This document shows positions 1 to 64,000 of a stretch of 64,000 bases of DNA, one piece after another; the stretch's first letter is position 1, and each line of letters opens with the position of its first letter. A program made the translations under genes and the position numbers. Source of the stretch: Massilia aquatica (lineage in GTDB: Bacteria; Pseudomonadota; Gammaproteobacteria; Burkholderiales; Burkholderiaceae_D). The notes beneath the pieces are model-generated. The model did no database searches and was not told where the DNA came from. It was given only the letters and a program-made list of their open reading frames with translations. Where the stretch lies: the NCBI RefSeq assembly GCF_011682045.1, contig NZ_VVIW01000002.1:558001-622000 (forward strand). The letters are read 5' to 3'.

Positions 1-1477
1 CGCAGGCTTCGCAGCCGGTGGCGTGGCAGATGGTGGCCGGCGGATCTTCCTCGCTCAGACCGAGCAGGCGCCGTTCGGTGGCGTCCGCGATCGACTGCGT
101 CTTGCACGACTGGCACAGGCGCCGCACCAGGCGCTGGGCGATGATGCCGATGATGTTCCCGGCCATGATGTCGGGCAGGATGCCGATGTCGAGCAGGCGC
201 GAGACCGAACCGATGGCCGAATTCGTGTGCAGGGTGGTGTACACCTGGTGCCCGGTCATGGCGGCCGAAAACGCCATCTCGGCGGTTTCCCTGTCGCGCA
301 CTTCGCCGACCAGGATGATGTCCGGGTCCTGGCGCATCATCGAGCGGATGCCGTCGGCAAAGCCCATCTTGGCCGATTCGTTGATCGAGGTCTGGCGGAT
401 CATGTTCATCGGGTACTCGACCGGGTCTTCCAGGGTCATGATGTTGACGCTCTCGGTGTTGATGTGGTTCAGGATCGAGTACAGGGTGGTGGTCTTGCCG
501 CTGCCGGTCGGCCCGGTCACCAAAATCACGCCGTGCGGGCGCGCGATCATCAGTTTTAACAGATGCAGTTCGTCGTCGCCCAGTCCCAGGCCGTCCAGCG
601 GCACCAGGCCCTTCTGGCGATCGAGCACGCGCAGCACGAAATTTTCGCCGTGCGTGGTCGGCTGGGCGGAGGCCCGAAAGTCGATCTGGCGGCCCGAGAA
701 CTTGATCGAGATGCGCCCGTCCTGCGGCGCGCGCGATTCGGCGATGTTCATATTGCTCATCACCTTCAGGCGCACCGCCATCGCCGGCCAGTACGATTTG
801 TGCAGGCTGCGGATCTGGCGCAGGATGCCGTCGATGCGGTAGCGGATGCGCAGGAAACTCTGCTCCGGCTCGAAGTGGATGTCGGAGGCGCCGTTCTGCA
901 CCGCGTCGGCCAGCAGCGCGTCCATCAGGCGCACCATCGGCTGGCTGTATTCGTCGGTGGTGGCGGCCATGGCGGCGTAATTGACTTCGCCGGTTTCAAT
1001 CTCCAGCAGGATGCCGTCGATCGACAGTTCGAAGCCGTAGTACTGGTCGATGGCGCGCGCGATGTCCGATTCGTTGACCAGCATCGCTTCGATGGTGATG
1101 CCCTTGACCAGCATGGCGCTGATCTGGTCGAGCGCGACGATGTTGCTGGTGTCGGCCATGGCCAGGATCAGGTTGTCGGTATCGCGCTCGTACACGATCG
1201 GGAACACGCGGTAGCGCTTGGCCACGTCTTTCGGGATCAGTTTCAGGGCGATGGCGTCGACCACCAGGCTGGTGAGGTCGGCGCTTTGCTGGTTCAGGTT
1301 TTCGGACAGCGCTTCGCGCACCGTCGCTTCGGTCACGAAACCGAGCGTGATGAGCAGTTTACCGAGCGGCTCGCTCGAGCGTTTTTGCTCGATCAGGGCG
1401 ATGCGCAGCTGGTCTTCGCTGATGACCCCTTTCTGGATCAGCAGTTTACCGAGGGGGAATTTTGCGTGTTCCGTCAT
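1..1477 (-). CDS. GspE/PulE-type secretion ATPase, partial (C-terminus beyond left edge)
   Basis: A hexameric ATPase that powers type II secretion or type IV pilus assembly at the cytoplasmic face. About 492 residues are visible. Residues 8-60 hold two tandem MshEN-type repeats beginning PLGKLL, a fold that binds cyclic-di-GMP in relatives. Walker A GPTGSGKTTT starts at residue 322, followed by DPDIILVGEVRD and the first cysteines of the CxxC zinc pair (CQSC, then CEAC at the edge). The ATG at 1477 lies 4 bases after the stop of the upstream TPR gene, so the two are coupled. It is a paralogue of the plus-strand ATPase at 6764. Family certain; which machine it serves is inferred from neighbours. 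Confidence 0.93.
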   Translation of the reverse strand, partial: MTEHAKFPLGKLLIQKGVISEDQLRIALIEQKRSSEPLGKLLITLGFVTEATVREALSENLNQQSADLTSLVVDAIALKLIPKDVAKRYRVFPIVYERDTDNLILAMADTSNIVALDQISAMLVKGITIEAMLVNESDIARAIDQYYGFELSIDGILLEIETGEVNYAAMAATTDEYSQPMVRLMDALLADAVQNGASDIHFEPEQSFLRIRYRIDGILRQIRSLHKSYWPAMAVRLKVMSNMNIAESRAPQDGRISIKFSGRQIDFRASAQPTTHGENFVLRVLDRQKGLVPLDGLGLGDDELHLLKLMIARPHGVILVTGPTGSGKTTTLYSILNHINTESVNIMTLEDPVEYPMNMIRQTSINESAKMGFADGIRSMMRQDPDIILVGEVRDRETAEMAFSAAMTGHQVYTTLHTNSAIGSVSRLLDIGILPDIMAGNIIGIIAQRLVRRLCQSCKTQSIADATERRLLGLSEEDPPATICHATGCEAC

Positions 1478-1481
1478 GCGC

Positions 1482-2840
1482 TTATGGGTTGCCCACTGGA
1501 CCACCCAGTTCGCGTGCGCGCGTGGCGGCAGCGTCGCGGTCGAAATTGACGGCGCCGCGCGGCGCCAGTTCCAGCGCGCGCTGGTAGTACGTTAGCGCCA
1601 GCTTGCCCTGGTTCAGGCGGTCCAGGCCAATCGCGAGGTTGAAGGCGTAGTCGGCGTTGTTGGGATTGGCCGAATAGGCGCGGAAGTAGTGCTGCTGGGC
1701 TTCCGGCCAGCGGCCCTGGCGCGCGTACAGGTTGCCCAGGGCAAACAGCAGCGTGCCGGACTCGGGATTGCGCTCGACCATGCGGCGCAGGCGGCCTTCG
1801 GACTGGCCTGGGTCGCCCTGGCGCACGCTGGACAGGCCGGCCAGCGCGTCGTTGTCGTTCGGATCGAGCTCGAGCAGGCGCGCATACATGGCGACGGCCT
1901 GGTCGGCCTGGTTGTCGCGGGCGGCCAGCGCCGCCATGCCGAGCAGGGCGTCGCGGTTGTTCGGGTCTTGCCGCAGCACGCTCTGGTAGCTCTGGCGCGC
2001 AGCCGTCAGGTCGCCGTTGTTGTAGGCCGTAAAGCCGCTCTGGAGCGAGGGGTTGACCTGCTCGGGCCTGGCGACGCGCGCCACGCGGATGGTGCTGGCG
2101 TCGGCCGCAACCGTGGCGCGCGCTGTGGCGGCGACCGGTGCGGGCGGCGCCGCTTGCGGGGGCGCTTGCTGTTGCAGCTGCGCCAGGCGCATCGCTTCAT
2201 CCGGCGGCATCTGGTCGCGCGAGGAGGGCGGCGGCGCGTAGGCCTGGACCGGCTGGGCTGCCGGTGGCGCGACGTCCACGCCGGGCTGGGATGCCACCAC
2301 GGGCACACCCGGCATGTCGGGCACGACGGCGCCGGGAGCGCTCGCCAGCGGCTGGTTCTGGCCCGGCATCGGCACCATCGGTAAACCTCGGCTGGAGCCG
2401 GGGCCGTACACGGCGTGCCAGTAGATATAGCCGAACACGGCGGCAATCAGCAGGGCGATGCTGCCCAGCACGGCGATGCGGATCGTGCGCGCGTCCATGC
2501 GCGCCGCCATGGCGCGTTTCCGGGCCTTGACCCGTGGCAGCGGTGGCGGCGGGGCGTTGCGCGAACGGCGCGGCGCTTCGGCCTGCGGATCGGGCGTGGC
2601 CATGCGCGGCGCTTCGGGGGCGAAGTCGATCACGGGCTCAGTGCGGGCGGAAGCCGGCGCGCCAGCCGGAGCGGCCTCCAGCGGCGACAGGCTCAGCGGC
2701 TCGGCGGCCCTGGCATTCTCGTGCGGCGACAGTTCCAGCACCTCATCGTAGGCTTCGGACGGCTTGGCCAGTTCCTCGTCCGGCACATGGTTTTGCTTGG
2801 CGCGCTCGGCTTTTTTGAGCGCCTGCATCAGGAGGCTCAT
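1482..2840 (-). CDS. TPR-containing membrane protein, MshN-like
   Basis: A 452-residue protein with the architecture of MshN-type pilus or secretion accessory proteins. It has a short cytoplasmic N-terminus starting MSLLMQALKKAE (shared with MshN proteins), a Pro/Ala-rich stretch, one membrane segment at about residues 120-141, a long Pro/Ala/Gln-rich periplasmic linker and tetratricopeptide repeats from about 265 to the end. It lies between the secretin gene (16 bases upstream) and the GspE-type ATPase, in one operon. The TPRs probably help assemble the secretin or bind peptidoglycan-associated partners; that is inference. The protein at 22100 is a shorter relative in the second cluster. Confidence 0.85.
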   Translation of the reverse strand: MSLLMQALKKAERAKQNHVPDEELAKPSEAYDEVLELSPHENARAAEPLSLSPLEAAPAGAPASARTEPVIDFAPEAPRMATPDPQAEAPRRSRNAPPPPLPRVKARKRAMAARMDARTIRIAVLGSIALLIAAVFGYIYWHAVYGPGSSRGLPMVPMPGQNQPLASAPGAVVPDMPGVPVVASQPGVDVAPPAAQPVQAYAPPPSSRDQMPPDEAMRLAQLQQQAPPQAAPPAPVAATARATVAADASTIRVARVARPEQVNPSLQSGFTAYNNGDLTAARQSYQSVLRQDPNNRDALLGMAALAARDNQADQAVAMYARLLELDPNDNDALAGLSSVRQGDPGQSEGRLRRMVERNPESGTLLFALGNLYARQGRWPEAQQHYFRAYSANPNNADYAFNLAIGLDRLNQGKLALTYYQRALELAPRGAVNFDRDAAATRARELGGPVGNP

Positions 2841-2855
2841 CTCAGGTCACCCTCA

Positions 2856-4733
2856 TCAGTTCACCTTCACGCGCACGGGTTCCGAATACGGCTCGGCGTA
2901 TGGCACCGACACTGCGCCGCTGGTGTCCGGCAGCAGGTAGCGGTAATCCTTGTAGTCGCCATTCACGCTGGCGTTCTTGACCACCACCGGACGGATGAAG
3001 ATCACCAGTTCGGTCTTGCTGACTTTTTCGTTACGGTACGAGAACAGGTTGCCGAAGATCGGCACCTGGCCCGCGCCCGGCACGGCGTCCTTGGCGTTGT
3101 CGACCGAGTCCTGCATCAGCCCGCCCAGCACGGAAATATCGCCGCTGTAGACCTTCAGGATCGATTCGATCTCGCGCGCCTGGATCACCGGCACCCGGCT
3201 GGTCACCTTTTCGGCGGCCAGCGCCGGATTCGGATCCTGCACGTAATCGACAATGCGGGTGATGGTGGGGCGCACATTGAGCGTGACTTCGTCGTTGTCG
3301 GCAATCTGCGGGGTGACGCTCATGACAAAGCCGACCGGCACCGTCTCGAGCCGCGATTCGTAGGTGGCGGGCGTGGTGACGTTGCCATTCACGCCGATCA
3401 CGGCGGGCGTGACCTTGATGGTGAAGAAGACGTTGTTGTCGACCACTTTGAGCATCGCGGTCTGGTTGTTCAGCACGCTGATCTTGGGGCTGGACAGCAC
3501 TTTGACCTTGCCGAACGATTCGAGCAGCTGGATCGCGGCGGTGATGTTGCCCAGCGCCGAGGTCGGATTGACGTAGTTGAGGGCAAAGATGCCCGGCGTC
3601 GCGCCCACCACCACGTTCGACGACAGCGGCGCGGTGCCGACCTGGCGCTGGGCCAGCGACAGCCCGCCGGAGACGCCATCGCGCATGCGGCTCCAGTTGA
3701 TGCCTTGTTGATACTGGTCGGACAGGCGCACTTCGATGATGGTCGCTTCGATCAATACCTGGCGCTTGGCGCTGCCGAGCACGATGTCGAGGAATTGCTG
3801 GATTTTTTCGTGCTGGCGCCCGGTGGCGCGCACCGCCAGTAAACCCGCTTCGGCGTTGACGATCACCGACGGCGCATTGCGCTGCCGGTCGCCGGAGGAG
3901 GCGTTGAAGGCGGCCAGCACATTATCGGGCACGGGCGCGTTCTGGCTTGCCTGCGCAGCCTGACCCGGCGCGACCGGGGCCGCGCCCGGCGCCGCCTGCA
4001 CCGCTGGCGGCGCCGCCGAGATGGTGGTTGGCGCATCGTTCAGGGTGGTCTCGCGCAGCATGTCGCGGATATTCTTTTCCAGGCTGCCCCAGAAGTTGTT
4101 TTCCGAGCGGTTGGTGACCGAGGTGGTGGAATTGTTGTTGCCCGAGCCGGTATTGCCACCGGCCGCGCCGCCGCTGGTGCTGCCGTTGGCGTTGGTCAGG
4201 GTCGGCGAACTCGAGCCGCCGCCGGCGGTCGAAATCTGGGTGGCGATGTTGACGCTGCTGTTGGTGCTGCGCGCCATGTTCACGTAATCGACCTTGTAAT
4301 TACGCCACACCGGCGTGTCCGGCAGCACGGTCAGGGTGCTGCCGTCGATGTCGTAGCGCATGTCGACCTGGCGCGAGATGCGGGTCAGCAACTGCGGCAG
4401 GGTCTGGTCGAGTGCGTTCAGGGTGACCGTGCCTTCGATGCCGGGATGAATGTCCACGTTCAGGCGGGCATCGCGCGCCAGCGCAAACAGCAGCGACTGC
4501 ACCGGCACCTTGTGCACGGTCACGCTGTAGGTCTCGACCCTGGGCGTGGCCTTGGGCGGCGGCAGCGGCGCGCTGTGCAGCACCGGATCGGGAATCCTGC
4601 CGGCGGCGCGCGGCGTTTCCGTCACATGCGAGGGCGAACCGGTCATGGTGGGCGTGGCACACGCGCTCAAGACGGCGCAGACAATGGCGGTGCCGGCGGT
4701 GCTCAGCGAGGAAACAGGTTTTTTCAGGGTCAT
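2856..4733 (-). CDS. Secretin lipoprotein (GspD/PilQ/MshL family)
   Basis: Outer-membrane secretin forming the exit pore. I chose the ATG at 4733 (625 residues) because it begins a lipoprotein signal peptide with lipobox LSAC and Cys25; the longer frame to 4838 adds an implausible leader. A secretin-type N domain begins at about residue 70, followed by a Ser/Gly/Asn-rich insert, then the secretin domain with the typical late motif VPIFGNLF and an ending with ELVIFIRPVVV. It is paralogous to the secretin at 19388, though clearly diverged. It lies 67 bases downstream of the ExeA-like gene. Confidence 0.92.
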   Translation of the reverse strand: MTLKKPVSSLSTAGTAIVCAVLSACATPTMTGSPSHVTETPRAAGRIPDPVLHSAPLPPPKATPRVETYSVTVHKVPVQSLLFALARDARLNVDIHPGIEGTVTLNALDQTLPQLLTRISRQVDMRYDIDGSTLTVLPDTPVWRNYKVDYVNMARSTNSSVNIATQISTAGGGSSSPTLTNANGSTSGGAAGGNTGSGNNNSTTSVTNRSENNFWGSLEKNIRDMLRETTLNDAPTTISAAPPAVQAAPGAAPVAPGQAAQASQNAPVPDNVLAAFNASSGDRQRNAPSVIVNAEAGLLAVRATGRQHEKIQQFLDIVLGSAKRQVLIEATIIEVRLSDQYQQGINWSRMRDGVSGGLSLAQRQVGTAPLSSNVVVGATPGIFALNYVNPTSALGNITAAIQLLESFGKVKVLSSPKISVLNNQTAMLKVVDNNVFFTIKVTPAVIGVNGNVTTPATYESRLETVPVGFVMSVTPQIADNDEVTLNVRPTITRIVDYVQDPNPALAAEKVTSRVPVIQAREIESILKVYSGDISVLGGLMQDSVDNAKDAVPGAGQVPIFGNLFSYRNEKVSKTELVIFIRPVVVKNASVNGDYKDYRYLLPDTSGAVSVPYAEPYSEPVRVKVN

Positions 4734-4800
4734 TGGTGCGCTCTTGAGTGCCAAGACACAATAATGGCCGAAAAGTAAGCGTGGGGCAATTGCCACACGC

Positions 4801-5709
4801 CTAATGGAAGAAGATGCTGCGCGAAACAAGCCAGGCAAGCAACGATAGCGTGGTCATGCCGACAACTGCCAGTAGCAGTGTCTTGACGGTGGGCCCATTT
4901 GTGCTGGCAAAGGCGCAGTCGGCAATTGCCGCCCTGGCGTGGCGCGCTTCGACCCGGTCGGACTCGTCGATGTAGGCCGCCATCAGGGCTTTGTCCGCCA
5001 AAATGTTGATGCGGCGGACGATGCCTTGCGACACGCGCGCAATCTGCCTGGTGGCGGCGGCGCTGAACACAGCCGGGCCGTTGTAGCCGGCCGCATGCAG
5101 GCGGAATGCCAGGAAGTCGGGAATCACGTCGGGCGGCATGGCCGGCACCACGAAGTTGTGGGTGATGCGTTCCTTGAACTGGCGCATGCTGGCCAGGTTC
5201 AGGTGCGCGTCGAGCTCGGGTTGTCCGAACAGCACGATCTGCAGCAGCTTGTGGCGCGCCGTTTCCAGGTTCGAGAACAGGCGCACTTCTTCCAGCGTTT
5301 CCAGAGGCATGGCCTGGGCTTCCTCGACCAGCAGCACCACCTGCTTGCCGGCGCTGTGGCGGGCGATCAGGTCCGCTTGCAGCATGCGCGTGACTTCATC
5401 GATGCGCTTGCCGCTCACGTCGAGTTCGAGTTCGCCGGCGATGGCGTAGGCCACTTCGGTGTTTTTCAGGGTCGGGTTGGCCAGGTAGATGACGTCGATG
5501 TGCTTGGGTAGCTGATTTTCCAGCATGCGGCACAGCATGGTTTTGCCGCTGCCCACTTCACCGGTCACCTTGATGATGCCTTCGCCGTGCTCGACGGCAT
5601 AGAGCAGGGCGTCCAGGATCTCGCCGCGCGTATTGCCCGCGTAGAAGAAAGCCGGGTTGGGCGTGATGCCGAAGGGAGACTGGTGCAGGCCGAAATGCTT
5701 GTGATACAT
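4801..5709 (-). CDS. ExeA/MshM-like AAA ATPase with C-terminal membrane anchor
   Basis: A 302-residue AAA ATPase of the ExeA/GspA/MshM type, which in relatives helps place the secretin through the cell wall. It starts MYHKHFGLHQSPFG, typical of the family. Walker A GEVGSGKT is at residues 50-57, and Walker B is followed by EEAQAMPLETLEEVRLFSNL. A single membrane helix lies at about 275-300, ending RSIFFH. It has no separate peptidoglycan-binding domain. The ATG at 5709 lies 5 bases after the ABC ATPase stop. It is a close paralogue of the protein at 21213. Confidence 0.9.
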   Translation of the reverse strand: MYHKHFGLHQSPFGITPNPAFFYAGNTRGEILDALLYAVEHGEGIIKVTGEVGSGKTMLCRMLENQLPKHIDVIYLANPTLKNTEVAYAIAGELELDVSGKRIDEVTRMLQADLIARHSAGKQVVLLVEEAQAMPLETLEEVRLFSNLETARHKLLQIVLFGQPELDAHLNLASMRQFKERITHNFVVPAMPPDVIPDFLAFRLHAAGYNGPAVFSAAATRQIARVSQGIVRRINILADKALMAAYIDESDRVEARHARAAIADCAFASTNGPTVKTLLLAVVGMTTLSLLAWLVSRSIFFH

Positions 5710-5714
5710 GTTGT

Positions 5715-6431
5715 TCAATTCACGCAGGTGAGAAAGGCCTGTTCCAGCGTGGCCGCGCCGTAGGCCTCGCGGCAGGCGGCAGGGGTGCCGGTGAAGCGCA
5801 GCTGGCCGTCGTGCAGGATGGCCATGCGGTCGCACAGTTCCTCGATATCGGCCAGCGCGTGCGAGCTGAAAAACACGGTGGCGCCTTGTGCGCGCACGTG
5901 TCGCAGGCGCTCCTTGAGGCGGGCGCGCGCCTTGGGGTCGAGGCCGCTCATGGGTTCGTCCAGTATGTAGGCTTGTTTGTTTGACAGGAAGCAGGCGGCG
6001 AGGCCGAGCTTTTGGGTCATGCCTTTGGATTGCTTGCGCGCCGGCATGGACAGGGCCGCGTGGTCGAGGTCGAGCGCATCGAGCATGGCGCGGGCCGCGT
6101 CGGGGTCGTGGCGCCTGCCGTGCAGTTTGGCCATGTAGGCAAGGAATTCGGCGCCGCTCAGGTAGTAGGGCGGCATGAAGCGTTCCGGCAAAAAGGCCAG
6201 CGGGCTGCGTGCGGCCGCTTCGCGGTGGGCGCGGCCGAAGATCTCGATGCTGCCGCCGTCGACGCGCACAAAGTCGAACAGGCATTTGAGCAGGCTGGTT
6301 TTGCCGGCGCCGTTGACGCCGACCAGGCCCACGCATTCGCCGGGTGCGATGTCGAGGTCGATGCCTTCCAGCACCGGCGTGCCGGCGTAGCGTTTGACTA
6401 ACTGGCGAAAGCGCAGCGCGGGTATGCTCAT
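5715..6431 (-). CDS. ABC transporter ATP-binding protein (CcmA/DrrA-like)
   Basis: A 238-residue nucleotide-binding subunit of an ABC transporter. Walker A GVNGAGKTSL is near residue 38, Walker B reads YILDEP, and the D-loop (SGLD) and H-loop (SSHAL) are intact. The signature motif is replaced by SKGMTQKL, a variant common in CcmA/NatA-type ATPases. No permease gene is adjacent on either side, which is odd for this class. It is the first gene of the minus-strand secretion operon and only 5 bases from the ExeA-like gene, so it may energise a distant permease or have been recruited to the secretion locus. Confidence 0.9.
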   Translation of the reverse strand: MSIPALRFRQLVKRYAGTPVLEGIDLDIAPGECVGLVGVNGAGKTSLLKCLFDFVRVDGGSIEIFGRAHREAAARSPLAFLPERFMPPYYLSGAEFLAYMAKLHGRRHDPDAARAMLDALDLDHAALSMPARKQSKGMTQKLGLAACFLSNKQAYILDEPMSGLDPKARARLKERLRHVRAQGATVFFSSHALADIEELCDRMAILHDGQLRFTGTPAACREAYGAATLEQAFLTCVN

Positions 6432-6452
6432 GTTGGCAGTGTTGGGTTACCA

Positions 6453-6532
6453 CCGTCGCCCCCGCGCAGGCGGGGGTCCATGGCACCTCTGAGCATCGGT
6501 GCTATGGACCCCCGCCTGCGCGGGGGCGACGG
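6453..6532. repeat. Long imperfect inverted repeat (REP-like hairpin)
   Basis: Two 35-base arms (6453-6487 and 6498-6532) are complementary with one mismatch around a 10-base loop. Each arm contains its own small GC hairpin (CCCCGC facing GCGGGG). It sits just upstream of the divergent ABC ATPase start. A related element is at 38619-38706, with the same outer ends and the same TCCATAGCACC inner boundary. The rest of the 6432-6763 gap is AT-richer and presumably carries both divergent promoters; I see no convincing -35/-10 pair. Confidence 0.85.
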
Positions 6533-6763
6533 ATCGGAAGTTGCGGGTCTTTGTTCCGCAACAATTGATTTTGCGGCATGTTGGTCAATGCGGCATCAGC
6601 GACTGTAGCCTATTCAGTATCGCTTACACAATGGTTGCACGTTCCTGCGACACAAAATCATTCCGATTGTAAAAAACTAGTGTTTCTGGAATAGAATAGT
6701 TCGACGGTCTTACGTGCGCAGCACCCGTCTTATTCTCTCGACAAGCATTCAACAAGGGTCTTC

Positions 6764-8467
6764 ATGGCACGGCCAGAAAAAGTCCGCCTCGGCGAAATCC
6801 TCGTCCAGCAAAAGCTGTTAACCGAAGATCAACTGGGTGCGGCGTTGCAAGACCAAAAGCGCACCGGCCGCAAGCTCGGGCGCGTCTTCATCGAAAACGG
6901 TTTCGTCACCGAGGAACAGATCTCGGGCGCGCTCGCCAAGCAGCTCGACATTCCATACATTCACCTCAAGTTCTACAACACCAATCCGGACATCGTGCGC
7001 CAGTTGCCGGAAACGCAGGCACGCCGTTTCCGCGCCATCGCGCTGGAAGACCGCCGCGGCGCGCTGCTGATCGGCATGTCGGACCCGACCGACCTGTTCG
7101 CCTACGACGAGATCGCGCGCCTGGTCAAACGCAATATCGAACTGGCCGTGGTCAACGAGACCGAAGTGCTGGCCGCGATCGACCGCATCTATCGCCGCAC
7201 CGACGAGATCACCGACTTCGCGCGCGAACTCGAGCAAGACCTGGGCGACACCTTCGTCGACTTCGGCACCCTGGCCGCCAATCCGGGCCTGGAAGAGGCG
7301 CCCATCGTCAAGCTGCTGCAATCGGTGTTCGACGACGCCACCCAGGTGCGCGCCTCGGACATCCACATCGAACCGCAGGAAACGCGGCTGCAGATCCGTT
7401 TCCGCATCGACGGCGTGCTGCACCTGCAAACCGAGGCCGATATCAAGATCGCCACGCCGCTGGCGCTGCGCCTGAAACTCATGTCCGATCTCGACATTTC
7501 CGAAAAGCGCCTGCCGCAGGACGGCCGCTTCGCCGTCAAGGTCAAGCAGCAACGCATCGACGTGCGGATTTCGACCATGCCGACCCAGTACGGCGAATCG
7601 GTGGTCATGCGACTGTTGAACCAGGGCGGCACCACCTTGCGGCTGGACGCGATCGGCATGCCGGCGCGCCTGGTGGAAAAATTCCGCGCCATCGTGCAGC
7701 GCCCCAACGGCCTGGTGCTGGTCACCGGCCCCACGGGGAGCGGCAAGACCACCACCTTGTACAGTGCTTTGTCGGAACTGAACTCGGTCGAGAAAAAACT
7801 GATCACGGTGGAAGATCCGGTCGAGTACCGCCTGCCCGGGATTAACCAGGTGCAGGTCAACGACAAGATCGAACTGTCGTTCGCGCGCGTGCTGCGTTCC
7901 GCCCTGCGCCAGGATCCCGACATCGTCCTGGTGGGCGAGATGCGCGACCAGGAAACCGCCCAGATCGGCCTGCGCGCCGCCATGACCGGTCACCTGGTGC
8001 TCTCGACCCTGCACACCAACGACGCCGCCAGCACCCCGCTGCGCCTGATGGACATGGGCGTGCCGCGCTACATGGTGGGCAGCTCGCTGCAAGCGGTGCT
8101 GGCCCAGCGCCTGGTGCGGGTGATCTGCGAAAGCTGCAGCACCAGCTACCAGACCACGCCGACGGAACGCGAATGGCTGCGCGCCGAGCTGCGCGAGCTG
8201 GCCGAGACCACCCAGTTCTTCCACGGCAAAGGATGCTCGCATTGCAACGGCATGGGCTACCGCGGCCGTACCGGCGTGTATGAGCTGCTGGAGATGACCA
8301 GCGCCGTGGTCGACGCCGCCAACCACCCGGACCCGGCCCACTTCTTAAAAGCCGCGCACGCCGAGATGCAGGGCGAGACCCTGCGCCGCCACGCCGTGCA
8401 GCTGGCCGTGCAGGGCCGCACCACGGTGTCCGAAGCGATGCGCATCAGTAACCAGGTCGAGGATTAA
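6764..8467 (+). CDS. mshE: MSHA-type pilus extension ATPase
   Basis: A 567-residue GspE/PilB-family ATPase, the motor of the plus-strand MSHA-type operon. The N-terminus carries two MshEN repeats (RLGEIL at residue 8 onward, KLGRVF about 30 residues later), a fold known to bind cyclic-di-GMP. In the first repeat the usual Gly before the second hydrophobic pair is Lys. Walker A GPTGSGKT is at 322-329, Walker B DPDIVLVGE at 384-392, and zinc cysteines are C455/C458 and C491/C494. The length is normal. mshG follows after 3 bases. The symbol rests on operon context plus the MshEN fold. Confidence 0.92.
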   Translation: MARPEKVRLGEILVQQKLLTEDQLGAALQDQKRTGRKLGRVFIENGFVTEEQISGALAKQLDIPYIHLKFYNTNPDIVRQLPETQARRFRAIALEDRRGALLIGMSDPTDLFAYDEIARLVKRNIELAVVNETEVLAAIDRIYRRTDEITDFARELEQDLGDTFVDFGTLAANPGLEEAPIVKLLQSVFDDATQVRASDIHIEPQETRLQIRFRIDGVLHLQTEADIKIATPLALRLKLMSDLDISEKRLPQDGRFAVKVKQQRIDVRISTMPTQYGESVVMRLLNQGGTTLRLDAIGMPARLVEKFRAIVQRPNGLVLVTGPTGSGKTTTLYSALSELNSVEKKLITVEDPVEYRLPGINQVQVNDKIELSFARVLRSALRQDPDIVLVGEMRDQETAQIGLRAAMTGHLVLSTLHTNDAASTPLRLMDMGVPRYMVGSSLQAVLAQRLVRVICESCSTSYQTTPTEREWLRAELRELAETTQFFHGKGCSHCNGMGYRGRTGVYELLEMTSAVVDAANHPDPAHFLKAAHAEMQGETLRRHAVQLAVQGRTTVSEAMRISNQVED

Positions 8468-8470
8468 ACC

Positions 8471-9703
8471 GTGCCGTTTTTCGCCTACAAGGGACGCAAT
8501 GCCAAGGGCGAGCTGATGCAAGGCGTGCTGGAGGGCGCCGACAGCGGGGCGGTGGCCGACCAGTTGTTCGGCAACGGCGTCACGCCGCTCGACATCACCC
8601 AGACCAGCCGCGCGGTCACCAGCGGCAGCGAGGAGGGCTTTTTCGAACGCCTGTTCGAGAAAAAAGTCACGTCGATGGACGTCCAGTTGTTCAGCCGTCA
8701 ACTGTACACCCTGCTGAAATCAGGCGTGCCGATCATGCGCGGGCTGGCCGGGCTGCAGGAATCGGCCATCAGCAAGTCGTTCGGCAAGGTCATCAAGGAC
8801 TTGCGCGAGTCGCTCGACTCCGGGCGCGAACTGTCGGCCGCCATGCGCCGCCATCCGACCGTGTTTTCCAACTTTTACCTGTCCATGGTGCGCGTGGGCG
8901 AGATGACCGGGCGCCTGGAAGACGTGTTCCTGCGCCTGTTCGACCACCTCGAATTCGACCGCGACATGCGCGAACGCGTGAAAACCGCCACGCGCTACCC
9001 GATGTTCGTGATGATCGCGATGCTGCTGGCGATGATCGTGGTGAACATTTTCGTCATTCCCCAGTTCGTCAAGGTGTTCGAAAGCTTCAATTCGCAACTG
9101 CCTTTGATGACCCGCATCCTGATCGGCAGCTCGAATTTCATGGTGCGTTTCTGGCCGGCGCTGCTGGTGGGCTCGCTGATGGCGTTTTTCGGCTGGCGCG
9201 CGTACATCAATTCGGTGGACGGGCGCATGTGGTGGGACCGGGTGCGCCTGCGCCTGCCGATTGCCGGCAAAATCATCCTGAAAGGCACCATGGCGCGTTT
9301 TGCGCGCAGTTTCGCGCTGTCGATGAAGAGCGGGGTGCCGATGGTGCAGGCGCTCACGGTGGTCTCGCAAACGGTCGATAACGCCTACCTGGCCTCGCGC
9401 GTGGAAGGCATGCGCGATGGCGTCGAGCGCGGCGAGAGCATCCTGCGCACCGGCGTGGCCGCCGGGGTATTTACGCCGATCGTGCTGCAAATGATCGCCG
9501 TGGGCGAAGAAACCGGCTCGCTCGACGACCTGATGGATGAAATCGGCCAGATGTACGAGCGCGAGGTCGACTACGAACTGAAAACCCTGTCGGCCCAGAT
9601 CGAGCCGATCATGATCGTGTTCCTGGGGGCGATGGTGCTGGTGCTGGCGCTGGGCATCTTCCTGCCGATCTGGGACCTGGGCAAAGCCGCATTGCATAAA
9701 TGA
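8471..9703 (+). CDS. mshG: MSHA-type pilus inner-membrane platform protein (GspF/PilC family)
   Basis: A 410-residue polytopic platform protein on which the pilus motor acts. Two GspF domains repeat in tandem. Membrane helices are at about 175-200, about 220-245 and the C-terminus (IMIVFLGAMVLVLALGIF). Typical family motifs are MRGLAGLQ and GEETGSLDDLM. The start is 3 bases after mshE, and its stop overlaps the start of the next gene by 4 bases (ATGA), indicating translational coupling. Confidence 0.92.
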   Translation: MPFFAYKGRNAKGELMQGVLEGADSGAVADQLFGNGVTPLDITQTSRAVTSGSEEGFFERLFEKKVTSMDVQLFSRQLYTLLKSGVPIMRGLAGLQESAISKSFGKVIKDLRESLDSGRELSAAMRRHPTVFSNFYLSMVRVGEMTGRLEDVFLRLFDHLEFDRDMRERVKTATRYPMFVMIAMLLAMIVVNIFVIPQFVKVFESFNSQLPLMTRILIGSSNFMVRFWPALLVGSLMAFFGWRAYINSVDGRMWWDRVRLRLPIAGKIILKGTMARFARSFALSMKSGVPMVQALTVVSQTVDNAYLASRVEGMRDGVERGESILRTGVAAGVFTPIVLQMIAVGEETGSLDDLMDEIGQMYEREVDYELKTLSAQIEPIMIVFLGAMVLVLALGIFLPIWDLGKAALHK

Positions 9704-10221
9704 GACAGATTGCCACCCCGTCAATGTTGTCGAATTCGCGAGGCTTTTCGCTGCTCGAACTGGCAGTTTGTACGGTGGTGGTGGCGGTACTCAGTGGTGT
9801 GCTTTTACAACGCTTGCTGGACTACCGCCAACGGGCCGAACTGGCCGCTGTGGAACAGCTCGCCGGCGTGCTGCGCACCGCGCTGGTATTGAAGGTCGGC
9901 CAGTTGCAGGCCCGTGGCAAGGAGTCGGAAATCGCCTTGCTCGCAGGGCGCAATCCGATCGACCTGCTGGCTGAAAAACCGCGCAATTATGCCGGTGAAT
10001 ACTTCACGCCGGCGCCCGGGCAGGTGGAACCGGGCAACTGGTATTTCGACCTCCGGACAAAAACTCTGGTGTACTTGATAAGCAAGGAAAAGAAATTTCC
10101 ACAAGGCACCACGAAGCGCATAAGTTTCAAGGTAGAATTATCTCGCTTGCCCACAATCCCCGCCAAGCAGAGTGGTACGCCAGATGCACGGACCGTTGCC
10201 CTTACTCAAGTTAATAGATAA
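9700..10221 (+). CDS. Pseudopilin-like MSHA protein (mshF/mshB position)
   Basis: A 173-residue protein with a type IV prepilin leader: the peptidase site is SRG followed by FSLLELAV, then a hydrophobic helix, with Glu at +5. It is therefore a likely PilD substrate and minor pilin. The rest contains NPIDLL, PRNYAGE and GNWYFD, which resemble MshF-type proteins. Its place directly after mshG also fits mshF, although mshB occupies a nearby position in other bacteria; I leave the symbol empty. It overlaps mshG by 4 bases. Confidence 0.8.
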   Translation: MRQIATPSMLSNSRGFSLLELAVCTVVVAVLSGVLLQRLLDYRQRAELAAVEQLAGVLRTALVLKVGQLQARGKESEIALLAGRNPIDLLAEKPRNYAGEYFTPAPGQVEPGNWYFDLRTKTLVYLISKEKKFPQGTTKRISFKVELSRLPTIPAKQSGTPDARTVALTQVNR

Positions 10222-10301
10222 ACCGCCGTTAAAGAATACGGTACACGTGTTTCTGTTACGCACCTCATTGTTCACTGCTTAAAACGAATTTGGAGATCCA
10301 C

Positions 10302-10823
10302 ATGAAAATGCAATCCTTCGGTAAGTTCCGTCACGCCACCCAAGCCGGTTTCACCCTGATCGAGCTGATCGTCGTCATCGTCATCCTCGGCATCCTGGCG
10401 GCGACCGCCTTGCCGAAATTTGCCGACCTGGGCGGCGACGCCCGCGGAGCTACCATGAAGGCGGCCAAGGGCTCGATGGAGGCGGTGTCGGCCATGGTGC
10501 ACGGCAAGTTCCTGATCAACCCGACCACCACCGTCTCGCTCGAAGGCGTGGTCGTCAACGTGGCCAACGGCTATCCTGTGGGCGACGCCAAGCTGCTGGA
10601 AGCGGCCGGCCTGAACGCGACCGATTATGAGCTCATCACCGCCACCGGCGGCGGCACCAACTCGCCGACCCTGTCGGCCGGCGACGTGGCGGTTGTTCCA
10701 TCGAGCATCAAAGGCACCGTGAAGGGCCTGAACTGCTACGCGCTGTACAAGGCGGCTGTCGCCGGCGTCGCCGGCGCCGAGCCGACCCCACCGAAGATCA
10801 CCGCCGTGGTCACTTCCTGCTAA
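10302..10823 (+). CDS. mshA: Major MSHA-type pilin
   Basis: A 173-residue type IVa-like pilin. I chose the ATG at 10302 because a GGAG Shine-Dalgarno lies 6 bases upstream; the longer frame from 10290 would skip it. The leader ends with Gly before FTLIELIVVIV, followed by the MshA-like pattern PKFADLGGDARGATMKAAKG. Two cysteines near the end (LNCYALYK and the terminal SC) can form the usual C-terminal disulfide loop. The 80-base gap before it and its strong ribosome site suggest higher expression than its neighbours. Confidence 0.92.
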   Translation: MKMQSFGKFRHATQAGFTLIELIVVIVILGILAATALPKFADLGGDARGATMKAAKGSMEAVSAMVHGKFLINPTTTVSLEGVVVNVANGYPVGDAKLLEAAGLNATDYELITATGGGTNSPTLSAGDVAVVPSSIKGTVKGLNCYALYKAAVAGVAGAEPTPPKITAVVTSC

Positions 10824-10920
10824 GCAGCCACCGAGCGTGACTGACCGACTGGCGCAGCGCAGCATGGGTAACGCGGCCACGGCCGCCACCCATCGCGCCA
10901 GTCCGGCCTGCAATACCCCC

Positions 10921-11463
10921 ATGAACAGCACAGTCCGGCTCCAGCGCAGCGGCCAGCACGGTTTTACGCTGGTCGAGCTGATTACCGTGATGGTGATCGT
11001 CGGCATCCTCGGCGCCGCCGCCGCCGCCCGCTGGTTCGACCGCGCCGTGTACGACGCCGCCTCCTTCGGCGACCAGGCGAGCGCCCTGATCCGTTATGGC
11101 CAGAAAATGGCCGTGGCCCAGAACCGCCCCGTGTTCGTGCGCCTCGACGGCGCCAGCGTGGCGCTGTGCTTCAGCAACGACACCGCGTGCCCGGCCGACC
11201 AGCGCGTGCTGGCGGCGTCCGGCAGCAACAGCGGCGAAAAAACCACCCTCAACCGTTGCGACCAGTCCGGCAGCTGGGCTTGCGAAGGCGCGCCCAACGG
11301 CGTGAGCTACGTCACCAGTCCCGCCACCGGCATGTTTTTTTTCGACGCCCTGGGCCGTCCCGGCGTGAGCGGGTCCGGGTTTGCAAAACTGACCCTGAGC
11401 GTCAAGGCTGGCGCCAACAGCGCCAGCGTGGTCGTCGAAGCCGAGACCGGCTATGTCCACTGA
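10921..11463 (+). CDS. mshC: Minor pilin, MshC-like
   Basis: A prepilin-type protein of 180 residues from the ATG at 10921. The leader MNSTVRLQRSGQHG precedes FTLVELITVMVIVGILG. An earlier in-frame GTG at 10837 would give an over-long leader of 42 residues. The mature part has Cys residues around CFSNDTACP and a Gly/Ser-rich end, typical of minor pilins that initiate pilus assembly. It is third in the pilin series after mshA and overlaps the next gene by 11 bases. The MshC name is by position and motif. Confidence 0.82.
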   Translation: MNSTVRLQRSGQHGFTLVELITVMVIVGILGAAAAARWFDRAVYDAASFGDQASALIRYGQKMAVAQNRPVFVRLDGASVALCFSNDTACPADQRVLAASGSNSGEKTTLNRCDQSGSWACEGAPNGVSYVTSPATGMFFFDALGRPGVSGSGFAKLTLSVKAGANSASVVVEAETGYVH

Positions 11464-12067
11464 CTGCGCGCGCCTGCGCCGCCCCCCGCTGGCGCGCCAG
11501 CGCGGCATCAGCTTTATCGAGCTGATCATCTTCATGGTGATCATCGGGGTTGGCCTGGCCGGCATCCTCAACGCCATGAACCTCACCACCCGCACCAGCG
11601 CCGATCCGCTGGTGCGCAAGCAGGCGCTGATGCTGGCCGAAGGCCTGATGGAAGAAGTCCAGCTGGCCCGCTTCACCTTTTGCGATGCCACCGATTCCAG
11701 GGTCGAGGAAGCCAAGGCGGCGGCGCTCGGCGGCGACAATTGTGCCAGCCTGGTCGAAAACGCCGGCAACGAGGCGGGCGGCACGCGGCCTTTCGACAAC
11801 GTCAACGATTACGTGGCCGCCTACAGCACCCCGACCCAGGCCTTCCTGAACGCGGGCAAGCTGAGCGACGCGGCCGGCCAGGAGATTGCCTTGCCGGGCT
11901 ACACGGTCATGCTGAGCATCAGCCCGACCGGCGGTCTCGGCCCGGCGGGGCGGCAAGTGCCGCAGACCGAAGCGCTGGCGATCCGTGTGTCCGTCTTCTT
12001 CAACAACGTGGAAAGCGTGGTGCTGGAAGGCTACCGCGTGCGCTACGCACCGAATTCGCCGCCATGA
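11453..12067 (+). CDS. mshD: Minor pilin, MshD-like
   Basis: A 204-residue prepilin-type protein. The leader ends RQRG before ISFIELIIFMVIIGVGL, with the conserved Glu at +5. Downstream motifs LVRKQALMLAEGLMEEVQ are characteristic of MshD-type minor pilins. Its start lies inside the end of the MshC-like gene, and its stop overlaps the next start by 4 bases, so it depends on coupled translation. Confidence 0.88.
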   Translation: MSTDCARLRRPPLARQRGISFIELIIFMVIIGVGLAGILNAMNLTTRTSADPLVRKQALMLAEGLMEEVQLARFTFCDATDSRVEEAKAAALGGDNCASLVENAGNEAGGTRPFDNVNDYVAAYSTPTQAFLNAGKLSDAAGQEIALPGYTVMLSISPTGGLGPAGRQVPQTEALAIRVSVFFNNVESVVLEGYRVRYAPNSPP

Positions 12068-12924
12068 TGACGTGTCCTCTCCGCCAGCCGCGCCAGCACG
12101 GCTTTACCCTGGTCGAAGCGATCGTGGTGATCGTCATTACCGGCATCCTGGGCGCCATCGTGGCCACCTTCCTGCGCCTGCCGGTGCAAAATTATGTCGA
12201 CAGCGCCGGCCGCGCCGAGCTGGCCGACGCCGCCGATACCGCCGTGCGGCGCATGGTGCGCGAAATCCGCCTGGCCCTGCCGAACACGGTGCGGGTGCAG
12301 GGCAATGCGATCGAATTCGTGCCCACCAAGACCGGCGGGCGTTACCTGGCGGCCGAAGATACGCTCGCCCCGCCCAACAATCCGGCGGGCGACCACCTGA
12401 ACTTCGTCGACCCGGCCGATCTCACGTTCCGCGTGCTCGGGCCGCTGCAGGACGGTCCGCAGCGCATCGCCGCCGGCGACATGGTGGTGGTCAACAACCT
12501 GATGGTCAGCGGCGACGCCCTGAACGTGTACGCCGCCGTGCCCACCAACCGCGCCGAAGTGGCGGCGGTCGATGCCGCCGCCAAGGTGATCACGCTCAAG
12601 GCCAATCCGTTTGCCCAGCAAAACCCGCCAATGGCCCATCCGATGCATCGCTTCCAGGTGACCGGCCAGCCGGTCACCTACAGCTGCGCCAACGGCGTGC
12701 TCTCGCGCCATGCCAACTACGGTTTCAATGCGGCCCAGAACAGCGTTCCGAGCGCCGCGCCGGCAATCCTGGCGACCAATGTCGAGTCCTGCGAATTCAA
12801 CTACACCCTGATCGGCAACACGCGCGCGGCGCTGGTGCGGCTGACCCTGACCCTGCGCCGCCCGGATGGGCGCGACGGGGCGATCCGCATGACCCAGCAA
12901 GTTCACGTGGACAATAATCCATGA
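12064..12924 (+). CDS. mshO: Minor pilin, MshO-like
   Basis: A 286-residue prepilin-type protein. I start at the ATG at 12064, which overlaps the MshD-like stop (ATGA); the same frame is open far upstream only as a shadow. The leader ends RQHG before FTLVEAIVVIVITGILG, followed by RRMVREIRLALPN, a pattern of larger GspJ/MshO-like pseudopilins. Cysteines appear in the second half (YSCANG, ESCEFNY). It overlaps the next gene by 4 bases. Confidence 0.88.
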   Translation: MMTCPLRQPRQHGFTLVEAIVVIVITGILGAIVATFLRLPVQNYVDSAGRAELADAADTAVRRMVREIRLALPNTVRVQGNAIEFVPTKTGGRYLAAEDTLAPPNNPAGDHLNFVDPADLTFRVLGPLQDGPQRIAAGDMVVVNNLMVSGDALNVYAAVPTNRAEVAAVDAAAKVITLKANPFAQQNPPMAHPMHRFQVTGQPVTYSCANGVLSRHANYGFNAAQNSVPSAAPAILATNVESCEFNYTLIGNTRAALVRLTLTLRRPDGRDGAIRMTQQVHVDNNP

Positions 12925-13394
12925 TCGCCAGGCCGCCCCTGCGCCACGTGCAAGGCGTGAGCCTGATCACCGCCATCTTCCTGCTGGTGGTACTGTCCGG
13001 CCTGGCCGTGGCGATGGTGACCCTGTCGACCACCGCCAACACCAGTTCCATGCTCGATGTGCAGGGCACGCGCGCCTACCTGGCCGCGCGCGCCGGCACC
13101 GAGTGGGGTGTGTTCCAGGTCACGCGCGCCAAGGGCGCCTGCACCACGGCGGCCTCGGGCGTGCCCAGCATCAGCACCTTCGCGCTGCCGGGCGACGGCG
13201 GCCTGGCGCGCATGACGGTGACGGTGGTGTGCCTGCGTACGGTCGACAGCGCCACGGGCCAAGCCCGCTACACGGTGCGCAGCACCGCTTGCAACAGCCC
13301 CGGCGCGGGCGGCTGCCCGAATCCATCGAACAGCACCGATTACGTGCAGCGCGTGGTGCACGTCGAATTCAGCGCGTCATCGGAGGAACCATGA
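12921..13394 (+). CDS. mshP: MSHA biogenesis protein, MshP-like
   Basis: A 157-residue PilX/MshP-type minor pilin. The N-terminus has QGVSLITAIFLLVVLSGLAV, a prepilin-like helix without the usual Glu at +5, as is common in PilX/MshP proteins. The motif LAARAGTEWGVFQV follows. Several cysteines occur later. Start and stop both overlap neighbours by 4 bases, placing it between MshO-like and MshQ-like genes as in known msh loci. Confidence 0.87.
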   Translation: MIARPPLRHVQGVSLITAIFLLVVLSGLAVAMVTLSTTANTSSMLDVQGTRAYLAARAGTEWGVFQVTRAKGACTTAASGVPSISTFALPGDGGLARMTVTVVCLRTVDSATGQARYTVRSTACNSPGAGGCPNPSNSTDYVQRVVHVEFSASSEEP

Positions 13395-16300
13395 CGGCGC
13401 GCCTTGCATCCCCCTGGACCGCCGCGCTGGCCGCCGCGTGCGCGGCCGGCCTGCTGCTGGCCAGCCTGCCGGCGCGCGCCGATACGCCGATTGCGCTGTT
13501 CAAGAGTTACGCCGGCCGGCTCAACTTTACCGGCGTGCAAAAGACCATGCGCACCGGCTCGAACGGCAACAACCCGTGCGCCATCAATACCGGCACCCTG
13601 AGCGCCACCCTGGCCGGGATTCCCTCGACCGCCAAGATCGTCAGCGCCCAGCTGTACTGGGCTGGATCGGGTTCCTCGCCCGACTACACGGTGCTGATGG
13701 ACGGCGCCTCGGTGAGCGCCCCGGCCAACCGGCGCTTTACCACCGCCACCATCGGCTACAACTATTTTTCGGGCGCGGCCGATGTCACCGCGCAAGTGAC
13801 GGCCAAGCGCAACGCCACGTATACCTTCAGCGGCCTGTCGATCGATAACACCAGCACCTTTTGCGGGGTGGAAGGGGTGCTGGGCGGGTTTTCGCTGCTG
13901 GCCATCTATTCCGTGCCGGCACCGGGCGAAACCTTCCGCGTGCTCAATCTGTACGAGGGTTTCCAGTACATCCGCACCTATGGCGCCGACAATATCAAGG
14001 TCAACCTGAACCTGAGCAACTTCAAGACGCCATCGCCGCTCGGCACCGCCACCGGGCGCATCGCCCACGTGACCTGGGAGGGCGACACCACGCTCTCGGG
14101 CGGTGGCGAAAACCTCAAGTTCAACGGCGCCGAGATGGTCGATACGGCCAATCCGTCCGGCAACCAGTTCAATTCGACCAGCAATATCGGCGGCACGGTC
14201 GACAACGCTTCCTACGGCATCGACTTCGATTCCTACGTGCTGGCCAGCCCCAAGCTGTTCGCCGGCCAGACCACCGCCACTATGCTGTACGAGTCGGGCC
14301 AGGACATGGTCTTGCTCAACGCCGAAATCGTCTCGGTGCCGAACGTGGACGTGGCCGACCTGTCGCTGGCGATCACCAGCAGCGGCACGCCGGCGCGCGG
14401 CAGCGTGATGAACCTGATTCACACGGTGACCAACAACGGCCCCTTGCCGGACGCCGGCCCGATTACCGTCAAGCACACCCTGCCGACCGGGCTCGACTTC
14501 ATCTCGGCGACCGGCACCGGCTGGACCTGCTCGCGCTCGGGACAGGTGCTCACCTGCGTCTCGCCCGAACAGCTGGCGGTGGGCGAGGCGGCGCCGGCGC
14601 TGACCATCAGCACCCGCATCGCCCTGACCGCGCCGGGCAGCATGACCGCCAACGCCAGCGTCGGCGGCTTGCAGTTCGATAACGACCTGGCCAACAACAG
14701 CGCCAGCAAGACCATCAGCTTTTCCAGCGCCCGGTATGTGTTTACCGACGGACCCTGCCGCACCGGCATCACGCCCGGCAGCATCGGCCAGTGCAATTAC
14801 CTGAGCATGCCGACCCAGCAGGCGGCGGTGAATGGCACGGTCTACATCACGGCCATCGACAACACCGCGCTCGACCTCAATTTCAAGACGATCGTGCCGC
14901 CCAGCACCACGCCGACCCTGCAGTTTTCGATGAAGTGCGTCAATCCGACCACCGGCGCCGGCGGCGTCGCCAAGCTCCGGAACGTGGCCCTGAAATCCTG
15001 CATCGCCAATACGGCGGTCCAGAGCGCGGCCCAGTGGCAGGGCATCCAGATCAGCTTCGATGCGAATTCGGCCACCTCGGTGCCGGTGTCCTTCGTGTAC
15101 TCGGATGTGGGCCAGGTCGAACTGCTGCTGGCCGAGACCGCCTCGGCGCTGGCCCAGGTCAGCACCAGCGGGCAGTTCGTGGTGCGGCCCTACAAATTCG
15201 CCCTGAGCACGCCGCTGGCCAATCCGGCCGGGCTGGTCGAATCGGGCAAGATGACGGCCGACATCGGCCGCTTCTGGAAGGCCGGCGCGGGGTTTACGCT
15301 CGATGTGATCTCGCAAAACTTCGACGGTTTTCCGACGCCCAATTTTGGCAGGGAAAACTTGCCGCAGAAGGTAGAATTGGTCACCACGGTCGCCATCGAT
15401 TCGCTCAACTTCGCCATTCCCGGCGATCCGGGTTCGGAGACGCTGCCGTTCGCCGACATGGCGGTCGACGGCGAGAAGTTTCCCAAGGTGGAAGGCGACT
15501 TTGCGCCGTTCAGCGGCGGGGCGGCCAGCGGCAGCAACTTTACCTTTGCCGAGGTTGGCATCATCAATGTGCGCGCCCACATGTACCTGTCGACCTATCT
15601 CGATACGGCCGACGTGACCAGCAACGGGATCGCCCTGGGCCGCTTTTATCCGAGTTACTTCACGACCGAGGTGCCGGTCGTCATGCTATGCCCCACGCCC
15701 GATTCCCTCGACTGCAAGAAGCTCGGCCTGCATTATTCGAAGCAGCCGATCCAGACCATCGTCAAGGCTTTCAATGCGGCCGACGAGGTCACCAGGTTTT
15801 ACCAGGGCAAGTTCGTCAAGTCGCCCAGGCTGCTGCCTTTCACCACCATGGGCGGCGGTAGCCAGGCCACCCGGGGCACGCTCACGCCGAGCCCGATCAC
15901 CGATGCGCCGACCGTGTTCATCGAGGGCGTGGCCACCACCTGGCCGAGCTACGACTACGCCGCCACGACGTATGAGCCGATGGAGATCTACCTGCGCGCC
16001 AGCGACGCCGACCTGGTCACCTCAGGCCGCTCCCTGATATCGGTTGAAGGCGGCACCAAGCTCGTGCGCGGGCGCATGCTGGTCGAAAACGCCTTCGGTT
16101 CCGAACTGCTGCCGCTGCCGGTCACCGCGCGCGCCCAATACTGGACCGGCACCACCGCCACCAACGGGCGCTGGGTCACCAGCGCGACCGACCAGATCAG
16201 TATCCTGCCGCCGCCGGAACCCGATTCGGGCACGGTCACCTTGCCGCACAGCGTCACCACAAGCCAGCTGCGGCTCAGTTATGCCCAGTGCAAGGGAAAC

Positions 16301-16525
16301 ATGACGACCTGCAATTCGCTGACCCCATTTCCCGACCCCAAGGCCACCTTGGCCACGACCCTGCCGAAAGACGGTGTGCTCAAGTTCAAGCTGGCGCCGA
16401 CCGGCCGCACCGGCAGCGTCGACGCCAGCCTGAACCTGCCGGTGTGGCTGCCGTCCACGCCCGGCAGGCTGACCTTCGGCGTGTACAAGACCACGCCGCT
16501 GATCTACATCCGCGAGATTTTCTGA
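13391..16525 (+). CDS. mshQ: Large secreted MshQ-like pilus-associated protein
   Basis: A 1044-residue exported protein. The ATG at 13391 has an excellent GGAGGA site upstream and overlaps the MshP-like stop; the frame extends to 13103 only as a shadow. A signal peptide (about 30 residues) ends ARA before DTPIALF. Around residues 320-446 is a DUF11-like Ig-fold segment (NLIHTVTNNGPLPDAGPITV). The remaining half, from about 453 to the end, matches the MshQ C-terminal region now called DUF6701. Relatives are thought to sit at the pilus tip or surface and mediate adhesion; that role is inferred. It is followed by a 163-base gap, the longest within the operon. Confidence 0.85.
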   Translation: MTARLASPWTAALAAACAAGLLLASLPARADTPIALFKSYAGRLNFTGVQKTMRTGSNGNNPCAINTGTLSATLAGIPSTAKIVSAQLYWAGSGSSPDYTVLMDGASVSAPANRRFTTATIGYNYFSGAADVTAQVTAKRNATYTFSGLSIDNTSTFCGVEGVLGGFSLLAIYSVPAPGETFRVLNLYEGFQYIRTYGADNIKVNLNLSNFKTPSPLGTATGRIAHVTWEGDTTLSGGGENLKFNGAEMVDTANPSGNQFNSTSNIGGTVDNASYGIDFDSYVLASPKLFAGQTTATMLYESGQDMVLLNAEIVSVPNVDVADLSLAITSSGTPARGSVMNLIHTVTNNGPLPDAGPITVKHTLPTGLDFISATGTGWTCSRSGQVLTCVSPEQLAVGEAAPALTISTRIALTAPGSMTANASVGGLQFDNDLANNSASKTISFSSARYVFTDGPCRTGITPGSIGQCNYLSMPTQQAAVNGTVYITAIDNTALDLNFKTIVPPSTTPTLQFSMKCVNPTTGAGGVAKLRNVALKSCIANTAVQSAAQWQGIQISFDANSATSVPVSFVYSDVGQVELLLAETASALAQVSTSGQFVVRPYKFALSTPLANPAGLVESGKMTADIGRFWKAGAGFTLDVISQNFDGFPTPNFGRENLPQKVELVTTVAIDSLNFAIPGDPGSETLPFADMAVDGEKFPKVEGDFAPFSGGAASGSNFTFAEVGIINVRAHMYLSTYLDTADVTSNGIALGRFYPSYFTTEVPVVMLCPTPDSLDCKKLGLHYSKQPIQTIVKAFNAADEVTRFYQGKFVKSPRLLPFTTMGGGSQATRGTLTPSPITDAPTVFIEGVATTWPSYDYAATTYEPMEIYLRASDADLVTSGRSLISVEGGTKLVRGRMLVENAFGSELLPLPVTARAQYWTGTTATNGRWVTSATDQISILPPPEPDSGTVTLPHSVTTSQLRLSYAQCKGNMTTCNSLTPFPDPKATLATTLPKDGVLKFKLAPTGRTGSVDASLNLPVWLPSTPGRLTFGVYKTTPLIYIREIF

Positions 16526-16688
16526 TGGGTGGGTGTAAAGAACATTCCATAGTGCTATTACTATGCGGTGGAAATCAGACGCTTTCAGTTGCCGAACGCA
16601 AATTAGGTGTTAAATCCCGATGAAACTTGAATATAATCAAGAAGCTACCGCACGAACTTCGCGCGCGGTATTGATATAGATTGCGGGC

Positions 16689-17630
16689 ATGGGATTTTTC
16701 TCGAAATCAAAGAAGAAGGATGGCTTGCTGGCAATCGCCTTGCATGGCGAAGGCGTGTTCGCGGCGCGCGTCAAGCGCCAGCCCGAGGGCAAGCCGCGGG
16801 TGACCCTGGCGGCGTTTTACGCGGCCGATAAAAGCGGCGGACCCGACCTGTTGGAAAAGACCGGCAAGGAGTTGCACGCCAACAGTTTTCGCTGCGCGAC
16901 CGTGCTGGCGGCCGGCGAGTACCAGCTGCTTTCGGTCGAAGCGCCCAACGTGCCGGCCGACGAGCTGCGCACCGCCGTGCGCTGGCGCCTGAAGGACATG
17001 CTCGACTTTCCCGCCGACCAGGCCGGCATCGACGTGTTCGACATCCCCACCGACAAGGCCCAGGGCCGCAGCCAGTCGCTATTCGCGGTGGCCGCGCGCA
17101 ACAGCCTGATCGAAAGCCGCCAGAACCGCTTTGTCGATGCCGGCGTGCCGCTGGCCGTGATCGACATTCCTGAAATGGCGCAACGGAATATCTCGGCCCT
17201 GCTGGAACCGGAAGGGCGCGGCGTGGCCGTGCTCTCGTTCGGCAGCGAAGGCGGCTTGCTGACCGTCACCTATAATGCCGAGCTGTACCTGGCGCGCCGG
17301 ATCGACGTGACGCTCGACCAATTGCTCGATACCGATCACGATCGCAAACACGTGTGCTACGACAAGATCACCCTCGAATTGCAGCGCTCGCTAGACCATT
17401 TCGACCGCCAGTACAACTTCATCAACGTCTCGAAACTGGTGCTGGCGCCGACCGGCGCCAGCGGGCTCGACGAATACCTGTCGAGCAACCTGTACACCAA
17501 GGTCGAGTCGCTCGACCTGGCCAGCGTGCTCGACCTGGGCGCGGTGCCGGAACTGGCCGCCGCCGCGCAGCAGCAGCGCTTTTTCCTGACCCTGGGCGCG
17601 GCGCTGCGGCAAGAGGAGGTTGCCTCTTGA
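16689..17630 (+). CDS. mshI: PilM-like actin-fold protein, MshI-like
   Basis: A 313-residue cytoplasmic protein of the PilM/MshI type that links the inner-membrane alignment complex to the motor. It starts MGFFSKSKKKDGLLAIALHG and contains ELRTAVRWRLKDMLDFP, typical of MshI. There is no membrane helix. Its last codons contain the strong AGGAGGT site and the TTG start of the next gene, so translation of the two is coupled. Confidence 0.87.
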   Translation: MGFFSKSKKKDGLLAIALHGEGVFAARVKRQPEGKPRVTLAAFYAADKSGGPDLLEKTGKELHANSFRCATVLAAGEYQLLSVEAPNVPADELRTAVRWRLKDMLDFPADQAGIDVFDIPTDKAQGRSQSLFAVAARNSLIESRQNRFVDAGVPLAVIDIPEMAQRNISALLEPEGRGVAVLSFGSEGGLLTVTYNAELYLARRIDVTLDQLLDTDHDRKHVCYDKITLELQRSLDHFDRQYNFINVSKLVLAPTGASGLDEYLSSNLYTKVESLDLASVLDLGAVPELAAAAQQQRFFLTLGAALRQEEVAS

Positions 17631-18346
17631 GCCAGCAAATCAATCTGTTCAACCCCGAGTTTCTCAAGCAGAAGAAGATCTTCACGTCCGGCACCATGCT
17701 GCTCGCGCTCGGCGTGCTGGTGGCCGGCGCGCTGGCGCTGGTGATGGTGGGCCGCCACAGCGTGAGCCGGCTGGAAGCGGAAGCGGCCGCCGGCGCCGAC
17801 CAGCTGGCCAGGAAGAAGGAACGCCAGGCGCGGGTGATCGCCGAATTCGCTCCGCGCCAGAAAAGCCGCGAGCTCGAATTGCGCATTGCCAGCGCCGAAG
17901 CCGACCTGGCTTCGCTGCACGACGTCTCCAAAGTGCTGGGCGGGCCGACCCTGGCCGAAGCGCGCAAGGGCTATGCGCGCTACTTCAAGGCGCTGGCGCG
18001 CCAGGGCACGACCGACCTGTGGCTGACCGGCGTACGCATCGGCGGCGACGGCCACCATATCGGCTTGCAGGGCAGGGCGCTCGACGCCAGCCTGGTGCCG
18101 GCCTACGTCACCCGCCTCACGCGCGAGCCGGCCATGCAGGGAAAGAATTTCTCCAGTCTGCAGATGAGCCGGGCGCGCCTGAAAGTGGAAGGCAAGGATG
18201 GCGACGACCCGGGCCAGCTGGCACCCTATATCGATTTCACGCTGCAGGACGTGGCGCCTGAACGGGTGGCCGCCGCGCCTGCCGCCGCTGCGCCTGCCGA
18301 CATGAAGCAGGTGGCCGGCAGCATCAAGGCGGAGGCTGCCAAATGA
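17627..18346 (+). CDS. PilN-like inner-membrane protein (TTG start)
   Basis: A 239-residue PilN/GspL-C-like protein. The start is a TTG at 17627 overlapping the upstream stop (TTGA); AGGAGGT at 17614-17620 is ideally placed 6 bases before it, and no ATG fits. The protein starts MSQQINLFNPEF, the usual PilN opening. One membrane helix lies at about 20-42, then a coiled-coil stretch (AAGADQLARKKERQ) and a ferredoxin-like periplasmic domain, ending Ala-rich. In msh loci of other bacteria this role is filled by a second MshI-type gene. Confidence 0.87.
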   Translation: MSQQINLFNPEFLKQKKIFTSGTMLLALGVLVAGALALVMVGRHSVSRLEAEAAAGADQLARKKERQARVIAEFAPRQKSRELELRIASAEADLASLHDVSKVLGGPTLAEARKGYARYFKALARQGTTDLWLTGVRIGGDGHHIGLQGRALDASLVPAYVTRLTREPAMQGKNFSSLQMSRARLKVEGKDGDDPGQLAPYIDFTLQDVAPERVAAAPAAAAPADMKQVAGSIKAEAAK

Positions 18347-19029
18347 AAGCGCGCCTGCTCCAGCTGAGACTGAAAATCGACGCCATGACCGTGCGCGAGC
18401 GCGCCATGGTGTTCGGCGCCACCGTCGGCGTGGTCGTGTTCGTGCTGTTCGCCCTGCTGTTCGACCCCCTGTTCGCGCGCCAGAAGATGCTGCGCAGCCA
18501 GATCAGCCAGCAGCAAGACAATATGCTTGGCATCGACGCCGAGATCACGGCCATGGCGCAAGCGAACGCGGTCGACCCCGACCGCGACAACCGCGCGCGC
18601 CTGGCGGTGATCCAGGGCGCCAGCGCCAGGCTGACGGACAGCCTGCGCACCGCGCACAACAGCCTGGTCAGGCCGGAAAGCATCGCGCCGCTGCTCGAAC
18701 GCATTCTCAAGGCCAACGGCCGGCTGCGCCTGGTGGCCGTGAAAAGCTTGCCGGTGATTCCGTTCGAGGGCTCGTTCGCCGGCGCTGCGGGCGATGCCGA
18801 ACCCTCCGCACCGGCGCCCGGCGCCGGACGCGCCATCTACGCGCACGGATTCGACGTGACGGTGCGCGGCAATTACCTGGATATGCTCAACTACATGGAC
18901 GCGCTCGAAGCCATGCCGGTCCAGCTGTTCTGGGGCAAGGCCCAGCTCGAGGTCGAGGCTTATCCCGACGCGCGCCTGACCTTGACCCTGTACACCTTGA
19001 GCCTGGACAAGAAATGGATGACCTTATGA
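18343..19029 (+). CDS. mshJ: PilO-like inner-membrane protein, MshJ-like
   Basis: A 228-residue protein with a short cytoplasmic N-terminus, one membrane helix at about 24-41 (GVVVFVLFALLFDPLF), a coiled coil and a PilO-type periplasmic domain ending YTLSLDKKWMTL. It is the expected partner of the PilN-like protein in the alignment complex. It overlaps both neighbours by 4 bases. The MshJ label rests on order (before MshK) and fold. Confidence 0.87.
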   Translation: MKARLLQLRLKIDAMTVRERAMVFGATVGVVVFVLFALLFDPLFARQKMLRSQISQQQDNMLGIDAEITAMAQANAVDPDRDNRARLAVIQGASARLTDSLRTAHNSLVRPESIAPLLERILKANGRLRLVAVKSLPVIPFEGSFAGAAGDAEPSAPAPGAGRAIYAHGFDVTVRGNYLDMLNYMDALEAMPVQLFWGKAQLEVEAYPDARLTLTLYTLSLDKKWMTL

Positions 19030-19379
19030 GCGCGCGCCTGCTGCTGTGCGCGTTGGCGCTGGCGGCGCAGGCCGCCAGCGCCCAGCCGCTGCCCGATCCG
19101 ACCCGTCCGCCGGCAAGCCTGACCACCCCGGCCGGGGATGCGGCGGCGCCGCACAGCATCGAGCCGCAGTTGCAGTCGGTGCTGATCGCGCGCCATGCGG
19201 GCGGGCGCCACGTGGCCGTGATCGACGGCCAGACGGTGCGCCTGGGCGAACAGTTCCGGGGCGCGCGCGTGGCGCAGATGACGCAGAATGAAGTTGTACT
19301 GGTGAAAGGCAAGGAACGCCGCGTGTTGCGCCTGTTCCCGCGCACGCCAGCCCCGCAGCGGCTTAACGAGAGAGACTGA
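19026..19379 (+). CDS. mshK: Periplasmic MshK-like protein
   Basis: A 117-residue exported protein. The ATG at 19026 overlaps the MshJ-like stop; a possible earlier ATG at 19014 is less likely. A signal peptide ends QAASA before QPLPDPTRPP, the conserved DPTRPP motif of MshK/GspC/PilP-type periplasmic linkers. The remainder is a single beta-rich domain that probably contacts the secretin N-domains. Confidence 0.87.
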   Translation: MSARLLLCALALAAQAASAQPLPDPTRPPASLTTPAGDAAAPHSIEPQLQSVLIARHAGGRHVAVIDGQTVRLGEQFRGARVAQMTQNEVVLVKGKERRVLRLFPRTPAPQRLNERD

Positions 19380-19387
19380 CAAAGAGC

Positions 19388-21211
19388 ATGCAAAAACACC
19401 GTGTGGACCACCTCGTGATGGCATCGATGATCGCAAGCGCCCTGGCCCTGGCCGGGTGCAACAGCACGCCCAAGCGCGACACCTACGAGAACATCACCGC
19501 CGAGATGGCGCTGGCCGCCAAACGCACGCCGCCGCCGCTCGACGATGCCGTCAGTGCGGCCCTGCTGCCGCCGGTCGCGGCGCTGGCCGGGCAACTGCCC
19601 AAGTCGCGCCAGGCGCTCGAAGAACGCTTCAATGTCAGCTTCAACAATGTGCCGGCGCAGCAGTTCTTCAATTCGATCGCCACCGGCACGCGCTACAACA
19701 TGCTGGTCCATCCCGAGGTCAGCGGCAACATCACCGCCAACCTGAAAGACGTGACCCTGGCCGAAGCGCTCGACGCCGTGCGCGAAATGTACGGCTACGA
19801 TTACCGCATCGAAGGCAACCGGGTCTCGGTCAAACCGCTCACCATGCAGACCCGCATCTTCCAGGTGAACTACCTGGTCGGCAACCGCAAGGGCAAGTCG
19901 AACCTGCGCGTGACCTCGACCTCTGTCACCAACGGTACCAACAACCAGAACAACGGCGGCGGCAACAGCAACGGCGGCAACAACAGCGGCGGCAATAACA
20001 GCAGCAACAACAGCGGCAACAACAGCGGTAACAACAACGGCCAGGATGGCGGCAACAACAATGGCAACAGCAACGGGCCGACCGACAGCACCAATGTCAG
20101 CACCACCTCGGACAGCGACTTCTGGCTCGAACTGAAGACCTCGCTCGCGGCGATCGTCGGCTCCAGGGAGCTGGGGCGCAGCGTGGTGGTCAATCCGCAG
20201 TCGGGCGTGGTGGTGATCCGCGCCATGCCGGACGAACTGCGCAATGTCGACCTGTTCCTGAAAGCGACCCAGCTCTCGGTCGGGCGCCAGGTGATTTTGG
20301 AAGCCAAGATTCTCGAGGTGGAACTGAACGACAGCTTCCAGAGCGGCATCAACTGGGCCTCGTTCGCTTCCTTCCGTGGTTCGCATGGCAACCGCGTCTC
20401 GACCGGCTTCGTGCAGCCGGGCACCTCGCTGGCGCCACTGCCGTATACCGGCGGCCAGCCGGCCGTGATCGGCGACCCCAAATCCTTGACCGCCAGCACC
20501 GGCTTCCTGCTCTCGAATGCGGCAGCCGCGGCCGGGTCGATGTTCGGCCTGGCTTTCCAGACCAGCAATTTCGCCGCGCTGATTTCCTTCCTGGAATCGC
20601 AGGGCACCGTGCACGTGCTGTCGAGCCCGCGCATTGCCACGATCAACAACCAGAAAGCCGTGCTCAAGATCGGCACCGACGAGTTTTACGTGACCGGCGT
20701 GTCGACCACCACCAGCACCGGCGACAACAACAATACCGTCAGCCCGAGCGTGACCCTGCAACCGTTCTTTTCCGGCGTAGTGCTCGACGTGACCCCGCAG
20801 ATCGATGAAAAGGGCAATATCCTGCTGCACGTACACCCCTCGGTCAGCCAGGTCACCACGGTCAGCAAATCGGTCAACCTCGGCAGCGCCGGCAACCTGA
20901 GCCTGCCGCTGGCGGCCTCGTCCACCTCGGAAATCGACAGCATGGTGCGCGGGCAAGACGGGCGGGTGGTCGCCATTGGCGGCCTGATGCGCCAGTCCTC
21001 GACCGCCGACGGCAACCAGATTCCGGGCGCGGGCAATATTCCGGTGCTCGGCAACCTGTTCCGCAACAAGAGCAATGTCAACCAGAAGCGCGAACTGGTG
21101 GTGCTGATCAAGCCGACCATCGTCGACGGCGCCAACAGCTGGAACCAGGACCTGATCGACACCAGCCGCCGCTTCGACGACCTCGATCCGCGCGCGGCGG
21201 GACAGCGCTAA
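19388..21211 (+). CDS. mshL: MSHA-type pilus secretin
   Basis: A 607-residue outer-membrane secretin lipoprotein. The lipobox is LAGC with Cys24. A secretin N-domain follows (FNVSFNNVPAQQFFNSIATG). Residues about 178-235 are an extreme Asn/Gly/Ser low-complexity insert. The secretin domain contains IATINNQKAVLKIG and ends IPVLGNLFRNK followed by KRELVVLIKPTIV. Two bases separate it from mshM. It is paralogous to the secretin at 2856. Confidence 0.93.
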   Translation: MQKHRVDHLVMASMIASALALAGCNSTPKRDTYENITAEMALAAKRTPPPLDDAVSAALLPPVAALAGQLPKSRQALEERFNVSFNNVPAQQFFNSIATGTRYNMLVHPEVSGNITANLKDVTLAEALDAVREMYGYDYRIEGNRVSVKPLTMQTRIFQVNYLVGNRKGKSNLRVTSTSVTNGTNNQNNGGGNSNGGNNSGGNNSSNNSGNNSGNNNGQDGGNNNGNSNGPTDSTNVSTTSDSDFWLELKTSLAAIVGSRELGRSVVVNPQSGVVVIRAMPDELRNVDLFLKATQLSVGRQVILEAKILEVELNDSFQSGINWASFASFRGSHGNRVSTGFVQPGTSLAPLPYTGGQPAVIGDPKSLTASTGFLLSNAAAAAGSMFGLAFQTSNFAALISFLESQGTVHVLSSPRIATINNQKAVLKIGTDEFYVTGVSTTTSTGDNNNTVSPSVTLQPFFSGVVLDVTPQIDEKGNILLHVHPSVSQVTTVSKSVNLGSAGNLSLPLAASSTSEIDSMVRGQDGRVVAIGGLMRQSSTADGNQIPGAGNIPVLGNLFRNKSNVNQKRELVVLIKPTIVDGANSWNQDLIDTSRRFDDLDPRAAGQR

Positions 21212-21212
21212 C

Positions 21213-22103
21213 ATGTACACCTCGCACTTCGGCCTGCGCGAAGTCCCGTTCGGCATCACGCCGGACACGAGTTTCTTTTTCACCAGCCCGGATTCGCAGG
21301 AAGCGCTTAACACCCTGCTGGTGGCCGCCAGGAATGGCGAAGGTTTCATCAAGATCACGGGCGAAGTCGGCACCGGCAAGACCTTGTTGTGCCGCAAGTT
21401 CATGGCGACCCTGGGCGACGACTTCGTCACCGCCTACATTCCCAATCCCTACCTGGAACCGCGGACGCTGATGCTGGCCCTGGCCGACGAACTGGCGCTG
21501 GTGCTCGACAAGGACGTCGACCAGCACCAGTTGCTCAAGGCGATCACCCACCAGCTCATGGCGCTGGCCAACGACGGCAAGCGCGTGCTGCTGTGTCTGG
21601 ACGAAGCGCAGGCGATCCCGATCGAGAGCCTGGAAGCGCTGCGCCTGCTGACCAATCTGGAAACCGAAAAGCGCAAGCTGCTGCAGATCGTCCTGTTCGG
21701 CCAGCCCGAGCTCAACCGCAACCTGGCGCTGCAATCGATCCGCCAGCTGGCCCAGCGCATCACCTTTCACTACCATCTGGGGCCGTTGACGCGCGACGAC
21801 CTCGAGTTTTACCTGGCGCACCGGCTGCGCGTGGCCGGTTTCAGCGGGGCGCGGCTGTTCAGCCGGGGTGCGGTGGGCGCCTTGTATTCGGCCAGCGGCG
21901 GCATTCCGCGCCTGGTCAACATTCTCGCGCACAAGGCGCTGATGCTGTGCTACGGGCAAGGCCGGCAGCAAGTGAGCCGGCGCCACGTGCGCGACGCGGT
22001 GCGCGATACCCTTTCCGCCAGGCGCCCCCGATGGCCCTGGCTTGCCGCGCTGGCGCTGACGATGGTGGCGGGCGGCGGACTTACCTGGGCCTTGAACACA
22101 TGA
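21213..22103 (+). CDS. mshM: MSHA AAA ATPase
   Basis: A 296-residue ExeA/MshM-type ATPase. It starts MYTSHFGLREVPFG. Walker A GEVGTGKT is at residues 50-57 and Walker B LCLDEAQAIP at about 130. A C-terminal membrane helix spans about 273-293. It probably works with the secretin and MshN-like protein during pilus pore assembly. It overlaps the next gene by 4 bases. The protein at 4801 is nearly the same length and motif for motif similar. Confidence 0.92.
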   Translation: MYTSHFGLREVPFGITPDTSFFFTSPDSQEALNTLLVAARNGEGFIKITGEVGTGKTLLCRKFMATLGDDFVTAYIPNPYLEPRTLMLALADELALVLDKDVDQHQLLKAITHQLMALANDGKRVLLCLDEAQAIPIESLEALRLLTNLETEKRKLLQIVLFGQPELNRNLALQSIRQLAQRITFHYHLGPLTRDDLEFYLAHRLRVAGFSGARLFSRGAVGALYSASGGIPRLVNILAHKALMLCYGQGRQQVSRRHVRDAVRDTLSARRPRWPWLAALALTMVAGGGLTWALNT

Positions 22104-23161
22104 GTCTGATCAACAAGATGCTGCAAGACCTCGACGCGCGCGGCACGCAGGGCGCCGACGCGGCCCAGTCCGACATCCGCCCGGTCGGACGCGGCGAGCG
22201 CGCCGTGCCGCTGCCGGTGGTGATGGGCGCGCTGGCCGGGGTGCTCATTCTCGCCGTGGGCGGGGTGTATGGCTGGCGTGTGCTGCACCAGCCGATTGGA
22301 ACGCTGGCCGAGCCGCTGCCGGCGGTGGCGCCAGCCACGCCGATCCAGCAAGCTGTGATTGCGCCGCCGCAAACGTTGCCGGTGGCGCCGCCAGCGGTCC
22401 CGCAGCTGGCGCCCGTGGCCACGGAGCCGGTCGCGGCGGTCAAGCCGGCGCTGGAGGCGGAGCCAAGGCCAGCCGCGCCGCAACGCGAGCGCAGCGCACC
22501 AATGCGGGCGGACAAGCCGGTGTTGCCGGCGCAGCGCAGCAGGACGGTTGCGGGCATTGACGCCATGGCGCCGCTCGCCGGGCGCCAGGCGGCGGGCGGG
22601 CAGGGCGCCGAGAGCGTCTACCGGCGCAGCCTGGCCAGCCTGCAGGACGGCCGGGTAAGCGACGCGGTGGCGCAACTGGAGCAGGCGCTGGCGCTTGAGC
22701 CGCGCCATGAGGCGGCGCGCCAGACCCTGGTCGGGATTCATATCGAACAGGGGCGCACGCCCGAGGCCATGCGTCTGCTGCAAGCGGGCCTGGCGCTCGA
22801 CACAAGGCAGCCGGCCATGGCCATGCTGCTGGCGCGCATGCAGATTGATGCCGGCGGGTCCGGCGTCGAGACCTTGATGGCAAGCTTGCCGGCGGCCGGC
22901 GGCAACGGCGAATATCGCGCCTTCCTGGCGGGGGCCTTGCAGCGCGAGCGGCGTCACCAGGAGGCGGTGGAACAGTACCAGGCGGCGCTGCGCAGCGCGC
23001 CGGACAACGGCGTGTGGTGGATGGGCCTGGGCATGTCGCTGGAAGCCGAGAAGCGCTTGCCGGAAGCGCTGGCGGCTTTCCAGCGCGCCCGGACGGCGGG
23101 CAATCTGTCGGCGGAGCTGCAAGGGTTTGTCGAGCGCAAGGTGGGGGCGCTGGGCCACTGA
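22100..23161 (+). CDS. mshN: MSHA TPR membrane protein
   Basis: A 353-residue protein. The ATG at 22100 overlaps the mshM stop (ATGA); the same frame reads far upstream as a shadow. It starts MSLINKMLQDLDARG, the hallmark MshN N-terminus, then one membrane helix at about residues 38-58, a Pro/Ala/Val-rich linker and TPRs from about 170 to the end. It is the last gene of the pilus operon; a convergent DUF2625 gene follows after 32 bases with no obvious hairpin between. Confidence 0.9.
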   Translation: MSLINKMLQDLDARGTQGADAAQSDIRPVGRGERAVPLPVVMGALAGVLILAVGGVYGWRVLHQPIGTLAEPLPAVAPATPIQQAVIAPPQTLPVAPPAVPQLAPVATEPVAAVKPALEAEPRPAAPQRERSAPMRADKPVLPAQRSRTVAGIDAMAPLAGRQAAGGQGAESVYRRSLASLQDGRVSDAVAQLEQALALEPRHEAARQTLVGIHIEQGRTPEAMRLLQAGLALDTRQPAMAMLLARMQIDAGGSGVETLMASLPAAGGNGEYRAFLAGALQRERRHQEAVEQYQAALRSAPDNGVWWMGLGMSLEAEKRLPEALAAFQRARTAGNLSAELQGFVERKVGALGH

Positions 23162-23193
23162 GCTGTCGGCCTGAGCTTACCCTGCGCCGGCGT

Positions 23194-23832
23194 TCACGCC
23201 TGGGCCAGGAGATCCTGGTTCAGTTTCCACTGTTCCTCGACCGGAACGGCGCGCCGCGCGCTGCTCTCGTGCGACCCTTCCTTGGTCCACAAAAACGGGA
23301 AAAAGCCGAAGCACTGCTCGCCGGACATGGCGTTGACTTCAGGCGCGTATTTCTCCATGATTTCCCGGCCGTAGAATTCACGTATCCGTGAAGTCAAAGC
23401 CCATTCGACAAAGTCCGTGAAGCCCACTTCCAGCGATTCCCATACGAGCGTGTCGGGGGCGAGGTAATACACCATGCCCTGGTCATGCCCGAGTCCACCG
23501 CCGTTGAGCGCGAAAAAACCGCCAAGCACGTCATCGGCGACCAGCAGGAAACCGTCCGATTTTCCTGCGTTCCAGGCGGTGATGTTGCGCTCCAATCGGG
23601 GATGGCCGGAACCCAGTATCCGCAGCCAGCCGCCATCGACCAGGATGCCCCCGCTTTCGTAGGCAAGCGCGCCCATGGCGGAGCGCGTGGTTACCTGAAG
23701 TGCCAGCAGCACAGCGGCCCGGTCGGCCGAGGGCGGCAGCAGTTCGACCGGCAGGTCGGCCGCGCTGGCCCATTGCCGGATCAGGGGGAATGCCGGATCG
23801 GCAGTGTCCAACAGCTCGCTCAGATGTCGCAT
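23194..23832 (-). CDS. DUF2625 family protein
   Basis: A 212-residue protein matching the DUF2625 family throughout: LLDTADPAFPLI at the start, then LLALQVTTRSAMGALAYE, GWLRILGSGHPRL, LLVADDVLGGFFALNGG, YYLAPDTLVWESL and PFLWTKEG. I start at the ATG at 23832; a TTG 7 codons earlier is unlikely because the GAGGA ribosome site overlaps it. Function is unknown. It has no signal peptide or membrane helix. Confidence 0.88.
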   Translation of the reverse strand: MRHLSELLDTADPAFPLIRQWASAADLPVELLPPSADRAAVLLALQVTTRSAMGALAYESGGILVDGGWLRILGSGHPRLERNITAWNAGKSDGFLLVADDVLGGFFALNGGGLGHDQGMVYYLAPDTLVWESLEVGFTDFVEWALTSRIREFYGREIMEKYAPEVNAMSGEQCFGFFPFLWTKEGSHESSARRAVPVEEQWKLNQDLLAQA

Positions 23833-23918
23833 GGATGTCCAGTTCCTCAGCAATTATTTGCCCGGCATCTTAACGCATTGTTTGGCGATGATGGTGTCAG
23901 CTCGATCAAGAGAGCGCG

Positions 23919-24052
23919 TTATCGCGCGCCGACAATGGGATCGACCTGCAGGCTGATTTTTTCGGCGGTGATGGCGATGCAACCGTCCGATCGTCCGTTT
24001 CCATTGTTTTTAACAGCGCGTCGTGCAGCTCAATGTCGTCAATATCATTCAT
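23919..24052 (-). pseudogene. Frameshifted remnant of a small gene
   Basis: A short reading frame starts at the ATG at 24052 (MNDIDDIELHDALLKTME), 12 bases after the HD-GYP stop. After about 22 codons the plausible protein continues in another frame as IAITAEKISLQVDPIVGAR and stops at 23919. The start (D-IELHDA-LL) is a familiar opening of small uncharacterised bacterial proteins of over 100 residues. One lost base and a missing 3' part are the simplest reading. The unshifted frame would instead give a 48-residue protein ending at 23906. Confidence 0.4.
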
Positions 24053-24064
24053 GCTGTACCTGTC

Positions 24065-25162
24065 TTACAAGCTCGCCAGCTCGCCCCAGACCTGCTTCAT
24101 CGGAAAACGTAGCTTCGCATGATCCTCATGCAAGGCTTCGGCAATTGCGCAGCCCGGTTCGCTGGTGAGGCGCTCCTGCGCCTCGCCCAAACTCTTGCCA
24201 TCGGCCGCGCGCAGCACATGCACGCCCATCCCCGCGCCGTCCTGCCCGCGCCGCGACACCACGCCCAGTTCGTCGTTCTCCAGCCTGACCAAAGTGCCCG
24301 GCGGATAGGCGCCGATCTGGGTGGCGAAGTGACCCAGCACGATCTGATCGTACGGCATCTCGTTGCCAGCCCCCAAACGCTCCAGCGCCACCGGCGGCAG
24401 CAAGGAACGCCGGTAATTGCGCGCCGACACGAATGCGCAGTAGCGATCGGCCAGCCCGATCAGCTTGGCATTCTGCGAAATCTCGTCGCCCAGCTTGCCG
24501 GCCGGATAGCCGCTGCCGTCATCGTTTTCGTGATGCAGCAGCACCAGGTCGAGCCAGTCCTCGTCGTGCACGCCGGCCCAGCGCAGCATCTCGACGCTGG
24601 CCGACGGATGGCGCCGCACCAGCGCCCGCTCTTCGTGCGAGAGTGCGCCATCCTTGTTCTGGAACAGTTCCGCCTGGCGCACCATGCCCACGTTCATGCT
24701 CAAGGCCGCCGCCGTGACCACCAGCATCTCGGCCGCCGACTTGCCCATGGCGCGCGCGATCAGGCAGGCGATCACGGCCGCCTCGGTGCAATGCCGCACC
24801 GCATATGCGCCGGCGATCTGGTTGAGGAAAATGGCGGCCAGCGCCACGTCGCCGCCGCGTTCGACGGTGGCGATCAGGTCGTCGGCGATGGTGCGCAGTT
24901 CGCGGTCGGCGCTGCCCTGGTCACGCAGGTCCATCAAGGTGCGTTCGAGGCGGCGGTTGATCTGGTTGAGCGATTGCAGCACCGACACCGGCGCCGACGC
25001 ATCGGCGTACACGCCGGCGACAAGCCAGTCGTCAAGCTCGCCGGGCGCGAGCACCTGGCCCTTTTTCAGCAGCGGACGGGCGGCCGAAGGCGTGCTGAAA
25101 ATATCCCAGCGCAGCGGTTCGCCGAACGCCAGGTCTGCCACGGTGATGCGCCTGATTGCCAT
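24065..25162 (-). CDS. Degenerate HD-GYP domain protein
   Basis: A 365-residue protein with an HD-GYP-like core, a family of cyclic-di-GMP phosphodiesterases. The second half of the motif set is recognisable: RRHPSASVEML, LLHHENDDGSGYPAGKLG and LADRYCAFVSARNYRR. The HD dyad itself, normally HDIGK, reads SMNVGM, so metal binding and catalysis are probably lost. An N-terminal region (residues 1-75) precedes it, and the C-terminus holds a small beta-rich domain. It starts 27 bases from the degenerate aminotransferase copy, so its upstream region has been rearranged. Confidence 0.8.
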   Translation of the reverse strand: MAIRRITVADLAFGEPLRWDIFSTPSAARPLLKKGQVLAPGELDDWLVAGVYADASAPVSVLQSLNQINRRLERTLMDLRDQGSADRELRTIADDLIATVERGGDVALAAIFLNQIAGAYAVRHCTEAAVIACLIARAMGKSAAEMLVVTAAALSMNVGMVRQAELFQNKDGALSHEERALVRRHPSASVEMLRWAGVHDEDWLDLVLLHHENDDGSGYPAGKLGDEISQNAKLIGLADRYCAFVSARNYRRSLLPPVALERLGAGNEMPYDQIVLGHFATQIGAYPPGTLVRLENDELGVVSRRGQDGAGMGVHVLRAADGKSLGEAQERLTSEPGCAIAEALHEDHAKLRFPMKQVWGELASL

Positions 25163-25189
25163 GTTTGAATATCCAGCTCGGGTAGATCA

Positions 25190-25438
25190 CGGTCTGGCCA
25201 GGCGTTTGGGCGCCGGGTGTCGTCTTTCGTGGAGACGCAAAAACGCACTGTCCCCGTTCCCGGCCCTCGCTGCCAAACGCGGAGTCGGGAATGGCGGCGA
25301 GCTTGATCCTGTCGTCAGCCATTGTGCGAATTCCGACTCCAGTATAGGCGATATCGCGTCGTCCCCGACACATTGAAAACAGCTTCCGTCGGCTGGCAAC
25401 AACGTGAAGCGGGAGCCCTTCACGCCGTCGCGAAATGG
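25190..25438 (-). pseudogene. Degenerate copy of aminotransferase 3' end (copy A)
   Basis: This stretch is a diverged copy of the last ~85 codons of the aminotransferase gene at 28192. One frame reads SRFTLLPADGS-FQC and SEFAQWLT, a second frame continues IKLAAIPDSAF, and a third gives RFCVSTKDDT. Each matches consecutive segments of the intact protein (SRFTLLPADGTYFQC, SEFAQWLTKE, IKVAAIPVSAF, RFCFAKTDDT). At least two frameshifts are needed, so it is not functional. It borders the broken gene at 25442 on one side and the HD-GYP gene on the other. Confidence 0.85.
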
Positions 25439-25441
25439 ATG

Positions 25442-26137
25442 TCAGGCGGGGGCAGCGATGCCAAGCAATTGCGCTGCGGTGTTCCTGCTTAGTTCACGGT
25501 TTCCAGTGCCGTACATCACGATGTTGACATTATGAACGTTCACTCCTTGCGTCTGCATCGCCCTTGCCACATGCGTCAAGTGGGAAATTCCTGGGTGGTA
25601 GTGACCGCTATGGTTGTTCACCTCCCCAATCCTTCCGTTTGTTAGCCTCATCGATCCTGCTGCGAGAACCGGTGCGCCCGCTAAAAAGCTTGAGTGATGA
25701 AAGCGCCCAACCTCCTTCTAACCAACGTAAAAATTGCCGGCACGGTCGAGTACAAAAATGACCTCCTTCTCGTCCTGGCTCAGTCCAAGTAGCGAGGGGT
25801 GGAAATTGACACGAACACCGCCATCTGCGTTGGAAAAAGTGATTCTGTAGGTAGCCCGATCCTCCAGCTCAAGATAGCGTACTCCGCGTACTTCACCCGC
25901 CTCGCGCCTTGCTAACCACGCAAAAAAATCCGGGCCGCGGTTTGGATCCCTCAAGAATACATACCACAGCGGATTGAGTTGCGTGGTGGGGCGGTGCAGA
26001 GGGTCCAACCTTTCCTTCCAGTAGGTGGGATTTAATGCCAGACTGCCCGGGAAGCCACCCCGATGGACGTCGCGGACCTTTCCAACCATGCGCTGAAGAT
26101 TGGTTATTCCCCTTGTTTGTTGTCCGGATGTTGCCAT
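25442..26137 (-). pseudogene. 231-codon gene interrupted by one in-frame TAG
   Basis: From the ATG at 26137 (site GGAG upstream) the frame runs 139 codons to TAG at 25718-25720, then continues in the same frame for 91 codons to 25442. The join is natural: DRAGNFYVG, stop, KEVGRFHHSSFLAGAPVL, SGHYHPG. The HHSSFLAG and SGHY motifs resemble a domain shared by bacterial effector-like proteins and plant IQM calmodulin-binding proteins. The stop could be a Tyr codon mutated to TAG. There is no signal peptide. Base composition is less GC-rich than the surroundings. It may be dead, or produce a short form of 139 residues. Confidence 0.65.
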
Positions 26138-26630
26138 ATCTATATCTCCAATGCCTTGAATTGAACTACTTGTGAAAGCGATCTAACGGAGAGCCAAGCG
26201 GATGCCCGCATCGGATTACATGACGAATTGCCCCCCGCACCGGCGATTCCACTTGAGTGTCAGGGGTCCGATGCGCGTATGCTTGAAACGAACGGCGTGA
26301 CCGAACCGACGTGCTTGACCAGCCGCCCGCGAACGCGCATACACATGTCACCGCCCGCGCGAATGGCGCGAACCACGCATCAGCGAAGCCATGCCGCCCG
26401 CAAAGCGCGGTCCGAAACGCCGCGCTTGACTGCACCGTGCGCAACTCCACAGCTGTGCGATGGCCTACCTGGAGGGAGCGTTAATTTCATGCAATCTTTC
26501 CCGGAGTATAAGGCGAAAAGCCTTGGATATCAACAAGAAAAATTATGCTTTGTGCATGTTATGGAAGCGCTTCCTGCGATCGTGCAACATGTCGTCGCAG
26601 AGGCGCCGCATTGACGCGCCGCCTTCACTC
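26138..26630. other. Gene-free stretch in the accessory island
   Basis: No coding region is convincing here. Overlapping frames exist on both strands (26228-26614 plus, 26166-26450 minus), but neither has recognisable motifs or a good ribosome site. Composition is mixed. The part next to 26138 presumably carries the promoter of the broken gene at 25442-26137. Confidence 0.5.
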
Positions 26631-26762
26631 AAGTATTGAAAACAGCTTCCGTCGGCTTGCGACAACGTGAAGGGGGAAACCCTCAACCCATCGCGGAAGC
26701 GGTTGCGCCTGCGCCGGCAAACCGCCGCCGACCAGGGTGATGGCCGGAGCGGGCAGGTTCAG
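26631..26762 (-). pseudogene. Second degenerate aminotransferase fragment (copy B)
   Basis: Two pieces of the aminotransferase gene are fused by a deletion. 26631-26710 matches the segment encoding the RFTLLPADGTYFQ region, and 26730-26762 matches the segment encoding LPAITLAGG. Over the 38 bases from about 26632, copy B differs from copy A (25371 onward) at only 2 positions, while both differ much more from the intact gene. A and B therefore share an origin separate from the resident gene's present 3' end. Confidence 0.7.
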
Positions 26763-27130
26763 GCGTAAGCGGATTTGCCGGTAATGGAGGCGTGGCTGAA
26801 GCACCACGCGAACATCACATCGGTAGTGGCATTGGCAATCGTGTCGGCGATGTTGATGCTGACTCTGCTGACATTGATGACACGAACACCCGGAAGGCGA
26901 TTTTGCCTGTCTTCATAGGCAAATGAACGGTCGGCGTAGTCGACGCCGCTGAAGTTGCCCTGCGGGTCGCCATGGGTGCCGCTGTAGATCGTCAAGGAGC
27001 CGCCATGGCGGCGGTATTGTTCCAACACCTCGGTGACGTCGTCAGCGCTCACCGTCCGATGGTTGGCACTCCAGACATTGCGTCCGTTATGGACTTCCTT
27101 TATGAAAAATCGCGTACTGTGAAATGCCAC
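26759..27130 (-). CDS. Small protein with caspase-like His-Gly and Cys motifs, probably truncated
   Basis: A 123-residue frame with GTG start at 27130 and a good GGGAG site 7 bases before it. A strand plus IYSGTHGDPQG and, near the end, DVMFAWCFSHAS resemble the His-Gly and Cys segments of caspase/clostripain-fold peptidases. The last codons run into aminotransferase copy B, so the original C-terminus may be lost. No signal peptide. Function is unknown; the caspase comparison is motif-level only. Confidence 0.55.
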   Translation of the reverse strand: MAFHSTRFFIKEVHNGRNVWSANHRTVSADDVTEVLEQYRRHGGSLTIYSGTHGDPQGNFSGVDYADRSFAYEDRQNRLPGVRVINVSRVSINIADTIANATTDVMFAWCFSHASITGKSAYA

Positions 27131-27382
27131 GTTATATCTCCCGTTAGTTGACTAGGTGGTCCTTCCTGCGGAGGGCGCGAATCGTGTTAAGGCTGGAGAA
27201 GACGCGTACCTGACGGCCTCCTGCACGATCGGCATGCTCGGTAAATATTAGCGCCGAATGTATTTTTGTGCAATGTTGTTCCGCTCTGGCGGCAATCGCC
27301 TGTTGGAGAGCTGTCGTTTCGACATCGACCGCCCGAGCGCCACGGATCAGTAGGTCAGGCAGCCGCCAGCGTTACGGTGCCG

Positions 27383-27979
27383 TTAGCAGTTGCCGTAGCG
27401 GCCGCCGTTGTTGATGACAAAGGTATTGGCCGCCTCTGGCGTGCACATCTTTACGGTCATGTTGCCGCCATAAATGCAGACCGGGTAGGCGACCGGTTCG
27501 TTGTTCCGGCAGGTAGGCACGTAAAGGTCGCCCGCCGAGCGCCACCAGATGGAGGTGGGATAAGAACTGCCTGGATGCGGGGAACCGCTCACTTCAAGCT
27601 TGCCGTCATCGTGCAGGCGCAGGGCGGTGGCCGGATCTGCGACGCCCGCCTGCGCGGTGCCGGTACTCCACAGTTGCTGATAGTTGTTACGAATGGCAAG
27701 ACCGTGGTTCTCGGTCAACTGGCCGTAGGTGCCGCCATTGCTTTGCGGACCGGAATTGAAAATCATCTGGAAGTCGCTAAGACGGTAGGTCACAAGGTTG
27801 CCGTTTTGCTGCATCAAGGTCATGTAGCGTAAGTTTGGCGAGAAAATCCTGTCGCCAGGATTGAGGCGGAAGTCAGGCCAGCCGTTGGTGGCCACGCTGC
27901 CAATATATTCGCCGGCGTGTGCCGCGCCAGAGGTGAGCGTGGCGAGGGAAAGTGCGATTGCGCTGAAGGCGTGTTTCAT
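27383..27979 (-). CDS. Secreted bulb-lectin-like protein
   Basis: A 198-residue exported protein. The ATG at 27979 starts a clean signal peptide ending GAAHA before GEYIGS; an ATG-less extension to 28003 is not needed. The body resembles a B-type mannose-binding lectin: LNPGDRIFSPNLRYMTLMQQ, NGNLVTYR, then LWSTGTAQAG and LRLHDDGKLEV. The last 40 residues contain four cysteines (PTCRN, YPVCIYGG, VKMCTP, terminal YGNC). The AT-rich 28004-28150 region is its likely promoter. It looks acquired, lying between the aminotransferase and its degenerate copies. Confidence 0.75.
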   Translation of the reverse strand: MKHAFSAIALSLATLTSGAAHAGEYIGSVATNGWPDFRLNPGDRIFSPNLRYMTLMQQNGNLVTYRLSDFQMIFNSGPQSNGGTYGQLTENHGLAIRNNYQQLWSTGTAQAGVADPATALRLHDDGKLEVSGSPHPGSSYPTSIWWRSAGDLYVPTCRNNEPVAYPVCIYGGNMTVKMCTPEAANTFVINNGGRYGNC

Positions 27980-28191
27980 AGGCTCTTTCTGATTGATGAA
28001 CAATAGTCGAGCCTTATTTTACTTTTTGAAAACGTTGTGTTTCTATCAAATAGTCACAAATGCAAAACTTTCTTTGTGCGGTTGGCACATCACGCCAGTG
28101 GCCCGAGATCACACCGGCCAGCCAAGCGACCGGCGATGACCCGGAAATTCGAGGCGCCCGAATTGGGCTGTGATTTCGAAACGCCGCTCAA

Positions 28192-29349
28192 TCACAACTT
28201 GCTCAAGCGCTCCAGCGCCAGGCGCAAAGTGTCATCGGTCTTGGCGAAGCAGAAGCGCACAATGCCCGACTCCTGGCCCTGGCTATAAAACGCGGACACG
28301 GGAATGGCGGCGACCTTGATCTCTTTGGTCAGCCACTGGGCGAATTCCGACTCGGGCAGCGCCGAGATCGCGTCGTAGCGCACGCACTGGAAATAGGTGC
28401 CATCGGCCGGCAGCAAGGTAAAGCGCGAGCCTGTCAAACCATCGCGGAACAGGTCGCGCTTGCGCTGGTAAAACGCTGGCAAATCCAGGTAGGGCGCCGG
28501 ATCGGCCATGTAGCCCGCCAGGCCATGCTGCATCGGCGTGTTCACGCTGAAAACATTATATTGGTGTACCTTGCGGAACTCCGCCATCAGGCTGGCAGGG
28601 GCGGCGACGTAGCCGATTTTCCAGCCGGTGACGTGATACGTCTTGCCGAAGCTCGATACGACAAAGCTGCGTTCGGCCAGCTCCGGATAGCGGCTCACCG
28701 ATTCGTGGCGCGCGCCGTCGTAGACCATGTGCTCGTACACCTCGTCCGACAGGATCAACATGTCGCTGCCGCGCACGATGTCGGCCAGCGTCTGCATGTC
28801 GGCCGCGCGCAGCACCGAACCGGTGGGGTTGTGCGGGGTGTTGATGACGATCAGGCGCGTGCGCGGCGTGACGGCGGCGGCCAGCCGGTCCCACGGCACG
28901 GTGTAGCCTTGTTCGCCGAGCTGCATCGACACCAGCACCGGCACGCCGCCGGCCAGGGTAATGGCCGGCAGATAGCTGTCGTAGGCCGGTTCGATCACGA
29001 TCACTTCATCGCCCGGATGCACGCAGCACAGGATGGCCGTGGTCAGGGCCTGGGTGGCGCCGGCGGTGACGGTGATCTCGCTGGCGGCGTCGTACCGGGC
29101 GCCGTACACGGCCGCGATCTTGGCCGCGATGGCGCCGCGCAGGGCGGGCACGCCGGTCATCATGGGATACTGGTTGTGGCCGGCGCGCATGGCGGCGTCC
29201 ACGTGGTCGAGCAGGGCCGGCTCGCAGGGAAAATCGGGAAAGCCCTGGCCCAGGTTGACCGCGCCATGTTCGCTGGCCAGCGCCGACATCAGCGAAAAAA
29301 CGGTGGTGCCGACGGCGGGCAGGCGGCTGTGCAGGACGGGAGTGGACAT
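28192..29349 (-). CDS. Class I/II aminotransferase (methionine aminotransferase, YbdL-like)
   Basis: A 385-residue PLP-dependent aminotransferase of the YbdL/kynurenine aminotransferase group, probably acting on methionine or aromatic amino acids. It shows LGQGFPDFPCEP and NQYPMMTGVPALR near the start, NPTG at 174-177, the SDEVYEHMVYD segment, and the PLP lysine in SSFGKTYH (K236) with TGWKIGY. The length is normal. It is followed by the lectin gene. Diverged copies of its 3' part at 25190 and 26631 show that this gene end has been a repeated site of insertion or recombination. Confidence 0.92.
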   Translation of the reverse strand: MSTPVLHSRLPAVGTTVFSLMSALASEHGAVNLGQGFPDFPCEPALLDHVDAAMRAGHNQYPMMTGVPALRGAIAAKIAAVYGARYDAASEITVTAGATQALTTAILCCVHPGDEVIVIEPAYDSYLPAITLAGGVPVLVSMQLGEQGYTVPWDRLAAAVTPRTRLIVINTPHNPTGSVLRAADMQTLADIVRGSDMLILSDEVYEHMVYDGARHESVSRYPELAERSFVVSSFGKTYHVTGWKIGYVAAPASLMAEFRKVHQYNVFSVNTPMQHGLAGYMADPAPYLDLPAFYQRKRDLFRDGLTGSRFTLLPADGTYFQCVRYDAISALPESEFAQWLTKEIKVAAIPVSAFYSQGQESGIVRFCFAKTDDTLRLALERLSKL

Positions 29350-29495
29350 GGGCGATCAGAAAGTTAAGCGGACAGCTATTCTAGCGCAGGCACGCGTTGC
29401 CCACCGCCGGCCGGATGGGGAACCAGCGGAGGGCTGGTATGGTGGCGGAGCGGAAGGTTCATTCCGGTGGTTAGCAAAGAAAAACAGGAAAACGG

Positions 29496-30443
29496 ATGGC
29501 GAAAAAGCAGAAATACGAGGCAGCGCTCACGTTCATGACCGGATGCGTGATCGAGAAGGACTATATTTTTCTGTGCGCAGAGCTCGACAGTCTCGACCCC
29601 GAAGACCGGTATTCCCGCGTCCTGTTCTTCGACAATCGACAAGCGCAGGACCAATGGGTTCACCACGACTTGCCCGGTTGGAAAGGTGTGTCGGTGTGCG
29701 TTGCCAGGACCGGCCCGCGGCGTCTGTATTGCACCCTGTCCAGCGAAGGGCAGGTCCGGCTTGAATACATGGGCGGCGAGATCATCGAGCAGATTGCCGA
29801 CGCCGGCTTGAGCACGCCCGAGGCGGACAAGTACGGCTATGTGAGCGCCATTCGTGAAATCGGCCAGCAGCTGTACGTGTGCGGCGGCATGGGGCAGGTG
29901 TATCGCCGCGAGCATGACACCTGGGTGCATGCCGACCTGGGCTTGCTGCAGTCGTCCAGCAGCGTCGATGCCTTGGTGGCCCGGCTGCACGCGGGCGATC
30001 TCAGCGACATCGACAACTTGTTCGCGGACACCCTGATGCTCAGCGATATCAACGGTATCAGTGAGACGGATATCTACACGGTTGGCGATGCAGGCAGGAT
30101 TTTTCACCATGACGGAACGCTCTGGAGTCCGGTCCGGTGCGATACGGATGCCATACTGCTCGCCATCTGCTGCGCCAGCGCGGACGCGGTGTGGGTATGC
30201 GGCTATCACGGCACCCTGCTGCACGGCAATTGGAAAGAGGGCTTCGCCGCAGTCGGTGCTGGCGATGTCGACGAGATCTTTTCCAGCGTCGCCGTATTTG
30301 GCGATACCGTCCATCTCGCTTCGGAAAGCGGCCTGTTCACCGTCAACGGCGATCACATCGAGCGCTTGCGCACCGGCCTGGTTCCGGAAATTGCCGATGC
30401 CAACGTGCTGGACGTGCATGATGGCGTGCTGTGGTCGTTCTGA
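29496..30443 (+). CDS. Beta-propeller-like protein, 3' end cut by an in-frame TGA
   Basis: A 315-residue protein with repeated short strands ending in Gly-x-x-Gly turns (YVCGGMGQVYR, YTVGDAGRIFHHDG, WVCGYHGTLLHG, LASESGLFTVNG), consistent with a WD40/kelch-like propeller. A ribosome site (AGGA) precedes the ATG. After LWSF comes TGA at 30441-30443. The same frame then continues 27 codons (FKDLAWFDGTTWTRVAFPDN) to TGA at 30525, completing a last blade. The original codon was probably GGA. I do not recognise the family. Confidence 0.7.
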   Translation: MAKKQKYEAALTFMTGCVIEKDYIFLCAELDSLDPEDRYSRVLFFDNRQAQDQWVHHDLPGWKGVSVCVARTGPRRLYCTLSSEGQVRLEYMGGEIIEQIADAGLSTPEADKYGYVSAIREIGQQLYVCGGMGQVYRREHDTWVHADLGLLQSSSSVDALVARLHAGDLSDIDNLFADTLMLSDINGISETDIYTVGDAGRIFHHDGTLWSPVRCDTDAILLAICCASADAVWVCGYHGTLLHGNWKEGFAAVGAGDVDEIFSSVAVFGDTVHLASESGLFTVNGDHIERLRTGLVPEIADANVLDVHDGVLWSF

Positions 30444-30560
30444 TTCAAGGACCTGGCGTGGTTCGATGGAACGACGTGGACGCGTGTGGCGTTTCCGGAT
30501 AATCCTCCGCTGCGCCAGGCGCGCTGAATTGAACACTGACAGGAGGATCGAGGCCGCTAT

Positions 30561-31349
30561 ATGAATCACCATGAACAGAAACGTATCGTTATCGTCGGCG
30601 CGGGCATCGTCGGGGCATCGCTCGCCTACCATCTGGCGCGCAAAGGCGCGCAAGTCACGGTCGTCGAGGCCGGCGCCATCGCCTCCGGCGTGACCGGGCG
30701 ATCATTCGCATGGATGAATACGTCCGCCATGCGTCCCGATCCCATTGCGCAATTGCGCGGTGCCGCCATCCATGCGTATCGCCGCCTGGAAACGCAGCTG
30801 CCTGGACTGAAGATAGAATGGACGGGCGCCCTGTCGTATGGCCTCGACGCAGGGGAAGCCATGCCGCCTGGCACGGTACTGGTGGACCGGTCCCGGATCA
30901 CCCGGCTGGAACCGTGTCTCAGGAACCCGCCCAGCCAGGCCGCCTACGCGCCGGAGCAGGGCGCGCTCGATGCGGTGGCGGCGACGCAGGCATTGATCGC
31001 AGGCGCCAGGGAGCATGGGGCGACGATACTCACGCAGACGCCGGTTCTCGGCCTTGCAGTCGAGGGCGCGCGGGTGACGGGGATCGAGACGGGCAGCGGC
31101 ACGATCGACGCCGACACGGTGGTGCTGGCAGCCGGCACCGGCATCGGACGACTGACCGACAAATTGCATGTCTCGCTTCCAATCGCATCTTCCCCGGCGG
31201 TCTTCATGCGCTACACATCCCCGCCCGGTCTTGTTCGCACCATTATTTCCAGCCCTGCAATGGAGGTGCGGCAAGGCGCGGATGGGACCTTGTTCGCGGC
31301 CGAGGATTTCCTCGATGACACTGTCGACAACCCGTCGGCGGGCGTGTGA
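30561..31349 (+). pseudogene. 3'-truncated FAD-dependent oxidoreductase (DAO family)
   Basis: A 262-codon frame starts with a Rossmann FAD site (IVIVGAGIVGASLAYHLA) and follows the glycine/D-amino-acid oxidase pattern up to TVVLAAGTGIGRLTDKL and FAAEDFLDD. Family members run to about 370-420 residues. Here the frame stops after DNPSAGV, and no matching C-terminal segment is found in the next 120 bases in any frame. The substrate- and FAD-closing domain is therefore missing. It is probably inactive. Confidence 0.65.
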
Positions 31350-31472
31350 TCCAGCGGCGTTGTCAATCCAATCCGCTGGCGAAACGGCGCTATGCCAATA
31401 CAATGAACTTATCAAAAAGCATCATTTTTTTGGCATCGTGCGCAGTACAAAACGGGCGCATCGGCACACCGT

Positions 31473-31925
31473 TCAGACGGCTTCGGCAGCGGTCAGCTTG
31501 ACCCAGGCTTCCGGCAGCATGATGCGGAACATCCCGGCCTGCGCAGTCTTGCGCGCGAGTTTCAGCAGGGCCTTGTCCTTGGTGATGAGGATGTCGGCGC
31601 CGGCGTCGCGCGCCAGTTCGAGGAATTTCTGGTCGTCGCGGTCGGTGCACACCGGCAGGCGCACCGGCCTGGCGTCGGGCGCGAGCACGGTGATGAGGGC
31701 GTCGAAGCGGGCGGCTGCTAGCGGGCGGCTGGCCTCGTCGAGCGGCAGGTGCTTGTAGTGCAGCACGACCAGGTATTCCTCGCGACAATCCGCGCGCGTG
31801 ACGACCTCGACCGCGCCGCTGTCGATCGCGGCCAGCAGGCTGGCCCAGCGGGGATCGTGGAAGACGAACAGGTCGAGGCAGACATTGGTGTCGAGCACGA
31901 TGCGTTTGGCTGGAGCGGGTATCAT
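31473..31925 (-). CDS. PIN-domain protein (COG1569-like toxin-type)
   Basis: A 150-residue PIN-fold nuclease. RIVLDTNVCLDLFVF gives the first acidic residue, REEYLVVL a middle one, and DRDDQKFLELARDAGADILITKDK the second acidic cluster. This is the pattern of the 'toxin component, PIN family' group, which cleaves RNA. The ATG at 31925 was chosen; the frame extends to 32021 only by overlapping yaaA. No antitoxin gene is adjacent on the same strand, so it may act alone or with a distant partner. Confidence 0.8.
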   Translation of the reverse strand: MIPAPAKRIVLDTNVCLDLFVFHDPRWASLLAAIDSGAVEVVTRADCREEYLVVLHYKHLPLDEASRPLAAARFDALITVLAPDARPVRLPVCTDRDDQKFLELARDAGADILITKDKALLKLARKTAQAGMFRIMLPEAWVKLTAAEAV

Positions 31926-31962
31926 ATTGGTCTGTTTATTCGTAGTAAGTTGATTGAATCTT

Positions 31963-32733
31963 ATGCTGATTGTTTTGTCGCCCGCCAAATCGCTGGACCT
32001 GGACACCCCCCCGACCACCACACTTCACACCACGCCCGATTTTCTCGACCGGTCCAGCGCGCTGATCGACGTACTGCGCCACTATTCGCCGGCCGAGTTG
32101 GGCAGCCTGATGCACATCTCCGACGCGCTGGCCGTGCTCAACGTCGGCCGCTATGCGAGCTGGAGCGCGGACACCAGGGATGCGCGCCAGGCCATCATGG
32201 CCTTCAACGGCGACGTCTACGCCGGTTTCGACGCCCGCTCGCTCAAACCGGGCCAGCTCGACCATGCGCAGCGCAGCGTGCGTATTTTATCCGGCCTGTA
32301 CGGCGTGCTGCGTCCGTTCGACCTGATCCACCCGCACCGGCTTGAGATGGGCACCAAGCTGGCCACTGGCGCGGGCAAGGACCTGTACGCCTTCTGGGGC
32401 GAGACGGTAACCGGCGCGCTGAACGCGGCGATTGCCGACAATGGCGCGAAAGCGCTGGTCAACCTGGCGTCGGAAGAATACTTCAAGTCGGTCAAGCCCA
32501 AGCTCCTGAGCGTGCCGGTGATCACGCCCGTGTTCGAGGACTGGAAGGGTGGCAAGTACAAGATCATTTCGTTCTACGCCAAACGGGCGCGCGGCTTGAT
32601 GGCCCGATATGCGGCGATCAAGGGCATTGTGGACGCCGAGAAGTTAAAAAGCTTCAAGGTGGACGGCTACGCTTTCGACAAAAAGGATTCGGACGAGCGC
32701 ACCTGGGTTTTCCGGCGCAAGGTTGAGGAGTAG
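31963..32733 (+). CDS. yaaA: Peroxide stress response protein YaaA
   Basis: A 256-residue protein starting [17 protein letters not shown], the standard YaaA opening. Other family motifs are [45 protein letters not shown] and [13 protein letters not shown]. YaaA lowers free iron during hydrogen peroxide stress and binds DNA. The start at 31963 is preferred over the TTG three codons earlier. It is divergent from the PIN gene with only 37 bases between starts. Confidence 0.95.
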
Positions 32734-32770
32734 TGTCGTCCTGATTCTGCGATTGATTGCCCTATATAGT

Positions 32771-32834
32771 GCCCACTATGCTTGGATCCGTCTCCCCCGC
32801 CGGCGCGGGGGAGACGGATCCAAGCATAGTGGGC
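32771..32834. repeat. Perfect 30-bp inverted repeat
   Basis: Arms 32771-32800 and 32805-32834 are exactly complementary around a 4-base loop. It lies between the converging yaaA and bamD genes and could stop transcription in both directions, although no T-tract follows. Its core (TCTCCCCCGC) differs from the repeats at 6453 and 38619, so it is another family or a diverged one. Confidence 0.85.
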
Positions 32835-32906
32835 AACGCCCAAACCTCGCGGCGCCAACAAAAAACCGGGTTTCCCCGGTCTTTGATGTGTTTGCCATGG
32901 CGCGAT

Positions 32907-33737
32907 TTATTTTGCCCGGCTCTTCGATTTGGCCCAGAACTTCCACCATGCCGCCTCGCCCGAGTTCGGATCGAGATACTTGCTGTTCGGGTAGTTGCGC
33001 TCGAAAATGCGCTTGGTGTCGTCGCGCAGCTGCGGCATGCCCAGTTTTTCGTAGTTGCGCATCATCAGGAACAGCGCTTCTTCCCGTGCCGGCGCATCCT
33101 GGTAGTCGGCCACCGCCGCCATCGCACGGTTCAGCGACGCCAGGTAGGCGCCACGGTCGTGGTAGTAGTTGGCAACGTGCACTTCGTACTGCGCCATGGC
33201 GTTGATCAGGTATTTCATGCGGGCGATCGAATCGGCTGCATAAATGCTGTCGGGGAACTTGTCGACCAGGGCCTTGAAGGCGGCGAACGCTTCGCGCGTC
33301 GCTTTCGGGTCGCGCTCGGTCGGGTCCTGCTCGTACACGAAGCTGAGGAAGCCGATCTGGTCGTTGAAGTTGATCAGCCCGCGCAGATAGTACATGTAGT
33401 CGACGTTGGGATGGTTCGGGTGCAGCTTGATGAAGCGCTCCACCGCCGCCAGCGCCTGGGCCTGGTCCTGGCTCTTGTAGTAGGCGTAGGCAATTTCCAT
33501 CTGCGCCTGCGCTGCATAATTGCCGAACGGATAGTTGGTTTCGAGGCGCTCGAACAGCTTGATTGCCGCCTCGTAGTGACCACCCGCCATTTCTTCGCGT
33601 GCCTCAGCGTATAATTTCGTCACCGGCCAGTTTTTGGTCTCGTCGGTTTTTTCCGGCAACAAGCTGCATGCGGACAAACCGAGCAGAAGAGTAGTAGCAA
33701 CAGTATTGGCAACAACACGCGATAATTTTTTTTGCAT
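32907..33737 (-). CDS. bamD: Outer membrane assembly lipoprotein BamD
   Basis: A 276-residue lipoprotein of the BAM complex that inserts outer-membrane proteins. The lipobox reads LSAC with Cys24. TPR motifs follow (KLYAEAREEMAGGHYEAAIKLF, NYPFGNYAAQAQMEIAYAYY in part, FIKLHPNHPNVDYMYYL). I prefer the ATG at 33737; a TTG four codons earlier is possible. It is divergent from rluD, the same bamD/rluD/pgeF grouping seen in many proteobacteria. The extreme C-terminus is basic and Trp-rich. Confidence 0.95.
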   Translation of the reverse strand: MQKKLSRVVANTVATTLLLGLSACSLLPEKTDETKNWPVTKLYAEAREEMAGGHYEAAIKLFERLETNYPFGNYAAQAQMEIAYAYYKSQDQAQALAAVERFIKLHPNHPNVDYMYYLRGLINFNDQIGFLSFVYEQDPTERDPKATREAFAAFKALVDKFPDSIYAADSIARMKYLINAMAQYEVHVANYYHDRGAYLASLNRAMAAVADYQDAPAREEALFLMMRNYEKLGMPQLRDDTKRIFERNYPNSKYLDPNSGEAAWWKFWAKSKSRAK

Positions 33738-33802
33738 AACTTTTTGCAAGAGAGTATTAACTGAGATTCAACGAAAGGCTGATTATAGCCGATGGGACTG
33801 CT

Positions 33803-34852
33803 GTGATATTAACTCCAACGCCGAATTCGGCGGATTTGCCCTTAGACCCCGATCTGGAGATCGACCTCGACGACGAGGCGGGCGACGAATACGTTCCTGC
33901 CGCCCCCGGCATCGACCTCTCTCCGATCCACCTCGAACTGACGCCGGACGCTTGCGGCCACCGTCTGGACAAGGTCATTGCCGGCCTGGTTCCGCAATTT
34001 TCGCGCAGCCGCCTGCAACTGTGGTTCGAAGCCGGCCACGTGCTGGTCGACGGCAAGCCCGCACGCGGCAAAGATACGGCCTATGGCGACGAAGCGGTCG
34101 TCATCCTGCCACAAAGCGCGCCGGAAGACGAGGCCTACACGCCGGAAGCGATGGAACTGAACATCGTTTTCGAGGATGAGCATATCATCGTCATCAATAA
34201 ACCGGCCGGACTGGTCGTGCATCCGGGCGCCGGCAACTGGGCCGGCACCTTGCTCAACGGCCTGCTGCACCATTGCCCGCAGCTGGCCGGCGTGCCGCGC
34301 GCGGGCATCGTGCACCGGCTCGACAAGGATACCAGCGGCCTGATGGTGATCGGCAAAACCCTGGCGGCGCAAACCGACCTGGTGCGCCAATTGCAGGCAC
34401 GCACGGTCAAGCGCGAGTACTTCGCGCTGGTCTGGGGCACGCCGCAACTGAGCAGCACCATCGACGCGTCAATGGGCCGCCACCCGAAAGACCGGGTCAA
34501 GATGGCGGTGTCGACCAATTTTTCGGCCAAGCCGGCAATTACCCATTACCAGCGCATCGCCACCGGCATGTTGGACCGTCGTCCGGTCAGTCTGGTTCAA
34601 TGCCAGCTCGAGACCGGCCGTACCCACCAGATCCGCGTGCACATGCTCTCGATCGGCTTCGCGCTGGTGGGCGACGCCGTGTACGGCAAGCAGCATCTGA
34701 CGCCGGTCTTCCCGCGCCAGGCGCTGCAGGCGCGCCGCCTGGGGCTGGTGCATCCGGCCACGGGCGAGGACATGGAATGGATCGTGCCGCTGGCCGACGA
34801 TTTTGCCGAGCTGATCGAACGCGCCGGCATTCCCGAGCCCGAGCAGGTCTGA
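33803..34852 (+). CDS. rluD: 23S rRNA pseudouridine synthase RluD
   Basis: A 349-residue pseudouridine synthase. It starts at GTG and has an acidic N-terminal extension of about 40 residues (DLEIDLDDEAGDE), an S4 RNA-binding domain (HRLDKVIAGLVPQFSRSRLQ) and the catalytic segment GIVHRLDKDTSGLM with Asp near residue 174. ETGRTHQIRVH follows. It modifies helix 69 of 23S rRNA. It shares one base with the pgeF start (TGATG). Confidence 0.94.
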   Translation: MILTPTPNSADLPLDPDLEIDLDDEAGDEYVPAAPGIDLSPIHLELTPDACGHRLDKVIAGLVPQFSRSRLQLWFEAGHVLVDGKPARGKDTAYGDEAVVILPQSAPEDEAYTPEAMELNIVFEDEHIIVINKPAGLVVHPGAGNWAGTLLNGLLHHCPQLAGVPRAGIVHRLDKDTSGLMVIGKTLAAQTDLVRQLQARTVKREYFALVWGTPQLSSTIDASMGRHPKDRVKMAVSTNFSAKPAITHYQRIATGMLDRRPVSLVQCQLETGRTHQIRVHMLSIGFALVGDAVYGKQHLTPVFPRQALQARRLGLVHPATGEDMEWIVPLADDFAELIERAGIPEPEQV

Positions 34853-35640
34853 TGCACGGCGTGCATTTCATCGTACCCGACTGGCCGGACATGCCGGCCG
34901 GCGTGGGCGCGCTTGCTACCACCCGCGCCGGCGGCGTCAGTCCGGCCCAATATGACGATGGCGCCGGCGGCGGTGGGCTGAACCTGGGCCACCATGTCGG
35001 CGACGATCCGGTGCTGGTTGGCCTGAACCGTGAACGCCTGCGCCGCTCGCTGCCGGGCGAGCCGGCCTGGATTTCGCAGGTGCATGGCATTGCCGTGGTC
35101 GACGCCGCCAGCGTGCAGCCGGGTCAGCCGGTGCAGGTGGGCGACGCCAGCATCGCGCACGCGCCCGGCGTGGTGTGCGCGGTCATGACCGCCGATTGCC
35201 TGCCGGTGCTGTTCGCTTCAGTCGACGGCAAGGTGGTGGGCGCGGCGCATGCCGGCTGGCGCGGGCTGGCCGCCGGGGTGCTGGGCGAGACCGTGGCGGC
35301 CATGCGCGCCGCTGGCGCCGGCGAGATCAGCGCCTGGCTGGGGCCGGCCATCGGGCCGAGCCAGTTCGAAGTCGGCAGCGATGTGGTCGACAGCTTTGCC
35401 GCCCAGGCGCGTGGAGAAGAAGAGGCGGCATCGATGGCGCAAGCGTTTGCCGCGTTTCCCGGGCGACCGGGCAAGTTTCTGGCTGATATTTATATGCTGG
35501 CGCGCATCGTGCTGGCGCGCGATGGCGTACACCGTGTTTCCGGCGGGTCGTATTGCACTGCGAGCGAGCGCGGCCGCTTCTATTCCTACCGCCGCGACCA
35601 GGTCACCGGCCGCCAGGCCAGCCTGATCTGGATTAAATAA
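34852..35640 (+). CDS. pgeF: PgeF/YfiH laccase-domain enzyme
   Basis: A 262-residue multicopper-polyphenol-oxidase-like protein; the family includes purine nucleoside phosphorylases and a peptidoglycan-editing factor. The zinc and catalytic residues are in WISQVHG, MTADCLPVLFA and AAHAGWRGL. The C-terminus ends RRDQVTGRQASLIW, typical. The ATG at 34852 overlaps the rluD stop, and the order rluD-pgeF is conserved in proteobacteria. Confidence 0.93.
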   Translation: MHGVHFIVPDWPDMPAGVGALATTRAGGVSPAQYDDGAGGGGLNLGHHVGDDPVLVGLNRERLRRSLPGEPAWISQVHGIAVVDAASVQPGQPVQVGDASIAHAPGVVCAVMTADCLPVLFASVDGKVVGAAHAGWRGLAAGVLGETVAAMRAAGAGEISAWLGPAIGPSQFEVGSDVVDSFAAQARGEEEAASMAQAFAAFPGRPGKFLADIYMLARIVLARDGVHRVSGGSYCTASERGRFYSYRRDQVTGRQASLIWIK

Positions 35641-35651
35641 GCCGCGCGGCG

Positions 35652-36008
35652 TCAGTCGCCGCCGGAGCCGCCGCCGTCTCCGCCGCCGCTGTCGCCACTG
35701 TCGCTACTGTCGTAGCCGCCATCGTCATCGCTGCCGCCATTGTCGCGTGACGAGCGATGACGTTCGCGTTCGCCGCTGCCGGCCGGCCCCTGCGGCTGCT
35801 GCCCGGCGCGTAGGCGGCGCGCCATTTCTTCTTTCTGTGCGATCTTCATGCGCCGCATCTTGGACCCGGCGATGTACCAGACTATTGACAAAGGAAACAC
35901 ACAATAGCCCAAAAAGGTCATAATGCCTGCGACAATACTGTGCTCGATTATCTCCGTAGCAGCCATCAGTCCGACCACATAGATCCATGCAATAGCGACA
36001 AGCCACAT
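35652..36008 (-). CDS. Small two-helix membrane protein with Gly/Ser/Asp tail
   Basis: A 118-residue protein. The ATG at 36008 has AAGGAA just upstream. Two hydrophobic helices (residues 2-20 and 28-48: FLGYCVFPLSIVWYI) are followed by a basic stretch (RRMKIAQKEEMARRLRAG) and a low-complexity tail of Gly, Ser and Asp. Similar small proteins lie beside phaC in betaproteobacteria as I recall them. Function is unknown. Its start is only 28 bases from the divergent phaC start. Confidence 0.75.
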   Translation of the reverse strand: MWLVAIAWIYVVGLMAATEIIEHSIVAGIMTFLGYCVFPLSIVWYIAGSKMRRMKIAQKEEMARRLRAGQQPQGPAGSGERERHRSSRDNGGSDDDGGYDSSDSGDSGGGDGGGSGGD

Positions 36009-36036
36009 ACAACTTTCCTTGGAAAAGATTGAAACA

Positions 36037-37845
36037 ATGAACGCAAACATGAATATGCCCGACCCGCAAGCGATGGCCTCCGCATGGATGGCGCAAATGA
36101 CCGATCCATCCGCATGGCAGGCCCTGTTCCGTCCGGCGCCGCTGGACACCAGCCCGGTCGCCAGCCTGCTCAAGGACGCCGGCGCCACCATCCCGCAGCA
36201 GGCGCTCGACACGCTGCGCCACGACTATCTGCAAAAAGCAGCGGGATTGTGGCAGGAATTCCTGTCCGGTAAAACCCCGGCCTTGGCCGATCGCCGCTTT
36301 GCCGCGCCGGAATGGCTGTCCAACCCGATGTCGGCCTTCAGTGCCGCATCATACCTGTTAAACGCGGAATTTCTGACCGCCATGGCCAACGCCGTCGAGG
36401 CCGGCCCGCGCGAGCGCCAGAAGATCCGCTTCGCCGTGCAGCAGATGGTCGACGCCATGTCGCCGGCCAACTTTTTGGCGACCAATCCGGAAGCGCAGCA
36501 AAAACTCATCGAAACCAAGGGCGAGAGCTTAACCCGCGGCATGTCCAACATGCTGAGCGACATGCAGAAAGGGCGCATTTCGCTGTCGGACGAGTCGGCC
36601 TTTGAAGTCGGCCGCAATGTCGCCACCACGCCCGGCCAGGTGGTGTTCGAAAACCATCTGTTCCAGCTGATCCAGTACAGCCCGGCGACGCCGACCGTGC
36701 GCCAGGTGCCGCTGCTGATGATGCCGCCTTGCATCAACAAGTTCTACATCCTCGACTTGCAGCCCGAAAACTCCGTCGTGCGCTACGCGGTAGAGCAGGG
36801 CAATACCGTGTTCCTGGTGTCGTGGCGCAATCCGGATGCCTCGCTGAGCGGCACCACCTGGGATGACTACGTCGAGACCGGTGCGATCAAGGCGATCGCG
36901 GTCACGCGCGCCATTTCCGGGTCCGACAAAGTGAACGCCTTTGGCTTTTGCGTCGGCGGCACCATCATGAGCACGGCGCTGGCGGTATTGGCGGCGCGCG
37001 GCGAGCAGCCGGCCGCCAGCCTGACCTTGCTCACCACCTTGCTCGATTTCAACGACACCGGCGTGCTGGAAGTGTTCATCGACGAAACCCAGGTCAAGAT
37101 GCGCGAAAAAGCCCTGGCCAAGGGCGGACTGATGCCGGGGCGCGACCTGGCGACCACGTTTTCGTCCCTGCGTCCGAACGACCTGGTGTGGAACTATGTG
37201 CAGTCGAACTATCTGAAGGGCAAGGAACCGCCGCCGTTCGACTTGCTGTATTGGAACTCGGACAGCACCAACCTGCCGGGTCCGATGTTTTGCTGGTATC
37301 TGCGCAATACCTACCTGGAAAACAGCCTCAAGGAGCCGGGCAAGCTGACCGTGGCCGGTTCGCCCGTGAACCTGGGCGCGATCGATGCGCCGGTGTTCGT
37401 GTACGGCTCGCGCGAAGACCACATCGTGCCGTGGAAGGCCAGCTATGCGTCGATGCATCTGCTCAATCCGGGCAAGGCAGGCGCCAACCGCTTCGTGCTG
37501 GGGGCGTCCGGGCACATTGCCGGGGTGATCAATCCGGCCTCGAAGAACAAGCGCAGCTATTGGACCAACGATCCTGCGCCGGCACCGGCTGCCGCCCCGG
37601 TCAAGGGCAAGGGCAAAGCCAAGGCCAAAGTCGAGGTGGAGCCTGAGTCGAGTGTCGCGATTCCTCCAGCCGAGCAATGGTTCGACGGCGCCACCGAGCA
37701 CGTCGGCAGCTGGTGGCCGGAATGGGCCAAGTTTCTGGCCGCTAACGGTGGCAAGGATGTTAGTGCTCCTCAGCAACTCGGGAATGCCGATTTCCAGCCG
37801 ATCGAGCCAGCGCCGGGGCGTTACGTGAAGGTGCGCGCGGACTGA
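36037..37845 (+). CDS. phaC: Class I polyhydroxyalkanoate synthase
   Basis: A 602-residue PHA synthase that polymerises hydroxyacyl-CoA into storage granules. The lipase-like box is GFCVGG with catalytic Cys near residue 305. The Asp is in YGSREDHIVPW and the His in ASGHIAGVINP. NPDASLSGTTWDDYV is also typical. I start at the ATG at 36037; a TTG six codons earlier is less likely. An Ala/Pro/Lys-rich insert (residues ~515-540) interrupts the C-terminal part. phaR follows after 209 bases. Confidence 0.95.
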   Translation: MNANMNMPDPQAMASAWMAQMTDPSAWQALFRPAPLDTSPVASLLKDAGATIPQQALDTLRHDYLQKAAGLWQEFLSGKTPALADRRFAAPEWLSNPMSAFSAASYLLNAEFLTAMANAVEAGPRERQKIRFAVQQMVDAMSPANFLATNPEAQQKLIETKGESLTRGMSNMLSDMQKGRISLSDESAFEVGRNVATTPGQVVFENHLFQLIQYSPATPTVRQVPLLMMPPCINKFYILDLQPENSVVRYAVEQGNTVFLVSWRNPDASLSGTTWDDYVETGAIKAIAVTRAISGSDKVNAFGFCVGGTIMSTALAVLAARGEQPAASLTLLTTLLDFNDTGVLEVFIDETQVKMREKALAKGGLMPGRDLATTFSSLRPNDLVWNYVQSNYLKGKEPPPFDLLYWNSDSTNLPGPMFCWYLRNTYLENSLKEPGKLTVAGSPVNLGAIDAPVFVYGSREDHIVPWKASYASMHLLNPGKAGANRFVLGASGHIAGVINPASKNKRSYWTNDPAPAPAAAPVKGKGKAKAKVEVEPESSVAIPPAEQWFDGATEHVGSWWPEWAKFLAANGGKDVSAPQQLGNADFQPIEPAPGRYVKVRAD

Positions 37846-37856
37846 GCCGAACAATA

Positions 37857-37884
37857 GTACCGGGCAACGGGCGTTGCCCGGTAC
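37857..37884 (+). terminator. Hairpin after phaC
   Basis: A perfect 12-bp stem (37857-37868 with 37873-37884) closes a 4-base loop 12 bases after the phaC stop. No run of T follows, so it may act in RNA stability or Rho-dependent ending rather than as a classical terminator. Confidence 0.5.
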
Positions 37885-37983
37885 TTACAGTTTGGGTGCG
37901 GCGCACTATTTGCTGCACGCTGCCGCGTAAAGTGGTATTTTTGCGAATATCCACTCTATAATGCAAAAAGTAGGCGTGTCAGG

Positions 37984-38008
37984 AGCGGACCTCAGTCCGC
38001 TTTTTTTT
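37984..38008 (+). terminator. Strong intrinsic terminator upstream of phaR
   Basis: A 7-bp stem (AGCGGAC / GTCCGCT) with loop CTCA is followed by eight T residues (38001-38008). A TATAAT lies at 37957-37962, only about 25 bases before the hairpin. The phaR start is 47 bases downstream, so this is either the end of phaC transcription or part of a phaR leader. Confidence 0.75.
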
Positions 38009-38054
38009 CGTGATCAGTCAACATGCGCTGCGGCGCAATAAGTGGAACCTTGAG

Positions 38055-38609
38055 ATGAGTAGTGCAAAAAAGAGTACGGAACGCCTGATCAAGAAGTACC
38101 CGAATCGTCGTCTGTACGATACCCAGACCAGTTCGTATATCACCCTGACCGACGTCAAGCAGCTCGTGCTCGACGCCGACGAGTTCACGGTTATCGATGC
38201 CAAGAGCAGCGAAGACCTGACCCGCAGCATCTTGCTGCAAATCATCCTGGAAGAAGAAGCCAACGGCGCGCCGATGTTTTCGAGCGGTGTGTTGTCGCAG
38301 ATCATTCGCTATTACGGCCATGCCATGCAGGGGATGATGGGCTCCTACCTAGAGAAAAATGTCCAGGCCTTCACGGATATCCAGAACAAGTTCACCACCG
38401 GCCAGACCGGGACGTTTGAAGGCAAGCCGTTCAGCCCTGAAATGTGGACCCAGTTCATGAATGTGCAGGGGCCGATGATGCAGGGGATGATGAACAACTA
38501 CATCGACCAGAGCAAAAACCTGTTCGTGCAAATGCAGGAACAGATGCAGAACCAGAGCAAGAGCATTTTTGGCGCGGCGTTTCCGTTTCCGCCGGTGGAG
38601 AAGAAGTAA
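38055..38609 (+). CDS. phaR: PHA synthesis repressor PhaR
   Basis: A 184-residue DNA- and PHA-binding regulator that represses phasin genes until granules form. The N-terminal PhaR domain reads LIKKYPNRRLYDTQTSSYIT with DVKQLVLD. A Met/Gln-rich C-terminal region follows (QGMMNNYIDQSKNLFVQ). The start at 38055 is preferred over an upstream ATG-less extension. The repeat at 38619 begins 9 bases after its stop. Confidence 0.94.
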   Translation: MSSAKKSTERLIKKYPNRRLYDTQTSSYITLTDVKQLVLDADEFTVIDAKSSEDLTRSILLQIILEEEANGAPMFSSGVLSQIIRYYGHAMQGMMGSYLEKNVQAFTDIQNKFTTGQTGTFEGKPFSPEMWTQFMNVQGPMMQGMMNNYIDQSKNLFVQMQEQMQNQSKSIFGAAFPFPPVEKK

Positions 38610-38618
38610 GAAGACCTC

Positions 38619-38706
38619 CGTCGTCCCCGCGAAGGCGGCCCTCGGCGGGGATCCATAGCACCTTTGCTCAACGGTGCTATGGATCCCCGCCTTCGCGGGG
38701 ACGACG
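38619..38706. repeat. REP-like inverted repeat with a 10-base insertion in one arm
   Basis: The right arm (38673-38706) is complementary to the left arm (38619-38662) except that the left arm carries 10 extra bases (CCCTCGGCGG). Outer and inner ends match the repeat at 6453-6532, including TCCATAGCACC, so both belong to one dispersed family. It follows phaR and precedes rimO and could form a transcription-ending hairpin. Confidence 0.85.
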
Positions 38707-38840
38707 AAGCAAGCGGTGGGAATGACTGCGTGGGCTGATCGAAACGTAGCGGCAGGGAAACGCCGGGCTGCCCTAAACCACCAACTCCCCCTCCCAAACA
38801 GGTATAATCGCAGATTACCCTGCCTTTTTGTGCCTCCAAC

Positions 38841-40220
38841 ATGTCCGAACTTCGTCGTATTCCCCTTCCTGGTGCCGCTCCTAAAGTCGGCTTTGTCTCG
38901 CTCGGTTGCCCCAAGGCGCTGGTCGATTCCGAACAGATCCTGACCCAGCTGCGCGCCGAAGGCTACGAGACCGCCAAGTCGTACGAAGGCGCCGATCTGG
39001 TCATCGTCAACACATGCGGCTTCATCGACGCCGCCGTGCAGGAATCGCTCGACGCCATCGGCGAAGCGCTGGCCGAAAACGGCCGCGTCATCGTCACCGG
39101 CTGCCTCGGCGCCAAAAAAGATGCTGCCGGCGACGACATCATCATGAAGGTGCACCCGAAAGTGCTGGCCGTGACCGGTCCCCACGCCCTCGGCGAAGTC
39201 ATGGACTCGGTCCACCTGCACCTGCCCAAGCCGCACGAGCCGTTTTTCGACCTGGTGCCGTCGCAAGGCATCAAGCTGACCCCGAAACATTACGCTTACC
39301 TCAAGATTTCCGAAGGCTGCAACCACCGTTGCAGCTTCTGCATCATCCCGTCGATGCGCGGCGACCTCGTGTCGCGCCCGATCGCCGACCTGATGATGGA
39401 AGCCGAAAACCTGTTCAAGGCCGGCGTCAAGGAATTGCTGGTCATCTCGCAAGACACCAGCGCCTACGGCGTCGATGTCAAGTTCCGCTCCGGTTTCTGG
39501 AACGGCCGCCCGGTCAAGACCCACATGACGCAACTGGTCGAAGCGCTCGGCCAACTGGCCGCGCAGTTCGGCGCCTGGGTGCGCCTGCACTATGTGTACC
39601 CGTACCCGCACGTCGACCAGATCATCCCGATGATGAGCGGCGGCAATGTCCTGCCTTACCTCGACATTCCGATGCAGCACGCCCATCCCGACGTGCTCAA
39701 GCGCATGAAGCGCCCGGCCAGCGGCGAAAAGAACCTCGACCGCATCCAGGCCTGGCGCGCCATGAACCCGGACCTGACCATCCGTTCGACTTTCATCGCC
39801 GGCTTCCCGGGCGAGACCGAAGCCGAATTCGAATACCTGCTGGACTTCCTCAAGGAAGCCCAGATCGACCGCCTCGGCTGCTTTGCGTATTCGCCGGTGG
39901 AAGGCGCGACCGCCAACCTGCTCGATAATCCCGTGCCGGAAGAAGTGCGCGAAGAACGCCGTGGCCGCGTCATGCTGCTGCAAGAAGAAATCTCGGCCAA
40001 GCGCCTGCAAGCCAAGGTCGGAAAAACCATGCGCGTGCTGGTCGATGAAGTCGGCGGCAAGGAGGCCATCGGCCGCTCGTGGGCCGACGCCCCCGAAATC
40101 GACGGCGTGGTCCACATCAAGCGTTCGCTGGTGCCGGGCAAGAAGCTCACCGTCGGCGAATTTGCCGAGGTCACCATCACCGCCGCCGACGCCCACGATC
40201 TCTGGGCTTCGGTCGTCTAG
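38841..40220 (+). CDS. rimO: Ribosomal protein S12 methylthiotransferase RimO
   Basis: A 459-residue radical-SAM enzyme that methylthiolates Asp of ribosomal protein S12. The N-terminal UPF0004 domain has its three cluster cysteines ([24 protein letters not shown]). The radical-SAM site is CNHRCSFC after LKISEG. A C-terminal TRAM domain ends the protein. A TATAAT at 38803-38808 is a possible -10 box. Confidence 0.96.
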
Positions 40221-40281
40221 TCCACCACGGCTGGCACGGCCGCAGTAAGTGGCCGCGCCGCCACCGCCAGGCCGCCAGCCG

Positions 40282-41442
40282 ATGACAACTTCCCCGCAGA
40301 CCCGCCTCATTCACGACGCCTACGAGCCCCCCGCCGGCTTCGCGGCGTTTCCCACCCCAATCCATCACGCTTCGACCGTCCTGTTCAAGGATGTCGCGGC
40401 CATGCGCTCGGGCGACTGGAAAGACAAGAGCGCCTATACCTACGGCCTGCACGGCACGCCCACCACCTTCACCCTGGAAGCGCGCCTGGCCGCCATCGAA
40501 GACGGCCAATTCTGCCTGCTGGCGCCGAGCGGGCTGGCGGCGATCGCCATGGTCGATTTTGCGCTGCTCAAGAGCGGCGACGACGTGCTGCTGCCCGATA
40601 ATGTGTACAACCCGAACCGCGAACTGGGGCGCTGGCTGAGCGAGGACTTCGGCGTCACCGCGCGCTACTATGACCCGATGATCGGGGCCGGCATCGCGCA
40701 ACTGATGCAGCCCAATACAAAGCTGGTCTGGACCGAGGCGCCGGGGTCGGTGTCGATGGAAGTGCCGGATTTACCAAGCATCTGCAAGGCGGCGCATGCC
40801 GCCGGCGCGCTGGTGGCGCTCGATAACACCTGGTCGGCCGGGCTGGCGCTGCGCGGCTTTGAGCTGGGCGTGGACATCATCATGCAGGCGCTGACCAAGT
40901 ACCAGTCGGGCGGCTCGGATGTGCTGATGGGGGCCGTGATCACGCGCGAGCGGGCGCTGAACGACCGGCTGGCCATGGCGCATATGCGGCTCGGCATGGG
41001 CGTGAGCGCGGACGACGCCTATCTGGTGCTGCGCTCACTGCCGACCATGCGGTTGCGCTTCGACGCGCACGACGCGGCGGCGCGCAAAGTGGCGGCATGG
41101 CTCAAGGGGCGCCCGGAAATCGCGCGGGTGCTGCATCCGGCGTTTGCCGATTGCCCGGGCCACGAACACTGGAAGCGCGATTTTACAGGGGCGGGCGGTT
41201 TGTTTTCGGTGGTGTTCGATGCGGGCTACAGCGAGGCGCAGACCGACCGTTTCGTCGACAGCCTGGCCTTGTTCGGCATCGGCTACAGCTGGGGCGGGGC
41301 GAACAGCCTGGTCATGCCGTACCGGATGCGGACGATGCGCAAGGGGTGGACCGATGCGGGGGTGCTGGTGCGCTTCAATATCGGGCTGGAAGAGGCCGAT
41401 GACCTGATCGCAGACCTGGAACAGGGACTGGCGCGCCTGTAG
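40282..41442 (+). CDS. metC: Cystathionine beta-lyase
   Basis: A 386-residue PLP enzyme of the Cys/Met metabolism family that splits cystathionine to homocysteine. It starts RLIHDAYEPPAGF with AYTYGLHGTPTTF, and the PLP lysine is in ALTKYQSGGSD. The C-terminal GYSWGGANSLVMPY is typical of MetC. I start at the ATG at 40282; a GTG 11 codons earlier would add a Pro-rich leader. It is 61 bases after rimO, on the same strand. Confidence 0.88.
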   Translation: MTTSPQTRLIHDAYEPPAGFAAFPTPIHHASTVLFKDVAAMRSGDWKDKSAYTYGLHGTPTTFTLEARLAAIEDGQFCLLAPSGLAAIAMVDFALLKSGDDVLLPDNVYNPNRELGRWLSEDFGVTARYYDPMIGAGIAQLMQPNTKLVWTEAPGSVSMEVPDLPSICKAAHAAGALVALDNTWSAGLALRGFELGVDIIMQALTKYQSGGSDVLMGAVITRERALNDRLAMAHMRLGMGVSADDAYLVLRSLPTMRLRFDAHDAAARKVAAWLKGRPEIARVLHPAFADCPGHEHWKRDFTGAGGLFSVVFDAGYSEAQTDRFVDSLALFGIGYSWGGANSLVMPYRMRTMRKGWTDAGVLVRFNIGLEEADDLIADLEQGLARL

Positions 41443-41463
41443 GGCGCCAGTCCCGCGCCGGCG

Positions 41464-41841
41464 TCAGGCCGGCATCGCCAGGTTCTTCTCCAGGTCGAAA
41501 AAGCCTTTCAGCAGGCGGTACGCCTTCCAGATCCATGCCAGTCCACCGACGATATAGCCGATGACGAGGCCAAGACCTAACAGCCACCACAAGGTAAAGA
41601 TGAAGAAGAAGGCGATCGCCATCCACAAGGCGAACCACCAGAACGAACGGATCATCCAGCTATGATGGCTGTAGAGGAAGGTTCCCTGGGTCTCGGGACG
41701 CTTGATGTAGTTCACGATCACGGGCAGTATAGCCAGCAAGCCCAGTGAGAAAACCAGCGCCAGCGCATGTACGATGTACAGGATGCGCACCATGTTCTTG
41801 TGTTCTTCCAGGTCGGAAGTAATCGTTACGTCTTGGTTCAT
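41464..41841 (-). CDS. DUF4870-like membrane protein
   Basis: A 125-residue membrane protein. Hydrophobic segments lie at about 20-45, 65-82 and 86-102 (FALWMAIAFFFIFTLWWLLG). Motifs NYIKRPETQGTFLYSHHSWM and GLAWIWKAYRLLKG fit DUF4870/Tic20-like proteins. Function is unknown. It faces metC tail to tail, with 21 bases between. Confidence 0.78.
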   Translation of the reverse strand: MNQDVTITSDLEEHKNMVRILYIVHALALVFSLGLLAILPVIVNYIKRPETQGTFLYSHHSWMIRSFWWFALWMAIAFFFIFTLWWLLGLGLVIGYIVGGLAWIWKAYRLLKGFFDLEKNLAMPA

Positions 41842-41916
41842 AGGTGATGCTCCTTTAACAATATGCTTCGATTGTAGCAGTCCCGCTGCGCGCCGCCTGC
41901 AACTTTCGCATGCATA

Positions 41917-42360
41917 TCATGCGTGCCGCATCAGAGCGTCCACCCAGGAAACGATGCCGTTGACATCCATCGCGCCCGGCTGGCGCGCCACCTCGCGCCC
42001 GTTGCGAAACAGCGCCAGCGTGGGAATGCTGCGGATGTTGTAGCGCGCCGCCAGGTCCTGCAGATGCTCGGTATCGACCTTGAGCAGGCGCACGCGTGGC
42101 TCCAGCCGCCTGGCCGCCTGCAGATAGGCCGGCGCCATCTGCTTGCACGGCCCGCACCATTCGGCCCAGAAGTCGACCAGCACCGGAATATCGTTGCGCT
42201 CGATGTGCTTGTTGAAGCGCGCCGTGTTGACGTCGAGCGGCGCGCCGGCAAACAGCTCCTTGGCGCATTTGCCGCACACCGGCGTGTCTTTCAGGCGCTC
42301 CTGGGCGAGCCGGTTGACCGCTTCGCAATGCGGGCAAACGATGTGGACGGGGTCGGTCAT
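41917..42360 (-). CDS. trxC: Thioredoxin 2
   Basis: A 147-residue thioredoxin with an N-terminal zinc-binding extension (CPHC and CGKC) that distinguishes TrxC from TrxA. The active site is WCGPC, with RSIPTLALF later for the cis-proline. It reduces disulfides in the cytoplasm, often in oxidative stress. A GGAG-type site (revcomp of CCTCC at 42364-42368) precedes the ATG. Confidence 0.94.
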   Translation of the reverse strand: MTDPVHIVCPHCEAVNRLAQERLKDTPVCGKCAKELFAGAPLDVNTARFNKHIERNDIPVLVDFWAEWCGPCKQMAPAYLQAARRLEPRVRLLKVDTEHLQDLAARYNIRSIPTLALFRNGREVARQPGAMDVNGIVSWVDALMRHA

Positions 42361-42459
42361 GAAATCCTCCTGCGTACAGATTGGTAAAACACCATTGTAG
42401 ACCGGGCGCCGCCCAAGCGTGTTCGGCCTGCCGCGCGAGTGCTGCTACACTTTCGCACC

Positions 42460-43251
42460 ATGACATCTCAACAACTTCAATCGCGCGGCGTGCTGCGCAT
42501 CGGCTGTGCCGGCTGGACCATTGCGCGCGAGGCGGCGGCGTCTTTCGAAACCGAAGGCAGCCACCTGGAGCGCTACGCCCGGGTGCTCGGCACGGTCGAA
42601 ATCAACTCGTCCTTTTACCGGCCGCACCAGAGCAAGACCTATGCGCGCTGGGCCGCGAGCGTGCCGCCCGAGTTTCGTTTCGCGGTCAAGATGCCGCGCG
42701 CGATCACGCACGATGCGGGCCTGGTCGGCATCGAGGCGCCGCTGCGCCAGTTTGCCGGCGAGGCCGGGGCGCTGGGCGACAAACTTGGCTGCCTGCTGGT
42801 GCAGCTGCCGCCCAAGTCCGCGTTCGACGCCACTGTCGCCGGCGCGTTCTTCGCGCGGGTAAAAGAGAACTTCGGCTGCATGCTCGCCTGCGAAGCGCGC
42901 CATCCCAGCTGGTTCGGCGAGGATGCGACTGCGCTGCTCGAACGCGAGGGCGTCACGCGCGTGATCGCCGATCCGGCCAAGGGCCAGGAAGGGCCGCACG
43001 TGCCGACCACCCAGGCCATGTATGTGCGCCTGCATGGCTCGCCGCGCATCTATTATTCGACGTATTCGCCGGCCTACATTGCCCAGCTGGCGCGCGACCT
43101 GGACACCCACGCGCAGCAGGGGCGCGAGGTCTGGGTCATCTTCGACAACACGGCGTCCGGCGCGGCGCTGCCGAACGCCTTGGCGCTGCGCGCCGCGCTC
43201 GGGCTTGACCTGGGACTTACGCCAGCGCCAGGTCCAGGTCTTCCAGCCTGA
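42460..43251 (+). CDS. DUF72 family protein (YecE-like)
   Basis: A 263-residue protein of the DUF72/YecE TIM-barrel family. It starts RIGCAGWTI and carries VEINSSFYRPH, FAVKMPRAITH, LGCLLVQLPP, CEARHPSWF and the terminal VWVIFDNTASGAALPNA. Biochemical role is unknown. Its last 35 bases overlap the end of the convergent histidine kinase gene. Confidence 0.9.
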   Translation: MTSQQLQSRGVLRIGCAGWTIAREAAASFETEGSHLERYARVLGTVEINSSFYRPHQSKTYARWAASVPPEFRFAVKMPRAITHDAGLVGIEAPLRQFAGEAGALGDKLGCLLVQLPPKSAFDATVAGAFFARVKENFGCMLACEARHPSWFGEDATALLEREGVTRVIADPAKGQEGPHVPTTQAMYVRLHGSPRIYYSTYSPAYIAQLARDLDTHAQQGREVWVIFDNTASGAALPNALALRAALGLDLGLTPAPGPGLPA

Positions 43252-45412
43252 TCGGCTTGGTGAAGTGGCGTGCGAAGCCGGCGTCAATGGCGTGGGTGCG
43301 GTCCTTTTCGCTGCCGTAGCCGGTCAGCGCGATGAGTTCGATGCCGGCCGTGCGCTCGTCGCTTTTCAGCGCGCGCGCCAGCGCATAGCCATCCATGCCG
43401 GGCAGGCCGATGTCGATGAAGGCCAGCTCCGGCTGCGCGGCCAGCGCGGTGGCAATCGCCTCCGGCCCGCTGGCGGCGCTGACCACGTCGCAGGAACGCA
43501 GTTGCAGCAGCATCGACATCATCTCGCGCGCATCGGCATTGTCTTCGACCAGCATTACGCGGCGCAGGCGCTGCGCCGGCGCGCTTGATGCCGCCGCCAG
43601 CGCCGGCGTGTGCCCGGCCAGGCGCGGCAGGGTCACGGTGGCGGTGCTGCCCTTGCCGCTGCCGTCGCTGTCGATGCGCACAAAGCCGCCGTGCAGCTCG
43701 ACCAGGCGGCGCACCAGCGACAGGCCGATTCCCAGCCCGCCATGCGCGCGTTGCAGGCTTTGCTTGCCCTGCACGAAAATATCGAACACGTGCGGCAGCA
43801 GCTCGGGCGCGATGCCCAGGCCCGAGTCGCGCACGGACAGTTCCACCGCGTCGCCCACCTGGCGCACGCTGATCGCGATCTCGCCGCCGCCGGGACTGTA
43901 CTTGATGGCGTTATCTAACAGGTTGTCGATCACCTGCAGCAGGCGGGTAGGATCGGCGTTGACGGTGGCCGCCACGCTGTCGACGCGCACCGTAAAGGCG
44001 GCCGTGCGCCCGCTGGCCTTGAGCGTGTCGACGCAGCGCTGCACCACTTCGGCCAGGTCGACCGGCGCCTTTTGCAGTTCCAGCTTGCCCATCAGGGCGC
44101 GGTTTATTTCGAGCAGGTCGTCGACCAGTTTGCGCAGATGGTCGGTCTGGCGCCGCAGCACGTCGCGCGCGCGCTGGGCCATGGCGTCGTCCACCTGGCG
44201 CGCGTTGTCGAGGATCGAGACGGCGCTGGCCACCGCGCTGAGCGGGTTGCGCAGCTCGTGGCCGAGCATCGCCAGGAATTCATCCTTGGCGGCGTTCTGT
44301 TCTTCGGCGCGGGCGCGCGCGGTCTTTTCGGACACCAGCAGGGCATTGCGTTCGTTCTCGGCGTCGCTGCGCGAGCGCATTTCGGCCTGCAGGCGGTCGC
44401 TCGCTTCGCGGATCGCTTCGTTCAGGCTTTCCAGTTCATGGATGCCGGAGCGCGCCAGCGCGCGCACTTGGCCGCCCTGGCCGAGCAGTGCGGCGGCCTG
44501 CGAGGCGCGCGCCACGAAGCGCACCAGGTGGCGTCCGGCCAGCATGGCCAGCGCCAGCGCCGCCACCAGGGCGATCACCAGCCCGGCCGCCATCACCGGC
44601 ACCCCGCGCCAGACCGCCGCCTCGATTGCCTCGACCGGCGCGCCAATGATGATCGACCAGCCCGAACGTTCGGAGCGGGTGAAGGCGTCCACGACTTCTT
44701 TGTTGTCCACCGCCAGATGGGTGAACACGCCGCTGCGCGTCTTGTTGATCATGGCCAGCGTGTCCGGGCGCACCGTGACGCCGACGAATTTCTCGGCGTT
44801 CTCGCTGCGCGCGATGATGATGCCGGCGCGGTCGAGGATCGATACGCGCCAGCCCTGCGGCAGGGCGGGGCCGGTGAACGAACGCGCAAAAAAGGCCGGC
44901 GAAAAGGCTTGCCCGATGACGTACTGCTTGCCGGACGCGGTGCGGATCGGTTCCTCCACCATGACGAAATGGTTCTTCAGCACCTCGCCCCATTTGATGC
45001 CGGTCACCTGGCCCTGGTTCGAGGCCAGCATGGCGCTGACCTGTTCCGGATCGGGGCGCTTGGGCAGGTTGACGCCGTACTGGCGGCGCGTGTTGATCAC
45101 CTGCTGGCCGCCGCTGTCGTACAGGATGATCCAGCCGCCCGGCGCGGCGCTGGCCTGGCGCGCCTCGTCGTAGAAGCGCGCCAGGTCGCCCTGCGCCAGC
45201 GCCTGCGAGTGGCCCAGCACCTTGAGCACCGACTGGGCGCGGTAGATATCGGCGTCGATGGCGCGCGCGGTCAGGGTGGCGCTTTGCTCGATGCGCCCGA
45301 CGGCGAAACTGCGCTGGGTGTCCTGCAGGATGTGCAGCGCAATGGCGCCGAAGACGGCGACCGGAATGACGATCGAGAGAGCCAGGGAAAAATAGAGGGA
45401 ACGCAGGCGCAT
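43217..45412 (-). CDS. Hybrid sensor histidine kinase/response regulator
   Basis: A 731-residue membrane sensor. It has a first helix at residues ~7-27, a periplasmic sensor domain of about 240 residues (Cache-like), a second helix at ~275-295, then a HAMP-like linker and coiled coil. HisKA follows with LGHELRNP (H385), then a HATPase domain (N box DNLLDNAIKYS, DSGLGI, GGLGIGLSLV) and a C-terminal receiver whose phospho-acceptor is in FIDIGLPG (D667). The ATG at 45412 follows the Arg-rich region; the frame extends further without a good start. Its signal and output partner are not visible. Confidence 0.9.
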   Translation of the reverse strand: MRLRSLYFSLALSIVIPVAVFGAIALHILQDTQRSFAVGRIEQSATLTARAIDADIYRAQSVLKVLGHSQALAQGDLARFYDEARQASAAPGGWIILYDSGGQQVINTRRQYGVNLPKRPDPEQVSAMLASNQGQVTGIKWGEVLKNHFVMVEEPIRTASGKQYVIGQAFSPAFFARSFTGPALPQGWRVSILDRAGIIIARSENAEKFVGVTVRPDTLAMINKTRSGVFTHLAVDNKEVVDAFTRSERSGWSIIIGAPVEAIEAAVWRGVPVMAAGLVIALVAALALAMLAGRHLVRFVARASQAAALLGQGGQVRALARSGIHELESLNEAIREASDRLQAEMRSRSDAENERNALLVSEKTARARAEEQNAAKDEFLAMLGHELRNPLSAVASAVSILDNARQVDDAMAQRARDVLRRQTDHLRKLVDDLLEINRALMGKLELQKAPVDLAEVVQRCVDTLKASGRTAAFTVRVDSVAATVNADPTRLLQVIDNLLDNAIKYSPGGGEIAISVRQVGDAVELSVRDSGLGIAPELLPHVFDIFVQGKQSLQRAHGGLGIGLSLVRRLVELHGGFVRIDSDGSGKGSTATVTLPRLAGHTPALAAASSAPAQRLRRVMLVEDNADAREMMSMLLQLRSCDVVSAASGPEAIATALAAQPELAFIDIGLPGMDGYALARALKSDERTAGIELIALTGYGSEKDRTHAIDAGFARHFTKPIRLEDLDLALA

Positions 45413-45524
45413 CAGTGGGCGGCGCCGCGGAAGTGGTGGGAGTTGGCTGGCATGGATCGACGGAGCTGGGTGACGGGAACGGTGCGCAATTTTACAGCAG
45501 GCCAGCGCACTTGCGAAACTCGCG

Positions 45525-45794
45525 TCAGCGGCCGCCGTCGCGCAGCCTGCGCTGCTCGACCTCATGCACCGCCAGCGGCAGGGTGGCGCGCCACACGGCC
45601 AGCCCGGCCAGGCTGGCGCCGCCGCACAGCCAGCCGCGCAGGTCGACGCTTGGCTGCGACAGGAACCACATCATCGCCACCATGCCGCCAATCATCATCA
45701 GCATGCCGGACAGCGCCGCCCAGGCACGCCAGTTGGCGGCGTGGGCTTGGGTGGCGGTGCTCAGGGTCAGGGCGATCTGTTGGGTGATATTCAT
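45525..45794 (-). CDS. Small two-helix membrane protein
   Basis: An 89-residue protein from the ATG at 45794. Two hydrophobic stretches (ALSGMLMMIGGMVAMMWFL and LCGGASLAGLAVW) flank a short polar loop, and the basic end reads VEQRRLRDGGR. No ribosome site is obvious and I do not recognise a family. It lies upstream of the histidine kinase on the same strand, 112 bases away. Confidence 0.5.
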   Translation of the reverse strand: MNITQQIALTLSTATQAHAANWRAWAALSGMLMMIGGMVAMMWFLSQPSVDLRGWLCGGASLAGLAVWRATLPLAVHEVEQRRLRDGGR

Positions 45795-45918
45795 GCAGGC
45801 AAGCATACAAGCTGGGATGGGGATTGTCCATCGGCAAGTGCCGCGCGCAGGCGGGTAGCGCTGCTGCATTCCTTGCTGGTACACTCGGAGTGTATGCTTA
45901 ACAGAAACTCAACTCACG

Positions 45919-46317
45919 ATGAAAACGTATCTTGGAAGTTGCCATTGCGGCGCGGTGCGCTTCGAGGCCGATATTGACCTGAGCCTGGAAACCTTGCGCT
46001 GCAACTGTTCGCTATGCAGGAAGAACCGCTGGTGGGCCGCGATCGTCAAACCCGAATCGTTCCGCCTGCTGTGCGGGGCGTCCGAGCTGGGCGACTACCA
46101 GTTTCACCGGCGCGTGGAGCGCCACCTGTTTTGCCGCCATTGCGGAGTGCGCCCGTTCAGCATCGGCCAGTCGCCGCGGCTCGGCAAGTTCTACGGCGTG
46201 AGCGTGGCCTGCCTGGACGGCGTGTCGGATGAAGAACTGTCGTGGGTGCCGGTGCGCTACGTGGACGGGCGCCACGACGAGTGGGACAAGCCGCCCGCCG
46301 AGACGGGCTACCTGTAG
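45919..46317 (+). CDS. GFA (CENP-V) family zinc protein
   Basis: A 132-residue protein of the GFA family, named for glutathione-dependent formaldehyde-activating enzyme. Zinc ligands are in GSCHCGAVRF, LRCNCSLCRKN and FCRHCGVRPF. Most members have no proven enzyme activity. It stands alone between divergent and convergent neighbours. Confidence 0.9.
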   Translation: MKTYLGSCHCGAVRFEADIDLSLETLRCNCSLCRKNRWWAAIVKPESFRLLCGASELGDYQFHRRVERHLFCRHCGVRPFSIGQSPRLGKFYGVSVACLDGVSDEELSWVPVRYVDGRHDEWDKPPAETGYL

Positions 46318-46320
46318 CGG

Positions 46321-46758
46321 TCAGCGGTGGCGAAACCCGCGTCCATGGCCGCGTCCGTGGCCGCCGTAGCCCCAGCCGCTCCCCACATGGGCACGCCCAT
46401 AGCCGTGATGGCCCCATGAGCGGCCGAAGCCGAAGCCCAGGCTCAGCGAAATCGGCGGATACCACAGCGGTTCCTCGATATACACCGGGGCCGGTACATA
46501 CACCGGCTGCTGCACGTAGACCGGCGCCTGCACCCAGACCGGCGGCGCGCTCACGCTGACCGGACGCGAGGAATATTCGACGCGCGCGCCGTTGGGCGAG
46601 GCCGCCGCCACCTTGTCGCCGGTGCCCGGCGCGACCGGGGTGACCGACACCACGCGCCACTGCGACGGATCGGACGGCTGCGCATAGCGGGGTTCGGATG
46701 GATAGGTGGCGCAACCGCCCAGGGCAACTAACGTTCCGATAATTAAGAGGTTTTTCAT
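46321..46758 (-). CDS. Gly/His-rich lipoprotein
   Basis: A 145-residue putative lipoprotein. The signal peptide ends in lipobox LGGC (Cys16). The centre has a Pro/Val/Tyr repeat (VYVQQPVYVPAPVYIEEP), and the end is rich in Gly, His and Arg (GHGRGHGRGFRHR), which could bind metals. Similar cell-envelope lipoproteins are common in betaproteobacteria, but their function is unknown. Confidence 0.75.
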   Translation of the reverse strand: MKNLLIIGTLVALGGCATYPSEPRYAQPSDPSQWRVVSVTPVAPGTGDKVAAASPNGARVEYSSRPVSVSAPPVWVQAPVYVQQPVYVPAPVYIEEPLWYPPISLSLGFGFGRSWGHHGYGRAHVGSGWGYGGHGRGHGRGFRHR

Positions 46759-46918
46759 GGCAAGGAATTCCTTATTCTGTTGCTATCACTATAGGCAAAC
46801 GGCATGCGCCGGCGCTGCTACTTACACGTTGTTACACTCATGATACGACACGAAACTTTTTTGTCATTGACAGTGCCGAACATGTACACTACGGAAATGT
46901 TTTTGCAACTAATATAAC

Positions 46919-49087
46919 GTGGAGCGCAATTTGCAGGATGACGAGCAGGGGCCGGGCCATTATCAGCTGAAGCGACTGTTGGGAGAGGGCGGATTCGGGC
47001 AAGTCTACGAAGCCTGGGACTCCAAACTCCAGCGTATTATCGCCATCAAGCGGCTCAAGCCGCAACTGCTTTCCTCGCGACCAGACAACCTGCTCGACGA
47101 GGCGCGTCTGGCCGCGTCCCTGCGCCATCCCGGCTTCGTGCGCATCTTCTCGATCGAGGGCGACGCCGCCGAGCAATCGATCGTCATGGAGTTCGTCGAC
47201 GGCTGCACCCTGCGCGAAGCCGGCAAGCAAGGTCCCATGCCCGAAGCGCAGGTGCTGGGCATCGTCGACCAGGTGGCGGACGCTATGTGCGAAGCCCACG
47301 ACGCCAAACTCATCCACGGCGACATCAAGCCGGCCAACCTGATGCTCGAACCGGGCGGTCAGGTGCGCATCATGGATTTTGGCCTGGCGCGCAAGATCGA
47401 CCCGCAGGCCACCGAATCGGTGGTGTTCGACCAGACCGAAGGCACCATCGCCTACCTGGCGCCGGAACTGATGATGGGCTCGACCCTGAGCCCGCAAAGC
47501 GATGTGTACGCGCTCGGCGTGGTGATGTACGAGCTGCTCACGGGCACCCGACCGTTTTCGCACTTGAGCGGGCTGGCGCTGGCCGCCGCCCATATCCAGT
47601 CATCCTCGAAGCTGTGGCCGTTCGCGCCGGACACCAGCCCGGCCGTGACCGCGCTGGTGCGCGCCATGACGTCGCGCCAGCCCGAGGAGCGGCTCGCCTC
47701 GATGCAGGCGGTGCGCGAAGCCGTGCGCGGCGTGCGCGAGGGCCCGGGCGTGCCGCCCACGCCGCCAGCGCTCACGCCAGCTACTGCGCGCGCGCCGTTC
47801 GACAAGAAGAAGGCGGCGCTCGCCATCGGCATCGGCGCGCTGGTGCTCGCGCTGGGCGGGGCGGTGGCGACCGGACGGGTGGGCGACTGGTACCAGCATA
47901 ACGATCCGTTCTTTTCCGAAGCGAAGGCGATGCAGGCTGGCCTGACGGCGCTCAAGACCTTCGAGCGGCCAGAAAGCCTCGATCTGGCGATCCGCAACTT
48001 CAATGCCATTCTTGAGCATGACCCCAAGCACGCCGCCGCTGCGGCGGGCTTGTCGTTCGCCTATTGCTTCAAGCAAAACTCTGAAAGCCGCGATAGCACA
48101 TGGCTGAGCCGTGCCGATGCCAGTGCCCAGTTGGCCCTTAAGCTCAACGCTCAACTGGCGCTGGGCTACGCTGCGCATGCGGCTGTACGTACCGGCCAGC
48201 GCAAGCTTCCCGAAGCGCTACTGCTTGCCGAGCAGGCACTGCGGCTCGACCCGCTTAACTGGTTTGCGCTGATTGCTAAAACTAACGCACTGACCCGTTC
48301 GCGGCGATTTTCCGAGGCTGAGCGCACCGTGCTGCATGCCATCAAGATTTATCCAGATGATCATGTGTTGCAAGACTTGCTGGGTACACTCTACTTCGAG
48401 CAGGGGCAACTCGAACCAGCCGAGCGGGCCTTCCGGCGCAGCATCGCATTGCAGCCGGACACGGTGAAATCCTATGCCAATCTGAGCTTCGTGCTGCAAC
48501 GCCAGAATCGCATCGACGAGAGTTTGCAAGTGTTGCAGCAAGGTCTACAAGTACGCCCGACGGGGCAGTTGTACACTAATCTTGGCAACGCCTTGTTCAA
48601 TCGTGGCGATTATGTTGCCGCGGCCGAGGCATTCGAGCGCGCCGTCGCACCGCCTCTCGGCACTAACTACGACTACCTTCGCTGGGCAAACCTGGCCGAT
48701 ACCCTGCGCTGGATCCCGGGGCGCCAGGAGGACTCGCGCAAAGCCTATCGTCGCGCGCTGGGCGTGCTTGAGTCCCTGATCGAACAGGTCCCGGGCGACG
48801 CTACCTTGCAGTCGCGCCGGGGGCTCTATGCGGCGCGCCTGGGTCAGCGTGCCGAGGCTGTCGAGTATACGCAGCGCGCCATCAAGCTGCTGCCGACCGA
48901 CCCGAATCTCCGTTTTCGCGCAGCCATGGCATACGAATTGCTTGGCGAACGGGACCGCGCACTTGCAGAACTGACACTGGCGCGCGACAAGGGTTATCCG
49001 GCACATCTGATCAATGCAGAACCGGACCTGATCGCGCTGCGGCGCGATTCACGGTATTTTTATTCCACAACAGAAAGCGATAAATGA
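46919..49087 (+). CDS. Membrane Ser/Thr protein kinase with TPR domain
   Basis: A 722-residue protein. The kinase domain spans ~15-270: Gly loop LGEGGFGQVY, K44 in AIKRL, catalytic loop HGDIKPAN (H133, D135), DFG at 153-155 and APE in YLAPELM. The HGD loop makes it a non-RD kinase. One membrane helix at ~300-317 is followed by about 400 residues of TPRs, presumably periplasmic. It starts at GTG 46919 without a clear ribosome site, so the true start is uncertain. Its stop overlaps the next gene by 4 bases. It may feed the FHA-type activator encoded convergently at 49719; that is inference. Confidence 0.88.
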   Translation: MERNLQDDEQGPGHYQLKRLLGEGGFGQVYEAWDSKLQRIIAIKRLKPQLLSSRPDNLLDEARLAASLRHPGFVRIFSIEGDAAEQSIVMEFVDGCTLREAGKQGPMPEAQVLGIVDQVADAMCEAHDAKLIHGDIKPANLMLEPGGQVRIMDFGLARKIDPQATESVVFDQTEGTIAYLAPELMMGSTLSPQSDVYALGVVMYELLTGTRPFSHLSGLALAAAHIQSSSKLWPFAPDTSPAVTALVRAMTSRQPEERLASMQAVREAVRGVREGPGVPPTPPALTPATARAPFDKKKAALAIGIGALVLALGGAVATGRVGDWYQHNDPFFSEAKAMQAGLTALKTFERPESLDLAIRNFNAILEHDPKHAAAAAGLSFAYCFKQNSESRDSTWLSRADASAQLALKLNAQLALGYAAHAAVRTGQRKLPEALLLAEQALRLDPLNWFALIAKTNALTRSRRFSEAERTVLHAIKIYPDDHVLQDLLGTLYFEQGQLEPAERAFRRSIALQPDTVKSYANLSFVLQRQNRIDESLQVLQQGLQVRPTGQLYTNLGNALFNRGDYVAAAEAFERAVAPPLGTNYDYLRWANLADTLRWIPGRQEDSRKAYRRALGVLESLIEQVPGDATLQSRRGLYAARLGQRAEAVEYTQRAIKLLPTDPNLRFRAAMAYELLGERDRALAELTLARDKGYPAHLINAEPDLIALRRDSRYFYSTTESDK

Positions 49088-49713
49088 TGAAGCCGACCTC
49101 GATGCTCCTGGAAGCAAATTTCGACATCAACCAGATTGGCGAAACGCTGGAATGGTCCTTCAGCCGCAAAGACGGCGCAGGCAATCCGCTCAAGGGCCGC
49201 TACGCCGGTTCCATCTATTTCACCGTCGGCGAAGAAGTGCACATCCGGGTGCGTGCGGGAGGTTATGAGAAGTTCGAATCATTCAAGGTGCTCGACTGCA
49301 CCCTGATTACCCGGCCGCAGATCGTTTCCATCGTGCCGGGCTCGCTGGCGACGTATGCAAAACCGTCGCCCTTCGACGGCACGGTAGGCGCATGCGTCGA
49401 GGTTGATCCTGCGCAGTTCGGTTCTGCCCATGGTGCCGAGAGCGAACAGGATGGACGCAAGTACCATACGATCGCGCGGAAGTGGAAAAACCACCTGACT
49501 GTCGCCGAGACCACTGGTCGCTGGGAAATCGCCTTCGTTCTCACCGTCGAGATCACGCGCCAGTCCGGCGAGCAGCAACAGCGCGTGTTCGTGTTCGACC
49601 CCGAAGGCGAGGTTGGCGCAGGCATCAATCCACCGATCTTTTGCGATCAGGACGACGGCGTCGCTTGCCAAAATATGCCCGAAGGCGAGGTCGGCGTCGG
49701 CTTGCCGACCTGA
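49084..49713 (+). CDS. Unknown protein coupled to the kinase gene
   Basis: A 209-residue protein whose ATG overlaps the kinase stop (ATGA), so both are made together. It looks beta-rich (GSIYFTVGEEVHIRVRAGG, WEIAFVLTVEITRQ), with no signal peptide or membrane helix, and ends in an acidic Gly/Val segment. I do not recognise a family. Candidate roles are kinase substrate, adaptor or effector. It converges on the sigma-54 activator gene with 5 bases between stops. Confidence 0.75.
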   Translation: MMKPTSMLLEANFDINQIGETLEWSFSRKDGAGNPLKGRYAGSIYFTVGEEVHIRVRAGGYEKFESFKVLDCTLITRPQIVSIVPGSLATYAKPSPFDGTVGACVEVDPAQFGSAHGAESEQDGRKYHTIARKWKNHLTVAETTGRWEIAFVLTVEITRQSGEQQQRVFVFDPEGEVGAGINPPIFCDQDDGVACQNMPEGEVGVGLPT

Positions 49714-49718
49714 GTTTC

Positions 49719-51266
49719 CTAGGCGGCGTCCAGCCCCAGCACCCGCAAATGGCGGCGCAGCGCTTCGCTCGGGGTTTTCAGGCGCGACGCGCAGCGCGCC
49801 AGGTCGCGGCCATGCGCGCTCAAGGCCGCGTCGAGTTCCTCGCGCGGAATCAGGGCCGCCGGGCGGATCGCCGGATGCGCCTCGATCAGCTTGTACAGCG
49901 AGGGCCGTGACAAGCCCAGCTGCTGGGCCGCGCCGCTGATCTGCCAGCCGTGTTCTTCCAGCGCGCCGAGCAGGTCGTCGTTGCTGACCTCGGCCAGTTT
50001 GCGGCGCGGCGCGCCATCCAGCGGCGCTTTCTGGCTGGCGCTGCGCGGCTGTTCGGCCGACATGGCGAACATGGCGCTGGCCGGGCGCGCTGTGGCCGGC
50101 GCGTGCACGTATTGCGACAACACCGGCCGTTCGCCCGCCTGCAAGGCCATCACCATCCGGCGCGCCACATTCGCCAACTGGCGGATATTGCCCGGCCAAT
50201 CGTAATTGCACATTTCACTGACCAGCGCCGGCGGAAACGCCGCCAGCTCGGCACTGTTCAACTCGCAACCTTTGAGCATGTGCAGCAGCAGTACGCCGAT
50301 ATCCTCGCGCCGCTCGCGCAGGGTCGGCACCCGGATCACGAACGCTTCCATGCGACGCAGCAGCGGCTGGTTGAAGCCGCGCGCGTCCAGGTCCTGGTCG
50401 GTGGCGGCGATCAGACGCGCCGTGGTGCGCGCATCGGCGCTGGCGCCGAGCGGGCGGTAGCAGCCCGTTTCCAGCACCCGCAGCAGCATCGGCTGCACCG
50501 AAGCCGGGGTGTCGCCCAATTCATCGAGAAACAAGGTGCCGCCATCGGCCTCGGCAAACAAACCCTGGCGCGGCGCCTGCGCGCCCGTGTAAGCACCCTT
50601 GACCGCGCCGAACAGGTCGGCCGCGGCCAGCGACTCGCTCAGGGTCGCCATGTTCACCGCGACCAGCGGATGGGCGCTGCGCTTGCTGGCCTGGTGGATG
50701 GCGCGCGCCGCCACATCCTTGCCGGTGCCGGTCTCGCCCAGCAGCAGCACGGCCAGGTCGGTCCCCGCCACCTGGCGGATCAGCTCGCGCGTGGCGATGG
50801 CGCCGCTGCTCACGCCCAGCAGGCCCGGGAACAGGTTGGGGCGCGGGAAGCTGGTCATCCAGTGCAGGCACAGCAGTACATGGCCGCCCAGGCCCAGCAC
50901 CACGCCGCCTCCGATCTCTTCACGTGTAAAGCGGCGCGTGCCGCTCAGCACCGCGCCGTTGACCTCGAGCGCCATGCGGCTGTCGGGCGCGGCCAGTTCG
51001 ACGCTATCGTCGCCCAGCCGGCGCACCATCAGCGGCGCGCGCGCGATCGCCCGGTGGCCGAGCGCGATGCCATCCTGGCCGGGGCGGAAGAACAGCGGCG
51101 TGTAGCGGCACACCTCGATCTCGCCTTCCTCGGCCGGGCCGATGAACTGCTCGCCGATGCGCTCCGTTTCCGGGTGCCACAGAATGGTCAGGCCCAGCAA
51201 GGCACTTGTGATGCCATTCTTTTGCGAGAATAGCTGGGTCGTCAGCGTGTTATCAACATCATTCAC
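49719..51266 (-). CDS. Sigma-54-dependent activator with FHA-like N-terminus
   Basis: A 515-residue enhancer-binding protein. I start at GTG 51266, which has GGAG six bases upstream; the frame itself opens at TTG 51323. Residues ~30-140 resemble an FHA domain (phosphothreonine binding). The AAA core has [10 protein letters not shown], the sigma-54 contact loop GAYTGA, and [11 protein letters not shown]. The C-terminus has a Fis-type helix-turn-helix ([20 protein letters not shown]). There is no receiver domain, so control may come from a Ser/Thr kinase. It is divergent from the gene at 51584, whose promoter it probably drives. Confidence 0.9.
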
Positions 51267-51330
51267 CGGGGTCTCCGTGGCACAGCGTTTAATAGTTTGC
51301 CAATTATAAGGCAAGTACGACAATTGTTGA

Positions 51331-51458
51331 CATGTAAAGAGGGGTCCGCTTACACGTGTTTTACACGTCGCGTGTCAATTCCGCTTCGGGTGCTGGCATG
51401 TCAGCTTTCCGCCCGACATGTAAATGACGCTGCATTTACATGCTCGTTTACATCATTT
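51331..51458. promoter_or_regulatory. Cluster of CATGTAAA / TTTACATG boxes, probable activator sites
   Basis: At least four related boxes lie between the divergent genes: CATGTAAAG at 51331, a perfect 9-bp inverted pair (51417-51425 and 51434-51442, 8 bases apart), and TTTACAT and ATTTAC just after. TTACACGTG-type variants occur near 51350-51380. The inverted pair is about 65-90 bases upstream of the sigma-54 promoter, the usual enhancer range. The box at 51331 lies by the activator's own start region, allowing autoregulation. Confidence 0.6.
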
Positions 51459-51505
51459 ACCTAAAAACAAGACGCATTTGCCGCTGATTTTCACGCTTAT
51501 CAAGC

Positions 51506-51521
51506 TGGCACGCTAGTTGCT
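51506..51521 (+). promoter_or_regulatory. Sigma-54 promoter
   Basis: TGGCAC (51506-51511), a 5-base spacer and TTGCT (51517-51521) match the -24/-12 consensus almost perfectly, with GG and GC 10 bases apart. Transcription would start near 51532, giving a leader of about 50 bases before the ATG at 51584. Confidence 0.85.
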
Positions 51522-51583
51522 AAGTATCTATCGCGGCCTGTTCGGGCCGCAAGTAGCTAATGCTTGATAGAGAGTTGGGAAAC

Positions 51584-52408
51584 ATGGGTATCGTGATCGA
51601 AAGTTATGCATTCGTTGGCGTGGCAACCCGGGCAACCGGGCCGACGGCGCAGGTTTGGCTGCCGCCGGGCTTCACGCTCACCGGCGGCGGCGCCTACGAC
51701 ATGGGCCGCGGCACCTCGAACACGCTGACCGCCTGCTACCCGACCCGCAACCAGGCCGGCGTCTACACCGGCTGGGCGGCGGCCGGGCGCGACTTCGGCC
51801 TGGCCGATCCGGTGCCGCTGGCCGTGTACGCGGTCGGCATCCGCATCACCCGCGACGGCGAGCCGGTCACGGTCGAGCAGCAAGTGTTTTCGGCCACCAG
51901 CGCGCTGGTCTCGGACCCGGGCGTGAGCGTCAAGCTCGGCGCCGGCTGGATCGGCACCGGCGGCGGCGCCCAGGATAACTACGCCACGCCCGTCAACGGC
52001 AACATGCTCACCGCCAGCTACCCGCTGATCGGCGCCGACGGCAATATCTGCGGCTGGAGCGCCTCCGGACGCGAGCACGACGCCGTCGACCAGGCCCGCG
52101 TGACCGCCTTTGTGATCGGCATCCGTACCGGACCCGACGTGGCGCTCGCAGCGCGCATTGTCTCGAACACCAGCCTGCTGACCGGCTACCCGAGCGCGCT
52201 GGTGGCCGTCCCTCACGGCAATGCCGTGGTGGCCGGCGGCGGCGCCTTGGTCGGGGAGAGCGGGCGCAATTCCATGCTGAGCGCCTCATGCCCGATCATC
52301 AGCAGCCAGGACGGCCGCCTGACCGGCTGGTTCGCCGCCCGCAAAGTACAAAAATCGGCCCCGCCGAGTGGCATTACCGCCTATGGAGTCTTGCTTGAAG
52401 CTGCGTGA
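51584..52408 (+). CDS. Triple-repeat protein under a sigma-54 promoter
   Basis: A 274-residue protein made of three ~90-residue repeats. Each has a Gly-rich start (LTGGGAYD, GTGGGAQD, AGGGALVG), a middle 'L-A-PxxG' strand (NTLTACYP, NMLTASYP, SMLSASCP), a GW motif (YTGWAAAGRD, CGWSASGRE, LTGWFAARK) and a hydrophobic end (YAVGIRI, FVIGIRT, YGVLLEA). There is no signal peptide. The pattern resembles GGG/GW beta repeats of some adhesin-like proteins. I start at 51584 rather than the ATG at 51560. Function is unknown. Confidence 0.8.
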   Translation: MGIVIESYAFVGVATRATGPTAQVWLPPGFTLTGGGAYDMGRGTSNTLTACYPTRNQAGVYTGWAAAGRDFGLADPVPLAVYAVGIRITRDGEPVTVEQQVFSATSALVSDPGVSVKLGAGWIGTGGGAQDNYATPVNGNMLTASYPLIGADGNICGWSASGREHDAVDQARVTAFVIGIRTGPDVALAARIVSNTSLLTGYPSALVAVPHGNAVVAGGGALVGESGRNSMLSASCPIISSQDGRLTGWFAARKVQKSAPPSGITAYGVLLEAA

Positions 52409-52577
52409 CTGGATCCTGGTGCTGATGGCCGTGCTGGCGCTGGCGGCCGACCTGCCCGAGCGCGCCGCCATGTCCGGCAAGCAGCCCACAACCGCCCTGA
52501 CAACCGGGCCCGCGCCAGCGCAGCCGGCCCCGGTACCTTATAACCTCGATCGAACGAGGGATACCGCCAGACGATAG
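52383..52577 (+). CDS. Small protein with one hydrophobic segment
   Basis: A 64-residue frame starting inside the end of the triple-repeat gene. It has one hydrophobic stretch (DWILVLMAVLALAADL) and a Pro/Thr/Ala-rich tail. The overlap and the same strand suggest co-expression with the sigma-54 target. The start and coding status are uncertain. A terminator follows at 52626. Confidence 0.4.
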   Translation: MESCLKLRDWILVLMAVLALAADLPERAAMSGKQPTTALTTGPAPAQPAPVPYNLDRTRDTARR

Positions 52578-52625
52578 GCGGATGGCGTTCCACCACGCCC
52601 GCCGCCACTGATGTCGTCTTCTTTT

Positions 52626-52653
52626 AACGCGCACCAAGGTGCGCGTTTTTTTT
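52626..52653 (+). terminator. Intrinsic terminator
   Basis: A 10-bp stem (AACGCGCACC / GGTGCGCGTT) with a very short loop is followed by a run of eight T residues at 52646-52653. It ends the sigma-54-driven unit before the acetyltransferase gene. A TATAAT at 52671 may start the next one. Confidence 0.8.
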
Positions 52654-52703
52654 CGCCGTGCCGTGCCGCCTATAATCGGGTTTTCACCCCGACGGGAGCA
52701 AGC

Positions 52704-53252
52704 ATGTTCACCATTCGCCTCGCACGCATGTCCGAAAAACCGCTGCTGGAAGAGCTGATTGCGCGCTCGGGGATCGGCCTGGCCGACGGCTTTTACACGC
52801 CGCCGCAAGCCGCCGCCATCACGCGCGAGGTGTTCGGGGTGGACAGCGCCCTGGTCGAAGACGGCACCTATTTCGCCATCGAGGACGAGGGCAGGGTGGT
52901 GGCCTGCGGCGGCTGGAGCCGGCGCGCCACCGACTTTGGCGGCGATGGCGCCAAGCATGGCAACGACCGCCTGCTCGATCCGGCCACCGAGCCGGCCCGC
53001 ATCCGTGCCTTTTTCGTCGACCCGGCGATGGCGCGGCGCGGGCTGGGCAGCATGCTGCTGCGGCACTGCATCGATGCTGCCGCACAGGCCGGCTTTGGTT
53101 CGCTGGAACTGGTCTCGACCATGCCGGGCGAGCCCTTGTACCTGGCGCACGGTTTCGTGGCGATCGAACCGATCGCGCTGGCGCTGGCCGATGGCGTGGT
53201 GGTCAGGCTGACCCGCATGCGACGCAGCCTGGCACTCCAGCCTGGCTGCTGA
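52704..53252 (+). CDS. GNAT family N-acetyltransferase
   Basis: A 182-residue acetyltransferase. The ATG at 52704 has GGGAG upstream; the frame back to 52611 crosses the terminator and is rejected. The acetyl-CoA site is FFVDPAMARRGLGSMLL, and the C-terminal part reads LELVSTMPGEPLYLAHGF. The substrate is unknown. Confidence 0.88.
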   Translation: MFTIRLARMSEKPLLEELIARSGIGLADGFYTPPQAAAITREVFGVDSALVEDGTYFAIEDEGRVVACGGWSRRATDFGGDGAKHGNDRLLDPATEPARIRAFFVDPAMARRGLGSMLLRHCIDAAAQAGFGSLELVSTMPGEPLYLAHGFVAIEPIALALADGVVVRLTRMRRSLALQPGC

Positions 53253-53384
53253 CACGCCCGAACGCCTTCGGAATCCACTTGGCAGCGTGAAATTTGTATA
53301 AATTGAACAACAAATCATCGCGTGTGCAGCGGGCGCTGCTATATTGTCATTCTCGATAATTTTGTTATTAAATTAAGGCATTCC

Positions 53385-54254
53385 ATGAACAAATTCGCCG
53401 TAGGCGTGGTGATCGCGGCCACGCTGGCGTCACCGCTGCTGGCCCAGGCACAGGTGCGCGCTGACGCCAGCCTGAGCAATTTCTCGTACACCCTGGTTGA
53501 TTTGTTGCCCGACGATGGCATCGTGCCCTCGCTCACCATCGTCGTGCCCGCAGATTATGCCGGCGCCTCCCAGATTTCTGCCTACCTCAGGCAGTATGGC
53601 GACACGGTCCCATCGCTGGACGACAAACGTACCCAATATACCACCCGCTATAACCGCGACATCAATGCGCGTCTCGACACGGCTGCCGGCAAGTCAGGCG
53701 CCAGCGTGACCGGTACTGATTTCGCTTCACTGCAATTTCGCACCACGGTCTCGACCACCAGCTCCGTTGCCGGAACCCGGCAGACGTATGCGTCCGCCAG
53801 TGCCAACATTGTCGAGTTCGTGCTCTCGCCGGGCACCCAGGTCTCGTTCTTCGCCGACTTCAACGGCAGCGCGTCCGCGGCGAAGCCGGCAAGCAGTCTG
53901 TTTCGGGAAGATGCGCAAATCGATGGTTCTTTTTCTTTAGTCGGCTATGTGCAGGACCAGGTGATCGGCGGGGACTCGAAAACGATCAGGGTGAAAGCGG
54001 CGAACGGTTATTACGACGCAAGTCCTCCTCCCATTGCGTCGAGCAGTGAGCGTTTTTCGCTGACGTTCGATAACAACTCGGCGTTGTCATCGAATCTGAA
54101 CTTGAAGTTTTCCTTGACCTCGTCCGCGGACAGTCAGTACTACAGCATGCTGCCACTGCCGGTACCCGAGCCGGCCACCACGGCCATGCTGCTTGCCGGA
54201 CTGGGCCTGGTCGCGGGCGCAGCGCGCCGCCGCCGCAAGGTCCAGGGTAACTAA
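53385..54254 (+). CDS. PEP-CTERM sorted secreted protein 1
   Basis: A 289-residue exported protein. The ATG at 53385 has AAGG upstream and starts a signal peptide ending AQAQ. The C-terminus has the exosortase signal VPEPATTAMLLAGLGLVAG followed by Arg-rich residues, so it is probably processed by an exosortase and displayed or released with exopolysaccharide. Its N-terminal motif SNFSYTLVDLLPDDGI is shared with the next gene; the two are tandem paralogues 24 bases apart. Confidence 0.85.
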   Translation: MNKFAVGVVIAATLASPLLAQAQVRADASLSNFSYTLVDLLPDDGIVPSLTIVVPADYAGASQISAYLRQYGDTVPSLDDKRTQYTTRYNRDINARLDTAAGKSGASVTGTDFASLQFRTTVSTTSSVAGTRQTYASASANIVEFVLSPGTQVSFFADFNGSASAAKPASSLFREDAQIDGSFSLVGYVQDQVIGGDSKTIRVKAANGYYDASPPPIASSSERFSLTFDNNSALSSNLNLKFSLTSSADSQYYSMLPLPVPEPATTAMLLAGLGLVAGAARRRRKVQGN

Positions 54255-54278
54255 CTCATTATTCAACTCAGGATTTTT

Positions 54279-55136
54279 ATGAAGACAATCGTTACCACGC
54301 TGGTACTGGGCGCAACGCTCGCCGTGCCGCTGTCGGCCAGCGCGCAAGTGAGCGCGCAAGGCACCTTGACCAATTTTTCTTACTCGCTGGTGGACTTGCT
54401 GCCGAACGACGGCATCGCGCCATCGCTGTCGATCGTCAAGCCGCTGTATCCCGCGCAGCTGGGCATCCGCGCCATCGGCGATATCAGCGAAACCGGCTTG
54501 CGCCAGAACCGCGAGAGCAGCGAAGACAATTCGCGCTTGCTGTACAGCCGCGATCTCGACGCAGGCATATCCCTCGCGCAGGGCACCGCGGTGTCGACCG
54601 TCAGCGGCACCAATTTCCAGACCCTGGCCTTGAGTACGGCCGCGTCGACCAAAAACGGCGCCGGCTACGAGCGCAGGGTGGTCGCGTCGAATTACGTGAT
54701 GATCGAAGAATTCGTCCTTTCGCCCGGTACTGAGGTCAGGTTCTTTGCCGACGTGCGTGGCAGCGTGGCGAAAGCACTGCCAAGCACCAATACCCTGAAA
54801 GAGAGTTCGGAACTCTCGGCCTCGATGAGCTTCCCTGAATTCAGCGCCAACGGCTACCCGGATTTCGTTTCGGAGTTCAGCATGCGAGCGCCGTCCTGGA
54901 GCGCCGATCCGAACGCGCCGTACTCGGAGTCGGCCAGCGAGCGCTTGTCGATCATGTTCCAGAACACGGCGAAAACGTCGTGGAAGCTGAAGGTGGAGCT
55001 CACCTTGTGGTCGGAAGCGAACTCGCTCGATACCTCGCCGGTGGCCAGTCCGGTGCCGGAGCCGGCGACGTACGGCATGCTCCTTGCAGGCCTGGCGCTG
55101 GTGGCGGGTGTGGCGCGCCGCAAGCGGCCTGCCTGA
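54279..55136 (+). CDS. PEP-CTERM sorted secreted protein 2
   Basis: A 285-residue paralogue of the preceding protein. A signal peptide ends SASAQ. Shared motifs are TNFSYSLVDLLPNDGI and EEFVLSPGTEVRFFAD (EFVLSPGTQVSFFAD in protein 1). The sorting end is VPEPATYGMLLAGLALVAG followed by ARRKR. The middle is diverged between the two. AGGA precedes the ATG. Confidence 0.85.
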   Translation: MKTIVTTLVLGATLAVPLSASAQVSAQGTLTNFSYSLVDLLPNDGIAPSLSIVKPLYPAQLGIRAIGDISETGLRQNRESSEDNSRLLYSRDLDAGISLAQGTAVSTVSGTNFQTLALSTAASTKNGAGYERRVVASNYVMIEEFVLSPGTEVRFFADVRGSVAKALPSTNTLKESSELSASMSFPEFSANGYPDFVSEFSMRAPSWSADPNAPYSESASERLSIMFQNTAKTSWKLKVELTLWSEANSLDTSPVASPVPEPATYGMLLAGLALVAGVARRKRPA

Positions 55137-55146
55137 GTGTTTGTTG

Positions 55147-55168
55147 CATGCGGGCGCGCGCCCGCATG
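55147..55168. terminator. 22-base palindrome after the PEP-CTERM pair
   Basis: A perfect self-complementary 22-mer with a GC-rich centre lies 10 bases after the second PEP-CTERM stop and before the displaced serB end. No T-tract follows; it could end transcription or mark a recombination boundary. Confidence 0.4.
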
Positions 55169-55189
55169 GTGTGATGAGCGCAGCGGCCC

Positions 55190-55379
55190 TTAGGCCAGGA
55201 TGTTGAGTAAACGATCCAGGCCCGTGTAAGTGAGCGCCGCGTCGGCCTGGGCGCGCACCACCGGCTTGGCGTGAAACGCCACCGACCGGACGGCGACGCT
55301 CATCATGGCCAGGTCATTGGCGCCGTCGCCCATGACAATCGCCTGCGCCGTGTCGATGCCGATCTCAAGGCACACGCGT
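55190..55379 (-). pseudogene. Displaced 3' end of serB
   Basis: The last ~62 codons of serB are repeated here: LGIDTAQAIVMGDGANDLAMM, VVRAQADAALTYTGLD and LLNILA with its own TAA at 55190. Compared with the intact copy at 56055, similarity starts at the stop codon and ends sharply at AAGGCACACGCG (55368-55379); I judge roughly four bases in five identical. It has no 5' part and cannot be a complete gene. Confidence 0.9.
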
Positions 55380-55591
55380 TAAAATATGCTAAAGCGAGCG
55401 TGGGGGAGGACTTTGCGGAATCCGTGGTCATGTACGGGCACAGTAAAGGCGGAAAGCGCGAAGCGACTACGCGGCGATTGTATCCCGAGCGCTATAAGGA
55501 ACTGGGTCGTATCTTCTCGGCCAGGAAAAACAAACAGGATCGTGTCATCGCAGTTCAGCTTGAGCGACCTTGCCGGCTTTCGACAATTTGA
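55380..55591 (+). pseudogene. 5'-truncated ORF at the serB junction
   Basis: Immediately at the end of the serB similarity, an open frame begins on the other strand without its own start. It reads YAKASVGEDFAES, MYGHSKGGKREATTRR, LYPERYKELGRIFSARK. It looks like the end of a basic DNA-associated protein; a recombinase tail is conceivable but I cannot identify it. The sharp join suggests the incoming DNA was cut inside this gene. Confidence 0.4.
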
Positions 55592-55637
55592 TAAGCAGGA
55601 TCAGAGACTGCTGTTTCAGGCAAGCATAAGGAATCTC

Positions 55638-55949
55638 ATGGATATATATTGTGAAACTCAACCTGTCCCGGTGCATCAAGTCGTTACCGTCGACATGTTT
55701 ACAAATTTGAAAACAGAAAAGCCTTTTTCCAGTCTGCCAACAAGCTTGCAGTTTCAACCGAAAATTATTGAGTGTGATGGCGTAAAGAAGACGGTAATGG
55801 TGCCAGTCGCGACAGTGGAATTTGTTCCGTTGAACGCCAAGGGAGACCTGGTCGCCAGGCAGGATGCTGTACTCGTCCGGATTTCTTACTACGACGAGGA
55901 AGGGCGCAGGCTCAGTACCACGACCTTACGTAAAAATGCCGCCAAATAG
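55638..55949 (+). CDS. Hypothetical 103-residue accessory protein
   Basis: From the ATG at 55638, with AAGGA five bases upstream. It starts MDIYCETQPVPVHQVVTVDM and ends in a beta-rich stretch (VMVPVATVEFVPLN, DAVLVRISYYDEEG). No signal peptide or helix. Composition is clearly less GC-rich than serB or mfd, in line with transfer. Function is unknown. It converges on serB. Confidence 0.65.
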   Translation: MDIYCETQPVPVHQVVTVDMFTNLKTEKPFSSLPTSLQFQPKIIECDGVKKTVMVPVATVEFVPLNAKGDLVARQDAVLVRISYYDEEGRRLSTTTLRKNAAK

Positions 55950-56054
55950 ACGATGACAAGCACCTCTTGCTGTTATCTTATCGCTGCGCGCTATAAAAGT
56001 TCGCAACTTCATCGATAGACATGGCTGACTTGACGCTCGGCTGCCGTCGCGCGA

Positions 56055-56906
56055 TTACGCAAGAATGTTCAGCAGCCCGTCCAGCCCAGTGTACGTCAGG
56101 GCCACGTCGGCCTGGGCGCGCACCACCGGCTTGGCGCGGAACGCCACCGACAGGCCGGCGATGCTCATCATGGCCAGGTCGTTGGCGCCGTCGCCCATGA
56201 CGATCGCCTGCGCCGTGTCAATGCCGAGGTCAAGGCACACGCGCTCCACGGTGCGCTTCTTTTCTTCGGCGTCCACAATCCCTCCCAGCACGCGGCCGGT
56301 CAGTTTGCCGTCCACGATCTCCAGCACGTTCGCGTGCGCGAAATCGAGCCCCAGGCGTGCCTTGAGGCGGTCGGTAAAGAAGGTGAACCCGCCCGACACC
56401 AGCAAGGTGCGCAGGCCGGCCGCGCGCACAGCCGCCAGCATCGCTTCGCCGCCCATCGACATGGCCAGCCGCTCGTCGTACACGCGTTCCAGCGCCGCCG
56501 CGTCCAGCCCGGCCAGCAGCGCCACGCGCCGCGTCAGGCTGTCGGCAAAATCCAGCTCCCCGCGCATGGCCGCTTCGGTAATCGCCGCCACCTGGGGTTT
56601 GAGGCCCTGCATGTCGGCGATTTCGTCGATGCACTCGATGGTGATCAGGGTCGAATCCATGTCCATCGCCACCAGCTTGAAGTCGGCCAGGGCGCGCCCC
56701 GGTGCGATGAAGGTGGCGTCGATGCGCGCCGCGCCGGCGGCCACCTCGATAGTCTGCTTGAGGGCCTCGGAAAAATCGATGGCTTCGCAGCGAATGGCGC
56801 ACTCGCCCAGTTCCGTCACGCGCGCCGGGTTGGCCAGCGCGGCGATGCGGCGCAAGGTGTCGAGGGTGGTGTCAAGGCCTTGCAGCACCAGGTTCATCGT
56901 CGTCAT
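56055..56906 (-). CDS. serB: Phosphoserine phosphatase
   Basis: A 283-residue HAD phosphatase making serine from phosphoserine. The catalytic motif is MDMDSTLI (D82, D84). LLVSGGFTFF is motif II and GDGANDLAMM motif IV, with the SerB ending YTGLDGLLNILA. It starts 7 bases after the mfd stop, so it is probably co-transcribed. Its 3' end is duplicated downstream at 55190, so the present end may have been supplied by inserted DNA. Confidence 0.95.
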   Translation of the reverse strand: MTTMNLVLQGLDTTLDTLRRIAALANPARVTELGECAIRCEAIDFSEALKQTIEVAAGAARIDATFIAPGRALADFKLVAMDMDSTLITIECIDEIADMQGLKPQVAAITEAAMRGELDFADSLTRRVALLAGLDAAALERVYDERLAMSMGGEAMLAAVRAAGLRTLLVSGGFTFFTDRLKARLGLDFAHANVLEIVDGKLTGRVLGGIVDAEEKKRTVERVCLDLGIDTAQAIVMGDGANDLAMMSIAGLSVAFRAKPVVRAQADVALTYTGLDGLLNILA

Positions 56907-56913
56907 GTTCGTT

Positions 56914-59900
56914 TTACGCTAACAGTTGTTTAATCGTTTGCTTGACCTGCGTGACCCGCGCCGCCAGGTCCGGCATGCTGGCGGTGATCTTCAGCTTGTC
57001 CTGGCCGGCCAGCTTGATGTGCCGGTTTTTCTGGATCAGGGTGATGATGCGCATCGAGTCGATCGGCGGGTTGACCATGAACTGCAGGCTGGCCGCTTCG
57101 CCGTGCGCGTCGATCTTGATGATGCCGACCGTCTTGGCGGCGATGCGCAGGCGGTGCGTTTCGATCAGCGCCTTGACCGGGTCGGGCAGCTTGCCGAAGC
57201 GGTCGATCAGCTCTTCCTGCATGTCGTCGATTTTCTCTTGCGCGCCGCAGTTGGCCAGCCGCTTGTAGATCGACAGGCGTTCGTGCACATCGCCGCAGAA
57301 GTCGGCCGGCAGCAGCGCCGGCACGTGCAGGTTGATTTCGGTGGTGGTGGCCAGCGGCGCGGCCAGGTCGGGTTCCTTGCCGGCCTTGAGCGAGCGTACC
57401 GCTTCGTTGAGCATGTCCGAATACAGCTGGAAGCCGATTTCGAGCATCTCGCCCGACTGGTTCTCACCCAGCACTTCGCCGGCGCCGCGAATTTCCAGGT
57501 CGTGCATCGCCAAAAAGAAGCCGCTGCCCAGTTCTTCCATCTGCTGGATCGCGTCCAGGCGGCGTTGCGCCTGTTTGGTCAGGGTGCTCACGTCGGTCAC
57601 CAGCAGATAGGCGTACGCCTGGTGGTGCGAACGGCCCACGCGCCCGCGCAGCTGGTGCAGCTGCGCCAGGCCGAACTTGTCGGCGCGGTGCATGATGATG
57701 GTGTTCGCGGTCGGCACGTCGATGCCGGTTTCGATGATGGTCGTGCACAGCAGGATGTTATAGCGCTGCGCCACGAAGTCGCGCATGACTTTTTCCAGGT
57801 CGCGCTCGTGCATCTGGCCGTGCGCCACGCCGATGCGCGCTTCCGGCAGCAGCTCGCTGAGCATGGCCATGCGGTTCTGGATGGTCTCGACTTCGTTGTG
57901 CAAGAAGTAAATCTGGCCGCCGCGTTTGAGTTCGCGCAGACACGCTTCGCGGATCACCGAGCCGTCTTCGCTGCGCACGAAGGTCTTGATCGCCAGCCGC
58001 TTTTGCGGGGCGGTGGCGATGATCGAAAAGTCGCGCAAGCCTTCCAGCGCCATGCCGAGCGTGCGCGGGATCGGGGTGGCGGTGAGCGTGAGCACGTCGA
58101 CTTCGGCGCGCAGGGCTTTGAGCGCTTCTTTCTGGCGCACGCCGAAGCGGTGTTCTTCGTCGATGATGACCAGGCCAAGGCGGGTGAACTGCACGTCCGG
58201 CGAGAGCAGCTTGTGGGTGCCGATCACGATGTCGAGCGTGCCGTCGGCCATGCCCTTGATGGCGTTGTTGATCTCTTTGCCGGTGCGGAAGCGCGACAGC
58301 TCGGCGATGCGCACCGGCCAGTCGGCAAAGCGGTCGGCGAAGGTCTGCGCGTGCTGCTCGGCCAGCAGGGTGGTCGGCGCCAGGATGGCAACCTGCTTGC
58401 CGCCCATGACCGCGATGAAGGCCGCGCGCAGCGCCACTTCGGTCTTGCCGAAGCCGACGTCGCCGCACACCAGCCGGTCCATCGGTTTGCCGGCGGTCAT
58501 GTCCTTGATGACGTTGTTGATCGCCTCGGCCTGGTCGGGCGTTTCTTCAAAGCCGAAGCTGTCGGCGAAGTTCTGGTAGTCGTGCGCCGAGTATTCGAAG
58601 GAGTGGCCCTTGCGCAGCGCGCGCCGGGCGTACAGGTTAAGCAGTTCGGCCGCGGTATCGCGCACCTGTTCGGCCGCCTTGCGCTTGGCTTTGTCCCAGG
58701 CGCCCGAGCCGAGCGCGTGCAGCGGCGCGTCTTCGGGCGAGGCGCCCGAGTAGCGCGAGATCACGTGCAGCTGCGAGACCGGCACGTACAGCTTGGAGTC
58801 CTTGGCGTAATCGAGATGCAGGAATTCGGTCTCGCCTTCGCCCAGGTCCATGCTGGTCAGGCCCATGTAGCGCCCGATGCCGTGATTGATGTGAACCACC
58901 GGGTCGCCGATTTTCAGCTCCGACAGGTCGCGCACCATCGACTCGACTTGCGTGACGCCTTCCTGCTTCTTCTTGCCGGCGCGCCGCCCCGAACCCGCAT
59001 ACAGCTCGGTCTCGGTGATGAAAATCAGGTCGCCGGCGCCAAGCTCCGACAATTCGAAGCCGGCCTGCAGCGGCGCCACACCCAGCGCCAGCCTTGTGTC
59101 GGACTGCACGAAGCCGGCGAAGCCCTCGACCGGCACCAGCGCCAGATTGTATTCGTTGAAGTACTGCTGCAGCGTTTCGCGCCGGCCGTTCGATTCGGCG
59201 CAGATCATCACCCGTTTGTCATTCTGCAGCAGGTAGGCGCGCAGGTTGATCAGCGGGTCCTCGACGCGGCGGTTGACGGCCACGTTCGGAATCGGCGCCG
59301 ACAGCTCGGACGGCTCCAGGTCTGCGTCTTTGGTCACGACCCAGCGGCCGTACGCCTTGGCCAGCGTGAAAAAATTCTCGTCGCTGAGGAACAGTTCGTC
59401 GGGCGTGAGGATCGGGCGGTCGCGGTCGGCCTTGAGGAAGCGGTAGCGCGATTCGGTATCGAGCCAGAAGCGCTTGATGGCGCCGTCGATGTCGCCCACC
59501 AGGGCCAGGCTGGCCTTTTCGGGCAGGTAGTCGAACAGGGTCGCGGTCTGCTCGAAGAACAGCGGCAGGTAGTATTCGATGCCGGCCGAGGCGATGCCGC
59601 TGCTGACATCCTTGTACACCACCGAGCGCGATGGATCGCCCTCGAAGCGTTCGCGCCAGCGGCTGCGGAAGGTGGTGCGGGCCGCGTCGTCCATCGGGAA
59701 TTCGCGCCCCGGCAGCAGGCGCACTTCGCGCACCGGGTAGAGCGAACGCTGGGTGTCGGCGTCGAAGGTGCGGATGGTTTCGATTTCGTCGCCGAACAGG
59801 TCAAGCCGGTAGGGCAGGGCGGAACCCATCGGGAACAGGTCGATCAGGCCCCCGCGCACCGAGTATTCGCCGGGCGACATGACCTGTGAATTGTGGGTGT

Positions 59901-60360
59901 AGCCGGCCAGCGTCAGTTGCGCCTTGAGGCGCGTTTCGTCGAGCTTTTCGCCCTGCTTGAAAAAGAAGGTGTAGGCCGCCAAAAACGATGGCGGCGCCAG
60001 GCGCACCAGCGCCGTGGTGGCCGGCACGATCAGCACATCGCACTGGCCGTTCTGGATTTCGTGCAGGGTGGCCAGGCGCTCGGAGACCAGGTCCTGGTGC
60101 GGCGAGAAGGCGTCGTAGGGCAGCGTTTCCCAGTCCGGCAGCAGGTGGCAGGCCAGTTTGCCGTCGGCGAACCAGGGGATTTCGTCGAGCAGGCGCTGGC
60201 CGTCGCTGGCGTTGGCCACGATCACGGTCAGCATCTGCTTTGCCGCTTTGAGTTCGAGCGCCGCCACCGCCAGCGCATACGCGTCCGAGGAGCCGTACAG
60301 GGTCGGGAGCGCGAAGCGGTTACCGGTTTTTGGGAGTGATTTCTTTAAATCGAAAGGCAT
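56914..60360 (-). CDS. mfd: Transcription-repair coupling factor Mfd
   Basis: A 1148-residue translocase that removes stalled RNA polymerase and recruits UvrA. I start at the ATG at 60360 (MPFDLKKSLPK) rather than the frame's upstream limit. Order: UvrB-like N-terminal domains, RNA-polymerase-interacting domain (QLHVISRYSG region before), helicase motif I VCGDVGFGKTE, DEEH (IIDEEHRFGV), motif III TATPIPRTL, motif VI QLRGRVGRS, and the C-terminal D7 regulatory domain. The length is normal. Confidence 0.96.
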   Translation of the reverse strand: MPFDLKKSLPKTGNRFALPTLYGSSDAYALAVAALELKAAKQMLTVIVANASDGQRLLDEIPWFADGKLACHLLPDWETLPYDAFSPHQDLVSERLATLHEIQNGQCDVLIVPATTALVRLAPPSFLAAYTFFFKQGEKLDETRLKAQLTLAGYTHNSQVMSPGEYSVRGGLIDLFPMGSALPYRLDLFGDEIETIRTFDADTQRSLYPVREVRLLPGREFPMDDAARTTFRSRWRERFEGDPSRSVVYKDVSSGIASAGIEYYLPLFFEQTATLFDYLPEKASLALVGDIDGAIKRFWLDTESRYRFLKADRDRPILTPDELFLSDENFFTLAKAYGRWVVTKDADLEPSELSAPIPNVAVNRRVEDPLINLRAYLLQNDKRVMICAESNGRRETLQQYFNEYNLALVPVEGFAGFVQSDTRLALGVAPLQAGFELSELGAGDLIFITETELYAGSGRRAGKKKQEGVTQVESMVRDLSELKIGDPVVHINHGIGRYMGLTSMDLGEGETEFLHLDYAKDSKLYVPVSQLHVISRYSGASPEDAPLHALGSGAWDKAKRKAAEQVRDTAAELLNLYARRALRKGHSFEYSAHDYQNFADSFGFEETPDQAEAINNVIKDMTAGKPMDRLVCGDVGFGKTEVALRAAFIAVMGGKQVAILAPTTLLAEQHAQTFADRFADWPVRIAELSRFRTGKEINNAIKGMADGTLDIVIGTHKLLSPDVQFTRLGLVIIDEEHRFGVRQKEALKALRAEVDVLTLTATPIPRTLGMALEGLRDFSIIATAPQKRLAIKTFVRSEDGSVIREACLRELKRGGQIYFLHNEVETIQNRMAMLSELLPEARIGVAHGQMHERDLEKVMRDFVAQRYNILLCTTIIETGIDVPTANTIIMHRADKFGLAQLHQLRGRVGRSHHQAYAYLLVTDVSTLTKQAQRRLDAIQQMEELGSGFFLAMHDLEIRGAGEVLGENQSGEMLEIGFQLYSDMLNEAVRSLKAGKEPDLAAPLATTTEINLHVPALLPADFCGDVHERLSIYKRLANCGAQEKIDDMQEELIDRFGKLPDPVKALIETHRLRIAAKTVGIIKIDAHGEAASLQFMVNPPIDSMRIITLIQKNRHIKLAGQDKLKITASMPDLAARVTQVKQTIKQLLA

Positions 60361-60445
60361 GCGCTGTGCTGGCTGGGTGCGGGACGGGTAATTATAGCCG
60401 GATCGGGGTGCGCCCGCCGATGCGAAACCGGACGGGCGGCCACGT

Positions 60446-61387
60446 TCACTCCAGCGGGCGCCGGTTGGCAATCCCGAACGGCACATGCACCATCGGTATC
60501 GTGCCACCGGGTGACGACGTTAAATGCGTCAGCTGGTCGTCGAAAAAGATGTGCGGCTTGAAGATCGACAGCACGCGCGTCTTGTTCATGCCGCCCAAGA
60601 AGAAGGTCTCGCTGGCCGAGACGCCCCAGCTTTTGAGCGTGGTCACCACGCGCTCGTGCGATGGGGCGTTGCGCGCGGTGATGATGGCAATCCGCAGCAC
60701 CTTCTTGTAGGCCGGGTCGCGCCGCTGCGCGCGTTCTTCCAGTTTCTGCATCAGCGAGAGCTTGCGGAACATCTCGGCCAGGGGCCCGGGCTGGTGCGGC
60801 ACCGCCATGTGCAAGGTCTCGTGCGCGTGAAATTCGCTCAGATCGTTATTGCGCTTGAAGATGGTCTCCGATTCGTCGTCGGCGATCACGCCGTCGAAGT
60901 CGAAGGCCACGCGCAGTTCGATATCGTCATCGTCGTCGACGATTTTCGACGGCAGCACCAGCCCGGCCGGATAGTTGGCCGCAATCGCGCTCTTGACGTC
61001 TTGTTCGTTCGCGCTCAGGAACAGCGCCGCGTTAAACGCCGGCAGGTAGGTGTAAGGCGACTGGCCGGTGATGAAGGCGGCGCGCGAGATATCGAGCCCG
61101 TAGTGGGCGATCGAGCGCATCACGCGCAGCCCGGTTTCGGGCGAATTGCGCGACAGGAGCACCACTTCGACCGGGTGATGGCGCGGGAAGACCTTGTTGA
61201 TGTTCAGGAAGCGCCGAATGAAGGGGAACGCCACGCCCTTGCCCAGAATGACGTCCAGGTTGCGTTCCTGGTAGCGGCGGTATTCATCCGGTCCGCTGTC
61301 CAGGTACACCTGGTGCGAAGCGGTCAGGTCGAACAGGGCGCTCGACGCCACGCCGATCACCAGCTTGCGCTCAATCTCAAAGGCCAT
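60446..61387 (-). CDS. Cytosolic 5'-nucleotidase
   Basis: A 313-residue protein of the bacterial 5'-nucleotidase family (PF06189). Typical segments: ERKLVIGVASSALFDL, FPFIRRFLNIN, VVLLSRNSPETGLRVM, VAFDFDGVIADDESE as the HAD-type acid site, and THLTSSPGGTIPMVHVPFG. It probably dephosphorylates nucleoside monophosphates. It lies between HDOD and mfd genes on the same strand. Confidence 0.88.
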   Translation of the reverse strand: MAFEIERKLVIGVASSALFDLTASHQVYLDSGPDEYRRYQERNLDVILGKGVAFPFIRRFLNINKVFPRHHPVEVVLLSRNSPETGLRVMRSIAHYGLDISRAAFITGQSPYTYLPAFNAALFLSANEQDVKSAIAANYPAGLVLPSKIVDDDDDIELRVAFDFDGVIADDESETIFKRNNDLSEFHAHETLHMAVPHQPGPLAEMFRKLSLMQKLEERAQRRDPAYKKVLRIAIITARNAPSHERVVTTLKSWGVSASETFFLGGMNKTRVLSIFKPHIFFDDQLTHLTSSPGGTIPMVHVPFGIANRRPLE

Positions 61388-61414
61388 CGATGGTCCTCAT
61401 TATTCTGGTCCTCA

Positions 61415-62410
61415 TTATTCGTCTTCGTTACGGAGTTCTTCGAAACAGGCCAGGCCGGCGGCGTCGAGCCCTTCGACAACGAACGGGTCATCCTCTTCGA
61501 AGTGGGCCGAGTCGACCAGCATGCGCAGGCGGCTGAGCATGTCGGCCAGCGCCACCACGTGCGACAGCGGCGCGCCGTCAGGGTCGCCGGCCTCGCGGAT
61601 GGCGCTCGTGACTGTATCGGGAAAGCCCCACGCTTCGGCGATCCGCACCGACAGCACGCGCGCGTGCGCATGCAGCGCCGAGACGAATTCTTCGGACTGC
61701 GGCAGCGACGCTTCGGTATTGGCCTGGTCGAGCAGGCGGAAGGCGACGATCAGGCCCATATTGTGCAGCAGCCCGGCGAAATACGCTTCGACCGGATTGG
61801 CGCGCACCGAGGGCGCCAGCACGCTGGCGGCCAGCGCGCATTTTTCGCACTGGCGCCACAGCAGCGGCGTGGAAAGCTGCGAAAACGGCCCCGGGTGCAT
61901 GCTCATGATCACGGGCAGCAGCGAGGCGCGTCCGACCAGCATGCGCAGCCCGTTCACCCCCAGCAGCATGGTGGCGCGTTCGACCGTGGTCACAGGGTCG
62001 TTGGCGTGATAGTGCGGGTGGTGGCAGGGGCGGTTCGCTTCACGCAGCACTTCGGTGATCAGCTCCTTGTCTTGCGAGAGCTGGCGCGCCAGGTCGGCGC
62101 CGGAGACGCTGCTGTCGCGCATGGAGCGCAGCAGCGGCGTGAACACGGCTGGCCGGCTGGGCGCGAGAGTGATCTCGTCGAGCGGCTGCTGGGTCATGTA
62201 GGCCAGGTCGACCACCAGGACTTTTTCGTCGCCCGACGGGCCGCTGTTGGGCGTGATGCCGGCCAGCCAGCGGTAGAACAGCACGTCGACCATGCCCGCG
62301 TGCGCAGGGTCGGGCGCCCGCGTCCTGGCGGGAGCGGGTGCGGCCACGGGGGCGGGCGCTGGCTTGCTTTCCTCGCTGTCGCCGCCCAACAAATTCTTCA
62401 GCCATTTCAT
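61415..62410 (-). CDS. HDOD domain protein
   Basis: A 331-residue signalling protein. After an Ala/Pro-rich N-terminus, a HDOD domain occupies about 100-310: LARQLSQDKELITEVLREAN, TTVERATMLLGVNGLRMLV, AYFAGLLHNMGLIVAF, SVRIAEAWGFPDTV. The conserved HD dyad is LHNMG, so it is non-catalytic like most of the class. Such proteins usually act with two-component or cyclic-di-GMP systems; the partner is unknown. Confidence 0.87.
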   Translation of the reverse strand: MKWLKNLLGGDSEESKPAPAPVAAPAPARTRAPDPAHAGMVDVLFYRWLAGITPNSGPSGDEKVLVVDLAYMTQQPLDEITLAPSRPAVFTPLLRSMRDSSVSGADLARQLSQDKELITEVLREANRPCHHPHYHANDPVTTVERATMLLGVNGLRMLVGRASLLPVIMSMHPGPFSQLSTPLLWRQCEKCALAASVLAPSVRANPVEAYFAGLLHNMGLIVAFRLLDQANTEASLPQSEEFVSALHAHARVLSVRIAEAWGFPDTVTSAIREAGDPDGAPLSHVVALADMLSRLRMLVDSAHFEEDDPFVVEGLDAAGLACFEELRNEDE

Positions 62411-62550
62411 TGCTTGTTCTCTTTTACCTGCACAAAGGCTGTCCCCCCGATTTTACATGATTACTCAGTAGAAACTCAGGGTTGCGCTGCCCGGCGTCGT
62501 GTCTTGTGCACGAATGTTTTCTGAACGTCAATCTTAACTATGTGTGCTGA

Positions 62551-63405
62551 TTAATCGCAATGAAACAGGACGACGGTGACGTTGTCGCGGCTACCGTCGC
62601 GCAGGGCGGTGGCGATCAGTTCCGTGCAGCACTCGCCCAGTTGGCCCGGGCGGGCGTCGGCCAGCATGGCGGCGATGCGGTCGTCCGGCGTGGACCCATA
62701 CATGCCGTCGCTGCACAGCAGGTACAGGTCGCCGGGCTGGACGGCCTGGATATGCAGTTCCGGGTGCACGTCGCCCGAGGGGCCGATCGCTTGCAGCAGC
62801 AGGTTGCGCGGCGGCAGGTTGTCGGTGGCGCCGGCATCGACCGCGTCCTGGTACATGGTCTGGTCGCGCGTGAGCTGGGTCAACTGGCCGGAACGGTAGC
62901 AGTACAGGCGGCTGTCGCCGACGTGGAACACCAGCAGCGGCGCGCCCGGCGCCGGTTGCCAGACGCCGGTGAGGGTGGTGCCCATGCCGCCGCCGTCGCC
63001 GCGCCGGTTGGCCAGGTTGGTCTGGTACATGCGCTGGTTGACGAATTCGACGCCGTCGTGCAGCGTCACCATGCTGGCCAGGGTGTCTTCGCTCCAGATG
63101 GCGTCCGGATCGGCCGATTCGGGGTCGAACGGGCTGGCGCGAAAGTTCGGCGCCGCCATGCCGCTGTCCGGGTCGGTGCTGGCGCGCAGGAACTGGGCCA
63201 GCGATGTGAGTGCTTCGGCGCTGGCGACTTCGCCCGAGTCATGCCCGCCCATGCCGTCGGCCACGGCCACCAGGCCCAGGCTGGCGTCGATCAGGAAATT
63301 ATCTTCGTTCGAGGGGCGGACGGTGCCGGTGTCGGTCATGCCGAAAGCCGTACCGGCGGCGAGGCGGTGCGGCGTGGACGGTGAAAGTTGCTTCCAAAAA
63401 TACAA
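62551..63405 (-). CDS. PP2C-type Ser/Thr protein phosphatase
   Basis: A 284-residue PPM phosphatase. Metal and substrate motifs are TDTGTVRPSNEDNF, VADGMGGHDSGEVAS, GTTLTGVW, FHVGDSRLYCY, LLCSDGMYG and SRDNVTVVLF. It is the only phosphatase of this class in the window and could oppose the Ser/Thr kinase encoded 14 kb away; that pairing is speculative. It has no membrane helix. Confidence 0.92.
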   Translation of the reverse strand: MYFWKQLSPSTPHRLAAGTAFGMTDTGTVRPSNEDNFLIDASLGLVAVADGMGGHDSGEVASAEALTSLAQFLRASTDPDSGMAAPNFRASPFDPESADPDAIWSEDTLASMVTLHDGVEFVNQRMYQTNLANRRGDGGGMGTTLTGVWQPAPGAPLLVFHVGDSRLYCYRSGQLTQLTRDQTMYQDAVDAGATDNLPPRNLLLQAIGPSGDVHPELHIQAVQPGDLYLLCSDGMYGSTPDDRIAAMLADARPGQLGECCTELIATALRDGSRDNVTVVLFHCD

Positions 63406-63561
63406 GGCGTCTCCTGAGGGTGGACTGGCGTAAGTCAGTCGCGCATGATTGCCATGCTAGCACGCAGGGTGCGCTTTGTCCGGGTCAATACGGCAAAAAC
63501 CGGTTCAGGGTGCGTGCCGGAATGGCCCGGCGCGCCGCCGCGCTGCGCCAGGCTTGCATAT

Positions 63562-64000
63562 TTATGGCGGCGGGGCGGATGGGACATTCTCGCATCTCAT
63601 CCCCTCCGTAGACGTTTTCTTGAATGCCTTTTTCTTTTCATCGACAATCCACGCAGACTGCGCTGATAGCGTCGCAACACCGTCTTCTTTATTCAAAACA
63701 GCAAAAATCAATTCTGGTTTTTCTTTATCGTGGACGGTGCATTGTCCGGTAAATTCCACCAAGCGTGCCGGATCGTCTGGAACTTGTATCACATCGTGTA
63801 TGCGTAACTTCTTTTTATCCTCAAGCAGAATATATTTATTCCCGCAAATCATCCAGTATCCTGCGAGCAAGCCTTCAGAGATGTCATCCGTGCCCACATT
63901 TTTAAGGCCGATGCGCGTGTGCCTGGCCTCGATCGCCACGACTTTTTCATTTTTTACCTGCCTGCCGATCAGTTTCTTTGAAATTTCCGATCCGCATTTA
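63562..64000 (-). CDS. Unknown protein, 5' part beyond right edge
   Basis: The frame is open from the right edge to a stop at 63562. The visible part begins KCGSEISKK (a zinc-ribbon-like CG end is possible) and contains GLLAGYWMICGNKYILLEDKKK and LVEFTGQCTVHDKEKPELIFA, ending Pro-rich. A GTG at 63939 could be an internal start, but the upstream codons read naturally. Composition is less GC-rich. I do not recognise the family. Confidence 0.6.
   Translation of the reverse strand, partial: KCGSEISKKLIGRQVKNEKVVAIEARHTRIGLKNVGTDDISEGLLAGYWMICGNKYILLEDKKKLRIHDVIQVPDDPARLVEFTGQCTVHDKEKPELIFAVLNKEDGVATLSAQSAWIVDEKKKAFKKTSTEGMRCENVPSAPPP

What the first reader, a model, noticed from the sequence alone, without database searches (positions are those of the whole stretch)
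25190..28191. Accessory cassettes behind an aminotransferase gene, separated by diverged copies of that gene's 3' end
Behind the intact aminotransferase (28192-29349) lie a lectin-like gene and a caspase-like ORF, then aminotransferase fragment B, then a broken effector-like gene, then fragment A. Fragments A and B resemble each other (2 differences in 38 bases) more than the intact gene. The simplest reading is repeated insertion of cassettes that each carry or displace the 3' end of the host gene. The cassettes are small and carry no integrase, unlike ordinary islands. Repeated homologous exchange between relatives followed by decay is an alternative.
Basis: partly seen in the sequence, partly recalled or inferred. 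Interest (0 to 1): 0.82.

Follow-up and report, generated by a model that had tools for sequence, protein, structure and literature searches.

The report
Toxin cassettes stacked behind aminotransferase gene
In a group of related bacteria, small toxin-like genes have been added more than once behind the same household gene, leaving broken copies of that gene's tail behind, which records how new genes can be acquired without a visible mobile element.

Summary
Two diverged fragments of the aminotransferase (AT) 3' end lie behind the intact gene (25187-25435, about 26637-26775; E 1e-36 and 8e-8). AT and HD-GYP adjoin in 11 of 16 genus genomes with AT; the interval is filled in four (window, G003, G007, G009 = Massilia rubra), one is unreadable. 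Contents vary: Tox-HDC gene plus AT fragment (two), lectin-like bacteriocin relative plus AT fragment (one), all of these plus a broken gene X (window). The intact gene's 3' end follows the cargo: window and G003 share it, while the gene body groups the window with G007 (3' data reject the body topology, AU p 0.0002). Behind the G003 lectin gene lies sequence resembling the Tox-type AT end. Best reading: stepwise displacement by homology-anchored illegitimate recombination, as proposed for T6SS and CDI loci, but anchored in a metabolic gene. Two further loci in the genome (serB, an ATP-grasp gene) show this architecture. The first step could be one ancestral tandem duplication (not rejected).

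The parts
28192..29349 (-). Intact methionine aminotransferase (anchor gene)
   Evidence: Pfam PF00155 6e-56; NF006569 634 bits
28192..28440 (-). 3' end of the intact AT, 'lectin type' (nt about 910-1158), shared with G003 and discordant with the gene body; boundary approximate
27383..28003 (-). Lectin-like bacteriocin relative; dN/dS 0.16-0.34 against G003
27282..27382 (-). Junction between lectin and Tox units; no AT remnant detected here in the window
   Evidence: p 0.14-0.57 over six ATs
27131..27281 (-). Leader of the Tox unit, homologous to sequence that begins about 30 nt behind the AT stop in G009 and G007
26759..27130 (-). Tox-HDC-like small protein; dN/dS 0.29-0.45 against G009 and G007
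26637..26775 (-). AT fragment B (AT nt about 359-418 and about 839-962), directly behind the Tox stop
26138..26636 (-). Upstream part of unit X; no match in the other 16 genus genomes
25718..26137 (-). Unit X, first ORF piece (139 aa); found in 1 of 294 family genomes (own)
25442..25651 (-). Unit X, second ORF piece (69 aa), separate from the first: gene looks broken
25187..25435 (-). AT fragment A (nt 901-1158 with stop), outgroup-type 3' end, still joined to HD-GYP
24065..25162 (-). HD_5/HD-GYP-type gene, downstream neighbour of AT in relatives
   Evidence: synteny
56055..56906 (-). Second instance: intact serB (phosphoserine phosphatase; name recalled)
55379..56054 (.). Second instance: about 0.68 kb insert; 55392-56054 matches no other of 17 genus genomes
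55190..55378 (-). Second instance: 189-nt serB 3' fragment, 86.8% identical to own serB

Best explanation
The AT to HD-GYP boundary is a stepwise displacement locus. Incoming DNA from a relative carries AT sequence followed by a small foreign gene. One end recombines homologously inside AT (for the lectin step near nt 910, beside a nearly invariant block at about nt 875-911); the other end is joined illegitimately within or just behind the recipient's AT 3' end. AT stays intact with a new 3' end, the cargo sits behind it, and the old 3' end is pushed downstream and decays. Steps inferred: (1) ancestor AT-HD-GYP; (2) Tox-HDC unit added, older AT 3' end displaced (fragment A lineage); (3) lectin unit added with another 3' end, displacing the Tox-type end (remnant in G003), and passed between lineages; (4) in the window, unit X entered the displaced fragment, leaving AT nt about 901-962 on both sides. 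Shown: variable contents, fragments, tree conflict. Supported but weaker: the Tox-type remnant in G003. Inferred: uptake route, illegitimate joining, order of steps, an antibacterial role of the cargo.
For: Interval empty in 11 of 16 genus genomes with AT, filled in 4, unreadable in 1. Cargo: Tox in 3 of 294 family genomes, lectin in 2 of 294 plus one weak hit (G081, 9e-6), first X piece in 1 of 294; the strong hits all lie at this locus. The fragments next to HD-GYP carry the outgroup type of 3' end, the four intact ATs do not; window A, G007 and G009 share a 7-nt deletion (G003's fragment ends before it). Informative sites in nt 865-1158: window+G003 17, window+G009 4, window+G016 1; in nt 1-865: 7, 10, 5. 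Change points at nt 908-929 in six of seven comparisons of window or G003 with outgroups or G009, at 779 in the seventh, all p 0.007 or less. 3' data reject the body topology (AU p 0.0002). Sequence behind the G003 lectin gene aligns to the Tox-type AT end (score 33, p 0.003 and 0.007). Same architecture at serB and an ATP-grasp gene. Tox and lectin under constraint.
Against: One duplication in the clade ancestor explains the oldest fragments as well. The G003 remnant is short and gapped, and the native-type end of G005 also scores above shuffles (25, p 0.03; G016 20, p 0.16). No AT remnant is found between lectin and Tox in the window. Body data reject the cassette topology only marginally (p 0.0499; concatenate 0.064), and single-gene trees of HD-GYP and serB order the clade differently, though neither joins window and G003. 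Outgroup pairs have change points too (G016-G002 at nt 909, G016-G005 at 569), as has G009 against outgroups (nt 116-200). At the ATP-grasp gene and serB the displaced copy is not closer to relatives than the intact end (81.3 v 84.7%, 87.8 v 89.9% to the nearest relative). No donor was found in the genomes searched; viral and metagenome collections were not scanned. ComEC is present but also in control genomes, so it says little.
Confidence: 0.68

Rival explanations
1. One ancestral tandem duplication of AT with a captured gene, followed by decay and ordinary homologous exchange of the middle part between relatives.
For: Displaced 3' ends as sister to the clade's intact ATs are not rejected (AU p 0.85); a shared 7-nt deletion shows one origin of the fragment in window, G007 and G009.
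Against: Does not by itself explain the Tox-type-like end behind the G003 lectin gene, AT nt 901-962 on both sides of X, or the serB and ATP-grasp cases. Duplication in each genome separately is rejected (delta lnL 136).
Confidence: 0.19
2. Site-specific integration of small elements that use the gene's 3' end as attachment site and carry a replacement 3' end, with the integrase supplied elsewhere.
For: A replaced 3' end on the intact gene with the old end displaced is the usual outcome of such integration (recalled); X entered the same AT stretch in the displaced copy.
Against: No recombinase among 16 scanned ORFs of the interval. Duplicated lengths differ: from AT nt 196 in G007, from 901 in window A, tens of nt behind the G003 lectin gene, 189 nt at serB, 208 nt at the ATP-grasp gene. 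Tox and lectin were not found on plasmids; X and the serB insert match no other genus genome; the ATP-grasp insert matches others only in 34-45-nt end stretches that look like cut intergenic repeats.
Confidence: 0.08
3. Chance similarity or unrelated pseudogene debris.
For: Both fragments are decayed.
Against: E 1e-36 and 8e-8, empty reversed control, AT fragments at the same place in four species.
Confidence: 0.01

Closest known systems
Sequential displacement of T6SS effector-immunity modules in Vibrio cholerae (PMC5361080; abstract and passages seen)
   Same: Incoming module anchored by upstream homology, illegitimate other end, older genes and in one step the 3' end of an effector shifted downstream; finished arrays exchanged by homologous recombination.
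   Different: There the anchor belongs to the secretion cluster or effector gene and immunity genes are kept; here the anchor is a metabolic gene unrelated to the cargo, and small toxin-like genes without an evident immunity gene are added.
Orphan cdi modules in Acinetobacter (PMC6336857; passages seen)
   Same: Remnants displaced 5' to 3' by newer insertions; same mechanism proposed by the authors.
   Different: The anchor is the toxin gene's own conserved part.
Minimal mobile elements of Neisseria (search listing; passages of PMC1538595, which do not define them; definition recalled)
   Same: Different small cassettes between two conserved genes, no mobility gene, exchange through flanking homology.
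   Different: Ordered remnants of a flanking gene's 3' end are not something I recall for them; not checked.
Lectin-like bacteriocins LlpA/LlpB (PMC6240691; passages seen)
   Same: Sequence similarity of the lectin gene product to pyocins L1 and L2.
   Different: 206 aa, far below the NCBIfam LLB_putidacin cutoff (23.7 of 275 bits); activity untested.

Membership tests
Stepwise displacement by homology-facilitated illegitimate recombination | Homologous crossover on one side within the anchor gene | tested here: met
   Change points near nt 910 and 5'/3' tree conflict for the lectin step; change points also occur in some outgroup pairs
Stepwise displacement by homology-facilitated illegitimate recombination | Non-homologous joint on the other side | tested here: inconclusive
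   Joints fall at differing AT positions, but no donor sequence is known
Stepwise displacement by homology-facilitated illegitimate recombination | Older ends lie further downstream, in order of age | tested here: inconclusive
   G003 shows lectin-type end, Tox-type-like remnant, native-type fragment in that order; the remnant is short, and the window lacks it
Stepwise displacement by homology-facilitated illegitimate recombination | Recipient takes up DNA | not testable with these tools
   ComEC gene present, not diagnostic
Minimal mobile element (definition recalled) | Alternative cassettes between two conserved genes, no mobility gene | tested here: met
   (16 ORFs scanned, not every small ORF)
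Site-specific integrative element | Integrase and one fixed core at both ends | tested here: not met
   No integrase among 16 scanned ORFs; variable duplicated lengths
Lectin-like bacteriocin, LlpA type | Two B-lectin domains | tested here: inconclusive
   206 aa; NF033557 match covers residues 62-139 only; no Pfam B-lectin hit at E up to 1; structure model too poor to use
Lectin-like bacteriocin, LlpB type | Single B-lectin domain with C-terminal extension | tested here: inconclusive
   Similarity to pyocins, no Pfam B-lectin hit
Tox-HDC | Pfam PF15656 above cutoff with conserved H, D/N, C | tested here: met
   26.7 bits, cutoff 21; H53, D55, C110 invariant in three species (their role is recalled)

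The most novel reading that the evidence does not exclude
In this clade gene 3' ends in general act as landing places for small accessory cassettes: an integrase-free route in which each addition leaves a further stretch of homologous 3' end that can anchor the next one, so that a locus once hit is hit again, even inside the displaced copy, as with X.
Probability: 0.3. Interest if true: 0.68.

Novelty: new variant of a known kind. Interest (0 to 1): 0.52.

Why it matters
It gives a layered record of how small toxin-like genes enter a chromosome without a visible mobile element, and suggests that the displacement process described for toxin loci also works with a metabolic gene as anchor. Three loci in 1.65 Mb of one genome suggest a countable source of accessory genes that a strain panel could measure.

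Tried and rejected
Structure prediction of the Tox and lectin proteins gave mean pLDDT 35.7 and 34.7; not used, no fold search made. PADLOC gave no hit and PHROGs only weak ones for four proteins. Plasmids: no match for Tox or lectin; X was not searched there; phages, viral contigs and metagenomes were not searched. A first lectin alignment used the wrong strand and was discarded. A 16-base match between the X leader and the ATP-grasp insert was not pursued; about one is expected by chance (my estimate). End stretches of the ATP-grasp insert in relatives look like cut intergenic repeats, not element ends (judged by eye).

Survey bookkeeping. The first survey listed many spurious ORFs and was replaced by a GC3-filtered one. 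Of its 15 rows I count four as three loci (AT two rows, ATP-grasp, serB). The script had put serB on the wrong strand as a 5' case; I reassigned it by hand. Rows left out: a 135-aa ORF with a 3' copy upstream (contig 22, 421050), a 3' copy inside another ORF (contig 5, 81965), three 5' rows (contig 22 568346, contig 2 121698, contig 9 15609, the last an intergenic repeat by eye) and six 'mid' rows. Three loci are too few to claim a 3' bias. G016, 800,000 bases and 590 ORFs, gave two rows, neither a 3' case; about 1.5 would be expected at the G000 rate, so this shows no difference.
Full report
Observation. Behind the intact aminotransferase (AT, 28192-29349, minus strand; NF006569) lie, in the direction of transcription, a lectin-like gene, a Tox-HDC gene, AT fragment B, a broken gene X, AT fragment A and the HD-GYP gene. 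Fragment A matches AT nt 901-1158 up to the stop codon; fragment B matches about nt 839-962, with a further piece of about nt 359-418, so it has an internal deletion. A reversed copy of the interval gives no hit.

Relatives. AT was found in 16 of 17 genus genomes and HD-GYP in 16 of 17. The HD-GYP match begins within about 70 nt of AT in 11 genomes (G001, G002, G005, G008, G010-G016); the interval is about 1.0 kb in G003, G007 and G009 and 3.0 kb in the window; G004 has only a partial match behind AT and G006 no AT match. Of 80 named loci, 20 hold an HD-GYP match behind AT: in 19 it begins within about 190 nt, in one (M. rubra) after 1.0 kb. Of the 95 loci tested there, only the two of M. rubra/G009 show a copy of their own AT 3' end; two others gave hits of 20 and 43 nt elsewhere, and the G003 fragment was missed with its own AT as query and is seen only with other queries. 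G009 and G007 hold AT, Tox-HDC, AT fragment (from AT nt 196-201 on, with internal deletions), HD-GYP; G003 holds AT, lectin gene, AT fragment, HD-GYP. In the family, Tox was found in 3 of 294 genomes, the lectin in 2 of 294 with a third at E 9e-6, the first X piece in 1 of 294; the strong hits lie at this locus.

The fragments are old 3' ends. In A and the fragments of G003, G007 and G009 the AT 3' end is of the type of the outgroup genes (G016, G002, G005, closely G015), while the four intact genes are not. Window A, G007 and G009 share a 7-nt deletion, so their fragment arose once; that of G003 ends before this place. Duplication within each genome is rejected (delta lnL 136, AU p 0.0003), and so is an origin from the Tox-type end (p 0.02); but a sister relation of fragments and the clade's intact genes (one ancestral duplication, p 0.85) cannot be told from a closer relation to outgroups (p 0.25). 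How the first step happened is therefore open.

The intact gene's 3' end travels with the cargo. Among window, G003, G009 and G016, informative sites in nt 865-1158 favour window+G003 17, window+G009 4, window+G016 1; in nt 1-865 the figures are 7, 10 and 5. Change points of window or G003 against outgroups or G009 fall at nt 908-929 in six of seven comparisons and at 779 in one, all with permutation p of 0.007 or less; window against G003 shows none (p 0.14). Controls are mixed: two outgroup comparisons with G015 show none (p 0.93, 0.22), but G016-G002 has one at nt 909 with less divergence behind it (p 0.003), G016-G005 at nt 569 (p 0.03), and G009 against G016 and G002 at nt 200 and 116 (p 0.01, 0.02). 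AT body, HD-GYP and serB together place the window with G007 (69), then G009 (87), then G003 (97); HD-GYP alone joins G007 with G009, and serB alone puts G003 before G009; none joins window with G003. The 3' end groups window with G003 at 100%. The 3' data reject the body topology (AU p 0.0002); the body data reject the cassette topology only marginally (p 0.0499), the concatenate not (p 0.064).

A second layer is seen in G003. The sequence directly behind its lectin gene aligns, with gaps, over about 66 nt to the end of the Tox-type AT and the start of the Tox leader (score 33 with G009 and G007, p 0.003 and 0.007 in 300 shuffles; native-type G016 20, p 0.16, and G005 25, p 0.03; lectin-type 14, p 0.85). 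This suggests three layers: lectin-type end on the intact gene, a remnant of the Tox-type end, and the native-type fragment. In the window the same junction has no detectable remnant (p 0.14-0.57). X lies inside the displaced fragment, with AT nt about 901-962 on both sides; there B and A differ at 10 of 63 columns, fewer than either differs from the other fragments or from the window's intact gene, though A is at 8 from the intact genes of G009, G002 and G005.

Cargo. The lectin gene product resembles pyocins L2 and L1 (4.7e-7, 3.5e-5 and 5e-5) and weakly the putidacin family (23.7 bits, cutoff 275); single-domain LlpB proteins are described in the literature (passages of PMC6240691). The Tox gene matches Tox-HDC above cutoff. 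Both evolve under constraint (lectin dN/dS 0.16-0.34; Tox 0.29-0.45 between window and G009 or G007, 0.14-0.17 between G007 and G009; two methods). An antibacterial role is inference. X has no family hit.

Other loci. A search for local direct repeats over 1,652,842 bases of this genome (1185 filtered ORFs) yielded three loci that I accept: AT; serB (56055-56906; 189-nt copy at 55190-55378, 86.8%; insert about 0.68 kb; strand reassigned by hand); and an ATP-grasp (R2K) gene on contig 5 (L196 2962-3711; 208-nt copy at 6942-7147, 89.9%; insert about 3.2 kb). In 16 relatives serB has no such copy within 1.5 kb, and in G007 and G009 it runs straight into the window's downstream region. The ATP-grasp gene was found in 5 of 17 genomes; in G009, G016 and G002 it runs straight into the region behind the displaced copy, and G005 shows the same on a gene split over two contigs. 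The serB insert occurs in no other of the 17 genomes; the ATP-grasp insert matches three others only in stretches of 34-45 nt at its ends. In both cases it could not be decided which 3' copy is the incoming one. G016, surveyed over 800,000 bases, gave none.

Mechanism. Varying duplicated lengths, no recombinase among the ORFs scanned, a switch of ancestry inside the gene and layered remnants fit homology-anchored illegitimate recombination. The same process was proposed for T6SS effector loci, where one insertion shifted back the 3' end of an effector (PMC5361080, passages), and for CDI loci (PMC6336857, passages); it is discussed as a source of variable segments (PMC2884548, passages). The founding experiments in competent species were seen only in reference lists, and a study in E. 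coli conjugation (PMC3240628) only as a listing. The difference here is the anchor: a metabolic gene that has nothing to do with the cargo. I saw no paper on this locus or on such anchoring in six searches; these cover only the held open-access library, and I saw titles and abstract starts of the listed papers.

Verdict. A real, variable displacement locus; a new variant of a known kind. The bolder reading, gene 3' ends as general landing places in this clade, rests on three loci and needs a strain panel.

Noticed in passing
window 55190-56906: Second locus with the same architecture: serB, a 0.68 kb insert with an apparently broken opposite-strand ORF, and a 189-nt serB 3' fragment; no such copy in 16 relatives.
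   Followed up: yes
L196 2962-7147 (same genome, contig 5): Third such locus: ATP-grasp (R2K) gene, 3.2 kb insert with ORFs lacking a clear family, 208-nt 3' copy.
   Followed up: partly
window 53694-55190: The region behind the serB fragment is about 98.7% identical to G007 (by subtraction) while serB itself is about 93%: a sign of recent homologous exchange.
   Followed up: no
L133 1-552 and the end of L132 (G007): In G007 the AT gene is split at two contig ends, one of which carries a transposase-like ORF (named by eye): probably an insertion element inside AT.
   Followed up: partly
L289, L290, L291, L196 6886-6943: An intergenic repeat with roughly palindromic ends occurs in several Massilia genomes; the right end of the ATP-grasp insert seems to cut through one copy.
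   Followed up: partly
window 26175-26190 and L196 5843-5858: An identical 16-base sequence lies in unit X's leader and in the ATP-grasp insert; unexplained, may be chance.
   Followed up: no
AT nt about 909 in G016 and G002 (L021, L022): These two outgroup ATs are far more alike behind nt 909 than before it, so this position may be a general exchange point.
   Followed up: no
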